This document shows, piece after piece, positions 1 through 64,000 of a stretch of DNA of 64,000 nt. The notes under the pieces are model-generated. The model saw nothing but the letters and a program-made list of their open reading frames with translations, did not search any database and had not been told where the DNA came from. The stretch comes from Mycetohabitans rhizoxinica HKI 454 (lineage in GTDB: Bacteria; Pseudomonadota; Gammaproteobacteria; Burkholderiales; Burkholderiaceae). How positions within the stretch are numbered: position 1 is the stretch's first letter; each line of letters starts with the position of its first letter. Location of the stretch: NCBI RefSeq assembly GCF_000198775.1, contig NC_014722.1:209765-273764 (forward strand). Reading direction: 5' to 3'. The translations under genes and the position numbers were made by a program.

Positions 1-99
1 CATCGCAGCGCTCCGGTTCATTGACTGCGTTAGGATCGGCTCGTGACTTATGATGCAGTGGTAGCCGCCGAGCGTAGCAGGCTCGGATTGACTTTCCAA

Positions 100-134
100 G
101 TTCTATTCTATTTAATATATTAATCATATAGAAC
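100..134. promoter_or_regulatory. Operator-like nested palindrome before the hpa operon
   Basis: An outer inverted repeat GTTCTAT (100-106) / ATAGAAC (128-134) encloses a perfect 12-bp palindrome TTAATATATTAA (112-123), and both share nearly the same centre. The site lies 20 bp before the GTG start of hpaG1 in the only AT-rich patch of the upstream DNA, so it probably overlaps the promoter. MarR-type HpaR repressors control hpa operons in other bacteria. The repressor gene is not in this window, so the assignment is inferred. Confidence 0.5.
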
Positions 135-154
135 GATGTGACAAGGATTGCCAC

Positions 155-868
155 GTGGAGCTGAATGTCGCAGTCGGCGCTAGGATACCCGGATCGGTCA
201 AGGTCGGGACGGTCTATGGCGTGTTATTGAATTTCCGCGGCGTGCTGCAGGCGCTGGGCGACGCGGTGAACCAGCCGCCGTACCAGCGGCCGCCACAAGC
301 CCCGGTCCTCTATATCAAGCCGGCCAATACGCTGGCCGGCGATGGTGACAGGGTGCAAGTGCCGCATGACGATGCCGGCGCTTGTGCGGCCGCGGTCGAC
401 TCGCTGGAAATTGGTGCGTCGCTGGGCATCGTGTTCGCGCGCCGCACCACGCGCGTGAAAGAACGCGATGCGCTCGATGCGGTGCTCGGCTTCACCGTCG
501 TCAACGATGTCAGCGTGCCACACTCAAGCCTGTACCGGCCGGCCGTGCGGTTCAACGCTCGCGACGGGTTCTGCCCGCTGGGTCCGGTCATCGTGCCCAC
601 CGGGCATGTTGGCACGCCCAACGCCTTGGACATCACGGTGCGGATCAATGGGCAAGTTCGCCAGCAGGCCAATACACGCGATGCGATCCGCGGCGTGGCG
701 CGCCTGATTGAAGAGGTCAGTGCGTTCATGTCGTTTGAGCGCGGCGACGTGCTGCTGCTCGGCGTGCCGCCGCATGCGCCGCGTGCTCAGCCGGGCGATG
801 CTGTGGAGATCGAGATCGAGCGCATCGGCGTGCTGCATAACGGGTTCGTGAGGGAAGCTACAACATGA
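155..868 (+). CDS. hpaG1: HpaG1, 4-hydroxyphenylacetate degradation bifunctional isomerase/decarboxylase, subunit 1
   Basis: 237 aa of the fumarylacetoacetate hydrolase (FAH) superfamily, matching the N-terminal half of E. coli HpaG. In that enzyme the two homologous halves perform decarboxylation of 5-oxo-pent-3-ene-1,2,5-tricarboxylate and isomerisation of 2-hydroxyhepta-2,4-dienedioate in homoprotocatechuate breakdown. Visible family segments include YIKPANT, NDVSVPHSSLYRP, RDGFCPLGP and the C-terminal GDVLLLGVP. The GTG start is chosen because AAGGA lies 7 bp upstream. Its stop overlaps the next start as ATGA, so the two halves are separate but translationally coupled genes. Confidence 0.9.
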   Translation: MELNVAVGARIPGSVKVGTVYGVLLNFRGVLQALGDAVNQPPYQRPPQAPVLYIKPANTLAGDGDRVQVPHDDAGACAAAVDSLEIGASLGIVFARRTTRVKERDALDAVLGFTVVNDVSVPHSSLYRPAVRFNARDGFCPLGPVIVPTGHVGTPNALDITVRINGQVRQQANTRDAIRGVARLIEEVSAFMSFERGDVLLLGVPPHAPRAQPGDAVEIEIERIGVLHNGFVREATT

Positions 869-1632
869 AGACTGCCCGCGTTGCCGTTGACGGCAATATT
901 CATTTTGCCACGCCGGGCGCTGGTGACACCGTGATCCTGGCCACCGGACGCACCGTCGCGGCCGACGACGTGGTATGGCTGCCGCCGATCGAGCCGCGCA
1001 CGACGTTCGCGCTCGGGCTTAACTACGCGGACCATGCACGGGAACTTGCGTTCAAGGCGCCGGACGAGCCGCTGGTGTTCCTGAAAAGCGCCAATACATT
1101 CGTCGGCCATCGTGCCTACACGGTGCGTCCCGCCGATGTGCAATACATGCACTATGAGTGCGAGCTTGCCGTGGTGATCGGGCGACGCGCGCGCCACGTG
1201 CCGAAGGAGCAGGCGTACGACTATGTGCGCGGCTATATGGTCGCCAACGACTATGCGGTCCGCGACTACCTCGAAAACTACTATCGTCCAAATCTGCGTG
1301 TGAAGAACCGTGACACGTGCACGCCGCTTGGACCGTGGCTGGTAGACCGTGACGACGTGCCCGACCCGATGAACCTGACCCTGCGTACATTTGTGAACGG
1401 TCAGCAGACGCAGCAAGGCAACACGCGGGACATGATCTTCGATATCCCGACGTTGATTGCGTACTTGAGCGGCTTCATGACGCTGGATGCCGGCGATATG
1501 ATCCTGACCGGTACGCCGCAAGGGTTGGCCGACACGCAGCCGGGCGATGAGGTGGTGACGCAGATCGATGGTATCGGCCGGTTGGCCAACACGATTGTCG
1601 CCGAGCGGCACTATTACGGATGCGACCAATAG
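865..1632 (+). CDS. hpaG2: HpaG2, 4-hydroxyphenylacetate degradation bifunctional isomerase/decarboxylase, subunit 2
   Basis: 255 aa, FAH superfamily, equivalent to the C-terminal half of E. coli HpaG. Diagnostic stretches are LGLNYADHARE near the N-terminus, VFLKSANTFVGH, the acidic metal-binding segment YECELAVVIG, NDYAVRDYLE and the C-terminal GDMILTGTPQG. It is cytoplasmic and acts after ring cleavage and dehydrogenation (HpaD, HpaE). It starts inside the hpaG1 stop (4-bp overlap), which suggests equal production of the two subunits. The 36-bp gap after it is a normal intra-operon distance. Confidence 0.92.
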   Translation: MKTARVAVDGNIHFATPGAGDTVILATGRTVAADDVVWLPPIEPRTTFALGLNYADHARELAFKAPDEPLVFLKSANTFVGHRAYTVRPADVQYMHYECELAVVIGRRARHVPKEQAYDYVRGYMVANDYAVRDYLENYYRPNLRVKNRDTCTPLGPWLVDRDDVPDPMNLTLRTFVNGQQTQQGNTRDMIFDIPTLIAYLSGFMTLDAGDMILTGTPQGLADTQPGDEVVTQIDGIGRLANTIVAERHYYGCDQ

Positions 1633-1713
1633 CGGCCGAATGCCGCGGCATAAAGTGCGGCGGAAACGATGCGGCGCCGCATGGTCGCAGCCGCCGCGCT
1701 GCAGGGAGGACAG

Positions 1714-3177
1714 ATGACGATCAAGCATTGGATTGGCGGCAAACAGGTGGAGAGCGCGCAAACGTTCGTCACAAGTAACCCGGCCACCGGCGAGCCGATT
1801 GATGTGGTCTGCGGAGGTGGCGAGCGCGAGGTCGCGCTGGCGGTGGCCGCGGCCAAGGCCGCGTTTCCGAAGTGGGCCAATACGCCCGCCAAGGAGCGGG
1901 CGCGACTGATGCGCAGGCTGGGCGAGTTAATCGAGCAGAACGTGCCGCAGTTGGCGCAACTGGAAACCTGCGACACGGGCTTGCCCATCGCGCAGACCCG
2001 CAAACAGCTGATTCCACGCGCGTCGGAAAATTTCAATTTTTTTGCCGAGGTCTGCGTGCAGATGAACGGGCGCACGTACCCGGTCGATGATCAGATGCTG
2101 AACTACACGCTGTACCAACCGGTCGGCGTTTGTGCGTTGATCTCGCCGTGGAACGTGCCGTTCATGACCGCAACGTGGAAAAGCGCACCGTGTTTGGCGC
2201 TAGGCAATACCGCGGTGCTGAAAATGTCGGAACTCTCGCCGCTAACCGCGGACCAGCTCGGTTTGCTGGCTCGCGAGGCTGGCATCCCGGCTGGCGTGTT
2301 CAATGTGGTGCAGGGCTACGGCGCGAGCGCGGGCGATGCGCTGGTGCGTCACCCCGACGTGCGCGCGGTGTCGTTCACTGGCGGTACCGCAACTGGCAAG
2401 CAAATCATCGAGCGCGCCGGACTGAAGAAGTTTTCGATGGAGTTGGGCGGCAAGTCGCCGGTGCTGATATTCGACGATGCCGATCTGGATCGTGCACTGG
2501 ACGCGGCGCTGTTTACGATTTTTTCGATCAATGGCGAGCGCTGTACGGCCGGCTCTCGGATCTTCGTGCAGCGCACGGTGTACAATGATTTCGTGCATAA
2601 GTTTGCGCAGCGTGCAAATAATTTGATCGTGGGTGATCCGATGGATGAACAAACCCATCTCGGTGCGATGATTAGTCAGGCGCACTGGGAAAAAGTCACC
2701 GGCTATATCCGGCTGGGTGAGCAGGAAGGCGCCACGGTGCTCGCCGGCGGCGCGGACAAGCCGCAGGGGTTGCCCGCGCACCTGCGCAACGGCAACTTTG
2801 TCCGTCCGACGGTGCTGGCTCATGTCGAGAACCGGATGCGGATCGCGCAGGAGGAGATTTTTGGACCGGTCGCGTGTTTGATCCCGTTTGACAATGAGGA
2901 CGACGGGCTGGCGATGGCCAACGACGTGAAGTATGGCCTGGCGTCATATATCTGGACGCAGGACGTGGGCAAGGTCCATCGGCTTGCGCGCGGCATTGAA
3001 GCCGGCATGGTGTTCGTCAACAGCCAGAATGTGCGTGATCTGCGCCAACCGTTCGGCGGCACGAAGGAATCTGGAACAGGCCGCGAAGGCGGCGATTACA
3101 GCTTCGAAGTATTCGCCGAGGTCAAGAACGTCTGCATCTCGATGGGTTCGCATCACATTCCGAAATGGGGCGTGTGA
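1714..3177 (+). CDS. hpaE: HpaE, 5-carboxymethyl-2-hydroxymuconate semialdehyde dehydrogenase
   Basis: 487 aa aldehyde dehydrogenase, the same length as E. coli HpaE. It oxidises the NAD-linked ring-cleavage semialdehyde made by HpaD. The catalytic Cys sits in NGERCTAGSR, the general-base Glu in MELGGKSP, and the cofactor-binding loop is FTGGTATGK. The ATG at 1714 is preferred over an in-frame ATG at 1669 because GGGAGGA immediately precedes it and the protein then begins MTIKHWIGGK, as in the family. Its stop is one base from the hpaD start. Confidence 0.95.
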   Translation: MTIKHWIGGKQVESAQTFVTSNPATGEPIDVVCGGGEREVALAVAAAKAAFPKWANTPAKERARLMRRLGELIEQNVPQLAQLETCDTGLPIAQTRKQLIPRASENFNFFAEVCVQMNGRTYPVDDQMLNYTLYQPVGVCALISPWNVPFMTATWKSAPCLALGNTAVLKMSELSPLTADQLGLLAREAGIPAGVFNVVQGYGASAGDALVRHPDVRAVSFTGGTATGKQIIERAGLKKFSMELGGKSPVLIFDDADLDRALDAALFTIFSINGERCTAGSRIFVQRTVYNDFVHKFAQRANNLIVGDPMDEQTHLGAMISQAHWEKVTGYIRLGEQEGATVLAGGADKPQGLPAHLRNGNFVRPTVLAHVENRMRIAQEEIFGPVACLIPFDNEDDGLAMANDVKYGLASYIWTQDVGKVHRLARGIEAGMVFVNSQNVRDLRQPFGGTKESGTGREGGDYSFEVFAEVKNVCISMGSHHIPKWGV

Positions 3178-3178
3178 C

Positions 3179-4030
3179 ATGGGCAAGCTCTCGCTCGCAG
3201 CCAAGATCACCCACGTGCCATCGATGTACCTGTCCGAGTTGCCCGGCAAGCATCACGGTTGCCGGCAGGCGGCCATCGACGGCCATCGCATCATCGGCGA
3301 GCGCTGCCGTGCGCTGAACGTCGATACCCTTATCGTTTCCGATGTGCACTGGCTGGTCAATGCCGGCTACCACGTCAACTGCAACGCCCGTTTTCAGGGA
3401 ACGTATACGAGCAACGAATTGCCGCACTTTATCAAGGACATGACGTATGCGTATCCGGGCAATCCCACGTTGGGACGGTTGATCGCCCAGACCGCGACCG
3501 AGTACGGCGTGCACACACGCGCGCACGAGGTTGATAGCTTGGGGCTCGAATACGGCACGCTGGTGCCGATGCGGTACATGAACAGCGACCAGCACTTCAA
3601 GGTCGTGTCGATCGCCGGTGGATGCGCATGGCATACCTTAGATGAGAGCCGGCGCTTCGGCCAAGCGTTGAAGGAGGCGATCGCGCGCAGCGACGCCAAT
3701 GTCGCGTTTCTGGCGAGCGGCTCGCTGTCGCACCGCTTCAACGACAACGGTTCGCCGGAGGAGTCGATTCACGATATCAGCCGGGAGTTTTTCCGTCAGG
3801 TAGACCTGCGCGTGGTCCAGTTGTGGAAACAGGGCGATTTCGCCACCTTCTGCAAGATGCTCCCCGAGTACAACACCCATTGCCGTGGCGAGGGCGGCAT
3901 GCATGACACCGCGATGCTGTTGGGGCTACTCGGCTGGGACCGCTACGACCAGCCGGTCGAGATTGTGACCGATTACTTCGCCAGTTCCGGCACCGGCCAG
4001 ATCAATGCGATCTTTCCGCTGCCGTGGTGA
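3179..4030 (+). CDS. hpaD: HpaD, 3,4-dihydroxyphenylacetate (homoprotocatechuate) 2,3-dioxygenase
   Basis: 283 aa extradiol ring-cleavage dioxygenase of the LigB (class III) family, the length of E. coli HpaD. It opens homoprotocatechuate between C2 and C3 using a ferrous ion. The N-terminus AAKITHVPSMY carries the first metal-ligand His; SDVHWL and SLSHRFND are further conserved His-containing segments. The ATG at 3179 follows the hpaE stop by one base, so a longer in-frame reading that overlaps hpaE is rejected. Confidence 0.95.
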   Translation: MGKLSLAAKITHVPSMYLSELPGKHHGCRQAAIDGHRIIGERCRALNVDTLIVSDVHWLVNAGYHVNCNARFQGTYTSNELPHFIKDMTYAYPGNPTLGRLIAQTATEYGVHTRAHEVDSLGLEYGTLVPMRYMNSDQHFKVVSIAGGCAWHTLDESRRFGQALKEAIARSDANVAFLASGSLSHRFNDNGSPEESIHDISREFFRQVDLRVVQLWKQGDFATFCKMLPEYNTHCRGEGGMHDTAMLLGLLGWDRYDQPVEIVTDYFASSGTGQINAIFPLPW

Positions 4031-4058
4031 CCCGGACTGTTGACCCAGGAGTGGATCG

Positions 4059-4448
4059 ATGCCTCATGTCATTGTCGAATATACGGCCAATCTGCGCGCC
4101 GATGCCCGCATTGGCGAGCTTCTCGCCACGATCAACAACACGCTGATTGCGCAAAGCGGGGTGTTCCCAATCGGCGGGATCCGTTCGCGGGCGATCGCGC
4201 TGGACGACTATCGGATTGCCGACGGCAGCGGCGACGATGCGTTCGTCCATGTGACACTGAAGATCGGCGCGGGTCGCGACGAGGCGACGAAGAAAAAAGC
4301 ATGCGATGCGCTGTTCGCGGCGATCGACGCCCATTTTGCTGCGCTGTTCGCCACGCGCTATCTGGCGTTGTCGCTGGAGGTGGTCGAATTCAGCGAAGCC
4401 GGCACCTATAAGCATAACAACGTCCATGCGCGGTACCGCCGTGCGTGA
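4059..4448 (+). CDS. hpaF: HpaF, 5-carboxymethyl-2-hydroxymuconate delta-isomerase
   Basis: 129 aa, tautomerase superfamily (CHMI). It isomerises 5-carboxymethyl-2-hydroxymuconate in the homoprotocatechuate pathway. The residue after the initiator Met is Pro (MPHVIVEYTANL), which becomes the catalytic N-terminal proline after Met removal. CAGGAGTGG just before the ATG supplies the ribosome site. It lies 28 bp after hpaD and 31 bp before hpaH. Confidence 0.93.
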   Translation: MPHVIVEYTANLRADARIGELLATINNTLIAQSGVFPIGGIRSRAIALDDYRIADGSGDDAFVHVTLKIGAGRDEATKKKACDALFAAIDAHFAALFATRYLALSLEVVEFSEAGTYKHNNVHARYRRA

Positions 4449-4479
4449 GCTTGACCTCCTTCTGAATCCTGGACGCCGC

Positions 4480-5280
4480 ATGGAAGAGACCCTCATTGAG
4501 CACATTGCGACGCAGTTGGACGAGGCCGAGCGTTCGCGCACGCCAATCCGGCAAATTTCGCTCGAATATCCGCAGATCACCGTCGAGGACGCCTATGCGA
4601 TTCAGCGCACATGGGTCGCCAAGAAGCTGGCGCGCGGACGCATGGTCAAGGGGCACAAGATCGGCCTGACATCCAAGGCCATGCAGTACTCGTCGCAGAT
4701 CGACGAACCGGACTATGGAACGCTGCTCGACGACATGTTCTTCGGCGAAGGCTCGAGCGTGCCGATCGATCGGTTCATCGTGCCACGCGTGGAAGTTGAA
4801 CTTGCGTTCGTGCTGGGTAAGCGACTCAGCGGTCCGGCATGCACACTGTTCGACGTCTACGACGCGGTCGACTACGTGATTCCGGCGCTGGAGATCATCG
4901 ACGCGCGCAGTCACGCGATCGACCCGGACACGAAGCGCCCGCGCAAGGTGTACGACACGATCGCGGACAATGCCGCGAATGCCGGCGTGGTGCTCGGCGG
5001 CCGGCCGGTCAAGCCATGCGACGTCGACCTGCGCTGGGTTGCTGCGATCATGTCGCGCAACGGTACGATCGAGGAAACCGGCGTGGCCGCAGGTGTGCTG
5101 AACCATCCCGCTAACGGCGTCGCGTGGTTGGCGAACAAGCTGCATCCGTTCGACGTCGCGCTGGAGCCAGGCCACGTGGTACTCGCCGGCTCGTTCACGC
5201 GGCCGTGCCTGGCTTGCAAGGGCGATACATTCAACGTCGACTATGGACCGCTTGGCGCGATCTCGTGCTACTTCGGTTGA
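4480..5280 (+). CDS. hpaH: HpaH, 2-oxo-hept-4-ene-1,7-dioate hydratase
   Basis: 266 aa, the size of E. coli HpaH (267), of the hydratase/decarboxylase branch of the FAH superfamily. It adds water to 2-oxohept-4-ene-1,7-dioate. Conserved stretches are [13 protein letters not shown], the metal-site region [12 protein letters not shown], the middle segment [10 protein letters not shown] and the end VLAGSFTRP. The ATG at 4480 gives the family N-terminus; an upstream in-frame extension overlaps hpaF and is not credible. This is the last gene of the operon here. No hpaI aldolase, transporter or regulator follows. Confidence 0.94.
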
Positions 5281-5443
5281 CCGAATTGGCCGGCAATGTC
5301 TTCGCGCCGCGTACCGTAGCGCGAGCATGACTACGCTGGACAGCCGCACGTAAAGCCAATTCAGCCATTTTCTAGAGTCGACTTCTTTCAATTCTTGCAA
5401 TTATCGGTCGCAAACACGTGGACGCTCGACAAGTGAGGAAAAA

Positions 5444-6169
5444 ATGAGAGCAAGTATGGCGGTGGTAGGGGCATTGAGTGTGGCGGTGGCGGCGTGCGAC
5501 GGTAGCCAGGTGTCGCCCACGGTTATCGCGGGTCCGTATTCGGGAACCTGGAACGAACAGTCCGCCCGGATCCTGGTGCTGGACGACGGTCGTTTCTATG
5601 TGCGATACATGAAGGCTGACATACCGAGTGCGCTGGCCGGCGTGGTCGCGGGCACGATCGCATCGATCGACGGGAAAGTCGCCCAGGGCAGCGGCATCGA
5701 CTACAACTACGGCGAGCCGGGCGTGACGGCGCTGACCTGGAGCGGCATGTACGCGGCTGGCCAAACGATCGCGGCTAAGGCGTCCTATGCGGACGGCAGA
5801 ACGGCGCAACTGAATGCGCGCTACGATTCGCACTGGGCCCGGGCGACGTTGGTGGCCGCGACCGGCAGCTTTTGCGGCGTGGGGATGACTCACCGGGGAA
5901 CACAAGTCGATTTCGATGCCGTGCGCTTCACCGTGGACGCCAAGGGGGAAATCGCCGGCCTGGCACAGCAGTGTCAGTTTTCTGGTACGCTCGCGCCGCG
6001 CGTGTCCAGTAACGTCTATGACGCGACGCTGAATTTTGATGGCGGTGCCGGTTGCGCCTACCCGAATACTCCGGCAAGCGGGTTCGCCATGATGCGCGAT
6101 ACGCAACTGGAAATATTTGTCCAGACTCCCGATAAATCCAGCATTCTGCTCGTCATGGAAAAGCAATAG
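5444..6169 (+). CDS. Putative lipoprotein of unknown function
   Basis: 241 aa that I do not recognise. The first 18 residues form a short lipoprotein signal with the lipobox VAAC (Cys18) followed by Asp-Gly; Asp at +2 would suggest inner-membrane retention in enterics. The body has an even spread of beta-prone sequence and four or five cysteines (for example GSFCGVG, QQCQF, GAGCAYP), consistent with a periplasmic beta-rich domain. GAGGAA lies 5 bp before the ATG. It stands alone between the hpa operon and rpsU. Confidence 0.75.
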   Translation: MRASMAVVGALSVAVAACDGSQVSPTVIAGPYSGTWNEQSARILVLDDGRFYVRYMKADIPSALAGVVAGTIASIDGKVAQGSGIDYNYGEPGVTALTWSGMYAAGQTIAAKASYADGRTAQLNARYDSHWARATLVAATGSFCGVGMTHRGTQVDFDAVRFTVDAKGEIAGLAQQCQFSGTLAPRVSSNVYDATLNFDGGAGCAYPNTPASGFAMMRDTQLEIFVQTPDKSSILLVMEKQ

Positions 6170-6583
6170 TGGGGTCACGTGCCCGCCTGTACCCGATCCA
6201 GACGTGGCGGCCCGACGTACACCGACAGCGGCGCCGATTGTTGCGACGATGATTCACACTGCGTGTCATCTGGGACGCTGGAAAAACGCGGCGGTTTATG
6301 CTATTCTCCCTCGCTTTAAAGTGAGAAGGGTGTCCCGGTTGACCTGTTCCGGTGTTCCACCGCTTCTCATCGCGCCCGCCTGCGCGTTTGCTTCCCCCCG
6401 TATTCCCTGAGGGCCCGCCATCGTGCGGCCAGCGCAGTTGTAGTCCGGTTTTCCGGGCGCGTCAATACGGCTGTGGTGTCCATTGGGCCTCTCCGTGTCG
6501 ACGCGTCGTTGCGTAAGCGGGGGGTGGGAAGTGGCGATGCAAGGCGACAGGGCGATGAACGTATTGAACTAGCCAGGGACAAC
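6170..6583. other. Intergenic region before rpsU
   Basis: About 410 bp with no convincing gene. Around 6279-6307 there is a weak promoter possibility (TGGAAA, 17 bp, TATTCT). It is followed by a partly symmetrical stretch at 6304-6329 (TTCTC...CGCTTT/AAAGTG...AGAA). It may hold the rpsU promoter. Confidence 0.4.
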
Positions 6584-6796
6584 ATGACCACGATTGTTAT
6601 CAAGGAAAACGAGCCGTTCGAAGTGGCGATCCGCCGCTTTCGCCGGACCATCGAGCGCAATGGCCTGATCGCTGAGTTGCGCGAGCGCCAGTCGTACGAA
6701 AAGCCGACGGCTGTGCGCAAGCGCAAGAAGGCCGCCGCGGTCAAGCGCCTGCAGCGTCGCCTGCGTAGCCAGCAACTGCCGAAGAAGCTCCACTAA
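6584..6796 (+). CDS. rpsU: 30S ribosomal protein bS21
   Basis: 70 aa, the usual length of bS21. It begins [19 protein letters not shown] and ends in a very basic helix ([17 protein letters not shown]). It binds 16S rRNA in the small subunit near the anti-Shine-Dalgarno end and helps initiation. AGGGAC precedes the ATG by 3 bp. Unlike the common rpsU-dnaG-rpoD arrangement, it is monocistronic here with its own terminator, as for the extra rpsU copies of Burkholderia. Confidence 0.97.
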
Positions 6797-6836
6797 ACGG
6801 CTTGCCGGTCCGCCCCCAGGCGCATCGCATCGATTC

Positions 6837-6869
6837 AAACGGCCCATGTCCACCGGACATGGGCCGTTT
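6837..6869 (+). terminator. rpsU terminator hairpin
   Basis: A perfect 15-bp stem (6837-6851 with 6855-6869) closes a 3-nt loop. The A-rich 5' side and TTT at the 3' side allow termination on either strand. The T-run on the + strand is short. Nothing else is seen between here and 7154 except GC-rich sequence. Confidence 0.8.
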
Positions 6870-7154
6870 GTCGTCTGGGCGTCGATGATGTGGGGTCCGA
6901 GGTGTGGCGGTCTGGCGTTGCCGATGGCGAAATATGTCGGAGCCGAGGTGAGGGCGCGCCTCGTACCGCCGGCCGGAGATTCGGTCGATGGCGCGTTGCA
7001 CCTGGCGTCGATGGCCGTTGCACAATCGTCGAGCGTGCCGCGTTGAAGTGACGTTAAAGTGGTATGCTTTAGCGCGTTTCGCGCGCGGCTCGCCCGCGCG
7101 CCATGCGTGCATGGCCGTATCGCGCCGGCGTGCTTTGCTCTCAGTGACCTATCT

Positions 7155-8060
7155 ATGTACCAAGTCATTGCCACTGATCTGGACGGCACGCTACTCGATA
7201 GCGATCACCAGGTCGATCCGTTTACTGTCGCCACGCTGCAAGAGTTGCAAGCGCATGGCCTGCATTTCGTGATCGCAACCGGGCGGCATTTCCGCGACGT
7301 GGCAGGGATCCGCGACCGGCTCGGCATCCGGCCGTATCTGGTCACTTCCAACGGCGCGCGTGTGCACGATGCGCGGGACAACCGCCTCCACGCGCACGAC
7401 CTACCCCCGGATATCGTCAAGCAACTGGTGGCGCCCCATATCGCCGGCACGCACGGCCGTGTCATCGTCAACTTGTTTGTCGACGATGCATGGCTGATCG
7501 ATCGCGAAGCGCCTCAGCTGTTGGCGTTCCATCAGGATTCCGGATTTCGCTACGAGGTGGCCAACCTCGCGACACATGATGGTCAAGGAGTGGCGAAGGT
7601 ACTGTACATCGGGGATGCCGCTGACCTGGGCGTGGTCGAGCGTAACCTGGCTTGGCATTTCGGTGATGCGTTGTACGTGACGTATTCGCTGCCCGATTGC
7701 CTCGAGGTGATGGCCGCCAGCGTGTCGAAGGGACGTGCGCTGGCATTCGTGCTCGAGCAGCTTGGCCTACCCGCCGAACGGTGCATTGCGTTCGGCGACA
7801 ACATGAATGACATCGACATGCTGGAGTCGGTCGGACACCCGTTCATGATGGGCAACGCCAATCCCGGATTGATCGCGCGGCTACCCCATGTCCCGCGCAT
7901 CGGCAACAATTTCGAGGCCGGTGTCGCCCACCATTTGCGCGCATTGTTCGCGCCGCAGCGCGAGTATCAGGGCCTGCGCACCGGCAAAACATGGAGCGAC
8001 TGCGGCAAGCCGCCCAAATGGATCGCGGGCAAGAACCGTGAGCGTTTCTTAATCCCGTGA
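7155..8060 (+). CDS. Cof-type HAD-IIB phosphatase with a C-terminal H-NS-like DNA-binding tail
   Basis: 301 aa. Residues 1-270 are a Cof/YbiV-like HAD phosphatase: motif I DLDGTLLDSD, motif II VTSNGA, Lys in SKGRAL and the motif III/IV acidic site FGDNMNDIDML. The last ~30 residues do not belong to the HAD fold. They match the C-terminal DNA-binding motif of H-NS proteins: TGKTWSDCGKPPKWI followed by AGKNRERFLI. The usual W-S-G-R-G-K loop reads W-S-D-C-G-K, so the minor-groove arginine is lost. ATG 7155 is chosen because the family N-terminus MYQVIATDLDGT begins there. Substrate unknown; sugar phosphates are usual for this family. Confidence 0.85.
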   Translation: MYQVIATDLDGTLLDSDHQVDPFTVATLQELQAHGLHFVIATGRHFRDVAGIRDRLGIRPYLVTSNGARVHDARDNRLHAHDLPPDIVKQLVAPHIAGTHGRVIVNLFVDDAWLIDREAPQLLAFHQDSGFRYEVANLATHDGQGVAKVLYIGDAADLGVVERNLAWHFGDALYVTYSLPDCLEVMAASVSKGRALAFVLEQLGLPAERCIAFGDNMNDIDMLESVGHPFMMGNANPGLIARLPHVPRIGNNFEAGVAHHLRALFAPQREYQGLRTGKTWSDCGKPPKWIAGKNRERFLIP

Positions 8061-8079
8061 CGCCACGCGGGCGCCTCTG

Positions 8080-9144
8080 TCAGCCGGTCGCGACCTTGCG
8101 CAGCATCGGCTGGCGCGCGCCGCGTGCCAGCGACGCATACGCGTCGACGTAATGCTGTGCCATGATCCGCGCCGTGAAGCGCTGCTCGAAGCGCGCGCGG
8201 ATTTGTTTGCGAGACAGCGCCTCTACCTGCGACAACGCGGTTACCGCGCCGTCGACATCTTCGCAAATGAAGCCGGTTACGCCGTGCTCGACCACCTCGG
8301 GCACTGAGCCGCGGTTGAAAGCGATCACCGGCGTGCCACATGCCATCGATTCGATCATGACCAGCCCGAACGGCTCGCACCAGTCGATTGGGAACAACAA
8401 CGCCTTCGCACCGGACAAGAAAGCCGGCTTTTGTGCTTCGTTGATTTCGCCAATGAACTCGACATCGCCGAGTGAGAGCAGGGGCTCGATTTCGCTCTTG
8501 AAGTATTCGCGATCGACCTTGTCGACCTTGGCGGCGATTTTCAGCGGCAGACCGGCCTGTGCGGCGATGCGGATCGCGTGATCGACGCGCTTTTCCGGGC
8601 AGATGCGGCCCAGGAACGCCAAGTACGTCGGCTTGATGTCGGTTTGCGGCACGAGCAGGCTTTCCGGTAGCCCGTGATGGATGGTATCGACCCACCCAGC
8701 ACGCGGTAGCGGCCCGCGCTGCGAATCCGAGATCGAAATGACGTGTGCCTGCGGGAAGCTGTCGAAGATCGGTTGCAGCTCCGGCAGGTCTAGGCGTCCG
8801 TGAAGCGTGGTGACGAACGGGGTGTCGATCTGCGAGAACAGGGGAAACGGCAAATAATCGAGGTGAAAATGCAAGATGTCGAACTCGTGGGCCACGCGGC
8901 GCACCTGTTCAAGCATCAATATATGCGGCGCCATCCAGTCGCGAATGGACGGGTCCAAGCGCAATGCGCGGGGCCATGCCGCTTCAAGGCGTGCCGAAGT
9001 ACGCGAATCGCCGCTCGCGAACAGTGTCACATCGTGCCCCAGCTCCACCAGCCCTTCCGTCAGGTATGACACCACGCGCTCGGTGCCTCCATAGAGTTTG
9101 GGCGGCACGGCTTCGTGCAGCGGTGCGATTTGTGCGATACGCAT
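8080..9144 (-). CDS. Glycosyltransferase family 4 protein
   Basis: 354 aa GT4 (GT-B fold). The N-terminal acceptor domain starts MRIAQIAPLHEAVPPKLYGG with the glycine loop YGGTERVV. The C-terminal nucleotide-sugar domain has FLGRICPEKR and the E-x7-E signature EPFGLVMIESMACGTPVIA. AAGGAG precedes the start. Family members transfer sugars from nucleotide sugars; the acceptor is unknown. It is convergent with the HAD/H-NS gene (19-bp gap) and not in an operon. Confidence 0.88.
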   Translation of the reverse strand: MRIAQIAPLHEAVPPKLYGGTERVVSYLTEGLVELGHDVTLFASGDSRTSARLEAAWPRALRLDPSIRDWMAPHILMLEQVRRVAHEFDILHFHLDYLPFPLFSQIDTPFVTTLHGRLDLPELQPIFDSFPQAHVISISDSQRGPLPRAGWVDTIHHGLPESLLVPQTDIKPTYLAFLGRICPEKRVDHAIRIAAQAGLPLKIAAKVDKVDREYFKSEIEPLLSLGDVEFIGEINEAQKPAFLSGAKALLFPIDWCEPFGLVMIESMACGTPVIAFNRGSVPEVVEHGVTGFICEDVDGAVTALSQVEALSRKQIRARFEQRFTARIMAQHYVDAYASLARGARQPMLRKVATG

Positions 9145-9801
9145 TGCGTGCTCTCCTTACGAAAAATCGCCCTGCGCCTCGTTAAAGGCGCTGCGTGTGG
9201 GCAACGCGGAAAAAATCGGCGAATCGGGCCGCCGGCGTGCCGCAGTCGCGGTCAGCCCGACGGATCGCGACATCGCGATCGGAAGTTTCATTATCGAGGC
9301 GAGAGCGAGGAATTCGAGCAATTTTTCAAACCCTTAATATTGTTACAGCACGAAACATCGGCATAACATTGCATTCCGATTTGCACCGCGCTCGTGTAGG
9401 AAATTTGTACGTTGTCACCATGACGGACCGATGCCCCGCTACTTCGACCTAGGCAGGCCGTTTTTCTATGGGCGGCATGTGGCGGTGCACCCGCACGGTC
9501 ACCGGTCTTACTGCTTGCCGTTACCGGCTATCGGCACGTTTCGTCATATGGGCGGTTGGACGGCCAGCAGTTCGGCTTGTTGCGGGGGCGGCGGCATCAT
9601 CTGCCGTGACGCGCGTGCGGGGCAAATTTCGGGCTTTGACTTTTTACGCTGTCTCACCCAATGCGTTGCCTCGTATCCGCTTCCTGTTCGTCAGGCCAGC
9701 GCTTTGCCGGGCGCACGAAAAAAACCAGAACGGCAAAGCCGCTCCGGTGATTTCCTCAATAGAGAGGCAAGGATGGCGACGATTTGCCGCGGGCCGGTGT
9801 G
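9145..9801. other. Long non-coding gap with an 8-bp-arm palindrome
   Basis: About 650 bp without a credible gene. The strongest feature is the inverted repeat GATCGCGA-CA-TCGCGATC at 9263-9280, about 120 bp before the glycosyltransferase start, which could be an operator for that gene. An AT-richer patch follows at 9310-9370. The rest resembles degraded coding DNA that I cannot identify. Confidence 0.4.
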
Positions 9802-10572
9802 TCAGCCGACAAAGGCTTTCTCGACCACATAGTGGCCCGGAGCCGAATTGCTGCCTTCGGTGAAGCCCATGCCATCGAGCAGTTGCCGTGTGTCGCGCAG
9901 CATGTGCGGGCTGCCACACAGCATGATGCGGTCGTTGTTGACCGAGAACGCCGGTACGCCGAGCCGCTCGAACAATTCGCCCGTTTCAATCAGCGCCGTG
10001 ATGCGGCCGCGATTCTGGAACGGCTCGCGCGTCACGGTCGGGAAATACATCAGTTTGTCGCGGATCAGCTCACCAATGTGCTCATGCTGCGGCAAGTGCT
10101 CGGTGATGTACTCCTTATACGCAAGTTCGTCGACGAAACGGCAGGTATGCGTGAGCACGATCTTCTCGTAGCGATCGTAGACGTCCGGATCCTTGATAAC
10201 CGACATGAACGGAGCCAGGCCGGTGCCGGTGGATAGCAGCCACAGCGTCTTGCCAGGCAACAAGTTGTCGACTACCAGCGTGCCGGTCGGCTTCTTGCCG
10301 ATGTAGATTGAGTCGCCCACCTTCAGGTGCTGCAGCCGCGACGTGAGCGGGCCGTCCTGCACCTTGATACTCAAGAACTCGAGGTTTTCCTCGTAGTTCG
10401 CGCTCGCCAGGCTGTACGCGCGCAGCAGCGGTTTGCCATCCACCTCCAGACCGACCATCGTGAACTGACCATTATCGAACCGAAAGCCCGGGTCGCGCGT
10501 GCAAGTGAAGCTGAACAGCGTGTCAGTCCAGTGATGCACGCTGAGAACGGTTTGTTGAGTCAGGTTGCTCAT
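9802..10572 (-). CDS. fpr: Ferredoxin--NADP(+) reductase
   Basis: 256 aa bacterial-type FNR. The FAD site is RAYSLASANYEE, the NADPH site is LSTGTGLAPFMSVI, and the C-terminal nucleotide contact is MLCGSPHMLRD. It moves electrons between NADPH and ferredoxin or flavodoxin in the cytoplasm and often supports oxidative-stress responses and Fe-S repair. It ends VVEKAFVG, typical of the beta-proteobacterial subgroup. It is a single gene with its own AT-rich upstream region (10620-10690). Confidence 0.93.
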   Translation of the reverse strand: MSNLTQQTVLSVHHWTDTLFSFTCTRDPGFRFDNGQFTMVGLEVDGKPLLRAYSLASANYEENLEFLSIKVQDGPLTSRLQHLKVGDSIYIGKKPTGTLVVDNLLPGKTLWLLSTGTGLAPFMSVIKDPDVYDRYEKIVLTHTCRFVDELAYKEYITEHLPQHEHIGELIRDKLMYFPTVTREPFQNRGRITALIETGELFERLGVPAFSVNNDRIMLCGSPHMLRDTRQLLDGMGFTEGSNSAPGHYVVEKAFVG

Positions 10573-10763
10573 GGTGTCTCGATCGGATCGATGGCCGTCG
10601 GGCCCGGCACGCGCGACGGTCCGGCCAAAATATTGAATAAGAGGCTATTTTACCGCGTTACGGCAAATTTATTCGATATTCGGACAAGGGCGCGCCGATA
10701 GCGGCGGTGACGCACGCCGCGCGATGGGTCCCTGTCTCCATAGCAACCACGCGGCTGCGCCGC

Positions 10764-11291
10764 TTAACGCCGATACGGCTTAGATTCCGCGTACAGCCGA
10801 TCGAACTCGGCAGCATAGGCGCTGGTTAGGGCGGGCGCGCCACGGAACACGTTAAAGTTCTCGGCGTTCTTGCGATCACCTGCTCGCGTGAAGTTCATCG
10901 AACCGAACGCAACCAAGTCATCCACGACGATGAACTTGTGGTGCATGATTGGATACTGGGAGTCGATTCGCACGTCGATACCTGCATTAGACAGGTACGT
11001 TGCCCCGCTGTATTTTCCGGTTTCGTTAGATTTGTCCAGCACCACTCGCACTTGCACGCCACGCACCCGCGCATTGCGCAGCGCCTTGGCAATCTCGGGC
11101 GACGTGAACGCGTAGCCGGCCAGCCATACGCGGCGCTTTGCGCCGCCGATCAGCGCTGCGACCGCTTCGCCGGCCCCGCCGTTGGGCGAGAAATACGTGT
11201 CAACAGTCGCCTTGTCGAGACGCACCGGCGCTGCATCAACAAACGATGTGGCGCACACGAGCACCACGAAGGCATAAAACAACTTTTTCAT
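10764..11291 (-). CDS. Secreted phospholipase D-family nuclease (single HKD motif)
   Basis: 175 aa. The start at MKKLFYAFVVLVCATSFVDA gives a Sec signal peptide ending near DA-A; a start 11 codons upstream would mask it. One HKD motif is visible (HHKFIVVDDLVAFGSMNFTRAG region), as in Nuc-type endonucleases that act as dimers to form one active site. The likely role is periplasmic or secreted DNA cleavage or phosphodiester hydrolysis. It is divergent from the AAC(3) gene. Confidence 0.85.
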   Translation of the reverse strand: MKKLFYAFVVLVCATSFVDAAPVRLDKATVDTYFSPNGGAGEAVAALIGGAKRRVWLAGYAFTSPEIAKALRNARVRGVQVRVVLDKSNETGKYSGATYLSNAGIDVRIDSQYPIMHHKFIVVDDLVAFGSMNFTRAGDRKNAENFNVFRGAPALTSAYAAEFDRLYAESKPYRR

Positions 11292-11528
11292 GGGCGGCAA
11301 TTTTAGCCGGATATCGGTCGGCATATATCGTTTTTGCGAAATAGCCTAAGTCGGCGCGATGCAGAAGTGGAGTCCCGGACGTCGATGGCGCAGTGGAACT
11401 GGCACGGCTCCGCGCGCCGGCATGAGCCAAAAACAGATCTTGCAATGGCTCGCGCGATATCTGATGCTCAGGTATCGCGACAAGATAAAATTGTCGTGCT
11501 GTTGGACGGTCAACCACAGGAGCCGAGC

Positions 11529-12530
11529 ATGAAACGACCTTTCTTTCGCGGTTGCCGCCGCGCGTTCACGTCATCCGTCTTCAAGGGCGCACTCGCGTTG
11601 CCGTTGGGCGCGCTGATGTCTCAAGCCCGTGCGCAGTCCAGGCCGAACGCGCATGAATACCTTAGTCAGCAGCCTGTGCTCCAGGACGCACCTCGATTGA
11701 CGGATGCGGTGATGACCGAACATAACCTCATCCTAAAAACCCCTGCACCGCGAACCCGATCGAGTCTCGCTCGGCAGCTCGCAGAAGGGGGCGTAACGGC
11801 AGGCAGTACGATTCTCGTGCACTCGTCCCTCAGCTCGCTTGGGTGGGTCGCAGGCGCAGCCGTGGCCGTCATTCAAGCGCTGATGGACTGCATCGGGCCT
11901 AACGGGACGCTGGTCATGCCAACACACACTGCCCATCTGACCGATCCTGCAGAATGGGAAGCGCCGCCCGTGCCCTCCAATTGGGTGGAGACCCTGCGCG
12001 AGGAAATGCCGGCGTACGATCCGGCGACAACGCCAACTCGCAATATGGGTGCCGTGGCTGAGCTGTTTCGTACTTGGCCCGGCGCCCGCCGCAGCTTGCA
12101 CCCCACCTGCTCGTTTGCTGCAATCGGGCCGCGAGCCGATCAGATCACAGCCGACCATGCACTCGAGAGCCCGCTGGGTGAAAGGTCACCCTTGGCCAAG
12201 CTTTATGACGCAGACGCCTGTGTTCTCCTTCTGGGCGTAGACTTCGACGTTTGTACGCTGCTCCACCTAGCGGAGCAACGGGCGTGGCCGAACAGACCGA
12301 AAACGCGGGAAGGCTCGCCGATCCTCGAGAACGGTGTCAGGCGGTGGGCAGTCTACGAGGCTCCTGCCCTTCTCGACTCCGAACATTTCCTGCCAGTGGG
12401 CCGGGCAATGAAAGACCGCGGGGCAGTCAAGACATTCAGCGTGGGTAATGCGCGCAGCATGCTCTTTTCTGGTCGTGAGGCGGTTGACTTTGCGATCCAC
12501 ACTTGGAAGGGCCAACTCCCTCCTGGCTAA
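11529..12530 (+). CDS. AAC(3)-family N-acetyltransferase with a Tat-like N-terminal leader
   Basis: 333 aa from the ATG at 11529, which has AGGAG 6 bp upstream. Residues from about 62 on match the aminoglycoside 3-N-acetyltransferase (antibiotic_NAT) family of ~270 aa: LVHSSLSSLGWVAG, GTLVMPTHT, TPTRNMGAVAELFRTWPGA, SLHPTCSFAAIGP and LLLGVDFDVCTLLHLAE. Residues 1-37 look like a twin-arginine signal: CRRAFTS, a weak hydrophobic run, then ARAQ. An alternative ATG at 11712 would give the ordinary family length but has no clear ribosome site. Family members use acetyl-CoA, so export would be odd. Actual resistance is not shown. Confidence 0.82.
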   Translation: MKRPFFRGCRRAFTSSVFKGALALPLGALMSQARAQSRPNAHEYLSQQPVLQDAPRLTDAVMTEHNLILKTPAPRTRSSLARQLAEGGVTAGSTILVHSSLSSLGWVAGAAVAVIQALMDCIGPNGTLVMPTHTAHLTDPAEWEAPPVPSNWVETLREEMPAYDPATTPTRNMGAVAELFRTWPGARRSLHPTCSFAAIGPRADQITADHALESPLGERSPLAKLYDADACVLLLGVDFDVCTLLHLAEQRAWPNRPKTREGSPILENGVRRWAVYEAPALLDSEHFLPVGRAMKDRGAVKTFSVGNARSMLFSGREAVDFAIHTWKGQLPPG

Positions 12531-12600
12531 TCGGCCACGGTGGACTCGGGCGCCGCCACCATGGACCGGCTGCTGCGTGACGTGCGCGAACAATAATCCG

Positions 12601-13449
12601 CTACCCGGCTGCCTCTAGGTAGTCCAGCCGCAGCCGCGCCATGTACGGCAAGTGGTCCGATAACCACGCGGTGCGGGGCGCGGGCTCGAGCCATTGCACT
12701 GGCGTGACGCCCCGCACGAACATCTTGTCCAGCGCCAGCGCGGGCGAGAATGCAGGAAACGTCTTGCCGGCCTCGCCCAGCGTCGAGGCCACCTCACGCA
12801 AACCGATCTCGGCAAATAACGGCTCTGAGTCGTTCTTCCAGTCGTTGAAATCGCCGGCGAGCACCAATGGGCCGGTTGCGGCTTCGCGGGCAATCCAATG
12901 CGCGATCCAGTGCATCTGGCGCAATCGCGACTGGCGGGTGAGCGCCAGATGGACGCATAGCAGCGTGACCGGCGTGTTGTAAAGCGTGGCGCGCGCCACC
13001 AGCAAACCCCGCTTTTCGAAGCGGTGCGCGGAAATGTCCCAGCGCCCGCCCAGGTCGAGCGGATGCGGCGACAGGATTGCATTGCCGTGTCGCCACGATG
13101 GCTTGAACACGTTTGGCCCGAGCGTCAGCTGCAAGCGCAATGCTTGCGCTATTTCGGTAGCCTGGCATTGCCATACGTCAGTGAGCGCGCCCTGCAGTGG
13201 CTCGCCGAAGCCATTACTGGCCAGCACGGGCGCAGGCATCCGGCGCGCCATGGCCTCCTGCAGGAAGTACACGTCGGCCGGCGTTGCCTGCATCCAGCGT
13301 TGCATCGATTGCCATGCTTGCAGGCCGAGCGGCGAGCGGCCCTTGTGCAAATTCCAACTGACGGCAATGAATTCCTTGTCGCCGGTGCACGGCACGCTAG
13401 GCAAGGTATCGTCGGGTCGCATCGCTCGACCATCTTCACGCGAGTTCAT
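12601..13449 (-). CDS. Endonuclease/exonuclease/phosphatase (EEP) family protein
   Basis: 282 aa of the EEP/DNase I-like fold. The pattern is complete: VSWNLHKG (metal Asn), FLQEAM (metal Glu), VHLALT, LAGDFNDWKN (Asp/Asn) and the terminal SDHLPYMARL (Asp-His). The start at 13449 follows the stop of the upstream gene by 7 bp; longer readings overlap that gene. Members cleave nucleic acid or phospholipid headgroups, so the substrate cannot be read from the sequence. It is co-transcribed with the preceding secreted protein. Confidence 0.85.
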   Translation of the reverse strand: MNSREDGRAMRPDDTLPSVPCTGDKEFIAVSWNLHKGRSPLGLQAWQSMQRWMQATPADVYFLQEAMARRMPAPVLASNGFGEPLQGALTDVWQCQATEIAQALRLQLTLGPNVFKPSWRHGNAILSPHPLDLGGRWDISAHRFEKRGLLVARATLYNTPVTLLCVHLALTRQSRLRQMHWIAHWIAREAATGPLVLAGDFNDWKNDSEPLFAEIGLREVASTLGEAGKTFPAFSPALALDKMFVRGVTPVQWLEPAPRTAWLSDHLPYMARLRLDYLEAAG

Positions 13450-13456
13450 CACCCGC

Positions 13457-13960
13457 TCACTGGTCCACGATGCTCGCCTGTACGCGATAGATGAGTTGCG
13501 GGCCATGGTCCACCAGCTTCCACGATACCGTTTGCCCGGGCGGCACGACCAGGCCGGGATGGACAGCGGTGACTCGGCGCGGCTGCGGTGGCAGCGCACA
13601 ACCGTCGGCGCTCTGCGCGGCACGCGGATCCTCGAAGATCTCCTGCACGTCCAGCGACAGGACTGCCTTGTCGCCGTCGACGTGGGTCGGCGACACGGTC
13701 AGCGTGCGCGATAACTTGATGTTGGTCACCAGTTGGTTCTGGCAGCCGCTCTCATGCACGACGCTGCGCTTGTGCGTCTGCGACTTCGCTTGGCCGACCG
13801 TGGTCGTTGCGCCAAAATGGTCGACGCTGCGCCCATCCTGCACGACTTCAACATCCCAGCGCACCTTCGGCGGGCCATCCTGCGCGTATGCCATGGCGGC
13901 GGCCGAGGCCAGCAGCACGCCTGTGGCAAGGGGACGAAGAGCATTCAACAGACTTGTCAT
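13457..13960 (-). CDS. Conserved secreted protein of unknown function
   Basis: 167 aa. Starting at MTSLLNALRPLATGVLLASA it has a Sec signal peptide cleaved near AYA-Q. The mature part (~140 aa) has two Cys (SGCQN and DGCALPP) that could form a disulfide, and a beta-rich pattern (KVRWDVEVVQDG, VSWKLVDHGPQLIYRVQ). I do not recognise a domain. It lies 7 bp before the EEP gene, so the two probably form an operon. Confidence 0.7.
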   Translation of the reverse strand: MTSLLNALRPLATGVLLASAAAMAYAQDGPPKVRWDVEVVQDGRSVDHFGATTTVGQAKSQTHKRSVVHESGCQNQLVTNIKLSRTLTVSPTHVDGDKAVLSLDVQEIFEDPRAAQSADGCALPPQPRRVTAVHPGLVVPPGQTVSWKLVDHGPQLIYRVQASIVDQ

Positions 13961-14260
13961 AAGGGATTCCGACCTGGATCGCCACGATGGGTTCATGCTC
14001 CGCACGGCGCCCAAGTTCTGCATGCGCGAAACAGTCATGATAGCGGGGTTTGGCCACGCGCGCGGGCACGACGCGGCGTTGGCAGCAGCGCCGCGCGACT
14101 GCTAGCTTGCACAACTTATTGACGCCGATACACTGAATTGGCGCCGCGCGGGGCGGCATGGCAGCAGAGGAGGTGAATATGACTACCGCTATGGTCAGGC
14201 AGGAAATCGCGGTGGCGGCATTCAAGCCGATCGTATGACTTAACCCAGGTCGAGACGGCC

Positions 14261-15157
14261 TTGCATGACTTGTCCGATGGCGCCAGCGAGGCGCTGCGAA
14301 GCACCTACGAGAAAATGCTGAAAGTTGGCGCATTGCGCTTTTGCGTCAAGCCCAACCGGTTGCCGTCAATCGATGCGCTCCTTGACGAGTCCCCGAACTT
14401 TAACGAGCCGCTGGAGGACGTGCGCAAGCAGATTGCGCTGGTGGCCGAGACCGACGACAGGCTCGAACTGATGCCCATGCTCCTGCTGGGCGAACCCGGC
14501 ATCGGCAAGACGCACTTTGCCCGGCAACTCGCGCGCCTGGTCGGCACTGGCTATCACTATGTCGCGATGAGCTCGCTCACGGCGGGCTGGATCCTGTCCG
14601 GGGCGTCATCGCAGTGGAAAAACGCCAAGCCAGGCAAGGTCTTCGATGCGCTGGTCAACGGCGCTTATGCGAACCCGCTGGTGCTGGTCGACGAAATCGA
14701 CAAGGCCGGCGGCGATGCACAGTACGATCCACTCGGCGCGCTGTATGCGCTGCTCGAGCACGACACCGCGCAGTCGTTCATCGACGAGTTTGCCGAAGTG
14801 CCCATCGATGCATCCAGTGTTCTTTGGGTGGCCACGGCCAACGACGTGCATCGCATTCCGGAGCCGATCCTAAACCGGATGAACGTCTATGAGATCCCGG
14901 CGCCGGATCGCGATGGCGCGCGCCGTATTGCCCAGTCGATCTACTCGGAGATCCGCGAATCGCACGCATGGGGCGCGCGTTTTCCGCCAGCGCTCGAAGA
15001 GGCGCCGCTGGACGTGCTGTCCACCTTGTCGCCGCGCGCGATGCGGCGCGCCATCGTACACGGCTTCGGCAATGCGCGGCTGGCGGGGCGCAATGCGGTG
15101 AGCGCACACGACGTGGTACTCGATCGCCACGCACACAGACGCTCGATCGGTTTCTGA
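14261..15157 (+). CDS. Lon-like AAA+ ATPase, 5' end frameshifted
   Basis: 298 aa when read from TTG 14261. Walker A is GEPGIGKTH, Walker B LVLVDEIDK, sensor 1 VLWVATAND, and an arginine-finger region follows (ILNRMNVYEIP). The AAA+ core and lid resemble the ATPase part of Lon without a protease domain. The true start is probably ATG 14179, which has AGAGGAGG upstream and encodes MTTAMVRQEIAVAAFKPIV before a TGA at 14236. Homologous-looking sequence resumes directly in the next frame (DLTQVETALHDL). So the gene seems to carry a one-base frameshift, or uses re-initiation at TTG. Confidence 0.75.
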   Translation: MHDLSDGASEALRSTYEKMLKVGALRFCVKPNRLPSIDALLDESPNFNEPLEDVRKQIALVAETDDRLELMPMLLLGEPGIGKTHFARQLARLVGTGYHYVAMSSLTAGWILSGASSQWKNAKPGKVFDALVNGAYANPLVLVDEIDKAGGDAQYDPLGALYALLEHDTAQSFIDEFAEVPIDASSVLWVATANDVHRIPEPILNRMNVYEIPAPDRDGARRIAQSIYSEIRESHAWGARFPPALEEAPLDVLSTLSPRAMRRAIVHGFGNARLAGRNAVSAHDVVLDRHAHRRSIGF

Positions 15158-15186
15158 CGCTGCCCGGGCCGCGCGCCGCGCGGCGG

Positions 15187-15405
15187 CTAGAGCAGCCGCA
15201 CGAGCAGCGAGCCCAGCAGCGTCAACAGCAGCGTTGACATGAATGGCAACGGCAGGCGGCGGTCGCGCCAGCTGAGCGTGAAGTCCCCGGGCAAGCGACC
15301 GATGCCCAGGCGGGCGAGCCAGGGCCAACTCGCGCTGAGGATCGCGGTTGCAATGAAGGTGGTGAGCAGCCAGCGGAACATGGATAGGCCAGCCTCAGGG
15401 GTCAC
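15187..15405 (-). CDS. DUF2905 small membrane protein
   Basis: 72 aa with two hydrophobic segments (LLTTFIATAILSASWPWLARL and the C-terminal LLLTLLGSLLVRLL stretch) joined by GIGRLPGDF, the signature of DUF2905. It is probably an inner-membrane protein of unknown role. The GTG at 15405 overlaps the stop of the methyltransferase gene (GTGA), which suggests coupling; an internal ATG at 15381 is also possible. Confidence 0.8.
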   Translation of the reverse strand: MTPEAGLSMFRWLLTTFIATAILSASWPWLARLGIGRLPGDFTLSWRDRRLPLPFMSTLLLTLLGSLLVRLL

Positions 15406-16592
15406 AGCATGTGCGAACGGTCGCCGCGCTCAAACGCGTCCAGTGCGCCATCAAAGCCACGGCAAAACGCAATTACTTTGAACAGCTCGCCCATCTCCGC
15501 CTCGGACAGCAGCTTCTGTACCGCATTGGCCGCAGGCAGGAAGCGGGCTGGGTCAGCCGGATCCAGTTGCGCAAGCGAGTCCGTAATGCCCGCGTTCATC
15601 AGAAAGCGCGCTTGCGACGTGTATCCGAGCAAATGCGCGCCCGCGTCGCGGGCTGCCTGCCCGATGGCGCTGAACTGCACATGCGCGGTGATGTCCTGCA
15701 AGCCGGGGTAGAGGAACGGATCGCCGTGTGCGCGGTGCCGGTAGTGGCACATCAGCGTGCCCTCCGTGCGCTGCGGATGGTAATACTCAGCGGCCGGGAA
15801 ACCATAGTCGACGAACAGCGCGGCGCCGCGGCCGAGCGCCGAGCACACGGTGTGCACAAACGCGGCTGCCGCTTCGTGTGTCTCGGTCACGTAGTCGTGC
15901 CGGCCAGGGACGCACGCCAGTGTGGCCGGCACAGCGGTGGCGGCCAGTGGCCGGTCGGCGAACACAAAGCGACTCGCATCCGCCAAAGTGACGCCGCGTT
16001 CATGCCAGCAGCCATCCTGCCGCGCGAACAGTCGCACCGGCATGGCGTCCAGCACCTCGTTGCCGACGATCACGCCATCCACGCGCTCGGGCAGCGCATC
16101 GATCCATTCGACGCAGGAGGCGAACTGCGGTGCCGTCTGCGCAATGCACTCGCGCTGACGCGCGCGCAGCTCGCCGGACAATTCCACGATCGTGTAGCGC
16201 GTGCACCCGACACCGAGCGCATGCAACGTGCGCAGCAGGCCGGCGGCGAACTTACCGGTTCCCGCCCCGAATTCGACGACATGACGCGTGCCGGTGGCGC
16301 CGAGCACGTCGGCCACCGGCTTGGCGAACGTCTGCGCAAACAGCGGCGAGAGTTCCGGTGCCGTGATGAAGTCGCTACCGTCGTCGGGGCCGCGGCCGAA
16401 CTTGACCGAGCCGCCGCTGTAGTAACCCAGGCCCGGTGTATAGAGCGCGAGTTCCATGTACCGATCGAATGGCAGCCAGCCTCCGGCCGCGCAGATTTGC
16501 TTGGCGATGTGCTGCACTAACGCGCGCAAATGGGCGAGCGCGGTATCGCCAGGAACAGGTAAACTATTAGGTTGCGTCGTATTCGGCTTCAT
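15402..16592 (-). CDS. MidA/NDUFAF7-type SAM-dependent methyltransferase
   Basis: 396 aa of the COG1565 family. The SAM-binding motif is VVEFGAGTGKFAAGLL, the acidic loop follows at IVELSGEL, and the family motif GNEVLDAMPVRLF is present, with GAALFVDYGF later. The mitochondrial homologue methylates an arginine of a complex I subunit; the bacterial target is not known. The start lies 13 bp from the divergent SDR gene, so promoters must lie inside the opposite coding sequences. Confidence 0.87.
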   Translation of the reverse strand: MKPNTTQPNSLPVPGDTALAHLRALVQHIAKQICAAGGWLPFDRYMELALYTPGLGYYSGGSVKFGRGPDDGSDFITAPELSPLFAQTFAKPVADVLGATGTRHVVEFGAGTGKFAAGLLRTLHALGVGCTRYTIVELSGELRARQRECIAQTAPQFASCVEWIDALPERVDGVIVGNEVLDAMPVRLFARQDGCWHERGVTLADASRFVFADRPLAATAVPATLACVPGRHDYVTETHEAAAAFVHTVCSALGRGAALFVDYGFPAAEYYHPQRTEGTLMCHYRHRAHGDPFLYPGLQDITAHVQFSAIGQAARDAGAHLLGYTSQARFLMNAGITDSLAQLDPADPARFLPAANAVQKLLSEAEMGELFKVIAFCRGFDGALDAFERGDRSHML

Positions 16593-16605
16593 TCCGGCAT
16601 TGTAA

Positions 16606-17439
16606 ATGAGCGACCCGTCGTGCGCCGGTCAGCATCCGGCTTCCCCCTCTTGTGCGCCGCCCGCGCGCCGTGCCGCACTGGTAACCGGCGCGGCACGGCG
16701 CATCGGCCGTGCGCTGGCGCTCGGCATGGCCGCGCGAGGCTGGGACATTGCACTCCACTACCATACGTCCGAGGCCGACGCGCAGTCGCTGGTCGCCGAC
16801 ATCCAGGCGCTGGGCCGGCGTGCTGTCGCGTTGCGCGCCGATCTGGCCGACGAGGCGCAGGTGCGGCGCCTGGTGCCTGATAGCATCGCCGCGCTCGGGC
16901 GCATCGAATGCGTGGTGAACAACGCGTCGCTGTTTGACGAGGATACGGCAGCCACGTTCGGATACGGCAAATTGCTGAACATGACGGCGATCAATGTCGG
17001 CGCGCCGCTAACGCTTGCGCGGGCACTGCACGAATCGATGCCGGAGGCGGCGCGCGACGACGAGACGTTGCGCGGCTCGGTCATCAACGTGCTCGACCAG
17101 AAGCTGTACAACATGAATCCGGACTATCTGTCGTATACGTTGACGAAAGCCGCGCTGCAGGCGGCCACCGTGGCGCTGGCCCAGGCGCTCGCGCCGAAGC
17201 TGCGGGTCGTGGCCGTCGCGCCCGGACTTACGCTGCGCTCCGGTAGTCAGACCGATGAAAGCTTTGTCGACGCGCATCGGCGCACGCCGCTTGGACGCGC
17301 ATCGACGCCGGCCGACGTGGTCGAGGCGGTGTGCTACCTGGCCGACGCGCGCGGTGTGACGGGTGCGACGCTGCTGGTCGATGGCGGCCAGCACCTCGTG
17401 CCGTCGCCGCGCGACGTGATGTTTATGACGGGTGCGTGA
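16606..17439 (+). CDS. SDR-family oxidoreductase, probably a pteridine reductase
   Basis: 277 aa short-chain dehydrogenase. The cofactor site is TGAARRIGRALA; the arginines after the glycines favour NADPH. NNAS follows, and the catalytic Tyr/Lys are in YLSYTLTKAAL. The TGAARRIG signature and the next gene being folB suggest a role in reducing pterins (FolM/PTR1-like). The first 20 residues are Pro/Cys-rich and poorly conserved in appearance, so the real start may be later. Confidence 0.82.
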   Translation: MSDPSCAGQHPASPSCAPPARRAALVTGAARRIGRALALGMAARGWDIALHYHTSEADAQSLVADIQALGRRAVALRADLADEAQVRRLVPDSIAALGRIECVVNNASLFDEDTAATFGYGKLLNMTAINVGAPLTLARALHESMPEAARDDETLRGSVINVLDQKLYNMNPDYLSYTLTKAALQAATVALAQALAPKLRVVAVAPGLTLRSGSQTDESFVDAHRRTPLGRASTPADVVEAVCYLADARGVTGATLLVDGGQHLVPSPRDVMFMTGA

Positions 17440-17515
17440 GCGCGATGCGTGCGTGCCTACTGCCGGGCCGAGCCGTGTCGCGCGGCCACTGCCCCCACTT
17501 TTGACTGGATCGCCC

Positions 17516-17911
17516 ATGCTCTCCGCCCTTTCGCACCCGAGCCTCGCAGACTGTCGACGCCTGTTCCTGCGCAACTACGAGCTTTACATCAACATTGGCG
17601 TGCATGATTTCGAGAAACGCGCCGAGCAGCGCGTCATCGTCAACATCGACCTGTTCGTGCCGCTGGCCGAATCGACGCCGCGCGCCGACAAGCTGGCCGA
17701 AGTCGTGGACTACGATTTCATGCGCTCGACCATTGCCCAACGGGTCTCGCGCGGGCACGTCCATTTACAAGAAACGTTTTGCGATGACGTTGCCGCCGCG
17801 ATGCTGGCGCATCCGAAAGTGCGAGCGGTGCGCGTATCGACCGAGAAGCCGGACGTCTACTCCGATTGCGAGTCGGTGGGCGTCGAAGTCATCCGTATCA
17901 AGGAAGCCTGA
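17516..17911 (+). CDS. folB: Dihydroneopterin aldolase
   Basis: 131 aa. It cleaves dihydroneopterin to hydroxymethyl-dihydropterin and glycolaldehyde in folate synthesis. Family features are [21 protein letters not shown], the catalytic region [21 protein letters not shown] and a C-terminal [15 protein letters not shown]. The start [10 protein letters not shown] is preferred; an upstream in-frame extension is Pro-rich and overlaps the intergenic DNA. One base separates its stop from ttcA. Confidence 0.9.
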
Positions 17912-17912
17912 C

Positions 17913-18836
17913 ATGCATGCACCCGAGACCGGCGTGCGGGTCTTGACCCGTCGCGAGCAGAAACAGGCCTACGAAAACAACAAGCTGTTCAAGCGGCTGG
18001 CCCGGCAGACCGGCCAGGCCATTGCTGACTACAACATGATCGAGGCCGGCGACAAGGTGATGGTCTGCGTGTCCGGCGGCAAGGACAGCTATGCGTTGCT
18101 GGACATCCTGCTGCGGCTGCGCGAGCGAGCGCCGATCGATTTCGACATTGTCGCGGTCAATTTAGATCAGAAGCAGCCCGGGTTTCCCGCGCATGTGCTG
18201 CCCGAGTATCTCGCGGCACGCGGCGTGCCGTTTCATGTCGAGAATCAGGACACGTACAGCATCGTCAAGCGCCTCGTGCCCGAGGGTAAGACGACGTGCT
18301 CGCTGTGCTCGCGGCTGCGGCGCGGCATCCTATACCGCGTCGCGGGTGAGTTGGGTGCGACCAAGATCGCGCTTGGCCACCACCGCGACGATATTCTGCA
18401 GACCGTGCTGCTAAACATGTTTTACGGCGGCAAGCTCAAGGGCATGCCACCGAAGCTGCAGTCCGACGATGGCAAGCACATCGTGATCCGGCCGCTTGCC
18501 TATGTGAAGGAGCATGATTTGGAGAAATATGCGCAATTGCGTGAATTTCCCATCATCCCATGCAATCTGTGCGGCAGCCAGCCGAACCTGAAGCGCGCCG
18601 AGATGAAGATGTTGCTACAGGAATGGGACAAGCGCTTCCCCGGACGGGTGGACAACATGTTCAGTGCACTGGCCGACGTCGTGCCGTCGCACCTGATGGA
18701 TCATCGGCTGTTTCCGTTCGCCGAGCTACGCGCGACGGGCGTGGCCGATCCGCACGGCGACATCGCGTTCGACGACGAACCCTGTGCCATGCCCGACAGC
18801 GGCACCGTGCCGATCGTGCCATTGGACGCGCTGTGA
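17913..18836 (+). CDS. ttcA: tRNA 2-thiocytidine(32) synthetase TtcA
   Basis: 307 aa PP-loop ATPase. [15 protein letters not shown] is the PP-loop; the Fe-S cluster cysteines are in [12 protein letters not shown] and a third Cys in [10 protein letters not shown]. It activates C32 of certain tRNAs with ATP and inserts sulfur. The start follows the folB stop by one base, so folB and ttcA are co-transcribed. The C-terminal tail (~30 aa) is acidic and variable, as usual. Confidence 0.95.
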
Positions 18837-18933
18837 AGCCGCAACGCTGGCACGCTATGTGTGGGTTGCACGACGGAATGCAGTAAGCCCGATGCTAAAA
18901 TCGGCCCTTCAAGACTCGTTGGACGTTGACGCC

Positions 18934-20295
18934 GTGAATATCGTCATTCTTGCAGCCGGCATGGGCAAGCGCATGCATTCCGCGCGGCCGAAGGTGCTGC
19001 ATTCACTGGCTGGCCGGCCATTGCTGTCCCATGTCATCGACACGGCGCGCGCGCTGGCGCCGAGCCGGCTCGTCGTGGTGGTCGGGCATGGCGCCCAGGC
19101 CGTGCGCGAGGCTGTCGCCGCGCCCGATATCCAGTTTGCCCTGCAGGCCGAGCAACGGGGTACCGGTCACGCGGTTCAACAGGCGCTGCCGTTCATCGAT
19201 CCGGCACTGCCCACGCTGGTGCTGTACGGCGACGTGCCGCTCACGCGCGCCTCGACGCTGCGGCGCCTGGCCGACGCGGCAGCCAACGGCCGCTATGGGG
19301 TGCTGACCGTCACGCTGGACGACCCGCACGGTTATGGTCGCATCGTGCGTGATGGCGCCGGACGCATCACACGGATCATCGAGCAAAAGGATGCCGCCCC
19401 GTGGCAACGGGAAATCCGCGAGGTCAACACGGGCATCGTCATCTCGCCGAGCGGGCGGCTTGATGCGTGGCTGAGCGCGTTGACCAACGACAACGCGCAG
19501 CGCGAGTTCTACTTGACCGACGTCGTCGAGCGCGCGATCGAAGACGGTGTCGAGGTCGTCGGTGTGCAGCCGGACGACGTGTGGGAGACGCTCGGCGTGA
19601 ACAGCAAGCGACAATTAGCTGACTTGGAGCGCGTCTACCAGCGCAACGAGGCACTGCGACTGCTGGACGCTGGCGTCACGGTGACCGATCCGTCGCGCAT
19701 TGACGTGCGCGGCACGCTGGCGTGCGGCACCGAGGTGTCGATCGACGTCAACTGCGTGTTCGAAGGACAAGTCGTGCTTGGTGATCACGTCAGCATCGGG
19801 CCGAACTGCGTGATCCGCGAGGCGACGATCGCCGCTGGCACGCGCGTGGACGCGTTCACGCATGTCGACGGCGCGCACGTGGGCGAGAACGTCGTGCTCG
19901 GCCCGTATGCGCGACTGCGTCCCGGGGCTGTGTTGTCCAGCGACGCGCATGTGGGCAACTTCGTCGAGGTCAAGAACGCGGTGCTCGGGCAGGGCGCGAA
20001 GGCCAACCATTTGAGCTATATCGGCGACGCCGACGTCGGGGCGCGTGTGAACATCGGTGCCGGGACAATCACCTGCAACTATGACGGCGCGCACAAGCAT
20101 CGCACCCTGATCGGCGATGACGTATTCGTTGGCTCCGATACGCAGCTTGTCGCACCGGTCGTCGTGGGTTCGGGCTCGACCATCGCAGCTGGCACCACCG
20201 TCTGGCGCGACGTGCCCGCCGGGGCACTGGTGTTGAACGAGAAAACGCAGGTCGCGAAGCCAGGGTACGCGCGACCGACCAAGAAAAAGGCCTGA
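18934..20295 (+). CDS. glmU: Bifunctional GlcN-1-P acetyltransferase / GlcNAc-1-P uridyltransferase
   Basis: 453 aa (E. coli 456). The N-terminal uridyltransferase has [28 protein letters not shown] and YGDVPLT. The C-terminal left-handed beta-helix acetyltransferase (from ~residue 250) ends with the family segments [24 protein letters not shown] and [11 protein letters not shown]. The GTG at 18934 gives the standard N-terminus MNIVILAAG; an in-frame ATG at 18892 would add 14 residues. It makes UDP-GlcNAc and pairs with glmS 60 bp downstream. Confidence 0.96.
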
Positions 20296-20355
20296 ATGCA
20301 CGGCGCCTGATGAGACGGCCCGACGCTCACCCTCCATTTTCCACGGACAAACATC

Positions 20356-22173
20356 ATGTGCGGCATTGTCGGCGCGGTAGCGCAACGTAACATCGTCCCG
20401 ATCCTCGTCGAGGGGTTGCGACGTCTCGAATACCGCGGCTACGACTCGTGTGGTGTGGCCGCCATCGTCGATGGCACCGCCCGGCGCGCCCGCAGCGTAT
20501 CGCGCGTGACGGACCTCGACCAGCAAATCCGCGACACGCAATTGGCCGGCGAAACCGGCATCGCGCATACGCGCTGGGCGACGCATGGGGCGCCGGTCAC
20601 GCACAATGCGCATCCGATCTTCTCGCACGACACGATTGCGCTGGTTCACAACGGCATCATCGAAAACTATGAAACCCTGCGTGAAGGCTTGCGCGCGAAC
20701 GGTTACGAGTTCGTGACGCAGACCGACACCGAGGTCATCGCCCACCTCATCTACAGCCTGTATCGCGGTGACTTGTTCGCTGCCGTGCGCGAAGCGGTGA
20801 AGCAGTTGCATGGTGCCTACGCGATCGCCGTGTTCTCGAAAGACCAGCCGCATCGGGTATGCGGCGCGCGCGCCGGCTCGCCGCTGGTGGTCGGGCTGGG
20901 CCAACAGGAGAACTTCCTGGCCTCGGATGCGCTCGCGCTGGCGGGCAGCACCGACCGCTTCATTTTTCTCGAGGAAGGCGACGTGGTCGAATTGACGCTG
21001 GACGGCGTGCGGATCGCGGACCGCGACGGCGGCCTCGTGCAGCGGGAGATACGCACCGTCAACGCGTATGGCGGCGCGGTGGAGCTTGGGCCGTACCGGC
21101 ACTTCATGCAAAAGGAGATTTTTGAGCAGCCGCGGGCGATCTCCGACACGATGGCGCAGACCGACGCATTCGATCCCGAGCTGTTCGGCGCTGGCGCCGG
21201 TGACGTGTTCCACGGGATCGACAGCCTGCTGATCCTTGCGTGCGGTACCAGTTACTACTCCGGCTTGACGGCAAAGTACTGGCTTGAATCGATCGCGAAA
21301 ATCCCCACGCAAGTCGAGATCGCAAGCGAGTATCGCTATCGTGACTCCGTGCCGAACCCCCGGTCACTGGTCGTAGTGATTTCCCAGTCCGGCGAGACGG
21401 CGGACACGCTCGCCGCGCTCAAGCATGCGCAGGCGCTCGGACACGCACATACGCTGGCGATTTGCAACGTGGCGAGCAGCGCGATGGTACGGCTCACTGC
21501 GCTGCGCTTGCTGACGCACGCGGGCACCGAAATCGGCGTGGCGTCGACCAAGGCGTTCACCACGCAGCTCGTTGCCCTGTTCGTGCTCGCGGTGACGCTG
21601 GGGCGGCTGCGTGGGCATGTCGACGCGAGTCTTCAGGCGCATTACCTAAAGCAGCTGCGGCACCTGCCGGCGGCGCTCAATAGCGTGCTCGCACTCGAGC
21701 CGCAGATCATCGCGTGGGCAGAGGAATTTTCGCGCAAGGAAAACGCGCTGTTCCTCGGCAGGGGCATGCATTATCCGATTGCGCTCGAAGGCGCGTTGAA
21801 GCTGAAGGAAATCTCGTATATCCACGCCGAGGCGTATCCGGCCGGCGAACTCAAGCATGGACCACTCGCACTGGTGACCGAAGCAATGCCAGTGGTCACC
21901 GTCGCGCCGAACGATGCGCTGCTGGAAAAACTGAAGTCCAATATCCAGGAAGTGCGCGCACGGGGTGGCCAGTTGTATGTGTTTGCTGACGCGGATACGC
22001 GAATCGTCAACGATGAAGGCTTGCATGTGATCCGGATGCCCGAACATTATGGGTTGCTATCGCCGATCCTGCATGTGGTGCCATTGCAATTGCTCGCGTA
22101 TCACACTGCCTGCGCGCGCGGCACCGACGTGGACAAGCCGCGAAATCTGGCTAAGTCGGTGACGGTGGAGTAA
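20356..22173 (+). CDS. glmS: Glutamine--fructose-6-phosphate aminotransferase (isomerizing)
   Basis: 605 aa, close to E. coli GlmS (609). The N-terminal Cys nucleophile of the glutaminase domain is Cys2 ([12 protein letters not shown]). Two SIS domains follow ([24 protein letters not shown], then [18 protein letters not shown]), and the C-terminus [13 protein letters not shown] is invariant in the family. It makes glucosamine-6-P. No glmS ribozyme is expected or seen in the 60 bp upstream. Confidence 0.97.
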
Positions 22174-22829
22174 GGGAGGATGGAGGACACCAGTGCCGGC
22201 GCGGCGTGTGCCGCACGCGCCGGATCGATCGCCGCTGCGCTGCATGGCGCAGGTTGACCCATGGCTAAAAAACGGGGAATATCGCGCAACGGCCGGCCTG
22301 TCTCGCTTCTACCCGGCGACGCGTGCTGATGTGTATCGGGCTGACCGATGGCTCCTACCGGAGCCTAGCGGCATGGGCGAGCAACACCGGTGATTACCTC
22401 AAGGTCCTCCTCGAACCATTCGCCGACTCTCCGTCTTGCATTGAGCCCGGACACCCGAACATTGCCGGACTTCAAGCTGCACAAAAGTATTCATCCGCTC
22501 AAGCCACCCAGCAGGTCGTCATAGCAAGTAGCCGCGGCGCGGTGGATTGACGCAAGCCACTGCGGTATGGGCCACTGCGGTATGGGCCACTGCGGTATGG
22601 GTTGCTGCGGCGTGGATTGTTGCAACGCAGGTTGCTCGTAGCGTGGGCTTGCCGCAGTTCATTAGGTTGAAAGGTGCGCTGCTGTAGCGCGAATCAGACG
22701 GCTGTGCTCGGTTTCGCACACTGTCGGCGGTTTCGGTGGTGCAGGATATGGACCGAGAACGGCGCGCGGGCCACATCGTGCGCCATCTGGTGCGCACAGG
22801 AGACCAAAGAAAACCAAATAGGCAAGACG
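22174..22829. other. Non-coding gap after glmS
   Basis: About 650 bp without a gene I can support. A GC-rich hairpin (CCGGCGCG 22196-22203 with CGCGCCGG 22216-22223) could end glmS transcription, although no T-run follows. The middle part has short open frames with no recognisable motif. Tandem 15-bp repeats lie at 22556-22615. The last 100 bp would hold the GNAT promoter. Confidence 0.45.
22556..22615 (+). repeat. 15-bp tandem repeat array
   Basis: Three exact copies of GCCACTGCGGTATGG (22556-22570, 22571-22585, 22586-22600) are followed by a degenerate fourth copy (22601-22615). Because the unit is a multiple of three, the + strand encodes a repeated Cys-Gly-Met-Gly-His motif and then a Cys-rich stretch before a stop. 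No start codon or ribosome site precedes it in frame. Confidence 0.85.
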
Positions 22830-23378
22830 ATGAATGCGCTAATCGAAGACTCGAGCCGGGGCCCGGCGATACTGCCGGTCGCGCTGCGTGCAGCGACTCG
22901 TGAGGAGTACGGATATTTCTTTCACCTGTACCGGAATGCCCTGAGCGGCTACTTCAGGCAGACGCTGGGTTGGGAGGATGATTTTCGCCGGGCGGCGTTT
23001 CGAGTGAGCTACCCGATTGCACGATGCCAAGCCATCGTGGTTGACGGCGTGTCGCGGGCGGCAGGGGTGTTGTCCACACAGGTGTGCGAAGACGGCGGGG
23101 TGGAGGTCGCGCTGCTGTTAGTAGATCCGGCATGCCAGCGCCGGGGGATTGGCGCGACTCTACTGCACCGTGTATGTGACGCCGCCCATCGTGAAGGCCG
23201 CGCGGTCAAGCTGCAGACTTTCAAGCTCAACGAGCGCGCCGCGCGATTCTATCTGCGTCAAGGGTTCCAAATTGTCACCGAAGATGAGTATTATTTACAC
23301 TTCCGGCGTGTACCATGCGGCGCCGACCCAACGGTCGCGGCCCCGCTGTCGGCGTGCGTTGACGCGCCGTCGCGTTGA
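22830..23378 (+). CDS. GNAT-family N-acetyltransferase
   Basis: 182 aa. The acetyl-CoA site is VALLLVDPACQRRGIGATLL (motif A, Q/R-x-x-G-x-G/A), with a C-terminal motif B region LNERAARFYLRQGFQIV. The acceptor is unknown. The ATG at 22830 is the first reasonable start; upstream in-frame sequence is Cys/Trp-rich and non-conserved in look. It converges on adhP, with a GC-rich hairpin between the two genes. Confidence 0.82.
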   Translation: MNALIEDSSRGPAILPVALRAATREEYGYFFHLYRNALSGYFRQTLGWEDDFRRAAFRVSYPIARCQAIVVDGVSRAAGVLSTQVCEDGGVEVALLLVDPACQRRGIGATLLHRVCDAAHREGRAVKLQTFKLNERAARFYLRQGFQIVTEDEYYLHFRRVPCGADPTVAAPLSACVDAPSR

Positions 23379-23391
23379 AACGCGGCTCGAC

Positions 23392-23422
23392 GCCGGCCGT
23401 GACCACGCGGCAGTCGGCCGGC
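23392..23422. terminator. Possible shared terminator hairpin
   Basis: Inverted repeat GCCGGCCG (23392-23399) / CGGCCGGC (23415-23422) with a 15-nt loop, placed between the convergent GNAT and adhP genes. There is no T-run, so it may only be a transcript-end hairpin. Confidence 0.35.
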
Positions 23423-23435
23423 CCATTGAGCACGG

Positions 23436-24461
23436 TCAATCGAGCGTCAGCACGATACGCCCGTCGACCTTACCTTCGCGCAGCTTGCCAAACACCAAAT
23501 TGATGTTCTCCAGTCGTTCGTGGTGGATGTGCGCGTGCACCAGCCCCTGCGCCGCGAAATCGAGCGCTTCCTGCAGGTCGCGCCGCGTACCGACGATCGA
23601 GCCGCGTACGGTGATGGCATTGAGCACCGTCGAAAAAATCGGCAGTGGAAAGTCGCCCGGCGGCAGACCATTAAGCGATACGGTGCCACCGCGTCGCACC
23701 ATGCCGAGCGCCTGAGCGAACGCACTGCGTGACACCGCGGTAACCAGCACGCCGTGTACGCCGCCGATTTCTTTCTGAATGAACGCTGCTGGATCGGTGG
23801 CTGACGCGTCCACGACGAGTTTGGCGCCAAGCCGTTTTGCCAACTCCAGTTTGTCCGGCACAACATCAACCGCGACAACATGCAAACCCATCGCGTTCGC
23901 ATATTGCACAGCGACATGCCCTAATCCGCCGATGCCTGATATCGCCAGCCATTGGCCTGGACGCGTGTCGGTGACCCGTATGCCTTTGTAGACGGTGACG
24001 CCGGCACACAGAATAGGCGCGATCTCATCGAAGGCGACCTGGTCCGGGAGCCGACCGACATAATTCGGGTCAGCCAATACATATTCGGCATAGCCGCCAT
24101 TGACCGAATAACCGGTGTTTTGCTGCACGTGACACAGCGTTTCCCAGCCGCCCAGGCAATACTCGCAGTGTCCGCATGCGGTGTAGAGCCACGGTACGCC
24201 GACCCGGTCGCCTTCTTTGGCGATCTTGACCCCTTTTCCGACTGCGGCGACGTAGCCGACGCCCTCGTGGCCTGGGATAAATGGCAGCGTGGGCTTGACC
24301 GGCCAGTCGCCGTCGGCCGCATGCAGGTCAGTGTGGCAGACTCCGGACGCTTTGACATTGACCAGTATCTGAGCGGGACCCGGCGTCGGCACCGCGACTT
24401 CTTCAATCCGCAGCGGCTCACCAAACGCATGCACGACCGCGGCCTTCATCGATTGCTTCAT
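23436..24461 (-). CDS. adhP: Zinc-dependent alcohol dehydrogenase AdhP
   Basis: 341 aa medium-chain dehydrogenase of the AdhP type. The catalytic zinc ligands are in SGVCHTDLH and GHEGVGYV; the structural zinc cysteines are [15 protein letters not shown]; the NAD site is [13 protein letters not shown]. It interconverts primary alcohols and aldehydes. AAGGAG sits 6 bp before the ATG at 24461, which decides the start over an upstream GTG. Single gene. Confidence 0.93.
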
Positions 24462-24535
24462 GGCCACTCCTTGAAAGACGTTCCGTTAGTATTGGTCGCC
24501 CAGGCCAACGTCGCGGCGCCCGCGGCACGTCACTG

Positions 24536-24790
24536 CTATGATAGCTCATCGATCTCCTTGCATTCGCGCCGCACCTCGTTGCCTCGCCGCGCTCGTAACC
24601 GCTGCCGGGACAATACCGTGATGACTTGCTGCGTCGTCGCACCGGCCGGGATTTCATTGCGGATCGTATTGGGCACCATCGGTAGCCCAGCGCGCTGCCG
24701 GCGCAGGGCCTTGGCAATGGCCCGTCGGCACTGTTGGCCATGGCAATCCCATTCGTCGCGAAATTTTCCGCAGTAACGGCATTCATCCAT
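24536..24790 (-). CDS. Possible small Cys-rich protein
   Basis: 84 aa starting MDECRYCGKFRDEWDC, with a CxxC and two further Cys in the first 21 residues followed by a basic helix (RRAIAKALRRQR). It could be a small zinc-binding protein. Against it: no ribosome site is visible, and a second Cys-rich stretch (HCKFCTAGRLGCQCAEDC) lies just upstream on the same strand in another frame. This may therefore be a decayed longer gene. The rest of 24462-25034 shows nothing else. Confidence 0.35.
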   Translation of the reverse strand: MDECRYCGKFRDEWDCHGQQCRRAIAKALRRQRAGLPMVPNTIRNEIPAGATTQQVITVLSRQRLRARRGNEVRRECKEIDELS

Positions 24791-25034
24791 ATCAATAGTC
24801 TACCGCCAAACCGGCCGATGGAGATCGCGGCCCTCGTGCCGCCTCGTTTCGCTTCGGCACATGCCGCACAAATTGCAATAAGCTGCCTGTCATTACCGGG
24901 ATGCCTGTAATTGACCCAGGCGCCTACGCTGCCGTTGCGCCACGGCACGCAGTCCTCAGCACATTGGCAGCCAAGCCGCCCGGCGGTACAGAACTTGCAA
25001 TGGCGCCGTAACGCGCCAAACCGAACTGGCTTCC

Positions 25035-27266
25035 ATGACTTCGTCCACATTTGCAAGCGCGGCCCGCAGCAGCGGGTTGCGCGCCCGGATCGCCACCGAC
25101 CTATGGCATGCCATTTGGCGTCACAGGGGGCGGGTGCTGGGCGCCGTATCATTGCTGCTGCTAGCCAAGGCGGCTGCGGTGGCGGTCCCGCTGCTGCTCA
25201 AGGATATCGTCGATGCGCTGGGCAATGTCACGAGCCGGCCGGCCGCGATACCTATCTTGTTGCTGTTCGGCTATGCCGTGGTACGCTTCGCGTCGAATGC
25301 GTTGAGCGAGGTGCGCGACATGACGTTTGTGCAAGTCACGCAGCGCACTGTGGCCGACTATACCGCGCGCACGTTTGGTCACCTGCATCACCTGGGCGCG
25401 CGCTTTCACTCGCAGCGTGAGACCGGCTCGGTGGTACGCGACCTGGAGAAGGGTACTGCCGGCATCGGTTACCTGCTGGGGGTTGCGGTCTTTACGATCG
25501 TGCCGACGTTCATCGAAATCGCGTCGGTGCTCGCCATCGTGATCAGCAAGTATGGCGGCGGCTTCACGCTGATCATTTTCGCGACATTCGCCGTCTACGC
25601 GAGTTATACGGTGGTGTTCACGCAGCGCCGCATGCGGGTGCAGCGCCGCATGAACGCGTTGGAAGCCCAGGCCAATAGCCGTATCGTCGACAGCCTGCTG
25701 AACTACGACACGGTCAAGTACTTTGCGCGCGAGGATTTCGAGCGCAAGCGGCTCGACCAGGTGATGCAGCAATGGCAAGAGGCGGGTATCGAGAACCAAT
25801 ATGCGCTGTCCACGCTGCATATCGGGCAGAGCGCGTGTATCGGCGCGGGCATCGCGGCGGTGATGTTGCTGGCTGGCCAGCACGTGGTAAGCGGCGCGAT
25901 GACGGTCGGCGATCTGGTGCTAATCAACGCTTACATCATCCAAGTCAGCCTGCCGCTGAACACGCTGGGCTTTGTGTTCCGCGAGGCCAATGACGCGTTG
26001 ACCAACGTGGAGCGGTTGTTTGCGCTACTGGATGCGCGCGACAAGGCAGGCGAGGACGGTGATGCGGCGGCGGCGCAGCCGCTCGTAGTGCGCGGTGGCG
26101 AAATCCGCTTCGAGCATGTCGACTTCAGCTACGAGCCCAGTCGCAGGATCTTGTGGGATGTCTCGTTCCGGATTGAGCCGGGCCAGACGGTGGCCGTCGT
26201 GGGAGGCAGTGGCTCGGGCAAGTCGACGTTGGCCCGGTTGTTATTTCGCCTGTATCAGCCCGATGCGGGATCGATCACGATCGACGGGCAGGACCTGCGG
26301 CTAGTCACGCAGCGCAGTCTGCGGGCGGCCTTGGGCATCGTGCCGCAGGACACGATTCTATTCAACGATACGATCGCATACAACATCGGCTACGGTCGCG
26401 AAGACGCGACAAAGGCCGACATTATTGCCGCCGCGCGAGGCGCGCAATTGGACGAATTCATCGAGCGCCTGCCAGACGCCTACGACACGCGGGTCGGCGA
26501 GCGAGGCGTGCGCTTGTCCGGCGGCGAGCGCCAACGCGTGGCCATTGCACGCGCGCTGCTCAAACAACCGCCGATCGTGGTGTTCGACGAAGCGACGTCG
26601 GCGCTCGATACCCGTTCGGAGCGGGCGATTCAGCAGGAACTGATGCGCGTGGCCGAGCACCGCACGAGCCTGATCATCGCGCACCGGCTCTCGACCGTGG
26701 TCGATGCCGATCGCATTCTGGTCATGGAACACGGGCGACTGGTCGAGCAGGGGACCCACACCAGCCTGCTGGAGAAGGGCGGGGTCTATGCACAGATGTG
26801 GGCGCTGCAGGCGCAGCAGCGCGAGTTGGAGCGCACCGAACAGCGGTTTGCGCTTTTGCCGATCAACGTCGGCGCGTTGGTCGACAACGTGCTGGACGCG
26901 TTGCAGGAGGTCGCGGTACGCCATCAGGCGAGCCTGTTCAAGCGCATCACCGACGACAACCTGATCGTCACTGGCGACGCGGCGACGCTGCGGCGCTTTA
27001 TCTGGCAGTTGTGCCGCACCGGCATTGAAGCGGGCGGGGCAGGCAGCCGCATCGAGGTGAGCGTGGCCCGCCACGACAACGATGCACGCGTGTCGATCTG
27101 CACGCCGGATCTCGAGACACCGGAGTTGTTCATGGTTGGATCTGGAGTCACTCCAGGCCGTGCTCGAGGAGCAGCGTGGGTATATCTTGCGCAGCCGCGA
27201 CGATGCCGGATCCACGATCCACATCACGTTGCCGCTGCGGGCCATCGCGGAGTTGCCCACCGCTGA
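25035..27266 (+). CDS. ATM1-type ABC exporter fused to a kinase-like domain (frameshifted hybrid, N-terminal part)
   Basis: 743 aa as read. Residues 1-330 are a six-helix exporter membrane domain. Residues ~345-590 are the ATPase, with Walker A GGSGSGKST, signature LSGGERQRVAIARAL and Walker B VVFDEATSALD. This half matches the heavy-metal/Fe-S-type exporters (HMT1/ATM1). Residues ~600-700 look like a degenerate histidine-kinase ATPase: NVLDALQEVAV...LRRFIWQLCRTGIEA, lacking the N-box Asn. From residue ~700 the frame is lost: the true continuation (LDLESLQAVLEEQRG) lies in the next frame at 27136. The last ~40 residues here are therefore spurious. Confidence 0.85.
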   Translation: MTSSTFASAARSSGLRARIATDLWHAIWRHRGRVLGAVSLLLLAKAAAVAVPLLLKDIVDALGNVTSRPAAIPILLLFGYAVVRFASNALSEVRDMTFVQVTQRTVADYTARTFGHLHHLGARFHSQRETGSVVRDLEKGTAGIGYLLGVAVFTIVPTFIEIASVLAIVISKYGGGFTLIIFATFAVYASYTVVFTQRRMRVQRRMNALEAQANSRIVDSLLNYDTVKYFAREDFERKRLDQVMQQWQEAGIENQYALSTLHIGQSACIGAGIAAVMLLAGQHVVSGAMTVGDLVLINAYIIQVSLPLNTLGFVFREANDALTNVERLFALLDARDKAGEDGDAAAAQPLVVRGGEIRFEHVDFSYEPSRRILWDVSFRIEPGQTVAVVGGSGSGKSTLARLLFRLYQPDAGSITIDGQDLRLVTQRSLRAALGIVPQDTILFNDTIAYNIGYGREDATKADIIAAARGAQLDEFIERLPDAYDTRVGERGVRLSGGERQRVAIARALLKQPPIVVFDEATSALDTRSERAIQQELMRVAEHRTSLIIAHRLSTVVDADRILVMEHGRLVEQGTHTSLLEKGGVYAQMWALQAQQRELERTEQRFALLPINVGALVDNVLDALQEVAVRHQASLFKRITDDNLIVTGDAATLRRFIWQLCRTGIEAGGAGSRIEVSVARHDNDARVSICTPDLETPELFMVGSGVTPGRARGAAWVYLAQPRRCRIHDPHHVAAAGHRGVAHR

Positions 27267-27780
27267 CGGCCTCGCGCCGCAACCATTGCAAGCGCTCGAC
27301 ACCGCGCGACTGGACGGCGTACGCGTGGCCTGTGTGGATGATCACGAGGAGGCGCGCGACGCGCTGTCCGCGCTGCTCACCCGTGCCGGGGCCCAGGTCG
27401 TGGCGTTCGGATCCGGCCAGGCGCTGCTGGACTACCTCGGACACACGCGGCGCGACAGCTGGCCGGCCGTGATGGTCTGCGACATCGACCTGGGCGAGGA
27501 AAACGGATATTCGATGATGGCCCGCGTCAGGCGGCTCGAGGCGGCGCGCCCGGACGGCGCCGTGCATCGGATTGAGGCGATCGCGCTGTCCGGCTACTCA
27601 AGCGAGTATGAACGGGCGCGTGCCGTCGAGGCCGGTTTTCGCGGCTATCTGACCAAGCCGGTCAAGGCGGTCGATTTGATTGCCGCACTTAGGGCATTAA
27701 CCACTCATTTAGGAGAGACTGATGAGCTTGACCACTCCCAGCACGCCAGAGAACCTATCCGCCCCGCGCCGCACCGGTAG
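27136..27780 (+). pseudogene. Receiver-domain part of the ABC/kinase-like hybrid, separated by a frameshift
   Basis: This frame continues the hybrid gene: the end of the kinase-like ATPase (SLQAVLEEQRGYILRSRD, then GSTIHITLPLRA, the typical last strand), followed by a response-regulator receiver. The acidic pocket is CVDDHEE, the phospho-acceptor Asp is in CDIDLGEENGY, and Thr/Ser and Lys positions are IALSGYS and LTKPV. No start codon with a ribosome site is seen near the junction, so it is translated only if the frameshift is bypassed or is an assembly error. The end overlaps the next gene by 59 bp. Confidence 0.75.
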
Positions 27781-28249
27781 TCTGTATGCCGACCGTAGTG
27801 CGGCCAGCGCCGCGATCGAGATGCTGCTGCCAACGCTGTCGGCGGCGCTGCACAACACAGTCGTCGGCCAAAGCGGGTGTTTGCATATCGTCGTGATGGA
27901 TCCGGCGCTCGGTCCTGGCGACGCGAGCTTCGAGGACGCGATCCTGTACGAGCATTCGATGCCTGATCCGGCGCAGTGGGACGCCGACTACCGCGCATAT
28001 GCGCGAGCCAAGGCGCGGCTGTCGTGGGAGCACGGCATGGACAGCCAGCTTGTCCAGTCCAGCCAGCCGCACCGCTTACGCCGCGGTGACACGAACCTGT
28101 GGGGCAGTGTGGCTCAACACGGCATCGTGGTGGGCGTCTCGGGGGCCCAACCGTGGTTTGACGAGGCGTTGGCTGGATGTGTCGCGCATTGCCTGCGCGC
28201 TATTGCGCGGCACCGCGCTGAAGCGGCGGCGGGCACGTTGGCGCTGTGA
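27722..28249 (+). CDS. Conserved hypothetical protein, GlcG/HbpS-like
   Basis: 175 aa. The middle and end (ILYEHSM...KARLSWEHGMDSQLV, GDTNLWGSVAQHGIVVGVSG, FDEALAGCVAHCLRAIA) resemble the profilin-like GlcG/HbpS fold, which in HbpS binds haem beside a two-component system. That assignment is from pattern only. GGAGAGACTG precedes the ATG. It overlaps the receiver ORF, so it is probably co-expressed with the ABC/receiver hybrid and may sense its substrate. Confidence 0.65.
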   Translation: MSLTTPSTPENLSAPRRTGSLYADRSAASAAIEMLLPTLSAALHNTVVGQSGCLHIVVMDPALGPGDASFEDAILYEHSMPDPAQWDADYRAYARAKARLSWEHGMDSQLVQSSQPHRLRRGDTNLWGSVAQHGIVVGVSGAQPWFDEALAGCVAHCLRAIARHRAEAAAGTLAL

Positions 28250-28475
28250 CCCCCACCGCGGGCTCGCGCCACGCACCCCGTCGCACTGAACCCGGGCGTT
28301 TTTGCCAGGCCCGTTATAAAAATGGGTATCGGATCGGGGCAGCAGCCTGGCCGCAATGGCGGCTGCAAGAACTTGCTCGTCTGCGAGCACATCGGGTCGG
28401 AGCGGGCACGCCATTCGCTCAACAGGAGCCAGAACGTTTGTCTCGACAAACGTCTGACTTACTGAAGGAGCGAAC

Positions 28476-29225
28476 GTGGCACAGACTGCAGACCTATCGA
28501 ACCCGATTCTAACTGGCAAGACAGCGTTAATCACCGGAGGCGCCCGTGGCCTCGGTGCGGCGATATGCGACGAGTTGGCACGCGCCGGCATGAACATCGT
28601 CGTGGCCGATCTTCATGAGGAGCAGGCGCGTGAAACCGCGGCTGAGTTGGGCCGGCACGGCGTCAAAGTCGTATGGCAACGGATTGACGTCAGCGACGAG
28701 GCCTCGGTGCAACAGGCCATGCACACGATACACGAGTCGGTGGGCGAGCTCGATGTGGTCGTGAACAACGCGGCGATTGATGTGACGGCCGCGATCGAGG
28801 AAGTGGAGGTCGCCGCGTGGCAGCGCGTGCTGATGACGAACCTGTTCGGCCCCTATCTAATATGCCGGGCGGTCGTGCCGATGATGAAGGCCCGAGGCGA
28901 CGGCCATATCGTCAACATCGCATCGACCGCTTCAAAACGCGCATGGCCGAACGCCTCCGCGTACCACGCGACGAAGTGGGGGCTGCTGGGCTTCTCGCAT
29001 GCGCTGCATGCGGAGCTGCGTCCAGCCGGGGTCCGTGTGTCGTCCATTGTGGCTGGCGGCATGCGCACACCGTTCTTGCTGGACCGATTCCCCGATATCG
29101 ACGTCGACACGCTGCAGCCACCCCAAAACGTGGCCGCGGCGGTACGGTTCGTGTTGACGCAGCCGCCCGGCACGGTGATCCCTGAAGTCATGGTGCTGCC
29201 AATGAAGGAAACGTCATGGCCGTAA
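28476..29225 (+). CDS. SDR-family oxidoreductase, first gene of the glycan cluster
   Basis: 249 aa. Cofactor site TGGARGLGAAI, NNAA motif, catalytic Ser near NIASTAS and Tyr/Lys in YHATKWGLLGF. GAAGGAG precedes the GTG start. It overlaps the next gene by 10 bp and opens a seven-gene operon, so it probably oxidises or reduces a sugar or sugar nucleotide. About 225 bp upstream has no gene and should hold the operon promoter. Confidence 0.85.
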   Translation: MAQTADLSNPILTGKTALITGGARGLGAAICDELARAGMNIVVADLHEEQARETAAELGRHGVKVVWQRIDVSDEASVQQAMHTIHESVGELDVVVNNAAIDVTAAIEEVEVAAWQRVLMTNLFGPYLICRAVVPMMKARGDGHIVNIASTASKRAWPNASAYHATKWGLLGFSHALHAELRPAGVRVSSIVAGGMRTPFLLDRFPDIDVDTLQPPQNVAAAVRFVLTQPPGTVIPEVMVLPMKETSWP

Positions 29226-29833
29226 CAGGAGCCGGCCGCGGCGCGGTGCTGTTGGACAAGGACGGCACATTGCTAAAAAACGTGCCCTACAATGTCGACC
29301 CGGCGCGCATGGTGCTGGCGCCGGGCGCCGCACAAGCACTACGCCGGCTTGGTGCACTGGGCATGCCACTCGCGGTGGTGTCGAACCAGCCCGGTGTGGC
29401 GCTTGGCTGTTTTCCCGAGGTGGCGCTGTGCGCCGTACGTGAGCGGCTTTGTGCGCTGTTTCGCGAGCACGGTGCAGTGCTCGCCGGGTTCTTCTATTGC
29501 CCGCACCATCCGAAGGGGGCGGTGGCGCACTACGCGATCGAATGCGATTGCCGTAAGCCGCGATCGGCGTTGCTGACGCAGGCCCTCGCGTTTCTGGACG
29601 CCACGCCGCAGTACAGTTGGATGGTCGGGGACATCCTCGATGATATCGAAGCGGGTCGTGGCGCAGGTTGTCGCACGATCCTGGTCGATTGCGGCAACGA
29701 AACTGAATGGCGGCGCAGCCCGCAGCGTGAGCCGGACTTCGTGGTCGAGCGGCTCGACGCCGCGGCCCACATCATCGCCGCGCAGCGCAACGACACGCCC
29801 GCCGAGAGGATCGGACAGGAGGCGGCAATATGA
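29216..29833 (+). CDS. GmhB-like HAD phosphatase (heptose bisphosphatase/histidinol-phosphatase family)
   Basis: 205 aa. HAD motif I is LLDKDGTLLKNVPYN, motif II SNQPGVALG. The zinc-binding loop CPHHP...CDCRKP is diagnostic of the GmhB/HisB-N group, and motif IV is MVGDILDDIEAG. GmhB removes the 7-phosphate from D-glycero-D-manno-heptose 1,7-bisphosphate. Here it lies next to two GT9 (heptosyltransferase-type) genes, which fits heptose chemistry. The core heptose genes hldE, hldD and gmhA are not in this window. Confidence 0.85.
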   Translation: MAVTGAGRGAVLLDKDGTLLKNVPYNVDPARMVLAPGAAQALRRLGALGMPLAVVSNQPGVALGCFPEVALCAVRERLCALFREHGAVLAGFFYCPHHPKGAVAHYAIECDCRKPRSALLTQALAFLDATPQYSWMVGDILDDIEAGRGAGCRTILVDCGNETEWRRSPQREPDFVVERLDAAAHIIAAQRNDTPAERIGQEAAI

Positions 29834-31020
29834 GCACAGGCTGGAGCAACGCGCGACGCATCCTGTGTGTGCGGCTCGACAACATGGGTGACGTGCTGAT
29901 GACCACGCCTGCGCTGCGCGCGCTCAAGGGTGATGACGGCCGTCGCCATCTGACGCTGCTCACCTCCAGCGTCGGCGCCGCGCTGGATGGGCACCTGCCG
30001 ATGGTTGACCAGGTGTGGGGATACGATGCACCGTGGGTTAAGCACCCGAATGCGTCGCCGGACGCCGCGCCGGATTTAGCGATGATCGAGCGACTGGCAG
30101 CCGGCCGGTTTGATGCCGCAGTCATCTTCACGGTCTACAGCCAAAGCCCGTTGCCGGCCGCGATGATGTGCTGGCTGGCGGGGATTCCGCTGCGCCTGGC
30201 GCACTGCCGCGAGAATCCGTACCGCTTGTTGACTGACCGCGTTGCGGAAACCGAGCCGCATCAGCGCGTTCGCCATGAAGTGGTCCGACAACTCGAACTG
30301 GTCCGCTCGATCGGTGCAACGACAACTCATTGGCAAATGGAATTTGCCTACAGCGAACAAGACCGATGGTCATTGCAGCGTCGGCTGCAGGCCGTCCGGC
30401 ACCAGCAAGGCGCGCCGTTCGCGCAGCCCGGTCACGGACACTGGTTGGTGGTTCACCCCGGGGCCAGCGCGCCGTCGCGACGCTGGCCTGCGGAGCGCTT
30501 CGGCGAAGTGGCTGCGCAACTCGCACCACAGTTCGACGCGGTTGCGGTGACCGGCAGCGCGGCGGAATCTGAGTTAGTCGACGCGGTATGCGCGCGTGCC
30601 GGTAAGCGCGCGGTGCCGCTGGCCGGCCAGTTGTCGCTGGGCGAGATGGGCGCGTTGGTCGGCACGGCGGATTTGTTGATTACCAACAACAGCGGGCCAG
30701 CGCATCTTGCCGCGGCCGTCGGCACGCCAGTCGTTGATCTCTATGCGTTGACCAACCCGCAACATACGCCATGGCGCGTGCCGCACCGCGTATTGTCCGT
30801 CGATGTTCCGTGCAAATACTGCTACCGCAGCGAGTGCAGCGAACCGGGACACCCATGCCTGACTGGCGTGGGGGTCGACGAGGTCGTCGCAGCTGCGCGC
30901 AGTTTGCTGGCCGGACACGATGCTGCCCAGGCTGAGCGCTGGGCCACATGTCGTTGGCAGCTGGGCAGCCCGTCCCCTGCCAACGTAATTCCAATCGCAA
31001 CCGCGATAGCGAGAGCCTGA
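29830..31020 (+). CDS. Glycosyltransferase family 9 (heptosyltransferase-type) protein
   Basis: 396 aa. N-terminal ILCVRLDNMGDVLMTTPALRAL is the GT9 acceptor-domain signature, VVHPGASAPSRRWPAERF is the donor-domain entry, and TNNSGPAHLAAAVGTPVVDLY is the nucleotide-sugar motif. A Cys-rich loop (CKYCYRSEC...GHPCL) near the end is usual in GT9 enzymes outside the LPS core. It starts within the preceding stop (ATGA), and two bases separate it from the carbamoyltransferase. Confidence 0.88.
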   Translation: MSTGWSNARRILCVRLDNMGDVLMTTPALRALKGDDGRRHLTLLTSSVGAALDGHLPMVDQVWGYDAPWVKHPNASPDAAPDLAMIERLAAGRFDAAVIFTVYSQSPLPAAMMCWLAGIPLRLAHCRENPYRLLTDRVAETEPHQRVRHEVVRQLELVRSIGATTTHWQMEFAYSEQDRWSLQRRLQAVRHQQGAPFAQPGHGHWLVVHPGASAPSRRWPAERFGEVAAQLAPQFDAVAVTGSAAESELVDAVCARAGKRAVPLAGQLSLGEMGALVGTADLLITNNSGPAHLAAAVGTPVVDLYALTNPQHTPWRVPHRVLSVDVPCKYCYRSECSEPGHPCLTGVGVDEVVAAARSLLAGHDAAQAERWATCRWQLGSPSPANVIPIATAIARA

Positions 31021-31022
31021 CC

Positions 31023-32777
31023 ATGCCAGACACCCGTACTCCACTTTATACCCTGGGGATCAATGCCGCATTCCACGACAGCGCCGCGTGCCTGGTGCGC
31101 GACGGCGTGGTGGTCGCCGCCGCCGAGGAGGAGCGTTTCACGCACATTAAGCATGGCAAGCGGCCGGTGCCGTTCTCAACGTGGGAATTGCCGTATCACG
31201 CGATCGACTACTGCCTGTCGGAAGCGGGTATCGTACTGCGCGACGTGCACCACGTCGCGTATTCCTATGACCCTTGGCTGCAAATCGATCGTGGGCAACA
31301 AGAGCCGGTGTTCACGTTGCCTTTGTCTCCGTCCGCTCATCGCAAGGCAAGCGGACACGTATCGCCTTGGGATCCGCTGTTCTTGTCTTACATCGTCAAC
31401 GCGCCGAGGCAGCTGGCCGACGGAGTGCCACACCATTTGAGCAAGCGCTGGCGCGGCGTCACGCCAGACGGTCCCTTTGAATGGCATTTCGTTGAGCACC
31501 ATTTGTCGCACGAGGCGAGTGCGTTCCTGGCTGCGCCGTTCCAGCGCTGCGCGGTGCTGACAATGGATGGCCGGGGCGAAAAAGCCACCACCAGCTACGG
31601 CGTGTTCGACGGACACCAGTATCGACGCATCAAACAGGTCAATCTGCCCAATTCATTGGGATTGCTTTACGAGCGAGTGACACGCTATCTCGGCTTCCTG
31701 CACTCGTCGGACGAGTACAAGGTGATGGCGCTCGCGTCGTTCGGCAAACCGGCCTACATGGACGCGATGCGCCGCCTCGTGCGCTATGTAGACAATGGCG
31801 ACTACGAAGTCGAGAGTATTGACCTCGTCTCGCTGTTTGGGCCAGCGCGCGAGCGTGGCGGCCCGCTCGAGCAGCGGCACTATGACATTGCCCATTCGTT
31901 GCAGGCGATGCTGGAAGAAGTCGTGCTGCGTATGGTGGAGTGGCTCGCACACACCACAGGGGAGAAGCAGCTTGCGATGGCAGGCGGCGTGGCGCTCAAT
32001 TGCGTCATGAACGCCAAGGTCCGGGACAGCGGGTACTTCGACGACGTATGGGTCCAGCCCGCCGCGGGCGATGCCGGCACGGCGTTAGGCGCCGCGCTGT
32101 GGACGGACTTCCAGCAGCGTGGCGTGCGCGACGGCAAAGCGATGGACCACGCGTACCTCGGTCCGGCGTACGACGAGGCGACCATCCAGGCCTTGCTGGA
32201 TGAGGCGCAACTGCCCTACCGACGGCTGGACGACGTGGCGGCCGAGACCGCCGCGTTGCTAGCCAAGAATCGGATCATCGGGTGGTTCCAAGGACGCATG
32301 GAGTTTGGTCCGCGTGCGCTGGGCGCCCGCTCAATTCTGGCTTCGCCGATCGACCCCGGCATGCAGCAGCGCCTGAACCGCATCAAGGATCGAGAGGATT
32401 TCCGTCCGGTGGCGCCCGCCGTACTAGAGGAAAAAGCGCACGAATGGTTTACCGCACGCAAGCCAGGTCGGCTGCATGCCCCATTCATGCTGTTCGTGTG
32501 CGACGTGGCGCCCGGCCGGGAAGAGGCCATTCCGGCGGTACGCCACGTCGATGGCACGGCGCGGGTACAAACAGTGAACGCGGATCAAAACCCGCTCTAC
32601 CACAGGCTGCTGACGGCGTTTAACCGGTTGACCGGTGTGCCGGTGCTGGTGAACACGTCGTTCAACACGCGCGGCAAGCCGGTCGTGTGCTCGCCACGTG
32701 ACGCGCTAGAGTGCTTCTGGACCTCGCCGCTCGATGCGCTGGTGATCGGCCCATTTCTGTTGGAGAAACGCCGATGA
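31023..32777 (+). CDS. NodU/CmcH-family O-carbamoyltransferase
   Basis: 584 aa. The N-terminal Kae1-like domain begins LGINAAFHDSAACLVRDG, with VEHHLSHEASAF and the AMP/metal-binding segment MDGRGEKATT. AMAGGVALNCVMNAK and the C-terminal catalytic domain (GRMEFGPRALGARSILA, EDFRPVAPAV, VNTSFNTRGKPVV) are complete. It uses carbamoyl phosphate and ATP to carbamoylate a sugar hydroxyl, as in Nod factors, antibiotics and carbamoyl-heptose of some LPS cores. It sits among glycosyltransferases with 4-bp overlaps. Confidence 0.92.
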   Translation: MPDTRTPLYTLGINAAFHDSAACLVRDGVVVAAAEEERFTHIKHGKRPVPFSTWELPYHAIDYCLSEAGIVLRDVHHVAYSYDPWLQIDRGQQEPVFTLPLSPSAHRKASGHVSPWDPLFLSYIVNAPRQLADGVPHHLSKRWRGVTPDGPFEWHFVEHHLSHEASAFLAAPFQRCAVLTMDGRGEKATTSYGVFDGHQYRRIKQVNLPNSLGLLYERVTRYLGFLHSSDEYKVMALASFGKPAYMDAMRRLVRYVDNGDYEVESIDLVSLFGPARERGGPLEQRHYDIAHSLQAMLEEVVLRMVEWLAHTTGEKQLAMAGGVALNCVMNAKVRDSGYFDDVWVQPAAGDAGTALGAALWTDFQQRGVRDGKAMDHAYLGPAYDEATIQALLDEAQLPYRRLDDVAAETAALLAKNRIIGWFQGRMEFGPRALGARSILASPIDPGMQQRLNRIKDREDFRPVAPAVLEEKAHEWFTARKPGRLHAPFMLFVCDVAPGREEAIPAVRHVDGTARVQTVNADQNPLYHRLLTAFNRLTGVPVLVNTSFNTRGKPVVCSPRDALECFWTSPLDALVIGPFLLEKRR

Positions 32778-33781
32778 CCGACGCCCCGGACACGGCATCG
32801 CGGATCAGGGTGTCGGTGGTCGTGCCAACCTATCGACGTCCTGATCTGCTGTCACGGTGCTTGGACGCGCTGTGTGCACAGGTGTTCGATCCGAGCACCT
32901 TCGAAATACTTGTGGTCGATGACGACCGCGCGCGTCACAGCGCGAAAGACGTGGTTCACGCGTTCGCGCAACGCAGTGACGGCAGGCCACGCGTGCGCTA
33001 TATTCCGGCCTGGCGCACCCGCGGCCCGGCGGGTGCGCGTAACGCGGGCTGGTGCAGCGCACAAGGCGCGATTATCGCGTTTACCGACGACGATACGATT
33101 GCGGACCCGATGTGGCTACGGCAAGGGTGTGATGCGTTGATGCGCGATCCGATGGCCTGCGCGGTTGCGGGACGCATCGAAGTGCCGCTTGGCGATGCGC
33201 CGACCGATTACGAGCGCGATGCCAGCGGCTTGGCGCATGCCGAATTCGCGACAGCAAACTGCTTCGTGCGCCGCGACGCGCTCGTGCAAGTGGGCGGATT
33301 CGACGAGCGCTTCACTCGCGCTTGGCGTGAGGACGCTGACCTGATGTTCATGCTGCGCGAGCAGGTCGGGCCCATTATCGACGCACCGCAGGCTCGGGTC
33401 CTGCATCCGATACGCCCAGCCCATTGGGGCGTAAGCATTGGCCAGCAGTCCAAAGTGTTCTTCGATGCGTTGCTCTATAAGAAGCATCGACGCGTGTACC
33501 GCCAGCATATCCGTCGGGTGCCACCCTGGCATTACTACATCGCCGTGGCGGCGTTGCTCTTGGCTGCGGTATTGCTTGGCACCGGGCAGCGTGTCGCGGG
33601 CAGCGTGGCGCTGGGTATCTGGGCGGCGGTGACCCTCTGGTTTTGCTGGCGGCGGTTGCGCGGCACCTCACGCGCGGCCTCCCATATTGCCGAAATGATC
33701 GTCACGTCAATGGCAATCCCGCCGGTATCGCTGTATTGGCGGCTGCGCGGCGCGCTTCACTTCAAGGTGCTTTTTCTATGA
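32774..33781 (+). CDS. Glycosyltransferase family 2, membrane-anchored
   Basis: 335 aa. A GT-A catalytic domain covers residues 10-240: VVVPTYRRPDLL, VVDDD, RGPAGARNAGW, the DxD FTDDDT and the acceptor-site WREDADL. Two C-terminal transmembrane helices follow (AVAALLLAAVLLG and VALGIWAAVTLW), so it acts at the cytoplasmic face of the inner membrane. The ATGA overlap with the carbamoyltransferase and the 4-bp overlap with the next GT9 show one operon. Confidence 0.88.
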   Translation: MTDAPDTASRIRVSVVVPTYRRPDLLSRCLDALCAQVFDPSTFEILVVDDDRARHSAKDVVHAFAQRSDGRPRVRYIPAWRTRGPAGARNAGWCSAQGAIIAFTDDDTIADPMWLRQGCDALMRDPMACAVAGRIEVPLGDAPTDYERDASGLAHAEFATANCFVRRDALVQVGGFDERFTRAWREDADLMFMLREQVGPIIDAPQARVLHPIRPAHWGVSIGQQSKVFFDALLYKKHRRVYRQHIRRVPPWHYYIAVAALLLAAVLLGTGQRVAGSVALGIWAAVTLWFCWRRLRGTSRAASHIAEMIVTSMAIPPVSLYWRLRGALHFKVLFL

Positions 33782-34893
33782 CACCCGATACAGTGGAACC
33801 AGCCGGCGAGGCAAGGCGCGAGCCTGCCGGGCACGCGAGCATCGCGGTATTTCGCGCGTTGCAGCTGGGTGACATGTTGTGTGCGGTGCCCGCGCTGCGT
33901 GCGCTGCGGCGTGGCGAGCCCCATGCCAGGATCACGCTAATCGGCTTGCCGTGGGCGGAGCAATTCGCGCAGCGCTTTGCCGAGTACATCGATGACTTCC
34001 TGCCGTTTCCGGGTGCGCCCGGATTAGCTGAGCAGCCGGCCGATGCGGCGCGCCTTGCGGCGTTCTTCGAGCAATGCCGCGCCCGGCGTTTCGATCTGGC
34101 GATCCAGTTGCATGGTAGCGGCACGCATACCAACCGTATCGTCGCCCAGCTGGGCGCAGCCCAAACGGCCGGATTTATGCCGGCGCCCGGCGACGGGGCA
34201 GCGGGCGGCACGGCGCACCCGCTTGACAAGACGATCCCATGGCCCGAGTCGGTCCCTGAGATCATCCGCTATACGCGGCTGACGCAGGCACTAGGCTATG
34301 GCGATTGGGGCGAGCACTTGGCATTTCCGCTCACTCGGCTCGACCATGCAGCATGCCGCGCACTTTGCGAGCAGCACGAATTGCCGTCACAACAGTTCGC
34401 GGTCTTTCATCCCGGCGCACGGATGCCATCCCGGCGCTGGCCAGCACAGCGGTTTGCGTCGGTGGCCAACTGGCTGTCGCAACGCGGCATACGCATCGTC
34501 GTGACCGGTACGGCATCCGAGGCAACGCTCGCCGACGAACTGGCCCACCGGCTCGATGTGCCGTGTGTCAATTTGTGTGGGCGTACGTCACTCGGCGTAA
34601 TGGCCGCCTTGATCGGGCGAAGCAAGGTGCTCGTATGCAATGACACCGGGGTGTCACATATTGCGGCGGCATTGCGCACGCCCAGTGTGGTGATCGCCTG
34701 CGGCAGCGATGTCGCCCGATGGGCGCCGCTGGATCGGGAACGCCATCATGTATTGGCTAACTATCCACCATGCAGGCCGTGCATGTTCGACGTCTGTCCG
34801 TACCAGCACGCATGCGCGACAGCGATCGACGTACGGGATGTTACGCATCAACTCGAGCAAATGTTCGAATCGGAGGCTTACAATGCCGCATAA
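33778..34893 (+). CDS. Second GT9 (heptosyltransferase-type) glycosyltransferase
   Basis: 371 aa. IAVFRALQLGDMLCAVPALRAL, FHPGARMPSRRWPAQRFA and CNDTGVSHIAAALRTPSVV are the GT9 signatures in the usual order. A late Cys cluster (CRPCMFDVCPYQHAC) mirrors that of the first GT9. The two are clearly different proteins and probably add successive residues. It overlaps the next gene by 11 bp. Confidence 0.88.
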   Translation: MTPDTVEPAGEARREPAGHASIAVFRALQLGDMLCAVPALRALRRGEPHARITLIGLPWAEQFAQRFAEYIDDFLPFPGAPGLAEQPADAARLAAFFEQCRARRFDLAIQLHGSGTHTNRIVAQLGAAQTAGFMPAPGDGAAGGTAHPLDKTIPWPESVPEIIRYTRLTQALGYGDWGEHLAFPLTRLDHAACRALCEQHELPSQQFAVFHPGARMPSRRWPAQRFASVANWLSQRGIRIVVTGTASEATLADELAHRLDVPCVNLCGRTSLGVMAALIGRSKVLVCNDTGVSHIAAALRTPSVVIACGSDVARWAPLDRERHHVLANYPPCRPCMFDVCPYQHACATAIDVRDVTHQLEQMFESEAYNAA

Positions 34894-35833
34894 ACGTTTG
34901 CGGGTGCTTACTTGGCACGTTCACGGAAATTACCTCTATTATTTGTCGCAGACGCCGCACGACTTCTATGTCGTGACTAAGCCCGGCTCGCCGCCCGGCT
35001 ATGGCGGCTGCGCAGGAAATCTGCCGTGGGGCCCCAATATGCACGAGGTGCCGTACGATCAGGTACACGCGGCTTCGTTCGACTGCGTGCTGTACCAGCA
35101 CCATAAGCACTATGTCGAAGACCGGCAACACGCACTCAGCGAAGCACAGCGGCAATTGCCAGCACTTTTTGTCGAACACGACCCACCGCGCGAGCATCCG
35201 ACCGATACATTGCATCCGGTTCAGGATCCAAATGTCCTGTTGGTGCACGTCACGCCGTTCAATGCGCTGATGTGGGACAACGGCGTGACCCCCACGCGCG
35301 TAATCGAGCACGGCGTGCTGCTGCCGGACGGCGTCGCATACCGCGGCACGCTGGCCAAGGGGGTGACGGTCGTCAATCATCTGCGCAAGCGCGGCCGGCG
35401 CCTGGGCGCAGATGTATTTGAGGCGGTACGCGAGGCAGTGCCATTGGATCTAGTCGGGATGGGGTCCACCGAACTGGGCGGCATCGGCGAAATCCCGAAC
35501 TTAGCATTGCCTGGTTTCGTTGCGGATTATCGCTTCTTCTTCAACCCGATCCGCTATACGAGCCTGGGCTTGGCAGTGGTCGAGGCGATGATGCTTGGCT
35601 CGCCGATCATTGCGCTGGCAACCACTGAGATGGCGCAGGTCGTGCGCAGTGGCCACAACGGCGTAGCCGATACGCGGCCCGCCGTATTGGTCGACACCAT
35701 GCACCACTTGCTCAAAGACCCGGTGCTGGCCCGCCAGTGGGGTGACGCCGCACGGCGCGATGCACAGGAGCGGTTCAACATTGCGCGCTTTACCGCTGAC
35801 TGGGACCGCGCGCTGCGCGACGTCGCCACGTAA
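34883..35833 (+). CDS. GT4-like glycosyltransferase
   Basis: 316 aa. The N-terminus LRVLTWHVHGNYLYYLSQ and the C-terminal part YTSLGLAVVEAMMLGSPIIA (the E-x7-E-type donor motif) place it in the GT4/GT1 GT-B class. The middle (VEHDPPREHP...VTPFNALMW) is Pro/His-rich and resembles enzymes of cyanobacterial and Burkholderia glycan clusters. Last gene of the + strand operon; the next gene converges after only 29 bp. Confidence 0.8.
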   Translation: MPHKRLRVLTWHVHGNYLYYLSQTPHDFYVVTKPGSPPGYGGCAGNLPWGPNMHEVPYDQVHAASFDCVLYQHHKHYVEDRQHALSEAQRQLPALFVEHDPPREHPTDTLHPVQDPNVLLVHVTPFNALMWDNGVTPTRVIEHGVLLPDGVAYRGTLAKGVTVVNHLRKRGRRLGADVFEAVREAVPLDLVGMGSTELGGIGEIPNLALPGFVADYRFFFNPIRYTSLGLAVVEAMMLGSPIIALATTEMAQVVRSGHNGVADTRPAVLVDTMHHLLKDPVLARQWGDAARRDAQERFNIARFTADWDRALRDVAT

Positions 35834-35862
35834 GGCCGCCGCGTGAGGCGGGCAAGCGGCCG

Positions 35863-36750
35863 CTATTCGCGGGCTGCGGCCGCCTCAACGCAGCGGCGCA
35901 TCTGATCAACGTGCGGCGGGATTACGCGGCGCTCGCTAAATACCCATCTCAGCCCGCGCAGCGTCTGCCACCAGCCCGTCACGCCGCCGCCTTCCCGCCA
36001 TACGCGCGGTGCCAATTGCAGCGTGCGCTGCAACGCGGCGCCGGCCGGAAGACGCAGCCAGGCGGCCCATACGGCGTTGCGCGCCAGCAGGCTGCGTCGC
36101 CGGCCCGCATCGCGCACCGGTGACGGATAGTGGCACACGGTCAATTGTGGAACGTACACGAGTGACCATCCGGCACTAGCCAAATCGAGTGCCAACACCG
36201 CTTCTTCACCGCCGATGAATAAGCGTGGATGGTAGCCGCCGGCCGCCAGAAACGCGTCGGTGCGAAAAGCGGTAGCTCCCGCAAGCAGGCCCAGGATCGG
36301 TGGACCGGGAAGGGCGCAAGGCGGCACGATCGGGCTGGTGCGCATCAGCTCGCACACCGGATCCTCACAACGCTGCGGACCCACCAGCACGCGCGCGGTC
36401 AAGGAAACGACTTGTGGATAAGCGTCCAGCAGATCGGCGGCCAGCGATAGCGAGCCGGGCTCCCACCATGTGTCATCGTCGCAAAAGGCAATGTAGCGGG
36501 TACGCGCGGCGGCCGCGCCGAGATTACGGCCAGCAGCGCCGAGATTGCCCGGCGCCTGGATCAGCGTGACATGCGCGAAGCGCTGCGCGACCCATTGCGC
36601 AGTGCCGTCACGCGAATCATTGTCCACTACGATAATCGGCACGCGCTCGGGTAGCGCAGTCAGGTGGGTCAACGTCCGGGCCAACTCGTCGCGGCGCCGG
36701 TACGTGAGCACGATTACCGTGATGCGGTTCTCGGGGTGCGGGCTGTCCAT
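35863..36750 (-). CDS. Glycosyltransferase family 2
   Basis: 295 aa starting MDSPHPENRITVIVLTYRRR. GT-A features are VVDNDSRDGT, NLGAAGRNLGA, the DxD FCDDDTWW and the acceptor-site region FIGGEEAVLAL. No membrane helix is evident. The ATG at 36750 is 8 bp after the PIG-L stop; longer readings run through that gene. Last gene of the minus-strand operon. Confidence 0.85.
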   Translation of the reverse strand: MDSPHPENRITVIVLTYRRRDELARTLTHLTALPERVPIIVVDNDSRDGTAQWVAQRFAHVTLIQAPGNLGAAGRNLGAAAARTRYIAFCDDDTWWEPGSLSLAADLLDAYPQVVSLTARVLVGPQRCEDPVCELMRTSPIVPPCALPGPPILGLLAGATAFRTDAFLAAGGYHPRLFIGGEEAVLALDLASAGWSLVYVPQLTVCHYPSPVRDAGRRRSLLARNAVWAAWLRLPAGAALQRTLQLAPRVWREGGGVTGWWQTLRGLRWVFSERRVIPPHVDQMRRCVEAAAARE

Positions 36751-36758
36751 CGACGCGC

Positions 36759-37451
36759 TCACGATGCCGCAGGAACACGCTGCAACCGCCAGTAGCACTC
36801 CGCGCGCTCGAGGTCGAGCAGTGTATCGGGCCTGAACAACGCGACCTGGCTCCGGTACGCTCGCACGGCCTGGGCTTTCGCGCGCGCGCTGCCGTCGGAT
36901 GCGTCCTCGTCCACCAGCGCCGCCGGTTGCGCTGTCCAACCTTGCGCCTTCCAGTGCGCCAGCCGTTGCTCCATCAGGCCCTCCTTGCGCCGATACAGTG
37001 CCTCCTCATAAAAGAACCAGCGTCGGGTAGTGGGCTGCTCGCCAAGCAGCGCCAGCATCGCGCGCTGTACCCGGAGATGGTCACGGTGAAACAAGCCGGC
37101 CGGCGCCAGCACCCCCCTCTGCGCATGCGCATCCAGCAGCGAGCGAAGCGCGTCGAGCAACGCCTCGTCGGGTACGGCGCACTCGTACTGATCATCCAGG
37201 AAATCTAGCCAATGAGGTTCGGCGCGAAGAATCGACAGCGCGTGTCGGTCCTCCACGCGACGAGCCTGCATGGCTTCTTGCGCAGAATCGAAGCCCGCGT
37301 CGCGGTCCCACGGCGGCGCCGGCATGGCGCGGGGCGGTATGCCGGCGAAGACGGTCGCGACAATCGAGCCGGGTGCCTGGGCAAGCAGCCGGCCGCATCC
37401 AAACACCGCATCGTCCAGATGCGGCGAAATAACCAGCCAGCGCTCAGTCAT
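36759..37451 (-). CDS. PIG-L/LmbE-family N-deacetylase
   Basis: 230 aa. The zinc motif [12 protein letters not shown] is the PHxDD variant, and the second metal His is in [13 protein letters not shown]. Family members deacetylate GlcNAc-linked substrates (GlcNAc-PI, bacillithiol and mycothiol precursors, teicoplanin and septacidin intermediates). The ATG overlaps the stop of the decarboxylase gene (ATGA). Its presence implies that an N-acetyl-amino sugar in the glycan is converted to a free amine. Confidence 0.87.
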
Positions 37452-38509
37452 GCTCGTGCCTGCTGCGCCGGTTCGCCGGCCTGCGCGGAATGTGCATGCG
37501 CGTCGGATATCGCGCAGCCTGCCTCGGCAGGCGTGCCGCCGTGCGGCCGATAAACACGCAACGCGGCACGTTGGACGAAATAGCGGACAGTACGTGTGAG
37601 TCCATCCGCCAGCGTCGTGGTCGGCGACCAGCCGAGGCGCCGCGCGGCGAGCGTCAGGTCCGGGCAACGTTGCCGCGGATCATCCGCCGGGAGCGGTGCA
37701 TATCGGACAGGCACGCGGGCCCCGGTCACACGGATGACCTCGCGGGCGATCTCGCCGATCGTCACTTCAGCGGCGTTGCCCAGATTGACCGGCTCCGCAA
37801 ACGGGCTCGGTGCCTCCATCAGGCGGATTAAGCCGTCGACCAAATCGTCCACGTAGCAAAACGAGCGGGTTTGAGTCCCATCGCCGTAGACGGTCAGCGC
37901 TTCGCCGGCCAACGCCTGGGTGATGAAATTCGACACCACGCGCCCGTCGGCCGGATGCATGCGGGGGCCGTACGTGTTGAAGATCCGCGCGATGCGGATA
38001 TCGACGCGATGCTGCCGATAGTAATCGGCGAACAGGGTCTCGGCGCACCGCTTGCCTTCGTCATAGCACGAACGCACCCCGATCGGATTGACATTGCCCC
38101 AATACTGCTCACGCTGTGGATGCATCGACGGGTCGCCATAGACCTCGCTGGTCGACGCTTGCAGGATACGCGCCTTCACGCGCTTGGCCAGCCCGAGCAG
38201 GTTGATCGCGCCGTGCACGCTGGTCTTGGTGGTTTGGACCGGGTCCTGCTGATAGTGGACCGGGGAGGCGGGACACGCGAGGTTATAGATTTCGTCAACC
38301 TCGACGTACAACGGGAACGTCACATCGTGACGCATCATCTCAAAATTCGGCGCATCGAGCAGATGGGCGATGTTGTCCTTGGTGCCAGTATAAAAGTTAT
38401 CCACGCATAGCACATCGTGGCCGGCCGTTACCAAGCGCTCGCACAAATGTGAGCCAAGAAAGCCGGCGCCGCCGGTGACCAAAATCCGCTTGCGGCCATA
38501 TTCTTTCAT
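37448..38509 (-). CDS. UDP-glucuronate decarboxylase (UDP-xylose synthase)-type epimerase
   Basis: 353 aa extended SDR. The NAD site is [15 protein letters not shown], the catalytic Tyr/Lys are in [11 protein letters not shown], and the UXS signatures [22 protein letters not shown] and [10 protein letters not shown] are present. It converts UDP-glucuronate to UDP-xylose, so the cluster can make a pentose donor. About 40 Ala/His-rich residues at the C-terminus exceed the family length. It overlaps the GT4 stop by one base. Confidence 0.88.
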
Positions 38510-39837
38510 TACCCATTCTCCTTCTGGTTCGGAATGGCTGCCGCCGGCATGATGGGCGAGCGCCGGCCGCCGCCGAGCGAGGTACCCGCGCGCGTGGGCC
38601 GCTGTGCTGTGTCGCGCAACTCGTCATAGACTTGAGCCAATTGCGCGGCGACGCTATCCCACGTATAGTCGCGCCGCACACGCCGGCGGCCCGCCAGGCC
38701 CATCGCCACCGCATGTTGTGGGTCGCTGCGCAGCGCCGCCAGTCTGCGAGCCAGCGCCGCGGGCTCGCGCGGCGGCACCAAGTAGCCCGTTACGCCATCC
38801 ACGACAGTACTGCGGATGCCACCGACATTGCTGCCGATCACTGGCGTGGCGCAGGCCATCGCTTCCACTGGGGTGATGCCGAAAGGTTCGTACCATGGCG
38901 TGGTCACGAATACATCGGCCGCACTGTAGAACAGTTGCAGCACATCCCGGTCACGCCGGCCGACGAACGTCACGTGCTCGGCAACGCCCGCCTGCTGGGC
39001 GACGTGTATCAGCCGCGCCAATTCGGGGCAGCGTTCAGGGTCGGGCGTATAGTCGTTGCCCCCGACCACATATAGCCGCGTGGGCTGAGCAGAGTGCGCT
39101 GGCAAGTGAGCAAGCGCTTCGATCACGTTGTCCACGCCCTTGCGCGGCACCAGCCGTCCCAACTGCAATATGGCGAACTCGTCCGAGCGCCAACCGAGTC
39201 GCGCTCGGGCCTCGAGCTTCGGTACCGGTTGAAATTCATCGCTGTCAAAACCGCACGGAATGACCCGGATGCGTCGCGGGTCACCCGGATACAACGTCGT
39301 CAGGTCGATCTGATCTTGCGGGCATTCAGCGATCACCCGATCCGAGCGCTGCACCAGCGTATCTTCTATCGCAAAGCGCTCGTTTGGAAACGCATCGGCC
39401 ATGCCTTGGTGCTGCCGGCGTACTCGGCCCAGTGCATGAAAAGTGGTGACCAGCGGGACACCAAGCTGCTGCTTCACGTGCAGCGCCGCCTCGCCAGACA
39501 TGAAAAAGTTCGCGTGCATCACGTCGTAGGGCTCGGGTTGCCGACTGAAATAGTCGACGAGGAAGTCAGCAAAGCACGCCATATACGGCAGCAGCGCCTC
39601 TTTCGGCATGTCGTTGGGTGGCCCCGCGGGCACGTGGATGACTTGCATCCTGGGGCCTATGCGCATCACCTCCGGCAAGTGAGGGTTGTCACGGCGGGTA
39701 AAGACGTCAACGTGCCAGCCGCGCAATGCCAATTGTTTGGCCACGTTAGCCACGTAGATGTTCTGGCCGCCTGAGTCGACGCCGCCAATCACACCCAGCG
39801 GCGAGGCATGCTCGCTGATCAGAGCGATTTTTTTCAT
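38509..39837 (-). CDS. Glycosyltransferase family 4 (sucrose-synthase-like)
   Basis: 442 aa. [19 protein letters not shown] with [16 protein letters not shown] is the long glycine-rich acceptor loop seen in sucrose-phosphate-synthase-like GT4s. The donor domain has [19 protein letters not shown] and [19 protein letters not shown]. First gene of the minus-strand operon. The tail after ~residue 415 is basic and low-complexity. Confidence 0.88.
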
Positions 39838-40138
39838 AGTGACTGTTCCCGATTGATGAAGGCAGCGGTGCCTTTATGCGGTGCACTACGCAAGCGATGT
39901 ACCCGCATGCCGACCCGACCCTATCATCCGCATTGCAGTGCGCCGAGTCGGGGCAAGCCTCAGCGGAGTTCGAAAAAGTTACAACCGCGTGACACAATCG
40001 GGGTATCGCCGCAGCACGTTGCCGGCGGTGCAGCGGTGTGGGAATGTGCTGCGGGGAATGGAGTTTGCGGCGTGACGATCACGTGGCGCGTGCAGGCCTG
40101 CCGCGCCCTTTATGTCATCGGCTTTAAAGGAGATCGTT
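39838..40138. other. Divergent promoter region
   Basis: About 300 bp between the divergent GT4 and DUF2795 genes. It must hold both promoters. I see no convincing consensus boxes, hairpins or genes. Confidence 0.4.
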
Positions 40139-40441
40139 ATGACTTCCCGTCATCCTCACACCGGTCACGAATTGAGCCATGCGCGGGCGCATGAAGGCGA
40201 CCGCGTCCAGCAAGACCATGATAAGGGTGGTCACCAGAGCGGGCATGGCAAGGCGCCAAGTCCGGTGGATATCCAAAAGGCGCTCAAGGGCATGGACTAC
40301 CCGGCCAGCAAGGAAGACGTCATTCAATGCGCGCAACGCTCGCATGCCGACGACAGCGTGCTGGAGATGCTCAAGCGTATTCCGGAGCGGGAGTACGGCA
40401 CCCCGGCTTCGGTATCCAAGGAAGTCGGAAAACTGATGTGA
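40139..40441 (+). CDS. DUF2795 domain protein
   Basis: 100 aa. AAGGAG lies 6 bp before the ATG. The first 45 residues are His/Gly/Lys-rich and probably disordered. Residues 50-100 (PVDIQKALKGMDYPASKEDVIQCAQ...EMLKRIPEREYGTPASVSKEVGKL) form the DUF2795 helical domain. Function unknown; such proteins are often stress-induced. Confidence 0.85.
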   Translation: MTSRHPHTGHELSHARAHEGDRVQQDHDKGGHQSGHGKAPSPVDIQKALKGMDYPASKEDVIQCAQRSHADDSVLEMLKRIPEREYGTPASVSKEVGKLM

Positions 40442-40809
40442 TCCGAGCGTGCTGTGCGAGCATGACCGACGGCGCGGCGCGGAGTTGATACGGCGCCGGA
40501 GCCCGGTCCTGCTACCGCATGATATTGGGGGGCACCTTTCCTATGGCCACCGTCATCAGCGCGGTGGCACTTCATCCGAACGCCTTAAGTACGATACCGC
40601 TGGCCAGCGCGCCCGCCCCGCGACGCGCGAGGCCAATAGCGTCGCCAGCGCTAGCATCGGAATTGCGCCGACGTCACCCCAGCATCAGCACCGGAGCTGC
40701 GAAGCGGCCTCGCTAGCGACTGGCCGCAGCGCGTTGGCGGCTTGCCCGTCGATGCAATAATGTGAATGATCGGTGCCGGGCAAGCGTGTCGCCACGCGCA
40801 GTGCCTCTT
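40442..40809. other. Gap with possible relic coding sequence
   Basis: About 370 bp. No intact gene. On the minus strand a hydrophobic run (IPMLALATLLASRVAG at about 40640-40685) is followed in another frame by LASGIVLKAFG and a stop. This looks like the decayed C-terminus of a membrane protein, but it is too short to name. Confidence 0.3.
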
Positions 40810-41574
40810 TTATTGAGACGTCAGTTCCTGGGCGGACGTATCGGCCTCGTTGCCCTGAGCGACCAGGGCATGGATGTTGCCCGGCACGACGCCGCCAATG
40901 CCGCTCGACGGGATCGTCAAGATAAGCCAATCGGCGTTGTTAGCCAAGTTGACCGGCGCGCTTCTCAAAATCGGCGTCTTCGTGCCGGCATGGGTGACGA
41001 TAACCTGATACGTGCCGCCGGATAGGTACACTGAATCTTGACCGGATTCGGGTACCGCGTGCTGATAGGCGACGGAGGCTACCGTGGGCGTCACATTGGA
41101 GATATCAGTACCGGGCGCCACGACATAGATGTCCACGTTCGGCGCGTTAAACGACGCATTGAATCCCCGTACGCGTGCCTTGTCCGAGAGCAAGCCCTTG
41201 TCATACGGATCGTCGATCACAGAGACTGCGGACGGCGAACCCTGGATTGCAATCGTCGTGTAATGGTGTCCTTTGGCTGCATTGAATGCCTGTGAGGCCA
41301 GCGTCAAAGACGTGCCGGTTGCATTGTAAGTGGCGCTCTGGGTGCCTGCGCCGACATCGCGATAACGCGTAACGCTTTTGTACTGTACGTCGGTCGCATT
41401 CGCTTGCCCGTTTAGATAGTAATCTAGATTCGGGCCAATCGGAACGGCATTGATGAACCTTGCCTGCGCAGAGCTCAGCCCAAGCTCGGTGCCGAGGTCC
41501 TTCCCTCCCCCACCACACGCGCCCAACATCAGCGTGGCCAGGGTCAACGTCGCAACGGTACGGATTGATTTCAT
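40810..41574 (-). CDS. DUF4397 lipoprotein
   Basis: 254 aa. Lipoprotein signal with lipobox LGAC (Cys20) followed by a Gly-rich linker. The rest is DUF4397-like: ARFINAVPIGPNLDYYLNG, TIAIQG, ARVRGFNASFNAPNVDIYVV and GGTYQVIVTHAGTKT, a repeated beta-sandwich theme about 100 aa apart. An outer-membrane or periplasmic location is likely; function unknown. Monocistronic. Confidence 0.85.
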   Translation of the reverse strand: MKSIRTVATLTLATLMLGACGGGGKDLGTELGLSSAQARFINAVPIGPNLDYYLNGQANATDVQYKSVTRYRDVGAGTQSATYNATGTSLTLASQAFNAAKGHHYTTIAIQGSPSAVSVIDDPYDKGLLSDKARVRGFNASFNAPNVDIYVVAPGTDISNVTPTVASVAYQHAVPESGQDSVYLSGGTYQVIVTHAGTKTPILRSAPVNLANNADWLILTIPSSGIGGVVPGNIHALVAQGNEADTSAQELTSQ

Positions 41575-41879
41575 AACATCCTCTTAGTTATCAGTAGAAC
41601 AAAACGAACGAATACTGAATTCCTTTGTGGCAACGGTATTTTGTTTTACGTCACATCTGTATAGGGCTTTGGCTTGGTATTTCAACAATAGTCTCATCGT
41701 ATTGCGCAACGGACATACCGAGGGCGTTTCCGATAAGCAAGCGCTGTTCCCGAAAGATGCGAAACCACGCGGCTAGCCTGGCTGGTACGTAGCTTGCATA
41801 CCCGGAACGCTACGGCAGGCGGCGGTAAAGCCGACAATACGGCGCACGTGCGTCGCAGGATCACACGAAGGGAGGCTCC
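41575..41879. other. Divergent promoter region, partly AT-rich
   Basis: About 300 bp between the DUF4397 lipoprotein and Ku. The part near the lipoprotein (41580-41700) is AT-rich and is the likely promoter area for that gene; the Ku side is GC-rich. No gene or hairpin is evident. Confidence 0.4.
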
Positions 41880-42830
41880 ATGGCGTCACGAATGATTTGG
41901 AAAGGCGCGATCAGTTTTGGCCTCGTGCATGTCCCGGTGCAGCTGTATCCGGCTACCCGGACGGTGAAGCCATCGTTCCGGATGCTGGACAAGCATTCGA
42001 TGGATCCGATCGGCTATCGCCAGGTCAACAAGCGCACAGGAAAGGAAGTGCCGCGCGAGGATATCGTGCGCGGCTACGAGTACGACAAAGAGCGCTATGT
42101 GGTATTGACCGACGAGGAGATTCGCGCGGCCAATCCAGACTCGACGCAAACGGTCGATATCTTGACCTTTGTCGATTCGAAGGCCGTGTCGTTTCTGTAC
42201 GTTGATACACCGTACTATCTCGTGCCGGATCGGAAGGGCGAAAAGGTCTACGCGTTGCTCCGCGACGCGTTGAAAGCGACTGGCAAAATCGGTATCGCGT
42301 TGGTCGTCATGCATGGCCGCCAACACCTTGGCGCACTGATTCCGGTGGGTCCGTTGCTCGCGCTAGACACGTTGCGCTGGAAGGATGAACTGCGGGCGCT
42401 GGCTGAACTCCCGCTGCCGGAGGTCGACGCGAAGAAGGCCGGCGTTACGGCTCGTGAGTTGGAGATGGCCAAGAAGCTCATTGATGACATGAGCGGTGAA
42501 TGGAAGCCCGAGGACTACCACGATACGTTCCGGGACGACATCCTGGCGTTGGTCGAAAAGAAAATCCGAGCGGACAAGACGCGAAAAATCCCGAGTATCG
42601 AGACCTCGGCAAAAAGGCGGACCGCCGATGTGGTTGACTTGTCCGAGCTGTTACGGCGCAGCCTTGGGCAATGCAAGGATGGATCGAGCATCGACGAGGA
42701 TATGGCCAGTGCCGATAAGCGGAAAAAAACGACGACCCGCAAGGAGCCCGTTACGAAAGCAGGCAAGGGCGGGGCAAAAACTGCGACAGCATCCAAAAAA
42801 ACTTCTCCGGGCAAGCGCCGCGCCGCATGA
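41880..42830 (+). CDS. ku: Ku protein for non-homologous end joining
   Basis: 316 aa. N-terminus MASRMIWKGAISFGLVHVPV, followed by the bridge and core (VDSKAVSFLYVDTPYYLVPD, GIALVVMHGRQHL), the Ku beta-barrel of bacterial Ku. The C-terminal ~60 residues are Lys/Ala-rich, the DNA-binding/LigD-contact tail of longer bacterial Ku proteins. The homodimer rings DNA ends. No ligD lies in this window, so the partner must be elsewhere. GGGAGGCTCC precedes the ATG. Confidence 0.95.
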   Translation: MASRMIWKGAISFGLVHVPVQLYPATRTVKPSFRMLDKHSMDPIGYRQVNKRTGKEVPREDIVRGYEYDKERYVVLTDEEIRAANPDSTQTVDILTFVDSKAVSFLYVDTPYYLVPDRKGEKVYALLRDALKATGKIGIALVVMHGRQHLGALIPVGPLLALDTLRWKDELRALAELPLPEVDAKKAGVTARELEMAKKLIDDMSGEWKPEDYHDTFRDDILALVEKKIRADKTRKIPSIETSAKRRTADVVDLSELLRRSLGQCKDGSSIDEDMASADKRKKTTTRKEPVTKAGKGGAKTATASKKTSPGKRRAA

Positions 42831-42927
42831 TAGTCGTAAAAGGCGTTTTGTCTTGTTGTGGACGAAGATCATAACGCAGTACTTCGTATCACAACGGATC
42901 ATCTCGTATTTTGTGACACAATTGATG

Positions 42928-42962
42928 GGCGTTGGTCACTATAATTTTGGTCCGCCAACGCC
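42928..42962 (+). promoter_or_regulatory. Fimbrial operon promoter enclosed by an inverted repeat
   Basis: A perfect -10 box TATAAT (42940-42945) is enclosed by an 8-bp inverted repeat, GGCGTTGG (42928-42935) and CCAACGCC (42955-42962). A smaller GTGAC/GTCAC pair overlaps on the left (42913-42917, 42935-42939). No good -35 lies at normal distance, so an activator is likely. The site lies 37 bp before the pilin ATG. Confidence 0.5.
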
Positions 42963-42998
42963 ACCCGCGTAAGCAACGCATTTAATCGCACAGCATTT

Positions 42999-43718
42999 AT
43001 GAGATTACCGATCGTGCACGCTATATTTTTGGTTTTGTTGTTTAGCAGTTCTTCTGAAATATTCGCCAATCCAGAAAAACAGGGACATCAAGAAAAACAG
43101 ATTATTATAACTGGAAAAATCAACCCCGGCGCATGTGAAATAGCTGAACTGGCCCCTTCGCGAATCAGCCTCGGGAACTTGGACTCACTTCATCTGGAAA
43201 GAAACATGATAACGCAGTTGGAACCGCACGATGTCAAAATTGGTATCCAATGCACCGCGCCTACGTCGATAGTGATCCGATCGAGCGATGATATCGGTGT
43301 GGCCAATCCGTTCGCGACAGGCAGTGTGCTGCTCGACAAGGCAACGGCAACGCTAAGTGAAAGGCTTGGAGCCCTAAGAGGTGCGCTCGCTTCCAATGGC
43401 AAACCGGTTGGCGTATACGCCATTGAGTTGCATGATATGAGATACGCGGACGAACGGGGTGGAGGTGATGCGGAACCTTTAGGACGAAAAAAGGGGATGG
43501 AAGGGTGGGAAGCGTTTGATAACGGTACGGGCGACTCTCGACTACTGAACGGCCCATACGATGAGTTGACATGGTCCTCGGATGGGATTAGCCCTGTCAA
43601 CGGTATGCGTTTTGATGCGACACTGAAAATCGTACCCTACATTATACCGACCGGTCGGTTGAATCTCACCGATACTATCGATTTTGAAGGAAAATCCACC
43701 ATTACGCTAACGTATTAA
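42999..43718 (+). CDS. Fimbrial major-subunit-like protein (DUF1120 type)
   Basis: 239 aa with an N-terminal signal peptide (AIFLVLLFSSSSEIFA-N). The mature protein starts with IIITGKINPGACEI, the usual first strand and first Cys of chaperone-usher pilins; the second Cys is in IGIQCTAP. The end TDTIDFEGKSTITLTY is a pilin-like final beta strand with a penultimate Tyr. It is longer than classical 170-aa pilins, fitting the DUF1120 fimbrial group. Codon use and base composition are AT-richer than the neighbours, a sign of transfer. Confidence 0.8.
   Translation: MRLPIVHAIFLVLLFSSSSEIFANPEKQGHQEKQIIITGKINPGACEIAELAPSRISLGNLDSLHLERNMITQLEPHDVKIGIQCTAPTSIVIRSSDDIGVANPFATGSVLLDKATATLSERLGALRGALASNGKPVGVYAIELHDMRYADERGGGDAEPLGRKKGMEGWEAFDNGTGDSRLLNGPYDELTWSSDGISPVNGMRFDATLKIVPYIIPTGRLNLTDTIDFEGKSTITLTY
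43646..43659. promoter_or_regulatory. Exact copy of the paa operator palindrome inside the pilin gene
   Basis: ACCGACCGGTCGGT is identical to the 14-bp palindrome in the paaA promoter (61407-61420); with one base on each side the match is 16 bp. It lies in codons for I-P-T-G-R-L near the end of the pilin gene. Whether it binds the regulator is unknown. Confidence 0.45.
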
Positions 43719-43719
43719 C

Positions 43720-44475
43720 TTGCATCAAGCAGTGTTGTCTAGACGGAATTTCAAATTGAACGTACTGAAGTATTGGCGCGCAGCAGTATGCGCGATCCAG
43801 GCGCTTGTATGTGCCTATCTCGGAATGGGGCCGCATTATGCCGCTGCAGTTGGTGTCGTGCCGGAAACCTCAGCTGTACTGATCGACGAAAACAGCGGCG
43901 AGGCGGCGATCAAAGTGCGCAACACCGATGCTCATCCGATTATCTTGCACACCGCCATCATCGATACAAAAGAGGACCCTGCCAGGCTAATCGTGGCCAC
44001 GCCTTTGGCGGCCAGGCTTGAGCCGGGTGAGTCCCAGTTAGTCCGTTTCATGTTGATCAACAAAGAGCCACTAAAATATGAGCGGATGAAGCGGGTTGTA
44101 TTCGAGGGGCTGCCACCCGAACTCTCTAGCCATAATGCGGTCGATTTGATCGTGCGGCAAGACCTTCCAGTCATTGTCAAGCCGGCAGCCTTGCCCGTAG
44201 ACAAGGAACCGTGGAAACGATTGACGGCACAGGTCCGGGACGGCGTGGTCACTTTATCCAATCCGTCTGACTATGTCGTACGACTGGAACAGCGTGCCCA
44301 GATTCTGCCGCAAAAGACCATGGTTACGTTATCCCGTCGCTATATCCTGCCCGGCGAACAGGTTCTCGTCGGGAAGGCGCGGCAAGCCGGCGCCAAGACG
44401 ATCCGTTTATTCCCGATGACGCGCTACGGCTATACAGCCAGCGCATATGATCTGCAAGTGACGGCTTCGCACTGA
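43720..44475 (+). CDS. Periplasmic fimbrial chaperone (PapD-like)
   Basis: 251 aa from a TTG start directly after the pilin stop; a GTG at 43732 is another option. A hydrophobic signal segment ends near YAAA. The first Ig-like domain carries VVPETSAVLIDENSGEAAIKVRN and LEPGESQLVRFML; the second follows LPVIVKPAALPVD. The conserved pilus-chaperone pattern with an R/K pair for the pilin C-terminus is plausible. It shuttles subunits to the usher encoded 19 bp downstream. Confidence 0.85.
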   Translation: MHQAVLSRRNFKLNVLKYWRAAVCAIQALVCAYLGMGPHYAAAVGVVPETSAVLIDENSGEAAIKVRNTDAHPIILHTAIIDTKEDPARLIVATPLAARLEPGESQLVRFMLINKEPLKYERMKRVVFEGLPPELSSHNAVDLIVRQDLPVIVKPAALPVDKEPWKRLTAQVRDGVVTLSNPSDYVVRLEQRAQILPQKTMVTLSRRYILPGEQVLVGKARQAGAKTIRLFPMTRYGYTASAYDLQVTASH

Positions 44476-44494
44476 GCCTGGGCAGGGACCCATC

Positions 44495-46945
44495 GTGCAG
44501 CATCGCAATACCGCCACAGGGTGCGCTTGGCCGGGCGTGCGATGCGCCCCTGCTGTATTGCTGTGTGTCGGCATCACGAGCGCGAGCGCCGCTGCGTGGG
44601 CCGCCGATACGGTCAAATTTGACCTAGATCGGCTGCGCGCTCGCGGTCTGCCGGTGGAACTTGCGAACTACTATGAACGTGGCGCCCGCTTCGATCCCGG
44701 TTACAACCGCGTATCGCTTTGGGTAAACGGCGCGTCACGAGGGGAAATCCAGGCGTATTTTAAGCCGGATGGCAGCCTGTGCGTGACACGTGAACTACTC
44801 GAGCGCGCCAGCTTGAACGTTCCTGAGGGTTTGGCGAGCACGGCCAACGCGAGTTCGAGCTACGGGGCGTCCCGTTCTTCACCGTGCATCGATTATCAAG
44901 CTGCGTTCGCGCAGACTTTGATAAAACTGATTCCGCATGCATCCCGCATCGAGTTGATCGTGCCGCCGCAGGCGATGCGTCGCAGAACGCGCGTACCGAA
45001 ACAGTTCGATGACGGCGGTGTCGCAGGCCTGCTCAATTACGACGCTTATCTGTCTGAGTGGCGTCACCCGGCCGGGACAAGCCGCAACTTCAACGTGCGC
45101 TCAGAGGGCGGCTTCAATGCCTATGGTTGGATCGTGCGATCGCATCAGTCGCTACGCGAATCGCGGCGCCGCCGATACGTGTTCCACGACAGAGCGTATG
45201 CGCAACGGACGTTGCCGGATATGCAAAAGACGCTGCAAATGGGCCAGATCCTAGTGTCAAACGGGGTAATCGGCGGCATCCCGCTCGATGGCGCACAGCT
45301 CACACCGGACACCGCGTTGCTTCGCACGCGACTGCATGCACCGCGTGTGGAAGGCATTGCTTCTTCGCAGGCCAGCGTCGTGATCCGGCAAGCCGGTCGC
45401 CAGATTTATTCAACGCTCGTTCCACCCGGTCCATTTGCGATAGACGATGTGGAACTGTACAGCGATATGTCCGACTTGACCGTGACGGTCATTGAGGAGG
45501 ACGGATCTCGGCGCGAGTTCGTCGTGCCCGTTACATCGCTCGGCGCGGGCGCCACGGTCGATGCCCCAGGATTTTCGTTGGCGCTAGGCAATTTCAACGG
45601 CCGTACGACAACGTTTCCCGGGGCCGTGCTGACAGGCGCTGGCTGGCTTGGTCCGGCCACCAGCGCGGCAGCCGCTGCGATCGTGGCACACCATTACCAA
45701 GCCGCGGGCGCGGCGCTGACTGTCTTGCCACGGCGTGGCCCGATGCTGGCGACGCGACTGCTTGCCTCACGGCATTCACCGGCATCCGCTTCCGGCATAC
45801 GCGCCAGCATACGCATGAGTAGCCACCTGAGCCGCGACTTTTCCGCCAGTGTATCCGCGGGCGCTCGGAGTGCGGGTTTTCGCCATCTCTTTGATTCGAG
45901 AGCGAACAGCAGGCGATGCAGTGCGATGGACTATTCGGTCCAGTTGAACTATGCGGCACCCTATGGATCGGTCGGCCTTGGATACGGACAGTCATTTGCT
46001 GCTGGCAACACGACGGGGCGCTACGTGAACGGCGCGGTCTCAATGCAGGTGGCCGGCGTGTCGGTCGGGCTTGTAGCCCGATGCGATTCATCCCGTTTTA
46101 GCAAGGCACGCACTTCGACATACCTGAGCGTCAGTGTTCCACTGGGCCGCACTGGCGCTCGCGCACACGCGTCGCTGGCAGACTCGGTGCTCCGGAGCGG
46201 CATGCGGATGAACCATTCGCTGGGCAGCAGAACGCACTATAGCGGGTCGTTTCAACGCGACCATGCGCGCGGCGACACGTCGGTCGACGTAGACGTGAGC
46301 CATAGCAACCGTTTTGCACGTATGTCGGCCGGTGTGCTGCGTTCGTCACGGGCATTATCCTACTCAGCGGCATTGAGCGGCTCATTGGCGGTGCACCGTG
46401 ACGGATTCGGATTCTCGCCTTACCGAATCGGAGATACGTTCGGCGTTGTATCGACATCTGGTGTGCCCGGCGTGACGATTCTCACGCGTGCGGGTGTCGT
46501 GGAGACAGATCGCACTGGCCATGCGATATTGCCGTCGCTGCCCGCGTACGCGGCTTCGCCCGTCGAGATTGCAACGCGCAGCCTGCCGCGTAACGCCGAT
46601 GTGGAAAATGGCTACAGGGCCGTGCAGCCCGCACGAGGTTCAGTGCAAAAGGTCCGATTCAACGTGACGACGGTACGCCGTGCGCTGCTGGAGGTATCCA
46701 CAGAGGGCGGCTCAACGATCCAGCGCGGCACCCCCGTGCTGGACGACAGGGGTAATATGGTCGCTACCGTACTAGATGATCAGCAGGTATTCCTGCCGCT
46801 TGCGACGCCAGATAAGCTTTTGACCGTCCGACTCGCGGATGGCGGATATTGCCAACTCACCTACACGTTACCCGACGAGCCGGATCCCAAGCGCACGTTC
46901 GAACGTGTACCGGCGCACTGTATCCCGGTTCCGACGGACCGGTAA
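44495..46945 (+). CDS. Fimbrial outer-membrane usher (PapC-like)
   Basis: 816 aa from a GTG start, with a signal peptide ending ASAAAWA-A. Order of parts: N-terminal periplasmic domain (FDLDRLRARGLPVELANYY), then a long beta-barrel with plug, with typical strands such as NYDAYLSEW, RRYVFHDRAY, LRTRLHAPRVEGIAS and DVELYSDMSDLTVTV. C-terminal domains end with a VVDDRGN-like segment, VLDDRGNMVATVLDDQQVFL. Ushers secrete and order pilus subunits. No tip adhesin or second pilin follows, so the operon is only three genes. Confidence 0.9.
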   Translation: MQHRNTATGCAWPGVRCAPAVLLCVGITSASAAAWAADTVKFDLDRLRARGLPVELANYYERGARFDPGYNRVSLWVNGASRGEIQAYFKPDGSLCVTRELLERASLNVPEGLASTANASSSYGASRSSPCIDYQAAFAQTLIKLIPHASRIELIVPPQAMRRRTRVPKQFDDGGVAGLLNYDAYLSEWRHPAGTSRNFNVRSEGGFNAYGWIVRSHQSLRESRRRRYVFHDRAYAQRTLPDMQKTLQMGQILVSNGVIGGIPLDGAQLTPDTALLRTRLHAPRVEGIASSQASVVIRQAGRQIYSTLVPPGPFAIDDVELYSDMSDLTVTVIEEDGSRREFVVPVTSLGAGATVDAPGFSLALGNFNGRTTTFPGAVLTGAGWLGPATSAAAAAIVAHHYQAAGAALTVLPRRGPMLATRLLASRHSPASASGIRASIRMSSHLSRDFSASVSAGARSAGFRHLFDSRANSRRCSAMDYSVQLNYAAPYGSVGLGYGQSFAAGNTTGRYVNGAVSMQVAGVSVGLVARCDSSRFSKARTSTYLSVSVPLGRTGARAHASLADSVLRSGMRMNHSLGSRTHYSGSFQRDHARGDTSVDVDVSHSNRFARMSAGVLRSSRALSYSAALSGSLAVHRDGFGFSPYRIGDTFGVVSTSGVPGVTILTRAGVVETDRTGHAILPSLPAYAASPVEIATRSLPRNADVENGYRAVQPARGSVQKVRFNVTTVRRALLEVSTEGGSTIQRGTPVLDDRGNMVATVLDDQQVFLPLATPDKLLTVRLADGGYCQLTYTLPDEPDPKRTFERVPAHCIPVPTDR

Positions 46946-47308
46946 CGGTCTGTCTTCAGTTTTTTATTTATCTATATATTTCTGTAATAGTAGTTAACAA
47001 CGACTGCGTCACGCTGTGGATAACTGCAAAAACACTTTAATGGATCAATACGATACCGTTCCGATAACACTATGCGGGATCAGGGGATAGCGCGGGCGAA
47101 AGTGGGATAACGTGTCTGCGGCCCTGCGTTGCCAATGCGTTGTCCAGATTTCACACAAAGGCTGTGCATCCAGCTATCCAGACGTTGTCCAACGCTATGA
47201 GTGGATAACTGTTCAGCACGGGTGCCGGTCGGTTGCCCTGGAGGTTGATTGCACAGCGGCCCGAACAGCTAAGCAGACAAGGTTGACAACGCGCGCTGAT
47301 GGACGGTG
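46946..47308. other. Gap with AT-rich stretch and DnaA-box-like sites
   Basis: An AT-rich run (46958-47000) is followed by a perfect reverse DnaA box TGTGGATAA (47015-47023). A one-mismatch copy AGTGGATAA (47200-47208) follows, with several TTGTCCA/CTATCCA-type variants between 47135 and 47195. No gene is seen. It could be a DnaA-binding locus, but the chromosomal origin is not expected here because no dnaA or gidA is nearby. Confidence 0.4.
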
Positions 47309-47337
47309 TTGGGCGAGCACGCTACTCTTCCTATAAT
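47309..47337 (+). promoter_or_regulatory. Promoter of the peroxiredoxin gene
   Basis: -35 TTGGGC (47309-47314), 17-bp spacer, perfect -10 TATAAT (47332-47337). Transcription would start near 47344, giving a leader of about 90 nt. Confidence 0.55.
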
Positions 47338-47432
47338 TGCAGTTCGTATGCACGGGTTGACGCAGATTTTCGCAGCGGTTGCGCGGTTGGCTGCATGACC
47401 GTGCGCCGTCACCACGTAAATGGAGGCCTGAT

Positions 47433-48087
47433 ATGTCGATTCGCATAGGCGACGAAGCACCCGATTTCACCGCCGACACCACGGAAGGTCAAATTCGTTT
47501 CCACGAATGGATCGGCGACCATTGGGCGATTCTGTTCTCGCACCCGAAGGACTTCACACCGGTGTGCACGACCGAGCTGGGCTACGTCGCGCGGCTTAAA
47601 ACCCGAATTCGACAAGCGCAACACGAAGGTGATTGGCTTGTCGATCGATCCGGTCAGTGACCACAAGCGTTGGGTGGGGGACATCGCCGAGACACAAGGC
47701 TATCCGATCAACTATCCATTGATCGGCGATGAAAACTTAAGCGTCGCGAAGTTGTACGACATGATTCACCCCAATGCGAGCGCTGGACCACGCAATGCGA
47801 ACGACAACGCGACCGTGCGCGCGGTGTTCATCATCGGTCCAGACAAGAAAATCAAGGCCACGTTCACTTATCCAATGAGTGCGGGACGTAACTTTGACGA
47901 AATACTGCGCTTGCTCGATGCATTGCAACTGAACGCGAAGCATTCCGTGGCGACGCCGGTGAACTGGAAGCCGGGCGACGATGTGATCATCCCGACGTCG
48001 GTATCCGATGAAGAAGCGAAGAAAAAGTATCCGGAAGGCTTTAAGATGCTCAAGCCGTACCTGCGTACCGTCGCGCAGCCGAAATAA
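47433..48087 (+). pseudogene. 1-Cys peroxiredoxin (Prx6 type), interrupted by a frameshift
   Basis: GGAGG precedes ATG 47433 ([17 protein letters not shown]). The peroxidatic Cys motif is [11 protein letters not shown]. After YVARLK the frame is lost at a four-A run (47598-47601); removing one A restores [18 protein letters not shown] and the full C-terminal half, for about 217 aa in all. As read, the first fragment ends at 47660 and the second has no ribosome site. The enzyme would reduce hydrogen and alkyl peroxides. The indel in an A-run may be real or a sequencing error. Confidence 0.85.
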
Positions 48088-48137
48088 CCCAGGCGGGCAG
48101 TCTCTTATCCGGACCGTTGCGGATGTGCACAGGGGGT

Positions 48138-48167
48138 TTGCGTTTTTGGAGGATCAGGGTTTATACT
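48138..48167 (+). promoter_or_regulatory. Promoter of small RNA copy 1
   Basis: -35 TTGCGT (48138-48143), 18-bp spacer, -10 TATACT (48162-48167). It points to a start at about 48173, directly at the conserved CCGTCTCC end of the duplicated element. Confidence 0.55.
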
Positions 48168-48172
48168 TAAAT

Positions 48173-48232
48173 CCGTCTCCTCCATGTCTCCTCCGATATG
48201 GATTCAGCCCGCCGTATTGGCGGGCTTTTTTT
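48173..48232 (+). ncRNA. Candidate 60-nt small RNA, copy 1, with anti-Shine-Dalgarno loop
   Basis: The element runs from CCGTCTCC to an intrinsic terminator (AGCCCGCC 48206-48213, GGCGGGCT 48219-48226, seven T). A first hairpin pairs TCCAT (48181-48185) with ATGGA (48198-48202) and exposes CTCCTCC (48188-48194) in its loop. A second CTCCTCC lies at 48177-48183. CUCCUCC is complementary to the Shine-Dalgarno sequence. A near-identical copy lies at 49118-49176; between the copies only the terminator loop and two other bases differ. This also terminates the peroxiredoxin transcript. Confidence 0.6.
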
Positions 48233-48268
48233 CGCCTGCGTATTATCCGACCCTAATAAAAGAACGCT

Positions 48269-48916
48269 GTGACGCTCCATACGTGGTGGTTTTTTGTTGC
48301 AACTGTGTTCATTGTATCGGCCATTCCGGGCCCGAACATGCTGTTGATGATGTCCAGCGGCGCGCGGTATGGCTTACGCCGAAGCAGTTGGGCGATGGCC
48401 GGCTGCCTGTCGGCGCTGGTGCTGATGTTGTCCGTCTCGGCCGCCGGACTGGGGGTATTCCTGCAAGCTTGGCCGGCGATGTTCAACGCATTGCGCGTGG
48501 CAGGCGCTGCTTACCTGATGTACCTGGGCATCAAGGCGTGGCGCGCGCCGGTGGAGTCGGCGTCGCACGGTGCGGCCGATACGCGACCGGTCGAGCGTGA
48601 TGCGGCGCATCGTGTCACGCGCTTTGCGATGTTTCGCACAGGCTTTCTGGTGGGCGCGAGCAATCCGAAGGCCCTACTTTTCGCTGCCGCACTGCTGCCA
48701 CAGTTCATTAACGCCGCTGCGCCGACGTGGCCGCAATTCAGCATGCTGGTGCCGACGTTCGCGCTCATCGAGGTCGGTTGGTACATGGTCTATGCCGGAT
48801 GCGGCTCGCGGATTGGAGAACGCCTTCGCAGCCGTAGCATGGCGAAGGCGTTCAATCGGCTCACCGGCGGCGCATTCGTCGGCTTTGGCGCGCTGATGGT
48901 GCTGGTGCGGCACTAA
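48269..48916 (+). CDS. LysE/RhtB-family exporter
   Basis: 215 aa from a GTG start, six predicted membrane helices. The family signature is IPGPNMLLMMSSGARYGLRRS, followed by GAAYLMYLGIKAW and the mid-protein FRTGFLVGASNPKALLFAAALLPQF. Members export amino acids or similar small molecules across the inner membrane. It lies between the two small RNA copies. Confidence 0.88.
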   Translation: MTLHTWWFFVATVFIVSAIPGPNMLLMMSSGARYGLRRSSWAMAGCLSALVLMLSVSAAGLGVFLQAWPAMFNALRVAGAAYLMYLGIKAWRAPVESASHGAADTRPVERDAAHRVTRFAMFRTGFLVGASNPKALLFAAALLPQFINAAAPTWPQFSMLVPTFALIEVGWYMVYAGCGSRIGERLRSRSMAKAFNRLTGGAFVGFGALMVLVRH

Positions 48917-49084
48917 ACGCGCTCGCTTCCTTGCGGTCGAGACGTGCATACCGGGTGCCGGGAATTGGCAATGCATGAGACGTCGTGAACGCGTCGGCGC
49001 TTAGAAAGGAAGGGATCGGCGCGGCGTAGGAAAGTTGTATCGTTGCAACACGACGCAGGAAACCTGGTTACAGGCAGAAATTTG

Positions 49085-49113
49085 TTGCAACGCACCAAAT
49101 AACTTGCTAGGGT
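49085..49113 (+). promoter_or_regulatory. Promoter of small RNA copy 2
   Basis: -35 TTGCAA (49085-49090), 17-bp spacer, -10 TAGGGT (49108-49113), ending 4 bp before the conserved CCGTCTCC. Weaker than the copy 1 promoter and different in sequence, although the RNA parts are nearly identical. Confidence 0.45.
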
Positions 49114-49117
49114 GGAG

Positions 49118-49176
49118 CCGTCTCCTCCATGTCTCCTCTGATATGGATTAAGCCCGCCAAACGGCGGGCTTTTTTT
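49118..49176 (+). ncRNA. Candidate 59-nt small RNA, copy 2
   Basis: Same architecture as copy 1: CCGTCTCCTCC lead, TCCAT/ATGGA hairpin whose loop reads CTCCTCT, then a terminator (AGCCCGCC 49151-49158, AAAC loop, GGCGGGCT 49163-49170, seven T). It lies between lysE and the convergent argC. The sequence outside the RNA is not shared between copies. Confidence 0.6.
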
Positions 49177-49242
49177 CCTCTTGCATTACGGCGGCAGCGA
49201 AAGCCGCTGCGCTGAGAATGTGCGTTACCGCTGCCCGCAACG

Positions 49243-50190
49243 TCAAGCCGTTAATCCGATCCGTTCGTCTGCGCCGATGGCGAGATTCATGCACTGCACG
49301 GCTGCACCGGATGCGCCCTTGCCGAGATTGTCGAGTCGCGCGATCGTCATGATGCGCTCTTCATTGCCGAAGACGAACAGGTCGACGCGATTGGTGCCGT
49401 TATTGGCTTGCACATCGAAAAAGCCATCGTCTAGGTTCTCCGGCGCACCCAATGGCATGACCCGAACAAACGCTTCGCCGGCATAGTGGTCTGCCAGCAC
49501 GGCATGAACGTCGGCCGGTGTCACTCGCCGTGCCAATTGCGTTGGGGGAAGATAGGTGGTGACCGCGAGCCCCTTGTAAAACGCGCCGACGATTGGCGTG
49601 AACGCTGGCATTATCGTCAGCCCGGAATGGACCATCATTTCCGGCAGGTGTTTGTGCGTCAGCCCAAGCGCGTAGGGGCGCGGACTCGACAACGCGGGAG
49701 CCGGGTTGTCCTCGTAGGCCGCGATCAATTTCTTGCCACCACCACTGTATCCGGTGATTGAATAGGCTGTTGCGACGAAGCCGGCCGGCACGATACCAGC
49801 ATTGACCAGCGGATGCATGGCCAGCACGAACGCCGACGCATGACATCCAGGCACCGCAATGCGCTTGCTCGCGCGGATTTTTTCCCGCTGCGCGCGGTTC
49901 AGCTCGGGCAACCCGTACGCCCAGTCCGGTTGCGTGCGGAACGCGGTGCTGGCGTCGATGATCACCACGCGGTCACTGTCGACCAGCGACACGGACTCGC
50001 GCGATGCGGTATCCGGCAGGCACAGGAACGTGACGTCGGAGGCGTTGATCAGCCGGCGCCGCTCGTCAGGATCCTTTCGCTTCGCCTCGTCGATACGCAA
50101 TACCTCAATGTCGCGCCGTGCCGCGAGGTATTCATTGATCTTCAGCCCCGTCGTGCCGTCCTGCCCGTCGACAAAAACTTTGGTTGTCAT
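49243..50190 (-). CDS. argC: N-acetyl-gamma-glutamyl-phosphate reductase (short type 2)
   Basis: 315 aa, the short form of ArgC. NADP site [14 protein letters not shown]; catalytic Cys in [16 protein letters not shown]; catalytic His region HKHLPEM. It carries out the third step of arginine synthesis. Burkholderia often have both a long and a short ArgC; the other is not in this window. Single gene. Confidence 0.93.
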
Positions 50191-50280
50191 TGCGTGCCCG
50201 CCTTATGCTCCGATACCGTTAAACAGGTATTCTAAGGCCCCGGGCGGGACAGATTCGGGGCGGTTGCGAAAAAAATGCCG

Positions 50281-50922
50281 TTATCGGGTATAGGTCACGA
50301 TAATCCGCGCGGCGGCAAGGGCGGCCACCGAGATTTCGTGCTCGAACACAGCGGCAGGGCGCCCGCTGGCCAGCCGCAGGTCCTGGGTGCGTAGCGCCCA
50401 CACGGTGACGATATAGCGATGCGCTCTGCCGGTCGGCGGACACGGGCCGCCATAGCCGTCATCGCCGAAGTCGTTGCGGGCCTCGATGGCGCCGATTGAC
50501 TTCAGGAAGCCCGATCCGCTGGCATTGGTCGGCAATCGATGGACGTTAGCTGGAATGCCGGCGACGGCCCAGTGCCACCAGCCGCGACCCGGTGCATCGG
50601 GATCGAAGAGCGTCACCGCAAAGCCCCGGGTGCCGGGCGGCGCGTTACGCCACGACAGATCCGGGGAATGGTTGGATCCGCTACAGCCGCGCTTGTTGTA
50701 GACCTGCGCGCGTGGCACGTGTTGGTTGGGGCGTAACGCTGCGCTGTGCAACTCGAACGGGCGGCTTACGCCACCCGCTGACGTCGGCATGGCGCTGGCG
50801 GGTGCATTGTCCGTCTGGGCGAGAGGCTGGACAACCAGCAGCCACCCGGCCATGGACAAGCTCTGCCACACGCGAACATGCGAACGACGGGATGCTCGAT
50901 GCTGCTGGCGACGCGGACGCAT
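50281..50922 (-). CDS. YbhB/PEBP-family secreted protein
   Basis: 213 aa starting MRPRRQQHRASRR, a long basic N-region followed by a hydrophobic segment (SMAGWLLVVQPLA), so it is exported or membrane-anchored. The PEBP ligand site is complete: SPDLSWRNAPPGTRGFAVTLFDPDAP, WWHWAVAGIP and YGGPCPPTGRAHRYIVTVWAL. Substrates are unknown. An upstream extension is non-conserved in look. Confidence 0.85.
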   Translation of the reverse strand: MRPRRQQHRASRRSHVRVWQSLSMAGWLLVVQPLAQTDNAPASAMPTSAGGVSRPFELHSAALRPNQHVPRAQVYNKRGCSGSNHSPDLSWRNAPPGTRGFAVTLFDPDAPGRGWWHWAVAGIPANVHRLPTNASGSGFLKSIGAIEARNDFGDDGYGGPCPPTGRAHRYIVTVWALRTQDLRLASGRPAAVFEHEISVAALAAARIIVTYTR

Positions 50923-51098
50923 GGGCCGGAAACCTCCTGTCCTTGACGCAACGTTGTTATAACGAACAGTCAGGCACAGCGCGTTCGGTGCCGGTCGGCC
51001 GGAGCGGGACCGGGCAGCGCCGGCAAACACGCAGGCAGTCTATCATCCAGACCCATTTGCAAGGTAGCCGCGGCGCCAGTGACCACGATCGAAGGTCT

Positions 51099-51146
51099 CC
51101 CAGATACGACAAAGCCGCCCATGAGGGCGGCTTTGTCGTATCTGGG
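51099..51146. terminator. Perfect 22-bp bidirectional terminator
   Basis: Arms 51099-51120 and 51125-51146 are exact reverse complements around a 4-nt ATGA loop. The stem contains GCCGCCC/GGGCGGC with an A-tract and a T-tract on either side, so it can stop transcription coming from pyrE. The lower stem is longer than termination requires. Confidence 0.8.
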
Positions 51147-51167
51147 CATCGGCCCCGATGGGTTCCG

Positions 51168-51854
51168 CTATTGCGGCGCGGACGTCGCGCCGCCATGCGC
51201 AGCCGACCATTGAGCGGGTGCGTGCAGGAACTTCTCGACTTCGTCCAGCGTTTTCGTGTCAAAGTACCCCTTATCCTTGGCCACGCGCAGCACGTCCCAC
51301 CAGGTCGCCAGCGCGTGCAGATCGACGCCGACATCCTTGAGCACCGACACGCTTTCCTTGAAGATGTTGTAGTGGAACAGCACGAAGCAGTGTTCGACGC
51401 TCGCGCCGGCGGTGCGCAATGCATTGATAAAGTTGATCTTGCTGCGGCTGTCGGTCGTCAGATCCTCGACCAGCAGCACCCGTGAACCTTCTTGCAGAAA
51501 CCCCTCGATCTGCGCATTACGGCCGAAACCCTTTGGCTTTTTGCGAACGTATTGCATCGGCAGGCCCATGCGGTCGGCAATCCATGCGGCGAACGGGATG
51601 CCGGCAGTCTCGCCGCCCGCCACCGAGTCCACTTGCTCGAATCCGACGCCGGCATAAATTGTCGATTCGGCCATGTCCATCAGTGCGTTGCGCACGCGAG
51701 GATAGGAAATCAGCTTCCGGCAATCAATATAGACCGGGCTCGCCCATCCGGACGTGAAGATATACGGCTTTTCGGCGTTGAAGTGGACGGCCTGGACCTC
51801 GAGCAAAATTCTGGCGGTAGTGTCGGAGATCGTTTGACGATCGATGCCTATCAT
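51168..51854 (-). CDS. pyrE: Orotate phosphoribosyltransferase
   Basis: 228 aa. It converts orotate and PRPP to OMP. The N-terminus [33 protein letters not shown] is typical, the catalytic loop is VRKKPKGFG, and the PRPP site is [14 protein letters not shown]. The ATG at 51854 begins [11 protein letters not shown]; a longer in-frame reading is Pro-rich and crosses the promoter area. Divergent from maeB. Confidence 0.95.
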
Positions 51855-52074
51855 CGGGAAAATCCTTGGAATCGGGGGTGTGGGTCGGGCGGGACTGCGC
51901 GACGCGCGTAGCCCGCTATTGTACCTCAGTCGGGTGCCATGCTGGCCGACCGCGCCCGGGGTCATGGTGTGCGCCGGGTTTGTCCTCCGTACCTGCGTCG
52001 TCGGACGGCAGTTCATGGGGTGTACACTTATCGCCCCCGCCATATCCAATTTCTATTTACATACACGTCGCACC

Positions 52075-54345
52075 ATGGACGAACAACTGAAGCAAAGCGC
52101 TCTGGCCTATCATCAGAATCCAAAGCCCGGCAAGATTTCGGTCACCCCGACCAAGCCGCTGTCGAACCAGCTTGACCTGTCACTCGCCTATTCTCCGGGC
52201 GTCGCGGCCGCGTGCGAGGCGATCCATGCCGAGCCGCTCGATGCGCAGAAGTACACGTCGCGCGGCAATTTGGTCGGCGTCGTCACGAACGGCACGGCGG
52301 TACTGGGGCTTGGCAATATCGGGCCGTTGGCCGCTAAGCCGGTGATGGAGGGCAAGGGTTGCTTGTTCAAAAAATTCGCCGGTATTGACGTGTTCGACAT
52401 CGAGCTTGCGGAATCTGATCCGGACAAGCTGGTCGAGGCGATCGCGATGCTCGAGCCGACCCTAGGCGGCATCAATCTGGAGGATATCAAGGCGCCGGAG
52501 TGCTTCTATATCGAGCAGAAGCTGCGCGAGCGGATGAAGATCCCGGTGTTCCACGACGATCAGCATGGCACGGCAATCATTGCGTCGGCGGCGATCCTGA
52601 ACGGCCTGAAGGTCGTCGGCAAGCACATCGCCGAGGTGAAGCTGGTCGCCTCGGGCGCGGGCGCGGCGGCAATTGCGTGCCTGGACCTGCTGGTCAAGCT
52701 CGGCCTGAGCAAGGACAACATTCTCGTGGCCGACTCCAAGGGCGTAATCTATGAGGGACGTGGCCATCTCGATCCGTCCAAGCAACGCTATGCGGCGCAC
52801 ACCGATGCGCGCACGCTAGCTGACGCGATCAAAGGCGCCGATGTGTTCCTCGGCTGCTCGAGCGCTGGCGTGCTGAAACCGGAAATGGTCCGGGAGATGG
52901 CCAATAAGCCATTGATTCTGGCGCTGGCCAATCCGGAGCCGGAGATCCGGCCGGAGGAGGCTAAGAAGGTTCGGCCCGATTGCATTATCGCCACGGGCCG
53001 CTCCGACTATCCGAATCAGGTTAATAACGTCCTATGTTTCCCGTTCATCTTCCGCGGCGCGCTCGACGTGGGGGCGACTACGATCACCGAAGAGATGAAG
53101 CTCGCCTGCGTGCGCGCGATTGCGGAGTTGGCCGAGGAGAGTGACCAGGGCGACGAGGTGGCCAAGGCGTACGAGGGCCACACACTCGAATTCGGTCCTG
53201 AGTATCTGATCCCGAAGCCGTTCGATCCGCGACTGATTATCAAGATTGCACCAGCTGTTGCGCAGGCGGCGATGGATTCATGCGTCGCGACGCGGCCGAT
53301 TGTCGACATGCAAGCCTATCGGGAGCAGCTTGCCACGACGGTGTACCGCACCGGCATGGTGATGCGGCCCGTATTCGCCGCAGCCAAGGCGTCCAACGCA
53401 CGGATCGTGTTCGCCGAGGGCGAGGACGAGCGCGTGCTGCGCGCCGCGCAATTCGTGTTGACCGAGCGCATCGCCAAGCCGATCATCGTCGGACGTCCGG
53501 CCGTGGTCGAGATGCGTTTGAAGAAGATGGGCTCGAAGCTGCGCGCCGGCCAAGACTTCGAGATCGTCGATCCGGAAGACGATCCGCGCTATCACCGGTG
53601 CTGGCAGGACTATCACGAGCTTGGGGCGCGCATGGGCGTGACGCCCGAAGTGGCCAAGGCCGCGATGCGCAAGTCGAACACATTGATCGGCGCCATGCTG
53701 GTGCGGCTCGGCGATGCCGACGGTATGGTGTGCGGCTTGATCGAATCGTTCCATAGCCATCTGAAGTACATTGATCAAGTGCTGGGCCGCGCCAGCGACG
53801 CGCAGCACTATGCAGCGATGAACCTGCTGATGTTGCCCGGCCGCAATCTGTTCATCTGCGATACCTACGTGAACGAAGTGCCGAGCGCGGAGCAACTTGC
53901 CGACATGGCGATCTTGGCGGCGCGCGAGGTCGAGAAATTTGGCATCGTGCCGAAGATCGCATTACTGTCAAATTCGAACTTTGGCAGCGTGCCGACGGCT
54001 TCCTCGCAGCGCATGGCCCAAGCCCGTGCGCTGATTGCCGAGCGTGCCGCGCATCTGGAAGTCGATGGCGAAATGCACGGCGATGCGGCGCTGTCCGAGG
54101 TGATCCGCAAGCAGGCGATGCCCGGCACTACACTCAGCGGCGAGGCGAATCTACTGATCATGCCGAACGTCGAGGCGGCCAACATCACGTACAACCTGCT
54201 GAAGATGATCGGCGGGGAGGGTGTGACGGTCGGGCCGTTCCTGCTCGGCACGGCGAAGCCCGTGCACATCTTGACGCCGGCATCCACCGTGCGCCGCATT
54301 ATCAACATGACTGCGGTGGCATCGGCCAACGCACGCGTTGGTTAA
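52075..54345 (+). CDS. maeB: NADP-dependent malic enzyme MaeB (with C-terminal phosphotransacetylase-like domain)
   Basis: 756 aa (E. coli MaeB 759). Malic-enzyme part (1-430): [32 protein letters not shown] (metal site), [13 protein letters not shown] (NADP) and the [10 protein letters not shown] active-site segment. Phosphotransacetylase-like part (from ~430): [17 protein letters not shown] and the end [23 protein letters not shown], which is regulatory. It produces pyruvate and NADPH. The 220 bp to pyrE holds both promoters. Confidence 0.96.
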
Positions 54346-54439
54346 GCGCGCCCGTCTGCGCGGCGTAGCCGCGTTGCCGGGCACCGCTTAAAGGTTATCC
54401 TGCGCCAACCCACTGGGCGAGACCCGAAATCAAGCCTCG

Positions 54440-54860
54440 CCGGGTGGAGGAGGGGGTAATATGCAGATCGCCGCATTGCTCAATCCCGGCGCATTGAGGC
54501 TGGGCTTACTGCTGTGCGTGAATGTGCGGCTGGAAAAGCGGAGCGGATTGGAAGGCGGGGCGGACGATGATCCGCGTGCGCACGCACCGACTGGTGGTGT
54601 GTGCCACGCCAGCCGGCCAACACCGCGACGCCGGTGACAGCCTTGCGTGCCGCGGTCCAGTTGTAGCCCGAGGTTGTAGCGTGCTATGCCATGACCGGTG
54701 ACATGGACTATCTGCTCCCAGTGCGCATTCAGGCAGGACATGGCGCACTTTTCGCGGTTTGTCCAAGATCAATTGCTGCACCATTCAGCCGTCATTGATG
54801 TGAAAACCAGCTTCGCATTCGAACGGATCAAGGAAACGACGGCACTGCGCGATCCGCTAG
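54440..54860 (+). pseudogene. Lrp/AsnC-family regulator relic
   Basis: Pieces in different frames line up as one Lrp/AsnC protein: VEEGVI (end of the HTH) at ~54444, LLNPGALRLGLLLCVNVRLEKRSG at ~54478-54545, then PEVVACYAMTGDMDYLLPVRIQ (54668-54733, after a stop codon TAG). HFSRFVQDQLL...TSFAFERIKETTAL follows in a third frame (54748-54840). This is the ligand-binding RAM domain order. At least two frameshifts and one stop show that the gene is dead. The HTH is mostly lost. The rest of 54346-54981 shows nothing. Confidence 0.7.
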
Positions 54861-54981
54861 CGGTTTGCGTCGCTCAGGCCATGCTGCGACTGCCGCTACG
54901 GCGATGGGTTGACGCGTCCGTCCAGCCTCACACTATCGGTGCGGTGCTCGGCAGGCGCGCCAAGGGGGTATCAACGGCGTA

Positions 54982-55647
54982 TCAAGCGGCTAGCCCGGCA
55001 GGCACCGCGCGGAAGACATCGAATAGCTGAGACGCACGCCGCGCCTGGCGCTTCATCGCGTAGTCGAACATCGCCGCTTGCTCCTGCAGCAGTTCGGCCA
55101 TGAGGCTGGAGGGGTCCGCTGGCGGCAGCGTCAGGTATGCGTCGGCTTCCCCGTACGCGTATTCGATTTTCATGCCGGCCTTTTTCGCGATGTGCATCAT
55201 CGTCGAATTGCGTGACAGGCAATGCATATATAGCGTCGTCACGCGGGTATTCCGGCCATGCATCGCGGCGCGCTCAAACAGTTGCGTGCCGATGCCGCGG
55301 CCGCGGGCGCACTTAAGCACCGACACGCCGAACTCCGCGGTACGCTTGTCGCTGTCGCCAGGCACATAGGCCAGATGACCGACACTGACCAACTCGAGGT
55401 TGTCATCGAAGACGCCGAATACCGTATCGCAGGAAAAGTCGATGCCGTCCACGTAGTGTTTGACCACATGATCGGGAACCCTTTGTCCAAACCGCAGTAG
55501 CCGGTCGTCGTCATTCAGCGACAGGAAGTGTGCATGCAGCTGGGCTCGATCGCGTGACGACAACTCACGCACGAGCGCCGCTTTCGGTGACGCGCTGCGC
55601 GGATCATGCACCGTCATCGGGCCAGGGGCCGGATTCAACGCTTTCAT
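54982..55647 (-). CDS. GNAT-family acetyltransferase
   Basis: 221 aa. GNAT core: VSVGHLAYVPGD, AEFGVSVLKCARGRGIGTQLFERA (acetyl-CoA site) and TTLYMHCLSRNSTMMHIAKKAGM. Extra ~40 C-terminal residues (LQEQAAMFDYAMKRQARRA) look helical. The acceptor is unknown. CAGGAGAACC precedes the ATG. Confidence 0.87.
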   Translation of the reverse strand: MKALNPAPGPMTVHDPRSASPKAALVRELSSRDRAQLHAHFLSLNDDDRLLRFGQRVPDHVVKHYVDGIDFSCDTVFGVFDDNLELVSVGHLAYVPGDSDKRTAEFGVSVLKCARGRGIGTQLFERAAMHGRNTRVTTLYMHCLSRNSTMMHIAKKAGMKIEYAYGEADAYLTLPPADPSSLMAELLQEQAAMFDYAMKRQARRASQLFDVFRAVPAGLAA

Positions 55648-55689
55648 CGGGTTCTCCTGCGGGCGGCGGGCTTACCGCCTGCCCATCTC

Positions 55690-55761
55690 GCATCAGCTTC
55701 TGATGCAGTGCAATATGCATTCTACAGGAAACCCCCTAGTTTTCTTCGGGAAAACCCTAGG
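55690..55761. repeat. Two adjacent hairpins before the GNAT gene
   Basis: First: GCATCAG-CTT-CTGATGC (55690-55706), a perfect 7-bp-arm palindrome 43 bp from the GNAT start. Second: CCTAG-TTTTC-TTCGG-GAAAA-CC-CTAGG (55735-55761), an imperfect stem with a two-base bulge and a UUCG-type loop. The following 60 bp are AT-rich. One may be an operator or a leader structure for the GNAT gene. Confidence 0.45.
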
Positions 55762-55889
55762 TTGAGCTTGAATTAATATTCTAAAACCGACATTAAGGAA
55801 CATAAAAACGACGTAGGATAGGCCGTTGCGGGCGCTGTTGCGCTTGCGCAACGCCGGGCCAATCGTCGTGGTCTGGGCAGGGTTTATCA

Positions 55890-56504
55890 CTACGCAACGT
55901 GCGGCGGAGCGACCAGTCCGCGCTCAAGCACGGCGATGACCTCGTCCGCGAAGTCCGCGTAGCTCATCTTGCCGCCCGGCTTGAGCCACGTGAAGGTCCA
56001 GTTGATCATGCCAAATACCATCATGGTGAGCGCCATCTGGTTGGATTGGGTCACGCGCCGCGGATAGGCGCGAGCCAGTTGGCGCGCAAACGCGGCAACA
56101 ATGTCGCGTTGCCGGTCTAGGATGATTTCGCGCTGCGTTTGCACCAGATACTTGACGTCGTTGAGCAGTGCGACGTGCCGCGTGTGCGACGTCTCATACT
56201 CGGCGAGGAAGGCGCGGATCAACTCCGCGAAGGTTTGTTGCTCGTTCAATTCCCGTCTCTGGCTGGCGCCCTCGACCTCGGCGATGATCAGCATCAGTCG
56301 CTTTGTGTACCGGTCCAGTAAATCGAACAGGATGGCCTCCTTGCTCTCGTAATAATGGTATAGGCGTGCTTTCGACGTGCCGCTGGCCGCGGCCAGGTCT
56401 GCCATCGACGTGCTCGGGTAACTGGTCTGCGCGAATTTCTCAGCGGCCAGATTCAAGATCTGCTCGCGCTGGCTTTCATGATCGGGAGCTCGGGTGCGGG
56501 CCAT
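55890..56504 (-). CDS. paaR: TetR-family regulator of phenylacetate degradation (PaaR)
   Basis: 204 aa. N-terminal HTH: AAEKFAQTSYPSTSMADLAAASGTSKARLYHYYESKEAILFDLL spans residues 19-62. The C-terminal ligand domain ends in WTFTWLKPGGKMSYADFADEV, a stretch typical of TetR regulators near paa genes in beta-proteobacteria. It would repress paaABCDE and be released by phenylacetyl-CoA. A degenerate copy of the paa palindrome lies just before its start (56527-56540). Confidence 0.82.
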   Translation of the reverse strand: MARTRAPDHESQREQILNLAAEKFAQTSYPSTSMADLAAASGTSKARLYHYYESKEAILFDLLDRYTKRLMLIIAEVEGASQRRELNEQQTFAELIRAFLAEYETSHTRHVALLNDVKYLVQTQREIILDRQRDIVAAFARQLARAYPRRVTQSNQMALTMMVFGMINWTFTWLKPGGKMSYADFADEVIAVLERGLVAPPHVA

Positions 56505-56526
56505 GGGGGGGCAATTCTGTTGAGGA

Positions 56527-56540
56527 TCTGTCCGGTCAGT
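56527..56540. promoter_or_regulatory. Degenerate PaaR-type box before paaR
   Basis: TCTGTCCGGTCAGT matches 10 of 14 positions of the paaA operator palindrome, including the CCGGTC centre, and ends 23 bp upstream of the paaR start. It suggests weak autoregulation. Confidence 0.35.
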
Positions 56541-56560
56541 GTGGCAGGCACGTCGTCGGC

Positions 56561-57349
56561 CTACGGCCGTCGCACTTGCACATCACGCCACTGTCGACGC
56601 GCCTCGCCGCTGAGCGCGAGGCGGCCGGCCGTGGCCAATTCCCTGCAACGCCACAACGCGATCGCATCGGTCACGCAGGCGCCGAAGTCGCCTTTCATGA
56701 CCCGGGCGGCAACGTGGGTCGCCATTTGCCATCGATCATCGGTATGCTGCAACCATGCGTCGTCGATCGGCGCATAGGTGCCGGTCACGAAGCGGTTCTC
56801 GCGCCAGCATCGCACGTCGCCATTGAGCCGCCGCACGTCCTGCCACTCCAGCGCAAGCCGCCCGATCCGCAACACCGAGATCGGCGCGGCCTTCCGGATG
56901 CGCGTGGCCAGCGCGTCGGCGCCGAACATGCCGATTGCGCTCGCGCCGTCGGCACGCGGTGCAGTCTCGCGTGGCAACTCACGTGCGCCGAGGGCCACTT
57001 CGTTAAGCCGTTGCGGTTGGGTGCGCAGATACCATGCAACCCGACGCAGCATCAGTTGGTCCGACGCGCTTTGCGCGTGCCAGACGACGATATTCATCGC
57101 CGATTCGACGAGACGTGCCAACGCGGCGTTCTGCTCGTTCAGTTCGGACGCGACATCCCGGTCCTGTTCGTCGAGGACCTGCTGCCAGAACGCCGCGCGT
57201 TCATGCACGTCGCTGTCGACAGCCCGGATTGGGCCAAACGCGAGATCGTCACGCAACGCGAGTACTTCCTCGTTGCGTTGCGCACTGGCCAGCGCTGCAC
57301 GAAGCGAGGTGGCCGCCACATCCCCGTTGGTAATATGGATCGTTGTCAT
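56561..57349 (-). CDS. DUF1835 domain protein
   Basis: 262 aa. The start IHITNGDVAATSLRAAL and LALRDDLAFGPIRAVDSD are the DUF1835 signature. A second domain from ~residue 160 (WQDVRRLNGDVRCWRENRFVTGTYAPIDDAWL) fits DUF3658. Function unknown. It lies between paaR and the paa operon on the same strand, but I see no pathway link. Confidence 0.82.
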   Translation of the reverse strand: MTTIHITNGDVAATSLRAALASAQRNEEVLALRDDLAFGPIRAVDSDVHERAAFWQQVLDEQDRDVASELNEQNAALARLVESAMNIVVWHAQSASDQLMLRRVAWYLRTQPQRLNEVALGARELPRETAPRADGASAIGMFGADALATRIRKAAPISVLRIGRLALEWQDVRRLNGDVRCWRENRFVTGTYAPIDDAWLQHTDDRWQMATHVAARVMKGDFGACVTDAIALWRCRELATAGRLALSGEARRQWRDVQVRRP

Positions 57350-57525
57350 GGAGATCGCCCGCTGACGGACAAGCGGTAAGCGGGCCCGCGCTGCGCGGTT
57401 CCCGGCATGCCGCCAGTCCGCTGCGCGAGCCGGGCTATACGTGAACAGGCGCTAGTGTAAGCGATCGTTCCGGATCGTGGCCGGCGGTGCAGCGAATGAT
57501 GACGGCCGGCAGCGCGGTGCACGGC

Positions 57526-58614
57526 TCAGCGTTCGTCGTAGCTGACGACCACGCGTTCGCTGACCGGGTGGCATTGACAGGTGAGGACAAAGCCGGCCTC
57601 CACTTCCTGGGGTTCGAGCGTGTAGTTTTTCTCCATCCGGACTTCTCCATCGAGCACCTTGGCGCGGCACGTGCAGCACACGCCACCCTTGCACGCGTAC
57701 GGCAGCGCGAGCCCCGCGCGCAGTCCAACATCGAGCAGGCTCATGCCCTCGTATGGCAGGCGCAGCTTGCGGCGCTTGCCGTCGAGCACGATTTCCAGAT
57801 CCGCCGCAGGCGTGTTTTCCGTTATCTCGACCGGTGGTACGCCGGCTTGTGGCAGTGGCGTGCCGAAGCGCTCCACATGGATGTGCTGTTGCGGCACCCC
57901 GGCGGCTCTCAAGGCGTCCTCGGCGGCATCCATCATCGGCGCCGGTCCGCAGATGAAGGCTTCGTCGATCGATCCGGCCGGCACCAGCGACTGCAGGAAG
58001 GCGTCGCACTTGGCCCGGTCCAGCACGCCATTGAACAGCTCGACATCTTGCACATCGTCCGACAGCACGTGATACAGGATTAGCCGGTTCATATACCGAT
58101 TCTTCAGGTCTTCCAATTCCTCGGCGAACATGATTGCGTCGACGCTGCGATTGCCGTAGATCAGCGTAAAAGTGCTGCGCGGCTCGACATCCAATGTCGT
58201 CTTGATAATGGCCAGCACCGGTGTGATGCCCGAACCTCCCGCAAACGCGAGATACTGTTTGTGATGGTCGGCATTCAAATGCGTAAAAAAGCGGCCATCG
58301 GGCGTCATTACATCGATTGTGTGTCCCGGTTGCAGTGTGTCGAACGCAAAATTCGAGAAGCGGCCGCCGCGCACCCGCTTGATGCCGATGCGCAATTCAC
58401 CGTCCCGCTCGTAGTCGGTGACGCCGACGCAGATCGAGTATGAGCGGCGCGTTTCCTCGCCGTCGATATGGGCCTTGAGCGTGACGAACTGCCCCTGCGT
58501 GAACCGGTACGCGTCGCGCAGTTCGACAGGGACCTCAAAAGCGACCGAGACTGCGTCTGGCGTTTCGGCGCGCACTTCGCGGATACGCAGCGAATGAAAT
58601 TGCACAGTGGCCAT
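57526..58614 (-). CDS. paaE: PaaE, phenylacetyl-CoA epoxidase reductase
   Basis: 362 aa. Ferredoxin reductase domain (FAD: RRSYSICVGV; NADPH: FAGGSGITPVLAIIK; CGPAPMMD), then a C-terminal plant-type 2Fe-2S domain with CKGGVCCTC and a later Cys in VLTCQC. It feeds electrons from NADPH to the PaaAC oxygenase. The start at 58614 lies one base from the paaD stop. Last gene of the operon. Confidence 0.94.
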   Translation of the reverse strand: MATVQFHSLRIREVRAETPDAVSVAFEVPVELRDAYRFTQGQFVTLKAHIDGEETRRSYSICVGVTDYERDGELRIGIKRVRGGRFSNFAFDTLQPGHTIDVMTPDGRFFTHLNADHHKQYLAFAGGSGITPVLAIIKTTLDVEPRSTFTLIYGNRSVDAIMFAEELEDLKNRYMNRLILYHVLSDDVQDVELFNGVLDRAKCDAFLQSLVPAGSIDEAFICGPAPMMDAAEDALRAAGVPQQHIHVERFGTPLPQAGVPPVEITENTPAADLEIVLDGKRRKLRLPYEGMSLLDVGLRAGLALPYACKGGVCCTCRAKVLDGEVRMEKNYTLEPQEVEAGFVLTCQCHPVSERVVVSYDER

Positions 58615-58615
58615 A

Positions 58616-59158
58616 TTAATACGGTTTGAAGTAATCGAAAGGTTCGCGGCAGGTAATACAGCGGTACAGTGCCTTGCACGCGGTTGACCCAAACTGCGAC
58701 AGTCGCTCGGTGTTCGGCGAGCCGCAACGCGGGCAGACGGGCTGCGTGTGCTCGCGCTCGTTGCGCGACACCAGCCTGACCGGTTGCGGCGCTTGCGTTC
58801 CCTGCGTCGTGCAAGTCCGTGACGGCGGTGCGATCCCGTAGTGGCGCAGCTTCTGGCGCGCGCCGTCGGTGATCCAGTCGGTGGTCCACGCAGGCGCGAG
58901 CACACTGACGACACGGTGCGGCGCGAGCCCCGCGCCATCCAGCGCCGCGCCGATGTCCTCGGCGATCTGCGCCATTGCCGGGCAACCCGAGTAGGTTGGC
59001 GTGATCACCGCTTCAATGACGCCGTCCGGTGCCTGCCGTACGTCGCGAAGAATGCCGAGTTCGCGAATCGACACAACCGGGATTTCCGGGTCCGGTACCG
59101 CGTCCAGCGCTGCCCACGCGCGGGCAACGAGTGAAGTGTTGGTCGAACTGTCTGGCAT
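58616..59158 (-). CDS. paaD: PaaD, phenylacetyl-CoA epoxidase maturation protein
   Basis: 180 aa. Residues 10-100 are the MIP18/DUF59 domain (DAVPDPEIPVVSIRELGIL, PTYSGCPAMAQI). The C-terminus has a zinc-ribbon-like CPRCGSPNTE...CKALYRCITCREPFDYFKPY. It is needed for Fe-S assembly of the complex rather than catalysis. The start MPDSSTNTS is chosen to avoid a long overlap with paaC. Confidence 0.93.
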   Translation of the reverse strand: MPDSSTNTSLVARAWAALDAVPDPEIPVVSIRELGILRDVRQAPDGVIEAVITPTYSGCPAMAQIAEDIGAALDGAGLAPHRVVSVLAPAWTTDWITDGARQKLRHYGIAPPSRTCTTQGTQAPQPVRLVSRNEREHTQPVCPRCGSPNTERLSQFGSTACKALYRCITCREPFDYFKPY

Positions 59159-59231
59159 GCGTTTCTCTGTCGAATTCGGAAGCCGGACGTCAATGCTGGT
59201 GTGGGTGGGGCCGGGAGCGGCCCCCACCGTC

Positions 59232-60032
59232 CTACCAGCGGGCGCCGGGGTGCTGGCGGGCCAGGCTCTGCATTTCCGCCAGCAGATATCCCATGTGCTC
59301 GGAGTGCTTGCCCAGCTTGCCAGTTGTCACATATTGACCCGTGGTCGGCCACGCAAGCGTGGCTTCGTCGAGCGCCGCCCGGACGTGCTCCGCCCAGTCC
59401 GGCTGCAGCGTCGCGTTTAGCGGGCCGATGCCCTGTGCCGCGATGGACTGCTCGAGTTCGTCAACGGAGAAAAACTCGCTCGTATACGGCATCAGGAAGT
59501 CGACTGCGGCCTGCGTGCGGCGATGCGATTCGTCCGTGCCGTCGCCGAGCCGTACCAGCCAGTCGCGCGCGTGGTGCACGTGGTATCGCGTTTCCTTGAG
59601 CGATTTGGCGGCGATCGCGGTCAAATCGGCATCGCTTGAATGCAGCAGCGCATCCCAGACGAGTAGCATCAGCGTCGAATACAGGAAATTGCGCACGATC
59701 GTTACCGCATAGTCCCGGTCGGCGCGCACAGTACCGCAATACGGGCCGGCGTGCGGCAGCTCGAGCATCGTGTAATTGCAGAACTGGCGCTCCTCACGGA
59801 AGAACGCATAGTCGTCCTCGTCGCGCGCCTGGCCAGTGAGCGCGGCCTCCAATGAGCCGGCGTGCGTATAGAGCAGCCGGGCCTGGCCGATTAGGTCCAG
59901 ACTGATATTGGCCAGCGCGATATCCTCTTCGAGGACCGGGCCATGCCCGGTCCATTCGGCATTGCGCTGGCCGAGAATCAGGGCGTTGTCCGCGAGGCGT
60001 AGTACATACGCCAGATGGTGTTGCGTCGGCAT
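59232..60032 (-). CDS. paaC: PaaC, phenylacetyl-CoA epoxidase structural subunit
   Basis: 266 aa, ferritin-like helical protein. Visible: EDIALANISLDLIGQARLLY, DEDDYAFFREERQFCN and SLKETRYHVHHARDWLVRLGDGT. In the known complex it pairs with PaaA and is catalytically silent. 20 bp separate it from paaB. Confidence 0.94.
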   Translation of the reverse strand: MPTQHHLAYVLRLADNALILGQRNAEWTGHGPVLEEDIALANISLDLIGQARLLYTHAGSLEAALTGQARDEDDYAFFREERQFCNYTMLELPHAGPYCGTVRADRDYAVTIVRNFLYSTLMLLVWDALLHSSDADLTAIAAKSLKETRYHVHHARDWLVRLGDGTDESHRRTQAAVDFLMPYTSEFFSVDELEQSIAAQGIGPLNATLQPDWAEHVRAALDEATLAWPTTGQYVTTGKLGKHSEHMGYLLAEMQSLARQHPGARW

Positions 60033-60052
60033 GGGCGTGGTCCGTCCTGGCT

Positions 60053-60337
60053 TTACATGTGGTTGACTTCGTCCGGCAACTGATAGAAGGTCGGATGACG
60101 GTAGATCTTGTCGCCGGCCGGATCGAACAGTTCAGACTTTTCCTGGGGCGCCGACGCGGTAATTGCCGCGGCCGGTACGACCCAGATGCTCACGCCTTCC
60201 TGTCGGCGCGTGTAGACGTCACGCGCCATGCGCAGCGCCATTTGTGCGTCCGCCGCATGCAGGCTGCCACAATGTTTGTGGTCCAGCCCCTGTTTGCTGC
60301 GTACAAACACTTCCCAAATCGGCCATTCCTTGCTCAT
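60053..60337 (-). CDS. paaB: PaaB, phenylacetyl-CoA epoxidase subunit
   Basis: 94 aa, the usual size. WEVFVRSKQGLDHKHCGSLHAADAQ and the C-terminal LFDPAGDKIYRHPTFYQLP are conserved. It bridges PaaAC dimers. AGGAGGAACC precedes the ATG. 31 bp after paaA. Confidence 0.94.
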   Translation of the reverse strand: MSKEWPIWEVFVRSKQGLDHKHCGSLHAADAQMALRMARDVYTRRQEGVSIWVVPAAAITASAPQEKSELFDPAGDKIYRHPTFYQLPDEVNHM

Positions 60338-60368
60338 GGGTTCCTCCTCGATTCGTGCTGGCGCATCA

Positions 60369-61367
60369 CTACGCCGCTTTCTGTTCGTTGCGCCGAGCCT
60401 GCTTGGCCTCGTACGCTAGCGCCGCCTCGCGTACCCAGGCGCCGTCCTCATGCGCCTTCACGCGCGTGGCTAGCCGCTCACGGTTGCAGGGGCCGTCACC
60501 TTTGACCACGCGCCAAAACTCTTCCCAGTCCACCGCGCCATAGTCGTAGTGGCCGCGCGCCTCATTCCATTTCAAGTCTGGATCGGGCAACGTGACGCCG
60601 AGGACCTTGGCCTGCGCGACGATCGCGTCGACAAATTTTTGCCGAAGGTCGTCGTTCGATATGCGCTTGATTCCCCATCGGGTGGACTGGTTACTGTGCA
60701 CCGAGTCCTTGTCGCTCGGGCCGAACATCATTAGCACTGGCCACCACCAGCGGTCCACGGCCTGCTGCACCATCTCGCGCTGTGCTGCGGTGCCCTGCAT
60801 CATGGCCAGCAACGCATCAAAGCCTTGGCGTTGGTGGAAAGACTCTTCCTTGCAGATGCGGATCATCGCGCGCGCATAAGGGCCATACGTGCAGCGACAC
60901 AGCGGGATCTGGTTCATGATTGCAGCGCCATCGACTAGCCACCCGACCACGCCGACGTCGGCCCAACTCGGCGTGGGGTAGTTAAAAATGCTCGAATACT
61001 TCGCACGGCCGCTGTGCAGCGCATCGAGCATCTGATCGCGCGACACGCCCAGCGTTTCCGCGGCGCTGTACAGGTACAGCCCATGCCCACCCTCGTCCTG
61101 CACCTTGGCCAGCAGGATCGCCTTGCGTTTCAAGCTCGGAGCGCGACTGATCCAGTTGCTCTCGGGCAACATGCCGACGATTTCGGAGTGCGCGTGCTGC
61201 GAAATTTGCCGCACTAGCGTCTTGCGATAGGCGTCAGGCATCCAGTCTTGCGGCTCAATCTTGTCGTCCGCGGCGATGCGCGCGTCAAAGCGCTGCTGCT
61301 CTATGCTGGCAACGGGGTTGTCGGCCAGCACGGCGTTGCCCGGCAAGTCGAGCGATTGCGTATACAT
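60369..61367 (-). CDS. paaA: PaaA, phenylacetyl-CoA 1,2-epoxidase catalytic subunit
   Basis: 332 aa, ferritin-like di-iron oxygenase. The iron ligands are in [17 protein letters not shown] and [16 protein letters not shown] (two ExxH motifs), with [11 protein letters not shown] and the long helices typical of PaaA. It epoxidises the ring of phenylacetyl-CoA. First gene of paaABCDE; GATGGAGGC precedes the ATG. The later genes of the route (paaG, paaZ, paaJ) are not in the window. Confidence 0.95.
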
Positions 61368-61395
61368 AAGAAGCCTCCATCAGGATTCTTCATGC

Positions 61396-61423
61396 AGTAT
61401 AAACCTACCGACCGGTCGGTTAA
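61396..61423 (-). promoter_or_regulatory. paaA promoter with PaaR operator in the spacer
   Basis: On the minus strand: -35 TTAACC (61423-61418), 16-bp spacer, -10 TATACT (61401-61396). A perfect 14-bp palindrome ACCGACCGGTCGGT (61407-61420) fills the spacer and touches the -35, so a bound repressor would block RNA polymerase. The same palindrome type is associated with TetR-type PaaR in beta-proteobacteria as far as I recall. Confidence 0.7.
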
Positions 61424-61687
61424 TAATTTTTAATCCGGGTGAATCTGCTGCTGGCTGGGGCGTTGGCGGTGGCGGTGGCGTATCGGTCGTGCTAGGGGGG
61501 AGCGGGTCGGGTGACAAAACGTGTTGGCAAAAAAATATCTGCGGGGCCCTTGCGGTGGACGCGTCATTGGCCTATGATTCGACCCCTCGCTGCATGCAGT
61601 GAGGCCGCTGAAGGGGCAAACGCAGCGGGCGGGGCAGACAACGGGGTGTGAGGCGGCCAGCATCGCACCGGGGTGGTAAAAAAGTTG

Positions 61688-61716
61688 TTGACGCTTCGCA
61701 AGATTGTGGTCATAAT
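61688..61716 (+). promoter_or_regulatory. rrn operon promoter
   Basis: -35 TTGACG (61688-61693), 17-bp spacer, -10 CATAAT (61711-61716), preceded by an A-rich stretch (GGTAAAAAAG) that may act as an UP element. The start is near 61723, about 270 nt before the 16S gene. The remainder of 61424-61687 is GC-rich with no gene. Confidence 0.75.
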
Positions 61717-61791
61717 CTCGTTTCTCTGCTGCTGATGCAGCGACGCGACGCAGGGGCTGAAGCCGGGCAGGCTGAGGCGCGGTGGGCGCGA

Positions 61792-61803
61792 TGCTCTTTA
61801 ACA
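61792..61803 (+). promoter_or_regulatory. boxA antitermination site in the rrn leader
   Basis: TGCTCTTTAACA matches the boxA consensus. The Nus/SuhB complex loads here for rRNA antitermination. It lies ~190 bp before 16S. Confidence 0.8.
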
Positions 61804-61808
61804 AGTAA

Positions 61809-61832
61809 CAGCCGATAAGTGTGGGTACTTGA
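61809..61832 (+). other. 5' half of the 16S processing stem
   Basis: This 24-nt stretch pairs with 63548-63571 after the 16S gene at 22 of 24 positions. It forms the long double-stranded stem cut by RNase III to release pre-16S rRNA. Confidence 0.7.
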
Positions 61833-61993
61833 TGGTGAGGCGAGCTGGAGTCGGGGGTCAAAGCCGGGCTGTGGCAAAGCGAAGGAATAATCAAGTCTCA
61901 TACGAAATGAAGGTAGGTTTTGAGAGATCGAAACTTGTCAACGTTTTGAGTTGAGCGACAGGGTCCTTTGGGGCCCGAACAAGTAACAGGTTT

Positions 61994-63525
<1,532 letters not shown>

Positions 63526-63547
63526 CTGGAGCGAAAGCGCCTCCAAT

Positions 63548-63571
63548 TCAAGTACTCACGCTTATCGGCTG
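63548..63571 (+). other. 3' half of the 16S processing stem
   Basis: Complements the leader stretch 61809-61832 with two mismatched pairs. It lies directly after 16S and before tRNA-Ile. Confidence 0.7.
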
Positions 63572-63594
63572 TGAAAGTCACAGGGACAGACGAA

Positions 63595-63671
63595 GGGTCT
63601 GTAGCTCAGTCGGTTAGAGCACCGTCTTGATAAGGCGGGGGTCGTTGGTTCGAATCCAACCAGACCCACCA
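63595..63671 (+). tRNA. tRNA-Ile (GAT)
   Basis: 77 nt including encoded CCA. Acceptor GGGTCTG/CAGACCC, D-arm AGCTCAGTCGGTTAGAGC, anticodon loop CTTGATAA (GAT) and T-arm GTTGGTTCGAATCCAAC. It is in the standard 16S-23S spacer position. Confidence 0.97.
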
Positions 63672-63725
63672 CGCGAGTCTGGTGTGCGCTGAGCGCTGCG
63701 CGTGGCGCAGGCCCGAACCCAACAC

Positions 63726-63801
63726 GGGGGCATAGCTCAGCTGGGAGAGCACCTGCTTTGCAAGCAGGGGGTCGTCGGTTCGATCCCGTCTGCCTCCACC
63801 A
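63726..63801 (+). tRNA. tRNA-Ala (TGC)
   Basis: 76 nt including encoded CCA. Acceptor GGGGGCA/TGCCTCC, anticodon loop TTTGCAA (TGC) and T-arm GTCGGTTCGATCCCGTC. It follows tRNA-Ile by 54 bp in the rrn spacer. Confidence 0.97.
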
Positions 63802-63879
63802 CTGCTCAATCGCGAGCGCTCCAGTAGCGCGAGCGCTGGCGATTGACCCGTGGGTCAAGCAGTGCAGTATGGCTGTGAC

Positions 63880-63890
63880 GTTCTTTAACA
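63880..63890 (+). promoter_or_regulatory. boxA in the 16S-23S spacer
   Basis: GTTCTTTAACA resembles boxA and lies between tRNA-Ala and the 23S gene, which begins beyond the window. The remaining bases to 64000 are spacer without a gene. Confidence 0.6.
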
Positions 63891-64000
63891 ATCTGGAAGA
63901 AGAAGCAGTAATGTCTATTGGAGGCGTCTTGAGATGGGCGCATCCGATAGACGGGTAGTGATTGTAAGTATTGTTTTGAGTGATCTGAGAAGACGCTTGG

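Follow-up and report, generated by a model that had tools for sequence, protein, structure and literature searches.

Two small RNA genes of the RF02278 family flank a lysE-type exporter gene in Mycetohabitans rhizoxinica HKI 454, and one of them, copy 2, is preceded by a sequence predicted to be a PhaR operator. The RNA family is known; what is new here is the predicted operator on copy 2 and its absence from copy 1. We consider it probable that the two RNAs form a pair that blocks ribosome-binding sites (RBSs), in which copy 2 would be repressed by PhaR and released by PHB, with copy 1 as its PhaR-free sibling. The genes lie within the window, a stretch of 64,000 nucleotides analyzed here (contig NC_014722.1, positions 209,765 to 273,764 of the forward strand). 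In window coordinates, the parts of the locus are:

48138..48143, plus strand: -35-like TTGCGT of copy 1, read from the sequence, with an 18-nt spacer to the -10
48162..48167, plus strand: -10 TATACT of copy 1, read from the sequence
48174..48233, plus strand: sRNA copy 1 (RF02278, prx-lysE side), 67.8 bits, with no PhaR-type operator upstream
48269..48916, plus strand: LysE-type exporter, between both sRNA genes (PF01810, E 2.2e-33)
49082..49098, unstranded: predicted PhaR operator TTGTTGCAACGCACCAA, a palindrome over the copy-2 -35 and spacer, 17/17 to YTKNTGCRNYGCANMAR
49085..49090, plus strand: -35 TTGCAA of copy 2, within the predicted operator, from alignment to homologues, with a 17-nt spacer
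49108..49113, plus strand: -10 TAGGGT of copy 2, from alignment to three same-genus orthologues
49119..49177, plus strand: sRNA copy 2 (RF02278, argC side, convergent with argC), 69.3 bits
49243..50190, minus strand: argC, N-acetyl-gamma-glutamyl-phosphate reductase (TIGR01851, 448.3 bits)

The genes follow one another in the order prx, copy 1, lysE, copy 2 and then the convergent argC. The 1-Cys peroxiredoxin gene prx (47433-48087), beside copy 1, is split over two frames that hold its N- and C-terminal pieces, and is either a pseudogene or the result of a sequencing error. The promoter of copy 1 is retained in all four large genomes of the genus. The -10 of copy 2 reads TAGGGT in the window, whereas its orthologues in the other three large genomes of the genus have TATAGT; with this weakened element, copy 2 may be expressed weakly in HKI 454.

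Both copies match the Rfam covariance model RF02278, "Betaproteobacteria toxic small RNA", over model positions 1-64 of 64, with E-values across the whole window of 1.6e-11 (copy 1) and 6.9e-12 (copy 2) and scores above the curated cut-off of 50 bits. The first-pass annotation of this DNA, which had proposed such a search, took the family, as far as it knew, to be undescribed for Burkholderiaceae. This view does not hold, as RF02278 RNAs are already known as transcripts of Burkholderia cenocepacia, and the match of both copies rules out an undescribed family. The anti-hemB RNA model (RF02837) was also rejected, with scores of 26.7 and 22.5 bits under its cut-off of 49.5. Judged by these matches, the pair belongs to the known RF02278 family, the "double-hairpin RNAs" of B. 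cenocepacia, and is kin to Bordetella S17.

Transcripts of the family and their action have been shown in relatives by others. The RF02278 members of B. cenocepacia, which include ncS03, ncS05, ncS27, and ncS62, are expressed as transcripts of 57-92 nt and inhibit growth when cloned in E. coli (PMC4603805, PMC5688073). These double-hairpin RNAs carry CU stretches complementary to RBSs, 55-80% of their predicted interactions fall near gene starts, and overexpression of ncS27 slows growth (PMC4603805, PMC5688073, review PMC10987360). Four RF02278 RNAs are reported in Herbaspirillum seropedicae (PMC7011215). What governs the accumulation of double-hairpin RNAs is given as unknown in the 2017 study, whose Supplementary Fig. 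S3 concerns an upstream motif shared by three of the four homologues (PMC5688073). S17 of Bordetella pertussis has a conserved 27-nt 5' region common to Betaproteobacteria and RF02278 RNAs; it directly represses BP2158, as established with compensatory mutations, depends on Hfq, and does not impair the exponential growth of E. coli when overexpressed (PMC11722255). S17 is likened to the window copies by its published description. Its short form, S17S, arises by RNase E cleavage of a 190-nt precursor, whereas in copies 1 and 2 promoter-like sequences immediately precede the short form.

Both loci of the pair are genes for folded, terminated RNAs with a predicted length of about 59 nt. Copy 1 folds at -27.1 kcal/mol (z -6.0) and copy 2 at -28.7 kcal/mol (z -8.1), a stability equaled by none of 200 shuffles of either RNA. 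In each, a CU-rich loop caps the first hairpin and a terminator hairpin follows, in agreement with the first-pass annotation. Direct reading bears out the further claim that the copies differ in the terminator loop and, beyond the terminator, at two bases (C/T within the first loop, C/A just ahead of the terminator), and comparison of their promoters and flanks found these to be unrelated, as had been stated. Each copy was also said to have its own -35 and -10; promoter-like sequences are indeed present, but the -10 of copy 2 is better read by homology as given above. The CU-rich motif described for the first loop is there too, but it occurs a second time at the 5' end (GUCUCCUCC), and this second occurrence is the invariant one. 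As a whole, the earlier interpretation is partly supported, its central idea, that two sibling sRNAs could mask ribosome sites, being backed by family membership and the published work on the family. The predicted PhaR operator and the difference in control between the siblings had escaped it.

Constraint was assessed in an alignment of 38 over-cut-off copies including paralogues, of which 16 come from the genus and 22 from seven further genomes. Positions 2-11 (GUCUCCUCCA) are invariant in 38 of 38 copies, and 94.7% of cells in the two stems are paired. Both sides of a pair have changed in 67 cells versus 20.0 in shuffles, none of 500 of which reached as high a count. The terminator stem varies with compensatory changes, and terminator loops drift. 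Copies can be typed as ATG or ACC by the DNA bases directly after GTCTCCTCC; between the two types, U-A and G-U pairs of the first stem are swapped for C-G pairs. A mobile terminator with no conserved loop, the outcome named beforehand as fatal to the sRNA reading, is at odds with the ten invariant 5' bases and with compensatory variation in the terminator. The invariant 5' bases are those that pairing with RBSs would require.

Pairing with ribosome sites was computed as well. For 43 such sites, drawn from the window plus 200 kb of genome sequence, energies of -15 kcal/mol or better were reached at 14, compared with ten of the shuffled sites and four of the gene-internal stretches (43 each). 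Mean pairing was -13.7, versus -9.6 to -14.0 for 20 scrambled sRNAs, two of which did equally well. Duplexes with the starts of lysE, argC, prx, phaP, phaR, and phaZ had energies between -4.5 and -16.1 kcal/mol with none standing out; the phaP and phaR windows were roughly placed, and these two values are set aside. The idea that the sRNA reverse complement (GGAGGAGACAUG) mirrors an extension of the genome's Shine-Dalgarno sequence was discarded, ACA following GGAG in 1 of 29 contexts near the 43 starts.

The suggestion of PhaR came from a listing of upstream sequences, in which TTGCRNYGCANCA precedes most ATG-type copies, and predates the comparison with published PhaR sites. Recognition of this kind of motif by PhaR has been demonstrated in relatives. 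The palindrome of Ralstonia eutropha PhaR is YTKNTGCRNYGCANMAR, in which conservation is almost perfect at positions 1-4 and at position 7, counted from the center (PMC12849132, 2025). In Herbaspirillum, TG[N]TGC[N]3GCAA forms part of the PhbF footprint (PMC3206438). The promoter of copy 2 agrees with the Ralstonia consensus without a mismatch, and the best operator match in the 70 nt upstream of copy 1 carries four. Perfect sites number six in the 3.75-Mb genome. Three are apparently non-coding and precede copy 2, phaP (phasin), and phaZ (PHB depolymerase); the other three are coding and lie in a glycosyltransferase-like gene, at the end of hemH, and in a RelA/SpoT-type gene. The site before phaZ (TIGR01849, 592.9 bits) is about 117 nt upstream (L165:1501-1517), and phaZ is likely a member of the PhaR regulon. 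The site in the glycosyltransferase-like gene falls within the window (33049-33065) and is probably due to chance. With up to one mismatch allowed, 70 sites per strand are found versus 41 for the reversed pattern, and single weak sites therefore carry little meaning. PhaR itself is encoded in this genome (TIGR01848, 153.2 bits, contig C2:1259455-1259775). On sequence grounds, copy 2 would be counted in the predicted PhaR regulon by virtue of its predicted operator and the phaR gene, and copy 1 would be left out for want of the operator.

The predicted operator is conserved beyond the window genome. Upstream sequences were compared for 47 copies from 12 genomes: 17 matches come from the genus, and seven further genomes contributed 30 of their 32. 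Within 70 nt upstream, the exact palindrome is present in 19 of the 28 copies of ATG type and absent from nine; it is present in two of the 13 copies of ACC type and in none of the six remaining ones. All these copies are related and do not represent independent events. Eighteen of the 19 palindromes begin 35-38 nt before the RNA. Shuffles of the 28 ATG-type upstream sequences gave a mean of 0.21 and a maximum of 2 (500 shuffles), and equal-size tiles elsewhere in the same loci contained the palindrome in 40 of 1092 cases. In 13 ATG-type copies that share one register, a count that includes L028 and leaves out the ACC-type L062 in the same register, the two bases at a distance of seven from the center (-37 and -23) read T and A without exception (13 of 13). 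Among ACC-type copies, an operator-like match with up to two mismatches is present within 70 nt in 3 of 13. Two of this type, L053 and L051, show an operator-like sequence near -70 with one and two mismatches, respectively, a region that could hold the promoter of a longer transcript.

Across the family, the palindrome precedes the sRNA core with nearly constant spacing in 60 of 120 genomes (93 matches, 10 of 25 genera), versus 0 for the reversed-pattern control. The matches span 49 (68 matches), 48 (16), or 46 (9) bases, with 41-68 allowed. PhaR was found in 103 of the 120 genomes, that is, in 59 of 60 with the operator and 44 of 60 without it under the strict pattern; the lone operator genome in which the search found no PhaR (G057) is 83% complete. 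A Fisher test of operator against PhaR (59/1/44/16) gives p 1e-4, ignores kinship, and was given no weight. Because 44 genomes have PhaR and no strict-pattern operator, the link is confined to 10 of the 25 genera. A slightly longer pattern, applied to 399 genomes of the order, was found in 4 of 13 from this family and 0 of 386 others. As for the other genes of the regulon, phasin gave 14 matches in 11 genomes, with the palindrome at most 400 nt upstream of each genome's best match (twice in 10 of 11) and absent upstream of the three weaker matches. The phaR genes have it upstream in 4 of 11 cases, all of them from Mycetohabitans.

Other readings of the palindrome can be weighed against these results. 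The same sRNAs might be controlled through it by a different regulator, such as an NtrC-like or LacI-type protein, and TGCACC does resemble half of an NtrC site. A review passage places mmgR under both NtrC and AniA. We nevertheless regard a different regulator as unlikely, given that copy 2 agrees with the full 17-mer of Ralstonia PhaR and that the same palindrome stands before phaP and phaZ in the window genome. Still less credible is a motif that is merely the conserved -35 and spacer of a strong promoter, bound by no regulator. Half of the palindrome does coincide with the -35 (TTGC), but the five motif positions within the spacer (-28, -27, -26, -24, and -23) average 1.6 bits versus 0.5 for -22 to -14, and the exact palindrome is missing from copy 1 and from 11 of the 13 ACC-type copies. 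It is highly improbable that the elements are transposable terminators or attenuators of upstream genes rather than independent sRNAs. The strong terminators, one just downstream of prx and the other facing argC in convergent orientation, would suit such a role, but not the promoter-like sequences that each copy has of its own, the invariant 5' end, or the discrete transcripts of relatives.

The window genome (three contigs) holds four RF02278 copies, all above the cut-off. Among eight Mycetohabitans genomes, each of the four large ones has four copies; of the four reduced ones (1.1-1.2 Mb), three give no match and one has a degraded copy of 35 bits. This degraded copy (L008:1501-1557, in a 1.2-Mb genome) lies beside a broken argC and has an altered promoter of the copy-1 type. 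The four reduced genomes also yielded no PhaR or phasin match, which genome reduction alone could explain. In the family sample, RF02278 is matched in 107 of 120 genomes and above the cut-off in 104, versus 0 of 14 control genomes.

The arrangement of the pair is peculiar to the genus in this material. The two genes lie 0.95-1.11 kb apart with lysE between them in all four large Mycetohabitans genomes, and no over-cut-off pair within 2 kb occurs among the 32 matches of seven other genomes; in G015, an over-cut-off copy lies 1.9 kb from a weak match of 39.9 bits. The double-hairpin RNAs of B. cenocepacia are reported as non-tandem, unlike the copies in the window, which stand 0.95 kb apart around lysE, one with a predicted operator. 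Among three LysE loci in named genomes, identity to the LysE of the window is 94% in Mycetohabitans endofungorum HKI456 and 90% in Mycetohabitans sp. B8. Of 30 argC loci listed, ten have the sRNA core within 1.5 kb, convergent in eight, two of these eight from Mycetohabitans. Eight genomes, of which G017 is already counted among the ten, have a convergent copy at a distance of 2.9-4.4 kb from argC. The core is within 1.5 kb in only two of 30 prx loci listed, both from Mycetohabitans. Because linkage to argC is also found in other genera and linkage to prx, among the loci listed, in Mycetohabitans only, copy 2 seems to be the older, argC-linked gene and copy 1 a later addition.

For Mycetohabitans, we infer the following mechanism. 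Both RNAs would act in trans, with the invariant 5' GUCUCCUCC and the CU-rich first loop pairing to the Shine-Dalgarno regions of numerous mRNAs. The targets, by analogy with ncS27 and S17, would be mRNAs of transport and carbon metabolism, whose translation would be lowered, and Hfq probably assists these sRNAs. Bound to the palindrome over the -35 and spacer, PhaR would repress copy 2. In published work, PHA synthesis draws PhaR away to the granule, and this relieves phaP1 (PMC12849132). Formation of PHB granules would likewise sequester PhaR and release copy 2 along with phaP and phaZ, and carbon-storage status would, through copy 2, damp uptake and growth functions. Copy 1, which has its own promoter and was seen in the Mycetohabitans lineage only, would provide the same RNA without PhaR control.

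In glucose medium, ncS03, ncS05, and ncS27 of B. cenocepacia rise 8.0, 6.9, and 4.3 fold, and ncS62 is absent from the same table (PMC5688073). This rise fits what would be expected from derepression by stored carbon, and fits other explanations too. It is reasonably likely that in Burkholderia-type bacteria growth-damping, RBS-blocking sRNAs belong to the PhaR regulon, such that stored polymer would lead to translational repression of uptake and catabolism, and that the Mycetohabitans pair is split into a PhaR-controlled and a PhaR-free member. The predicted operator could account for the timing of sRNA production, and PhaR control could also account for the glucose rise of the three RNAs and the slow growth under ncS27 overexpression. 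A named candidate regulator, an operator, and a signal (PHB granules) make the accumulation question of the 2017 study testable. If true, this control would tie carbon storage to riboregulation in Burkholderiaceae.

The first-pass annotation likened the pair to CcsR-type RNAs, which carry C/U-rich anti-Shine-Dalgarno motifs in alphaproteobacteria. In search listings of the open-licence literature and in word look-ups in PMC5688073, PMC11722255, PMC9049629, and PMC8401924, no statement on PhaR control of RF02278 RNAs was found. Related circuits are described elsewhere. The PhaR/AniA regulon (Ralstonia phaP1, Herbaspirillum PhbF, and Sinorhizobium mmgR) shares a TGC-N3-GCA palindrome core, as at copy 2, and the Sinorhizobium sRNA gene mmgR is repressed by AniA (PhaR) at a dyad between the -35 and -10 (PMC8401924, PMC12542648). 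MmgR is a different RNA from RF02278, described for alphaproteobacteria, and its circuit parallels the one predicted for copy 2. The NmsRs of Neisseria meningitidis, likened to the pair by description only, form a tandem of homologous sRNAs whose CU-rich stretches are complementary to the RBS (PMC5688073). Elsewhere in the window, a group II intron domain (RF02001) is matched at 36.5 bits on the minus strand at 9591-9702.
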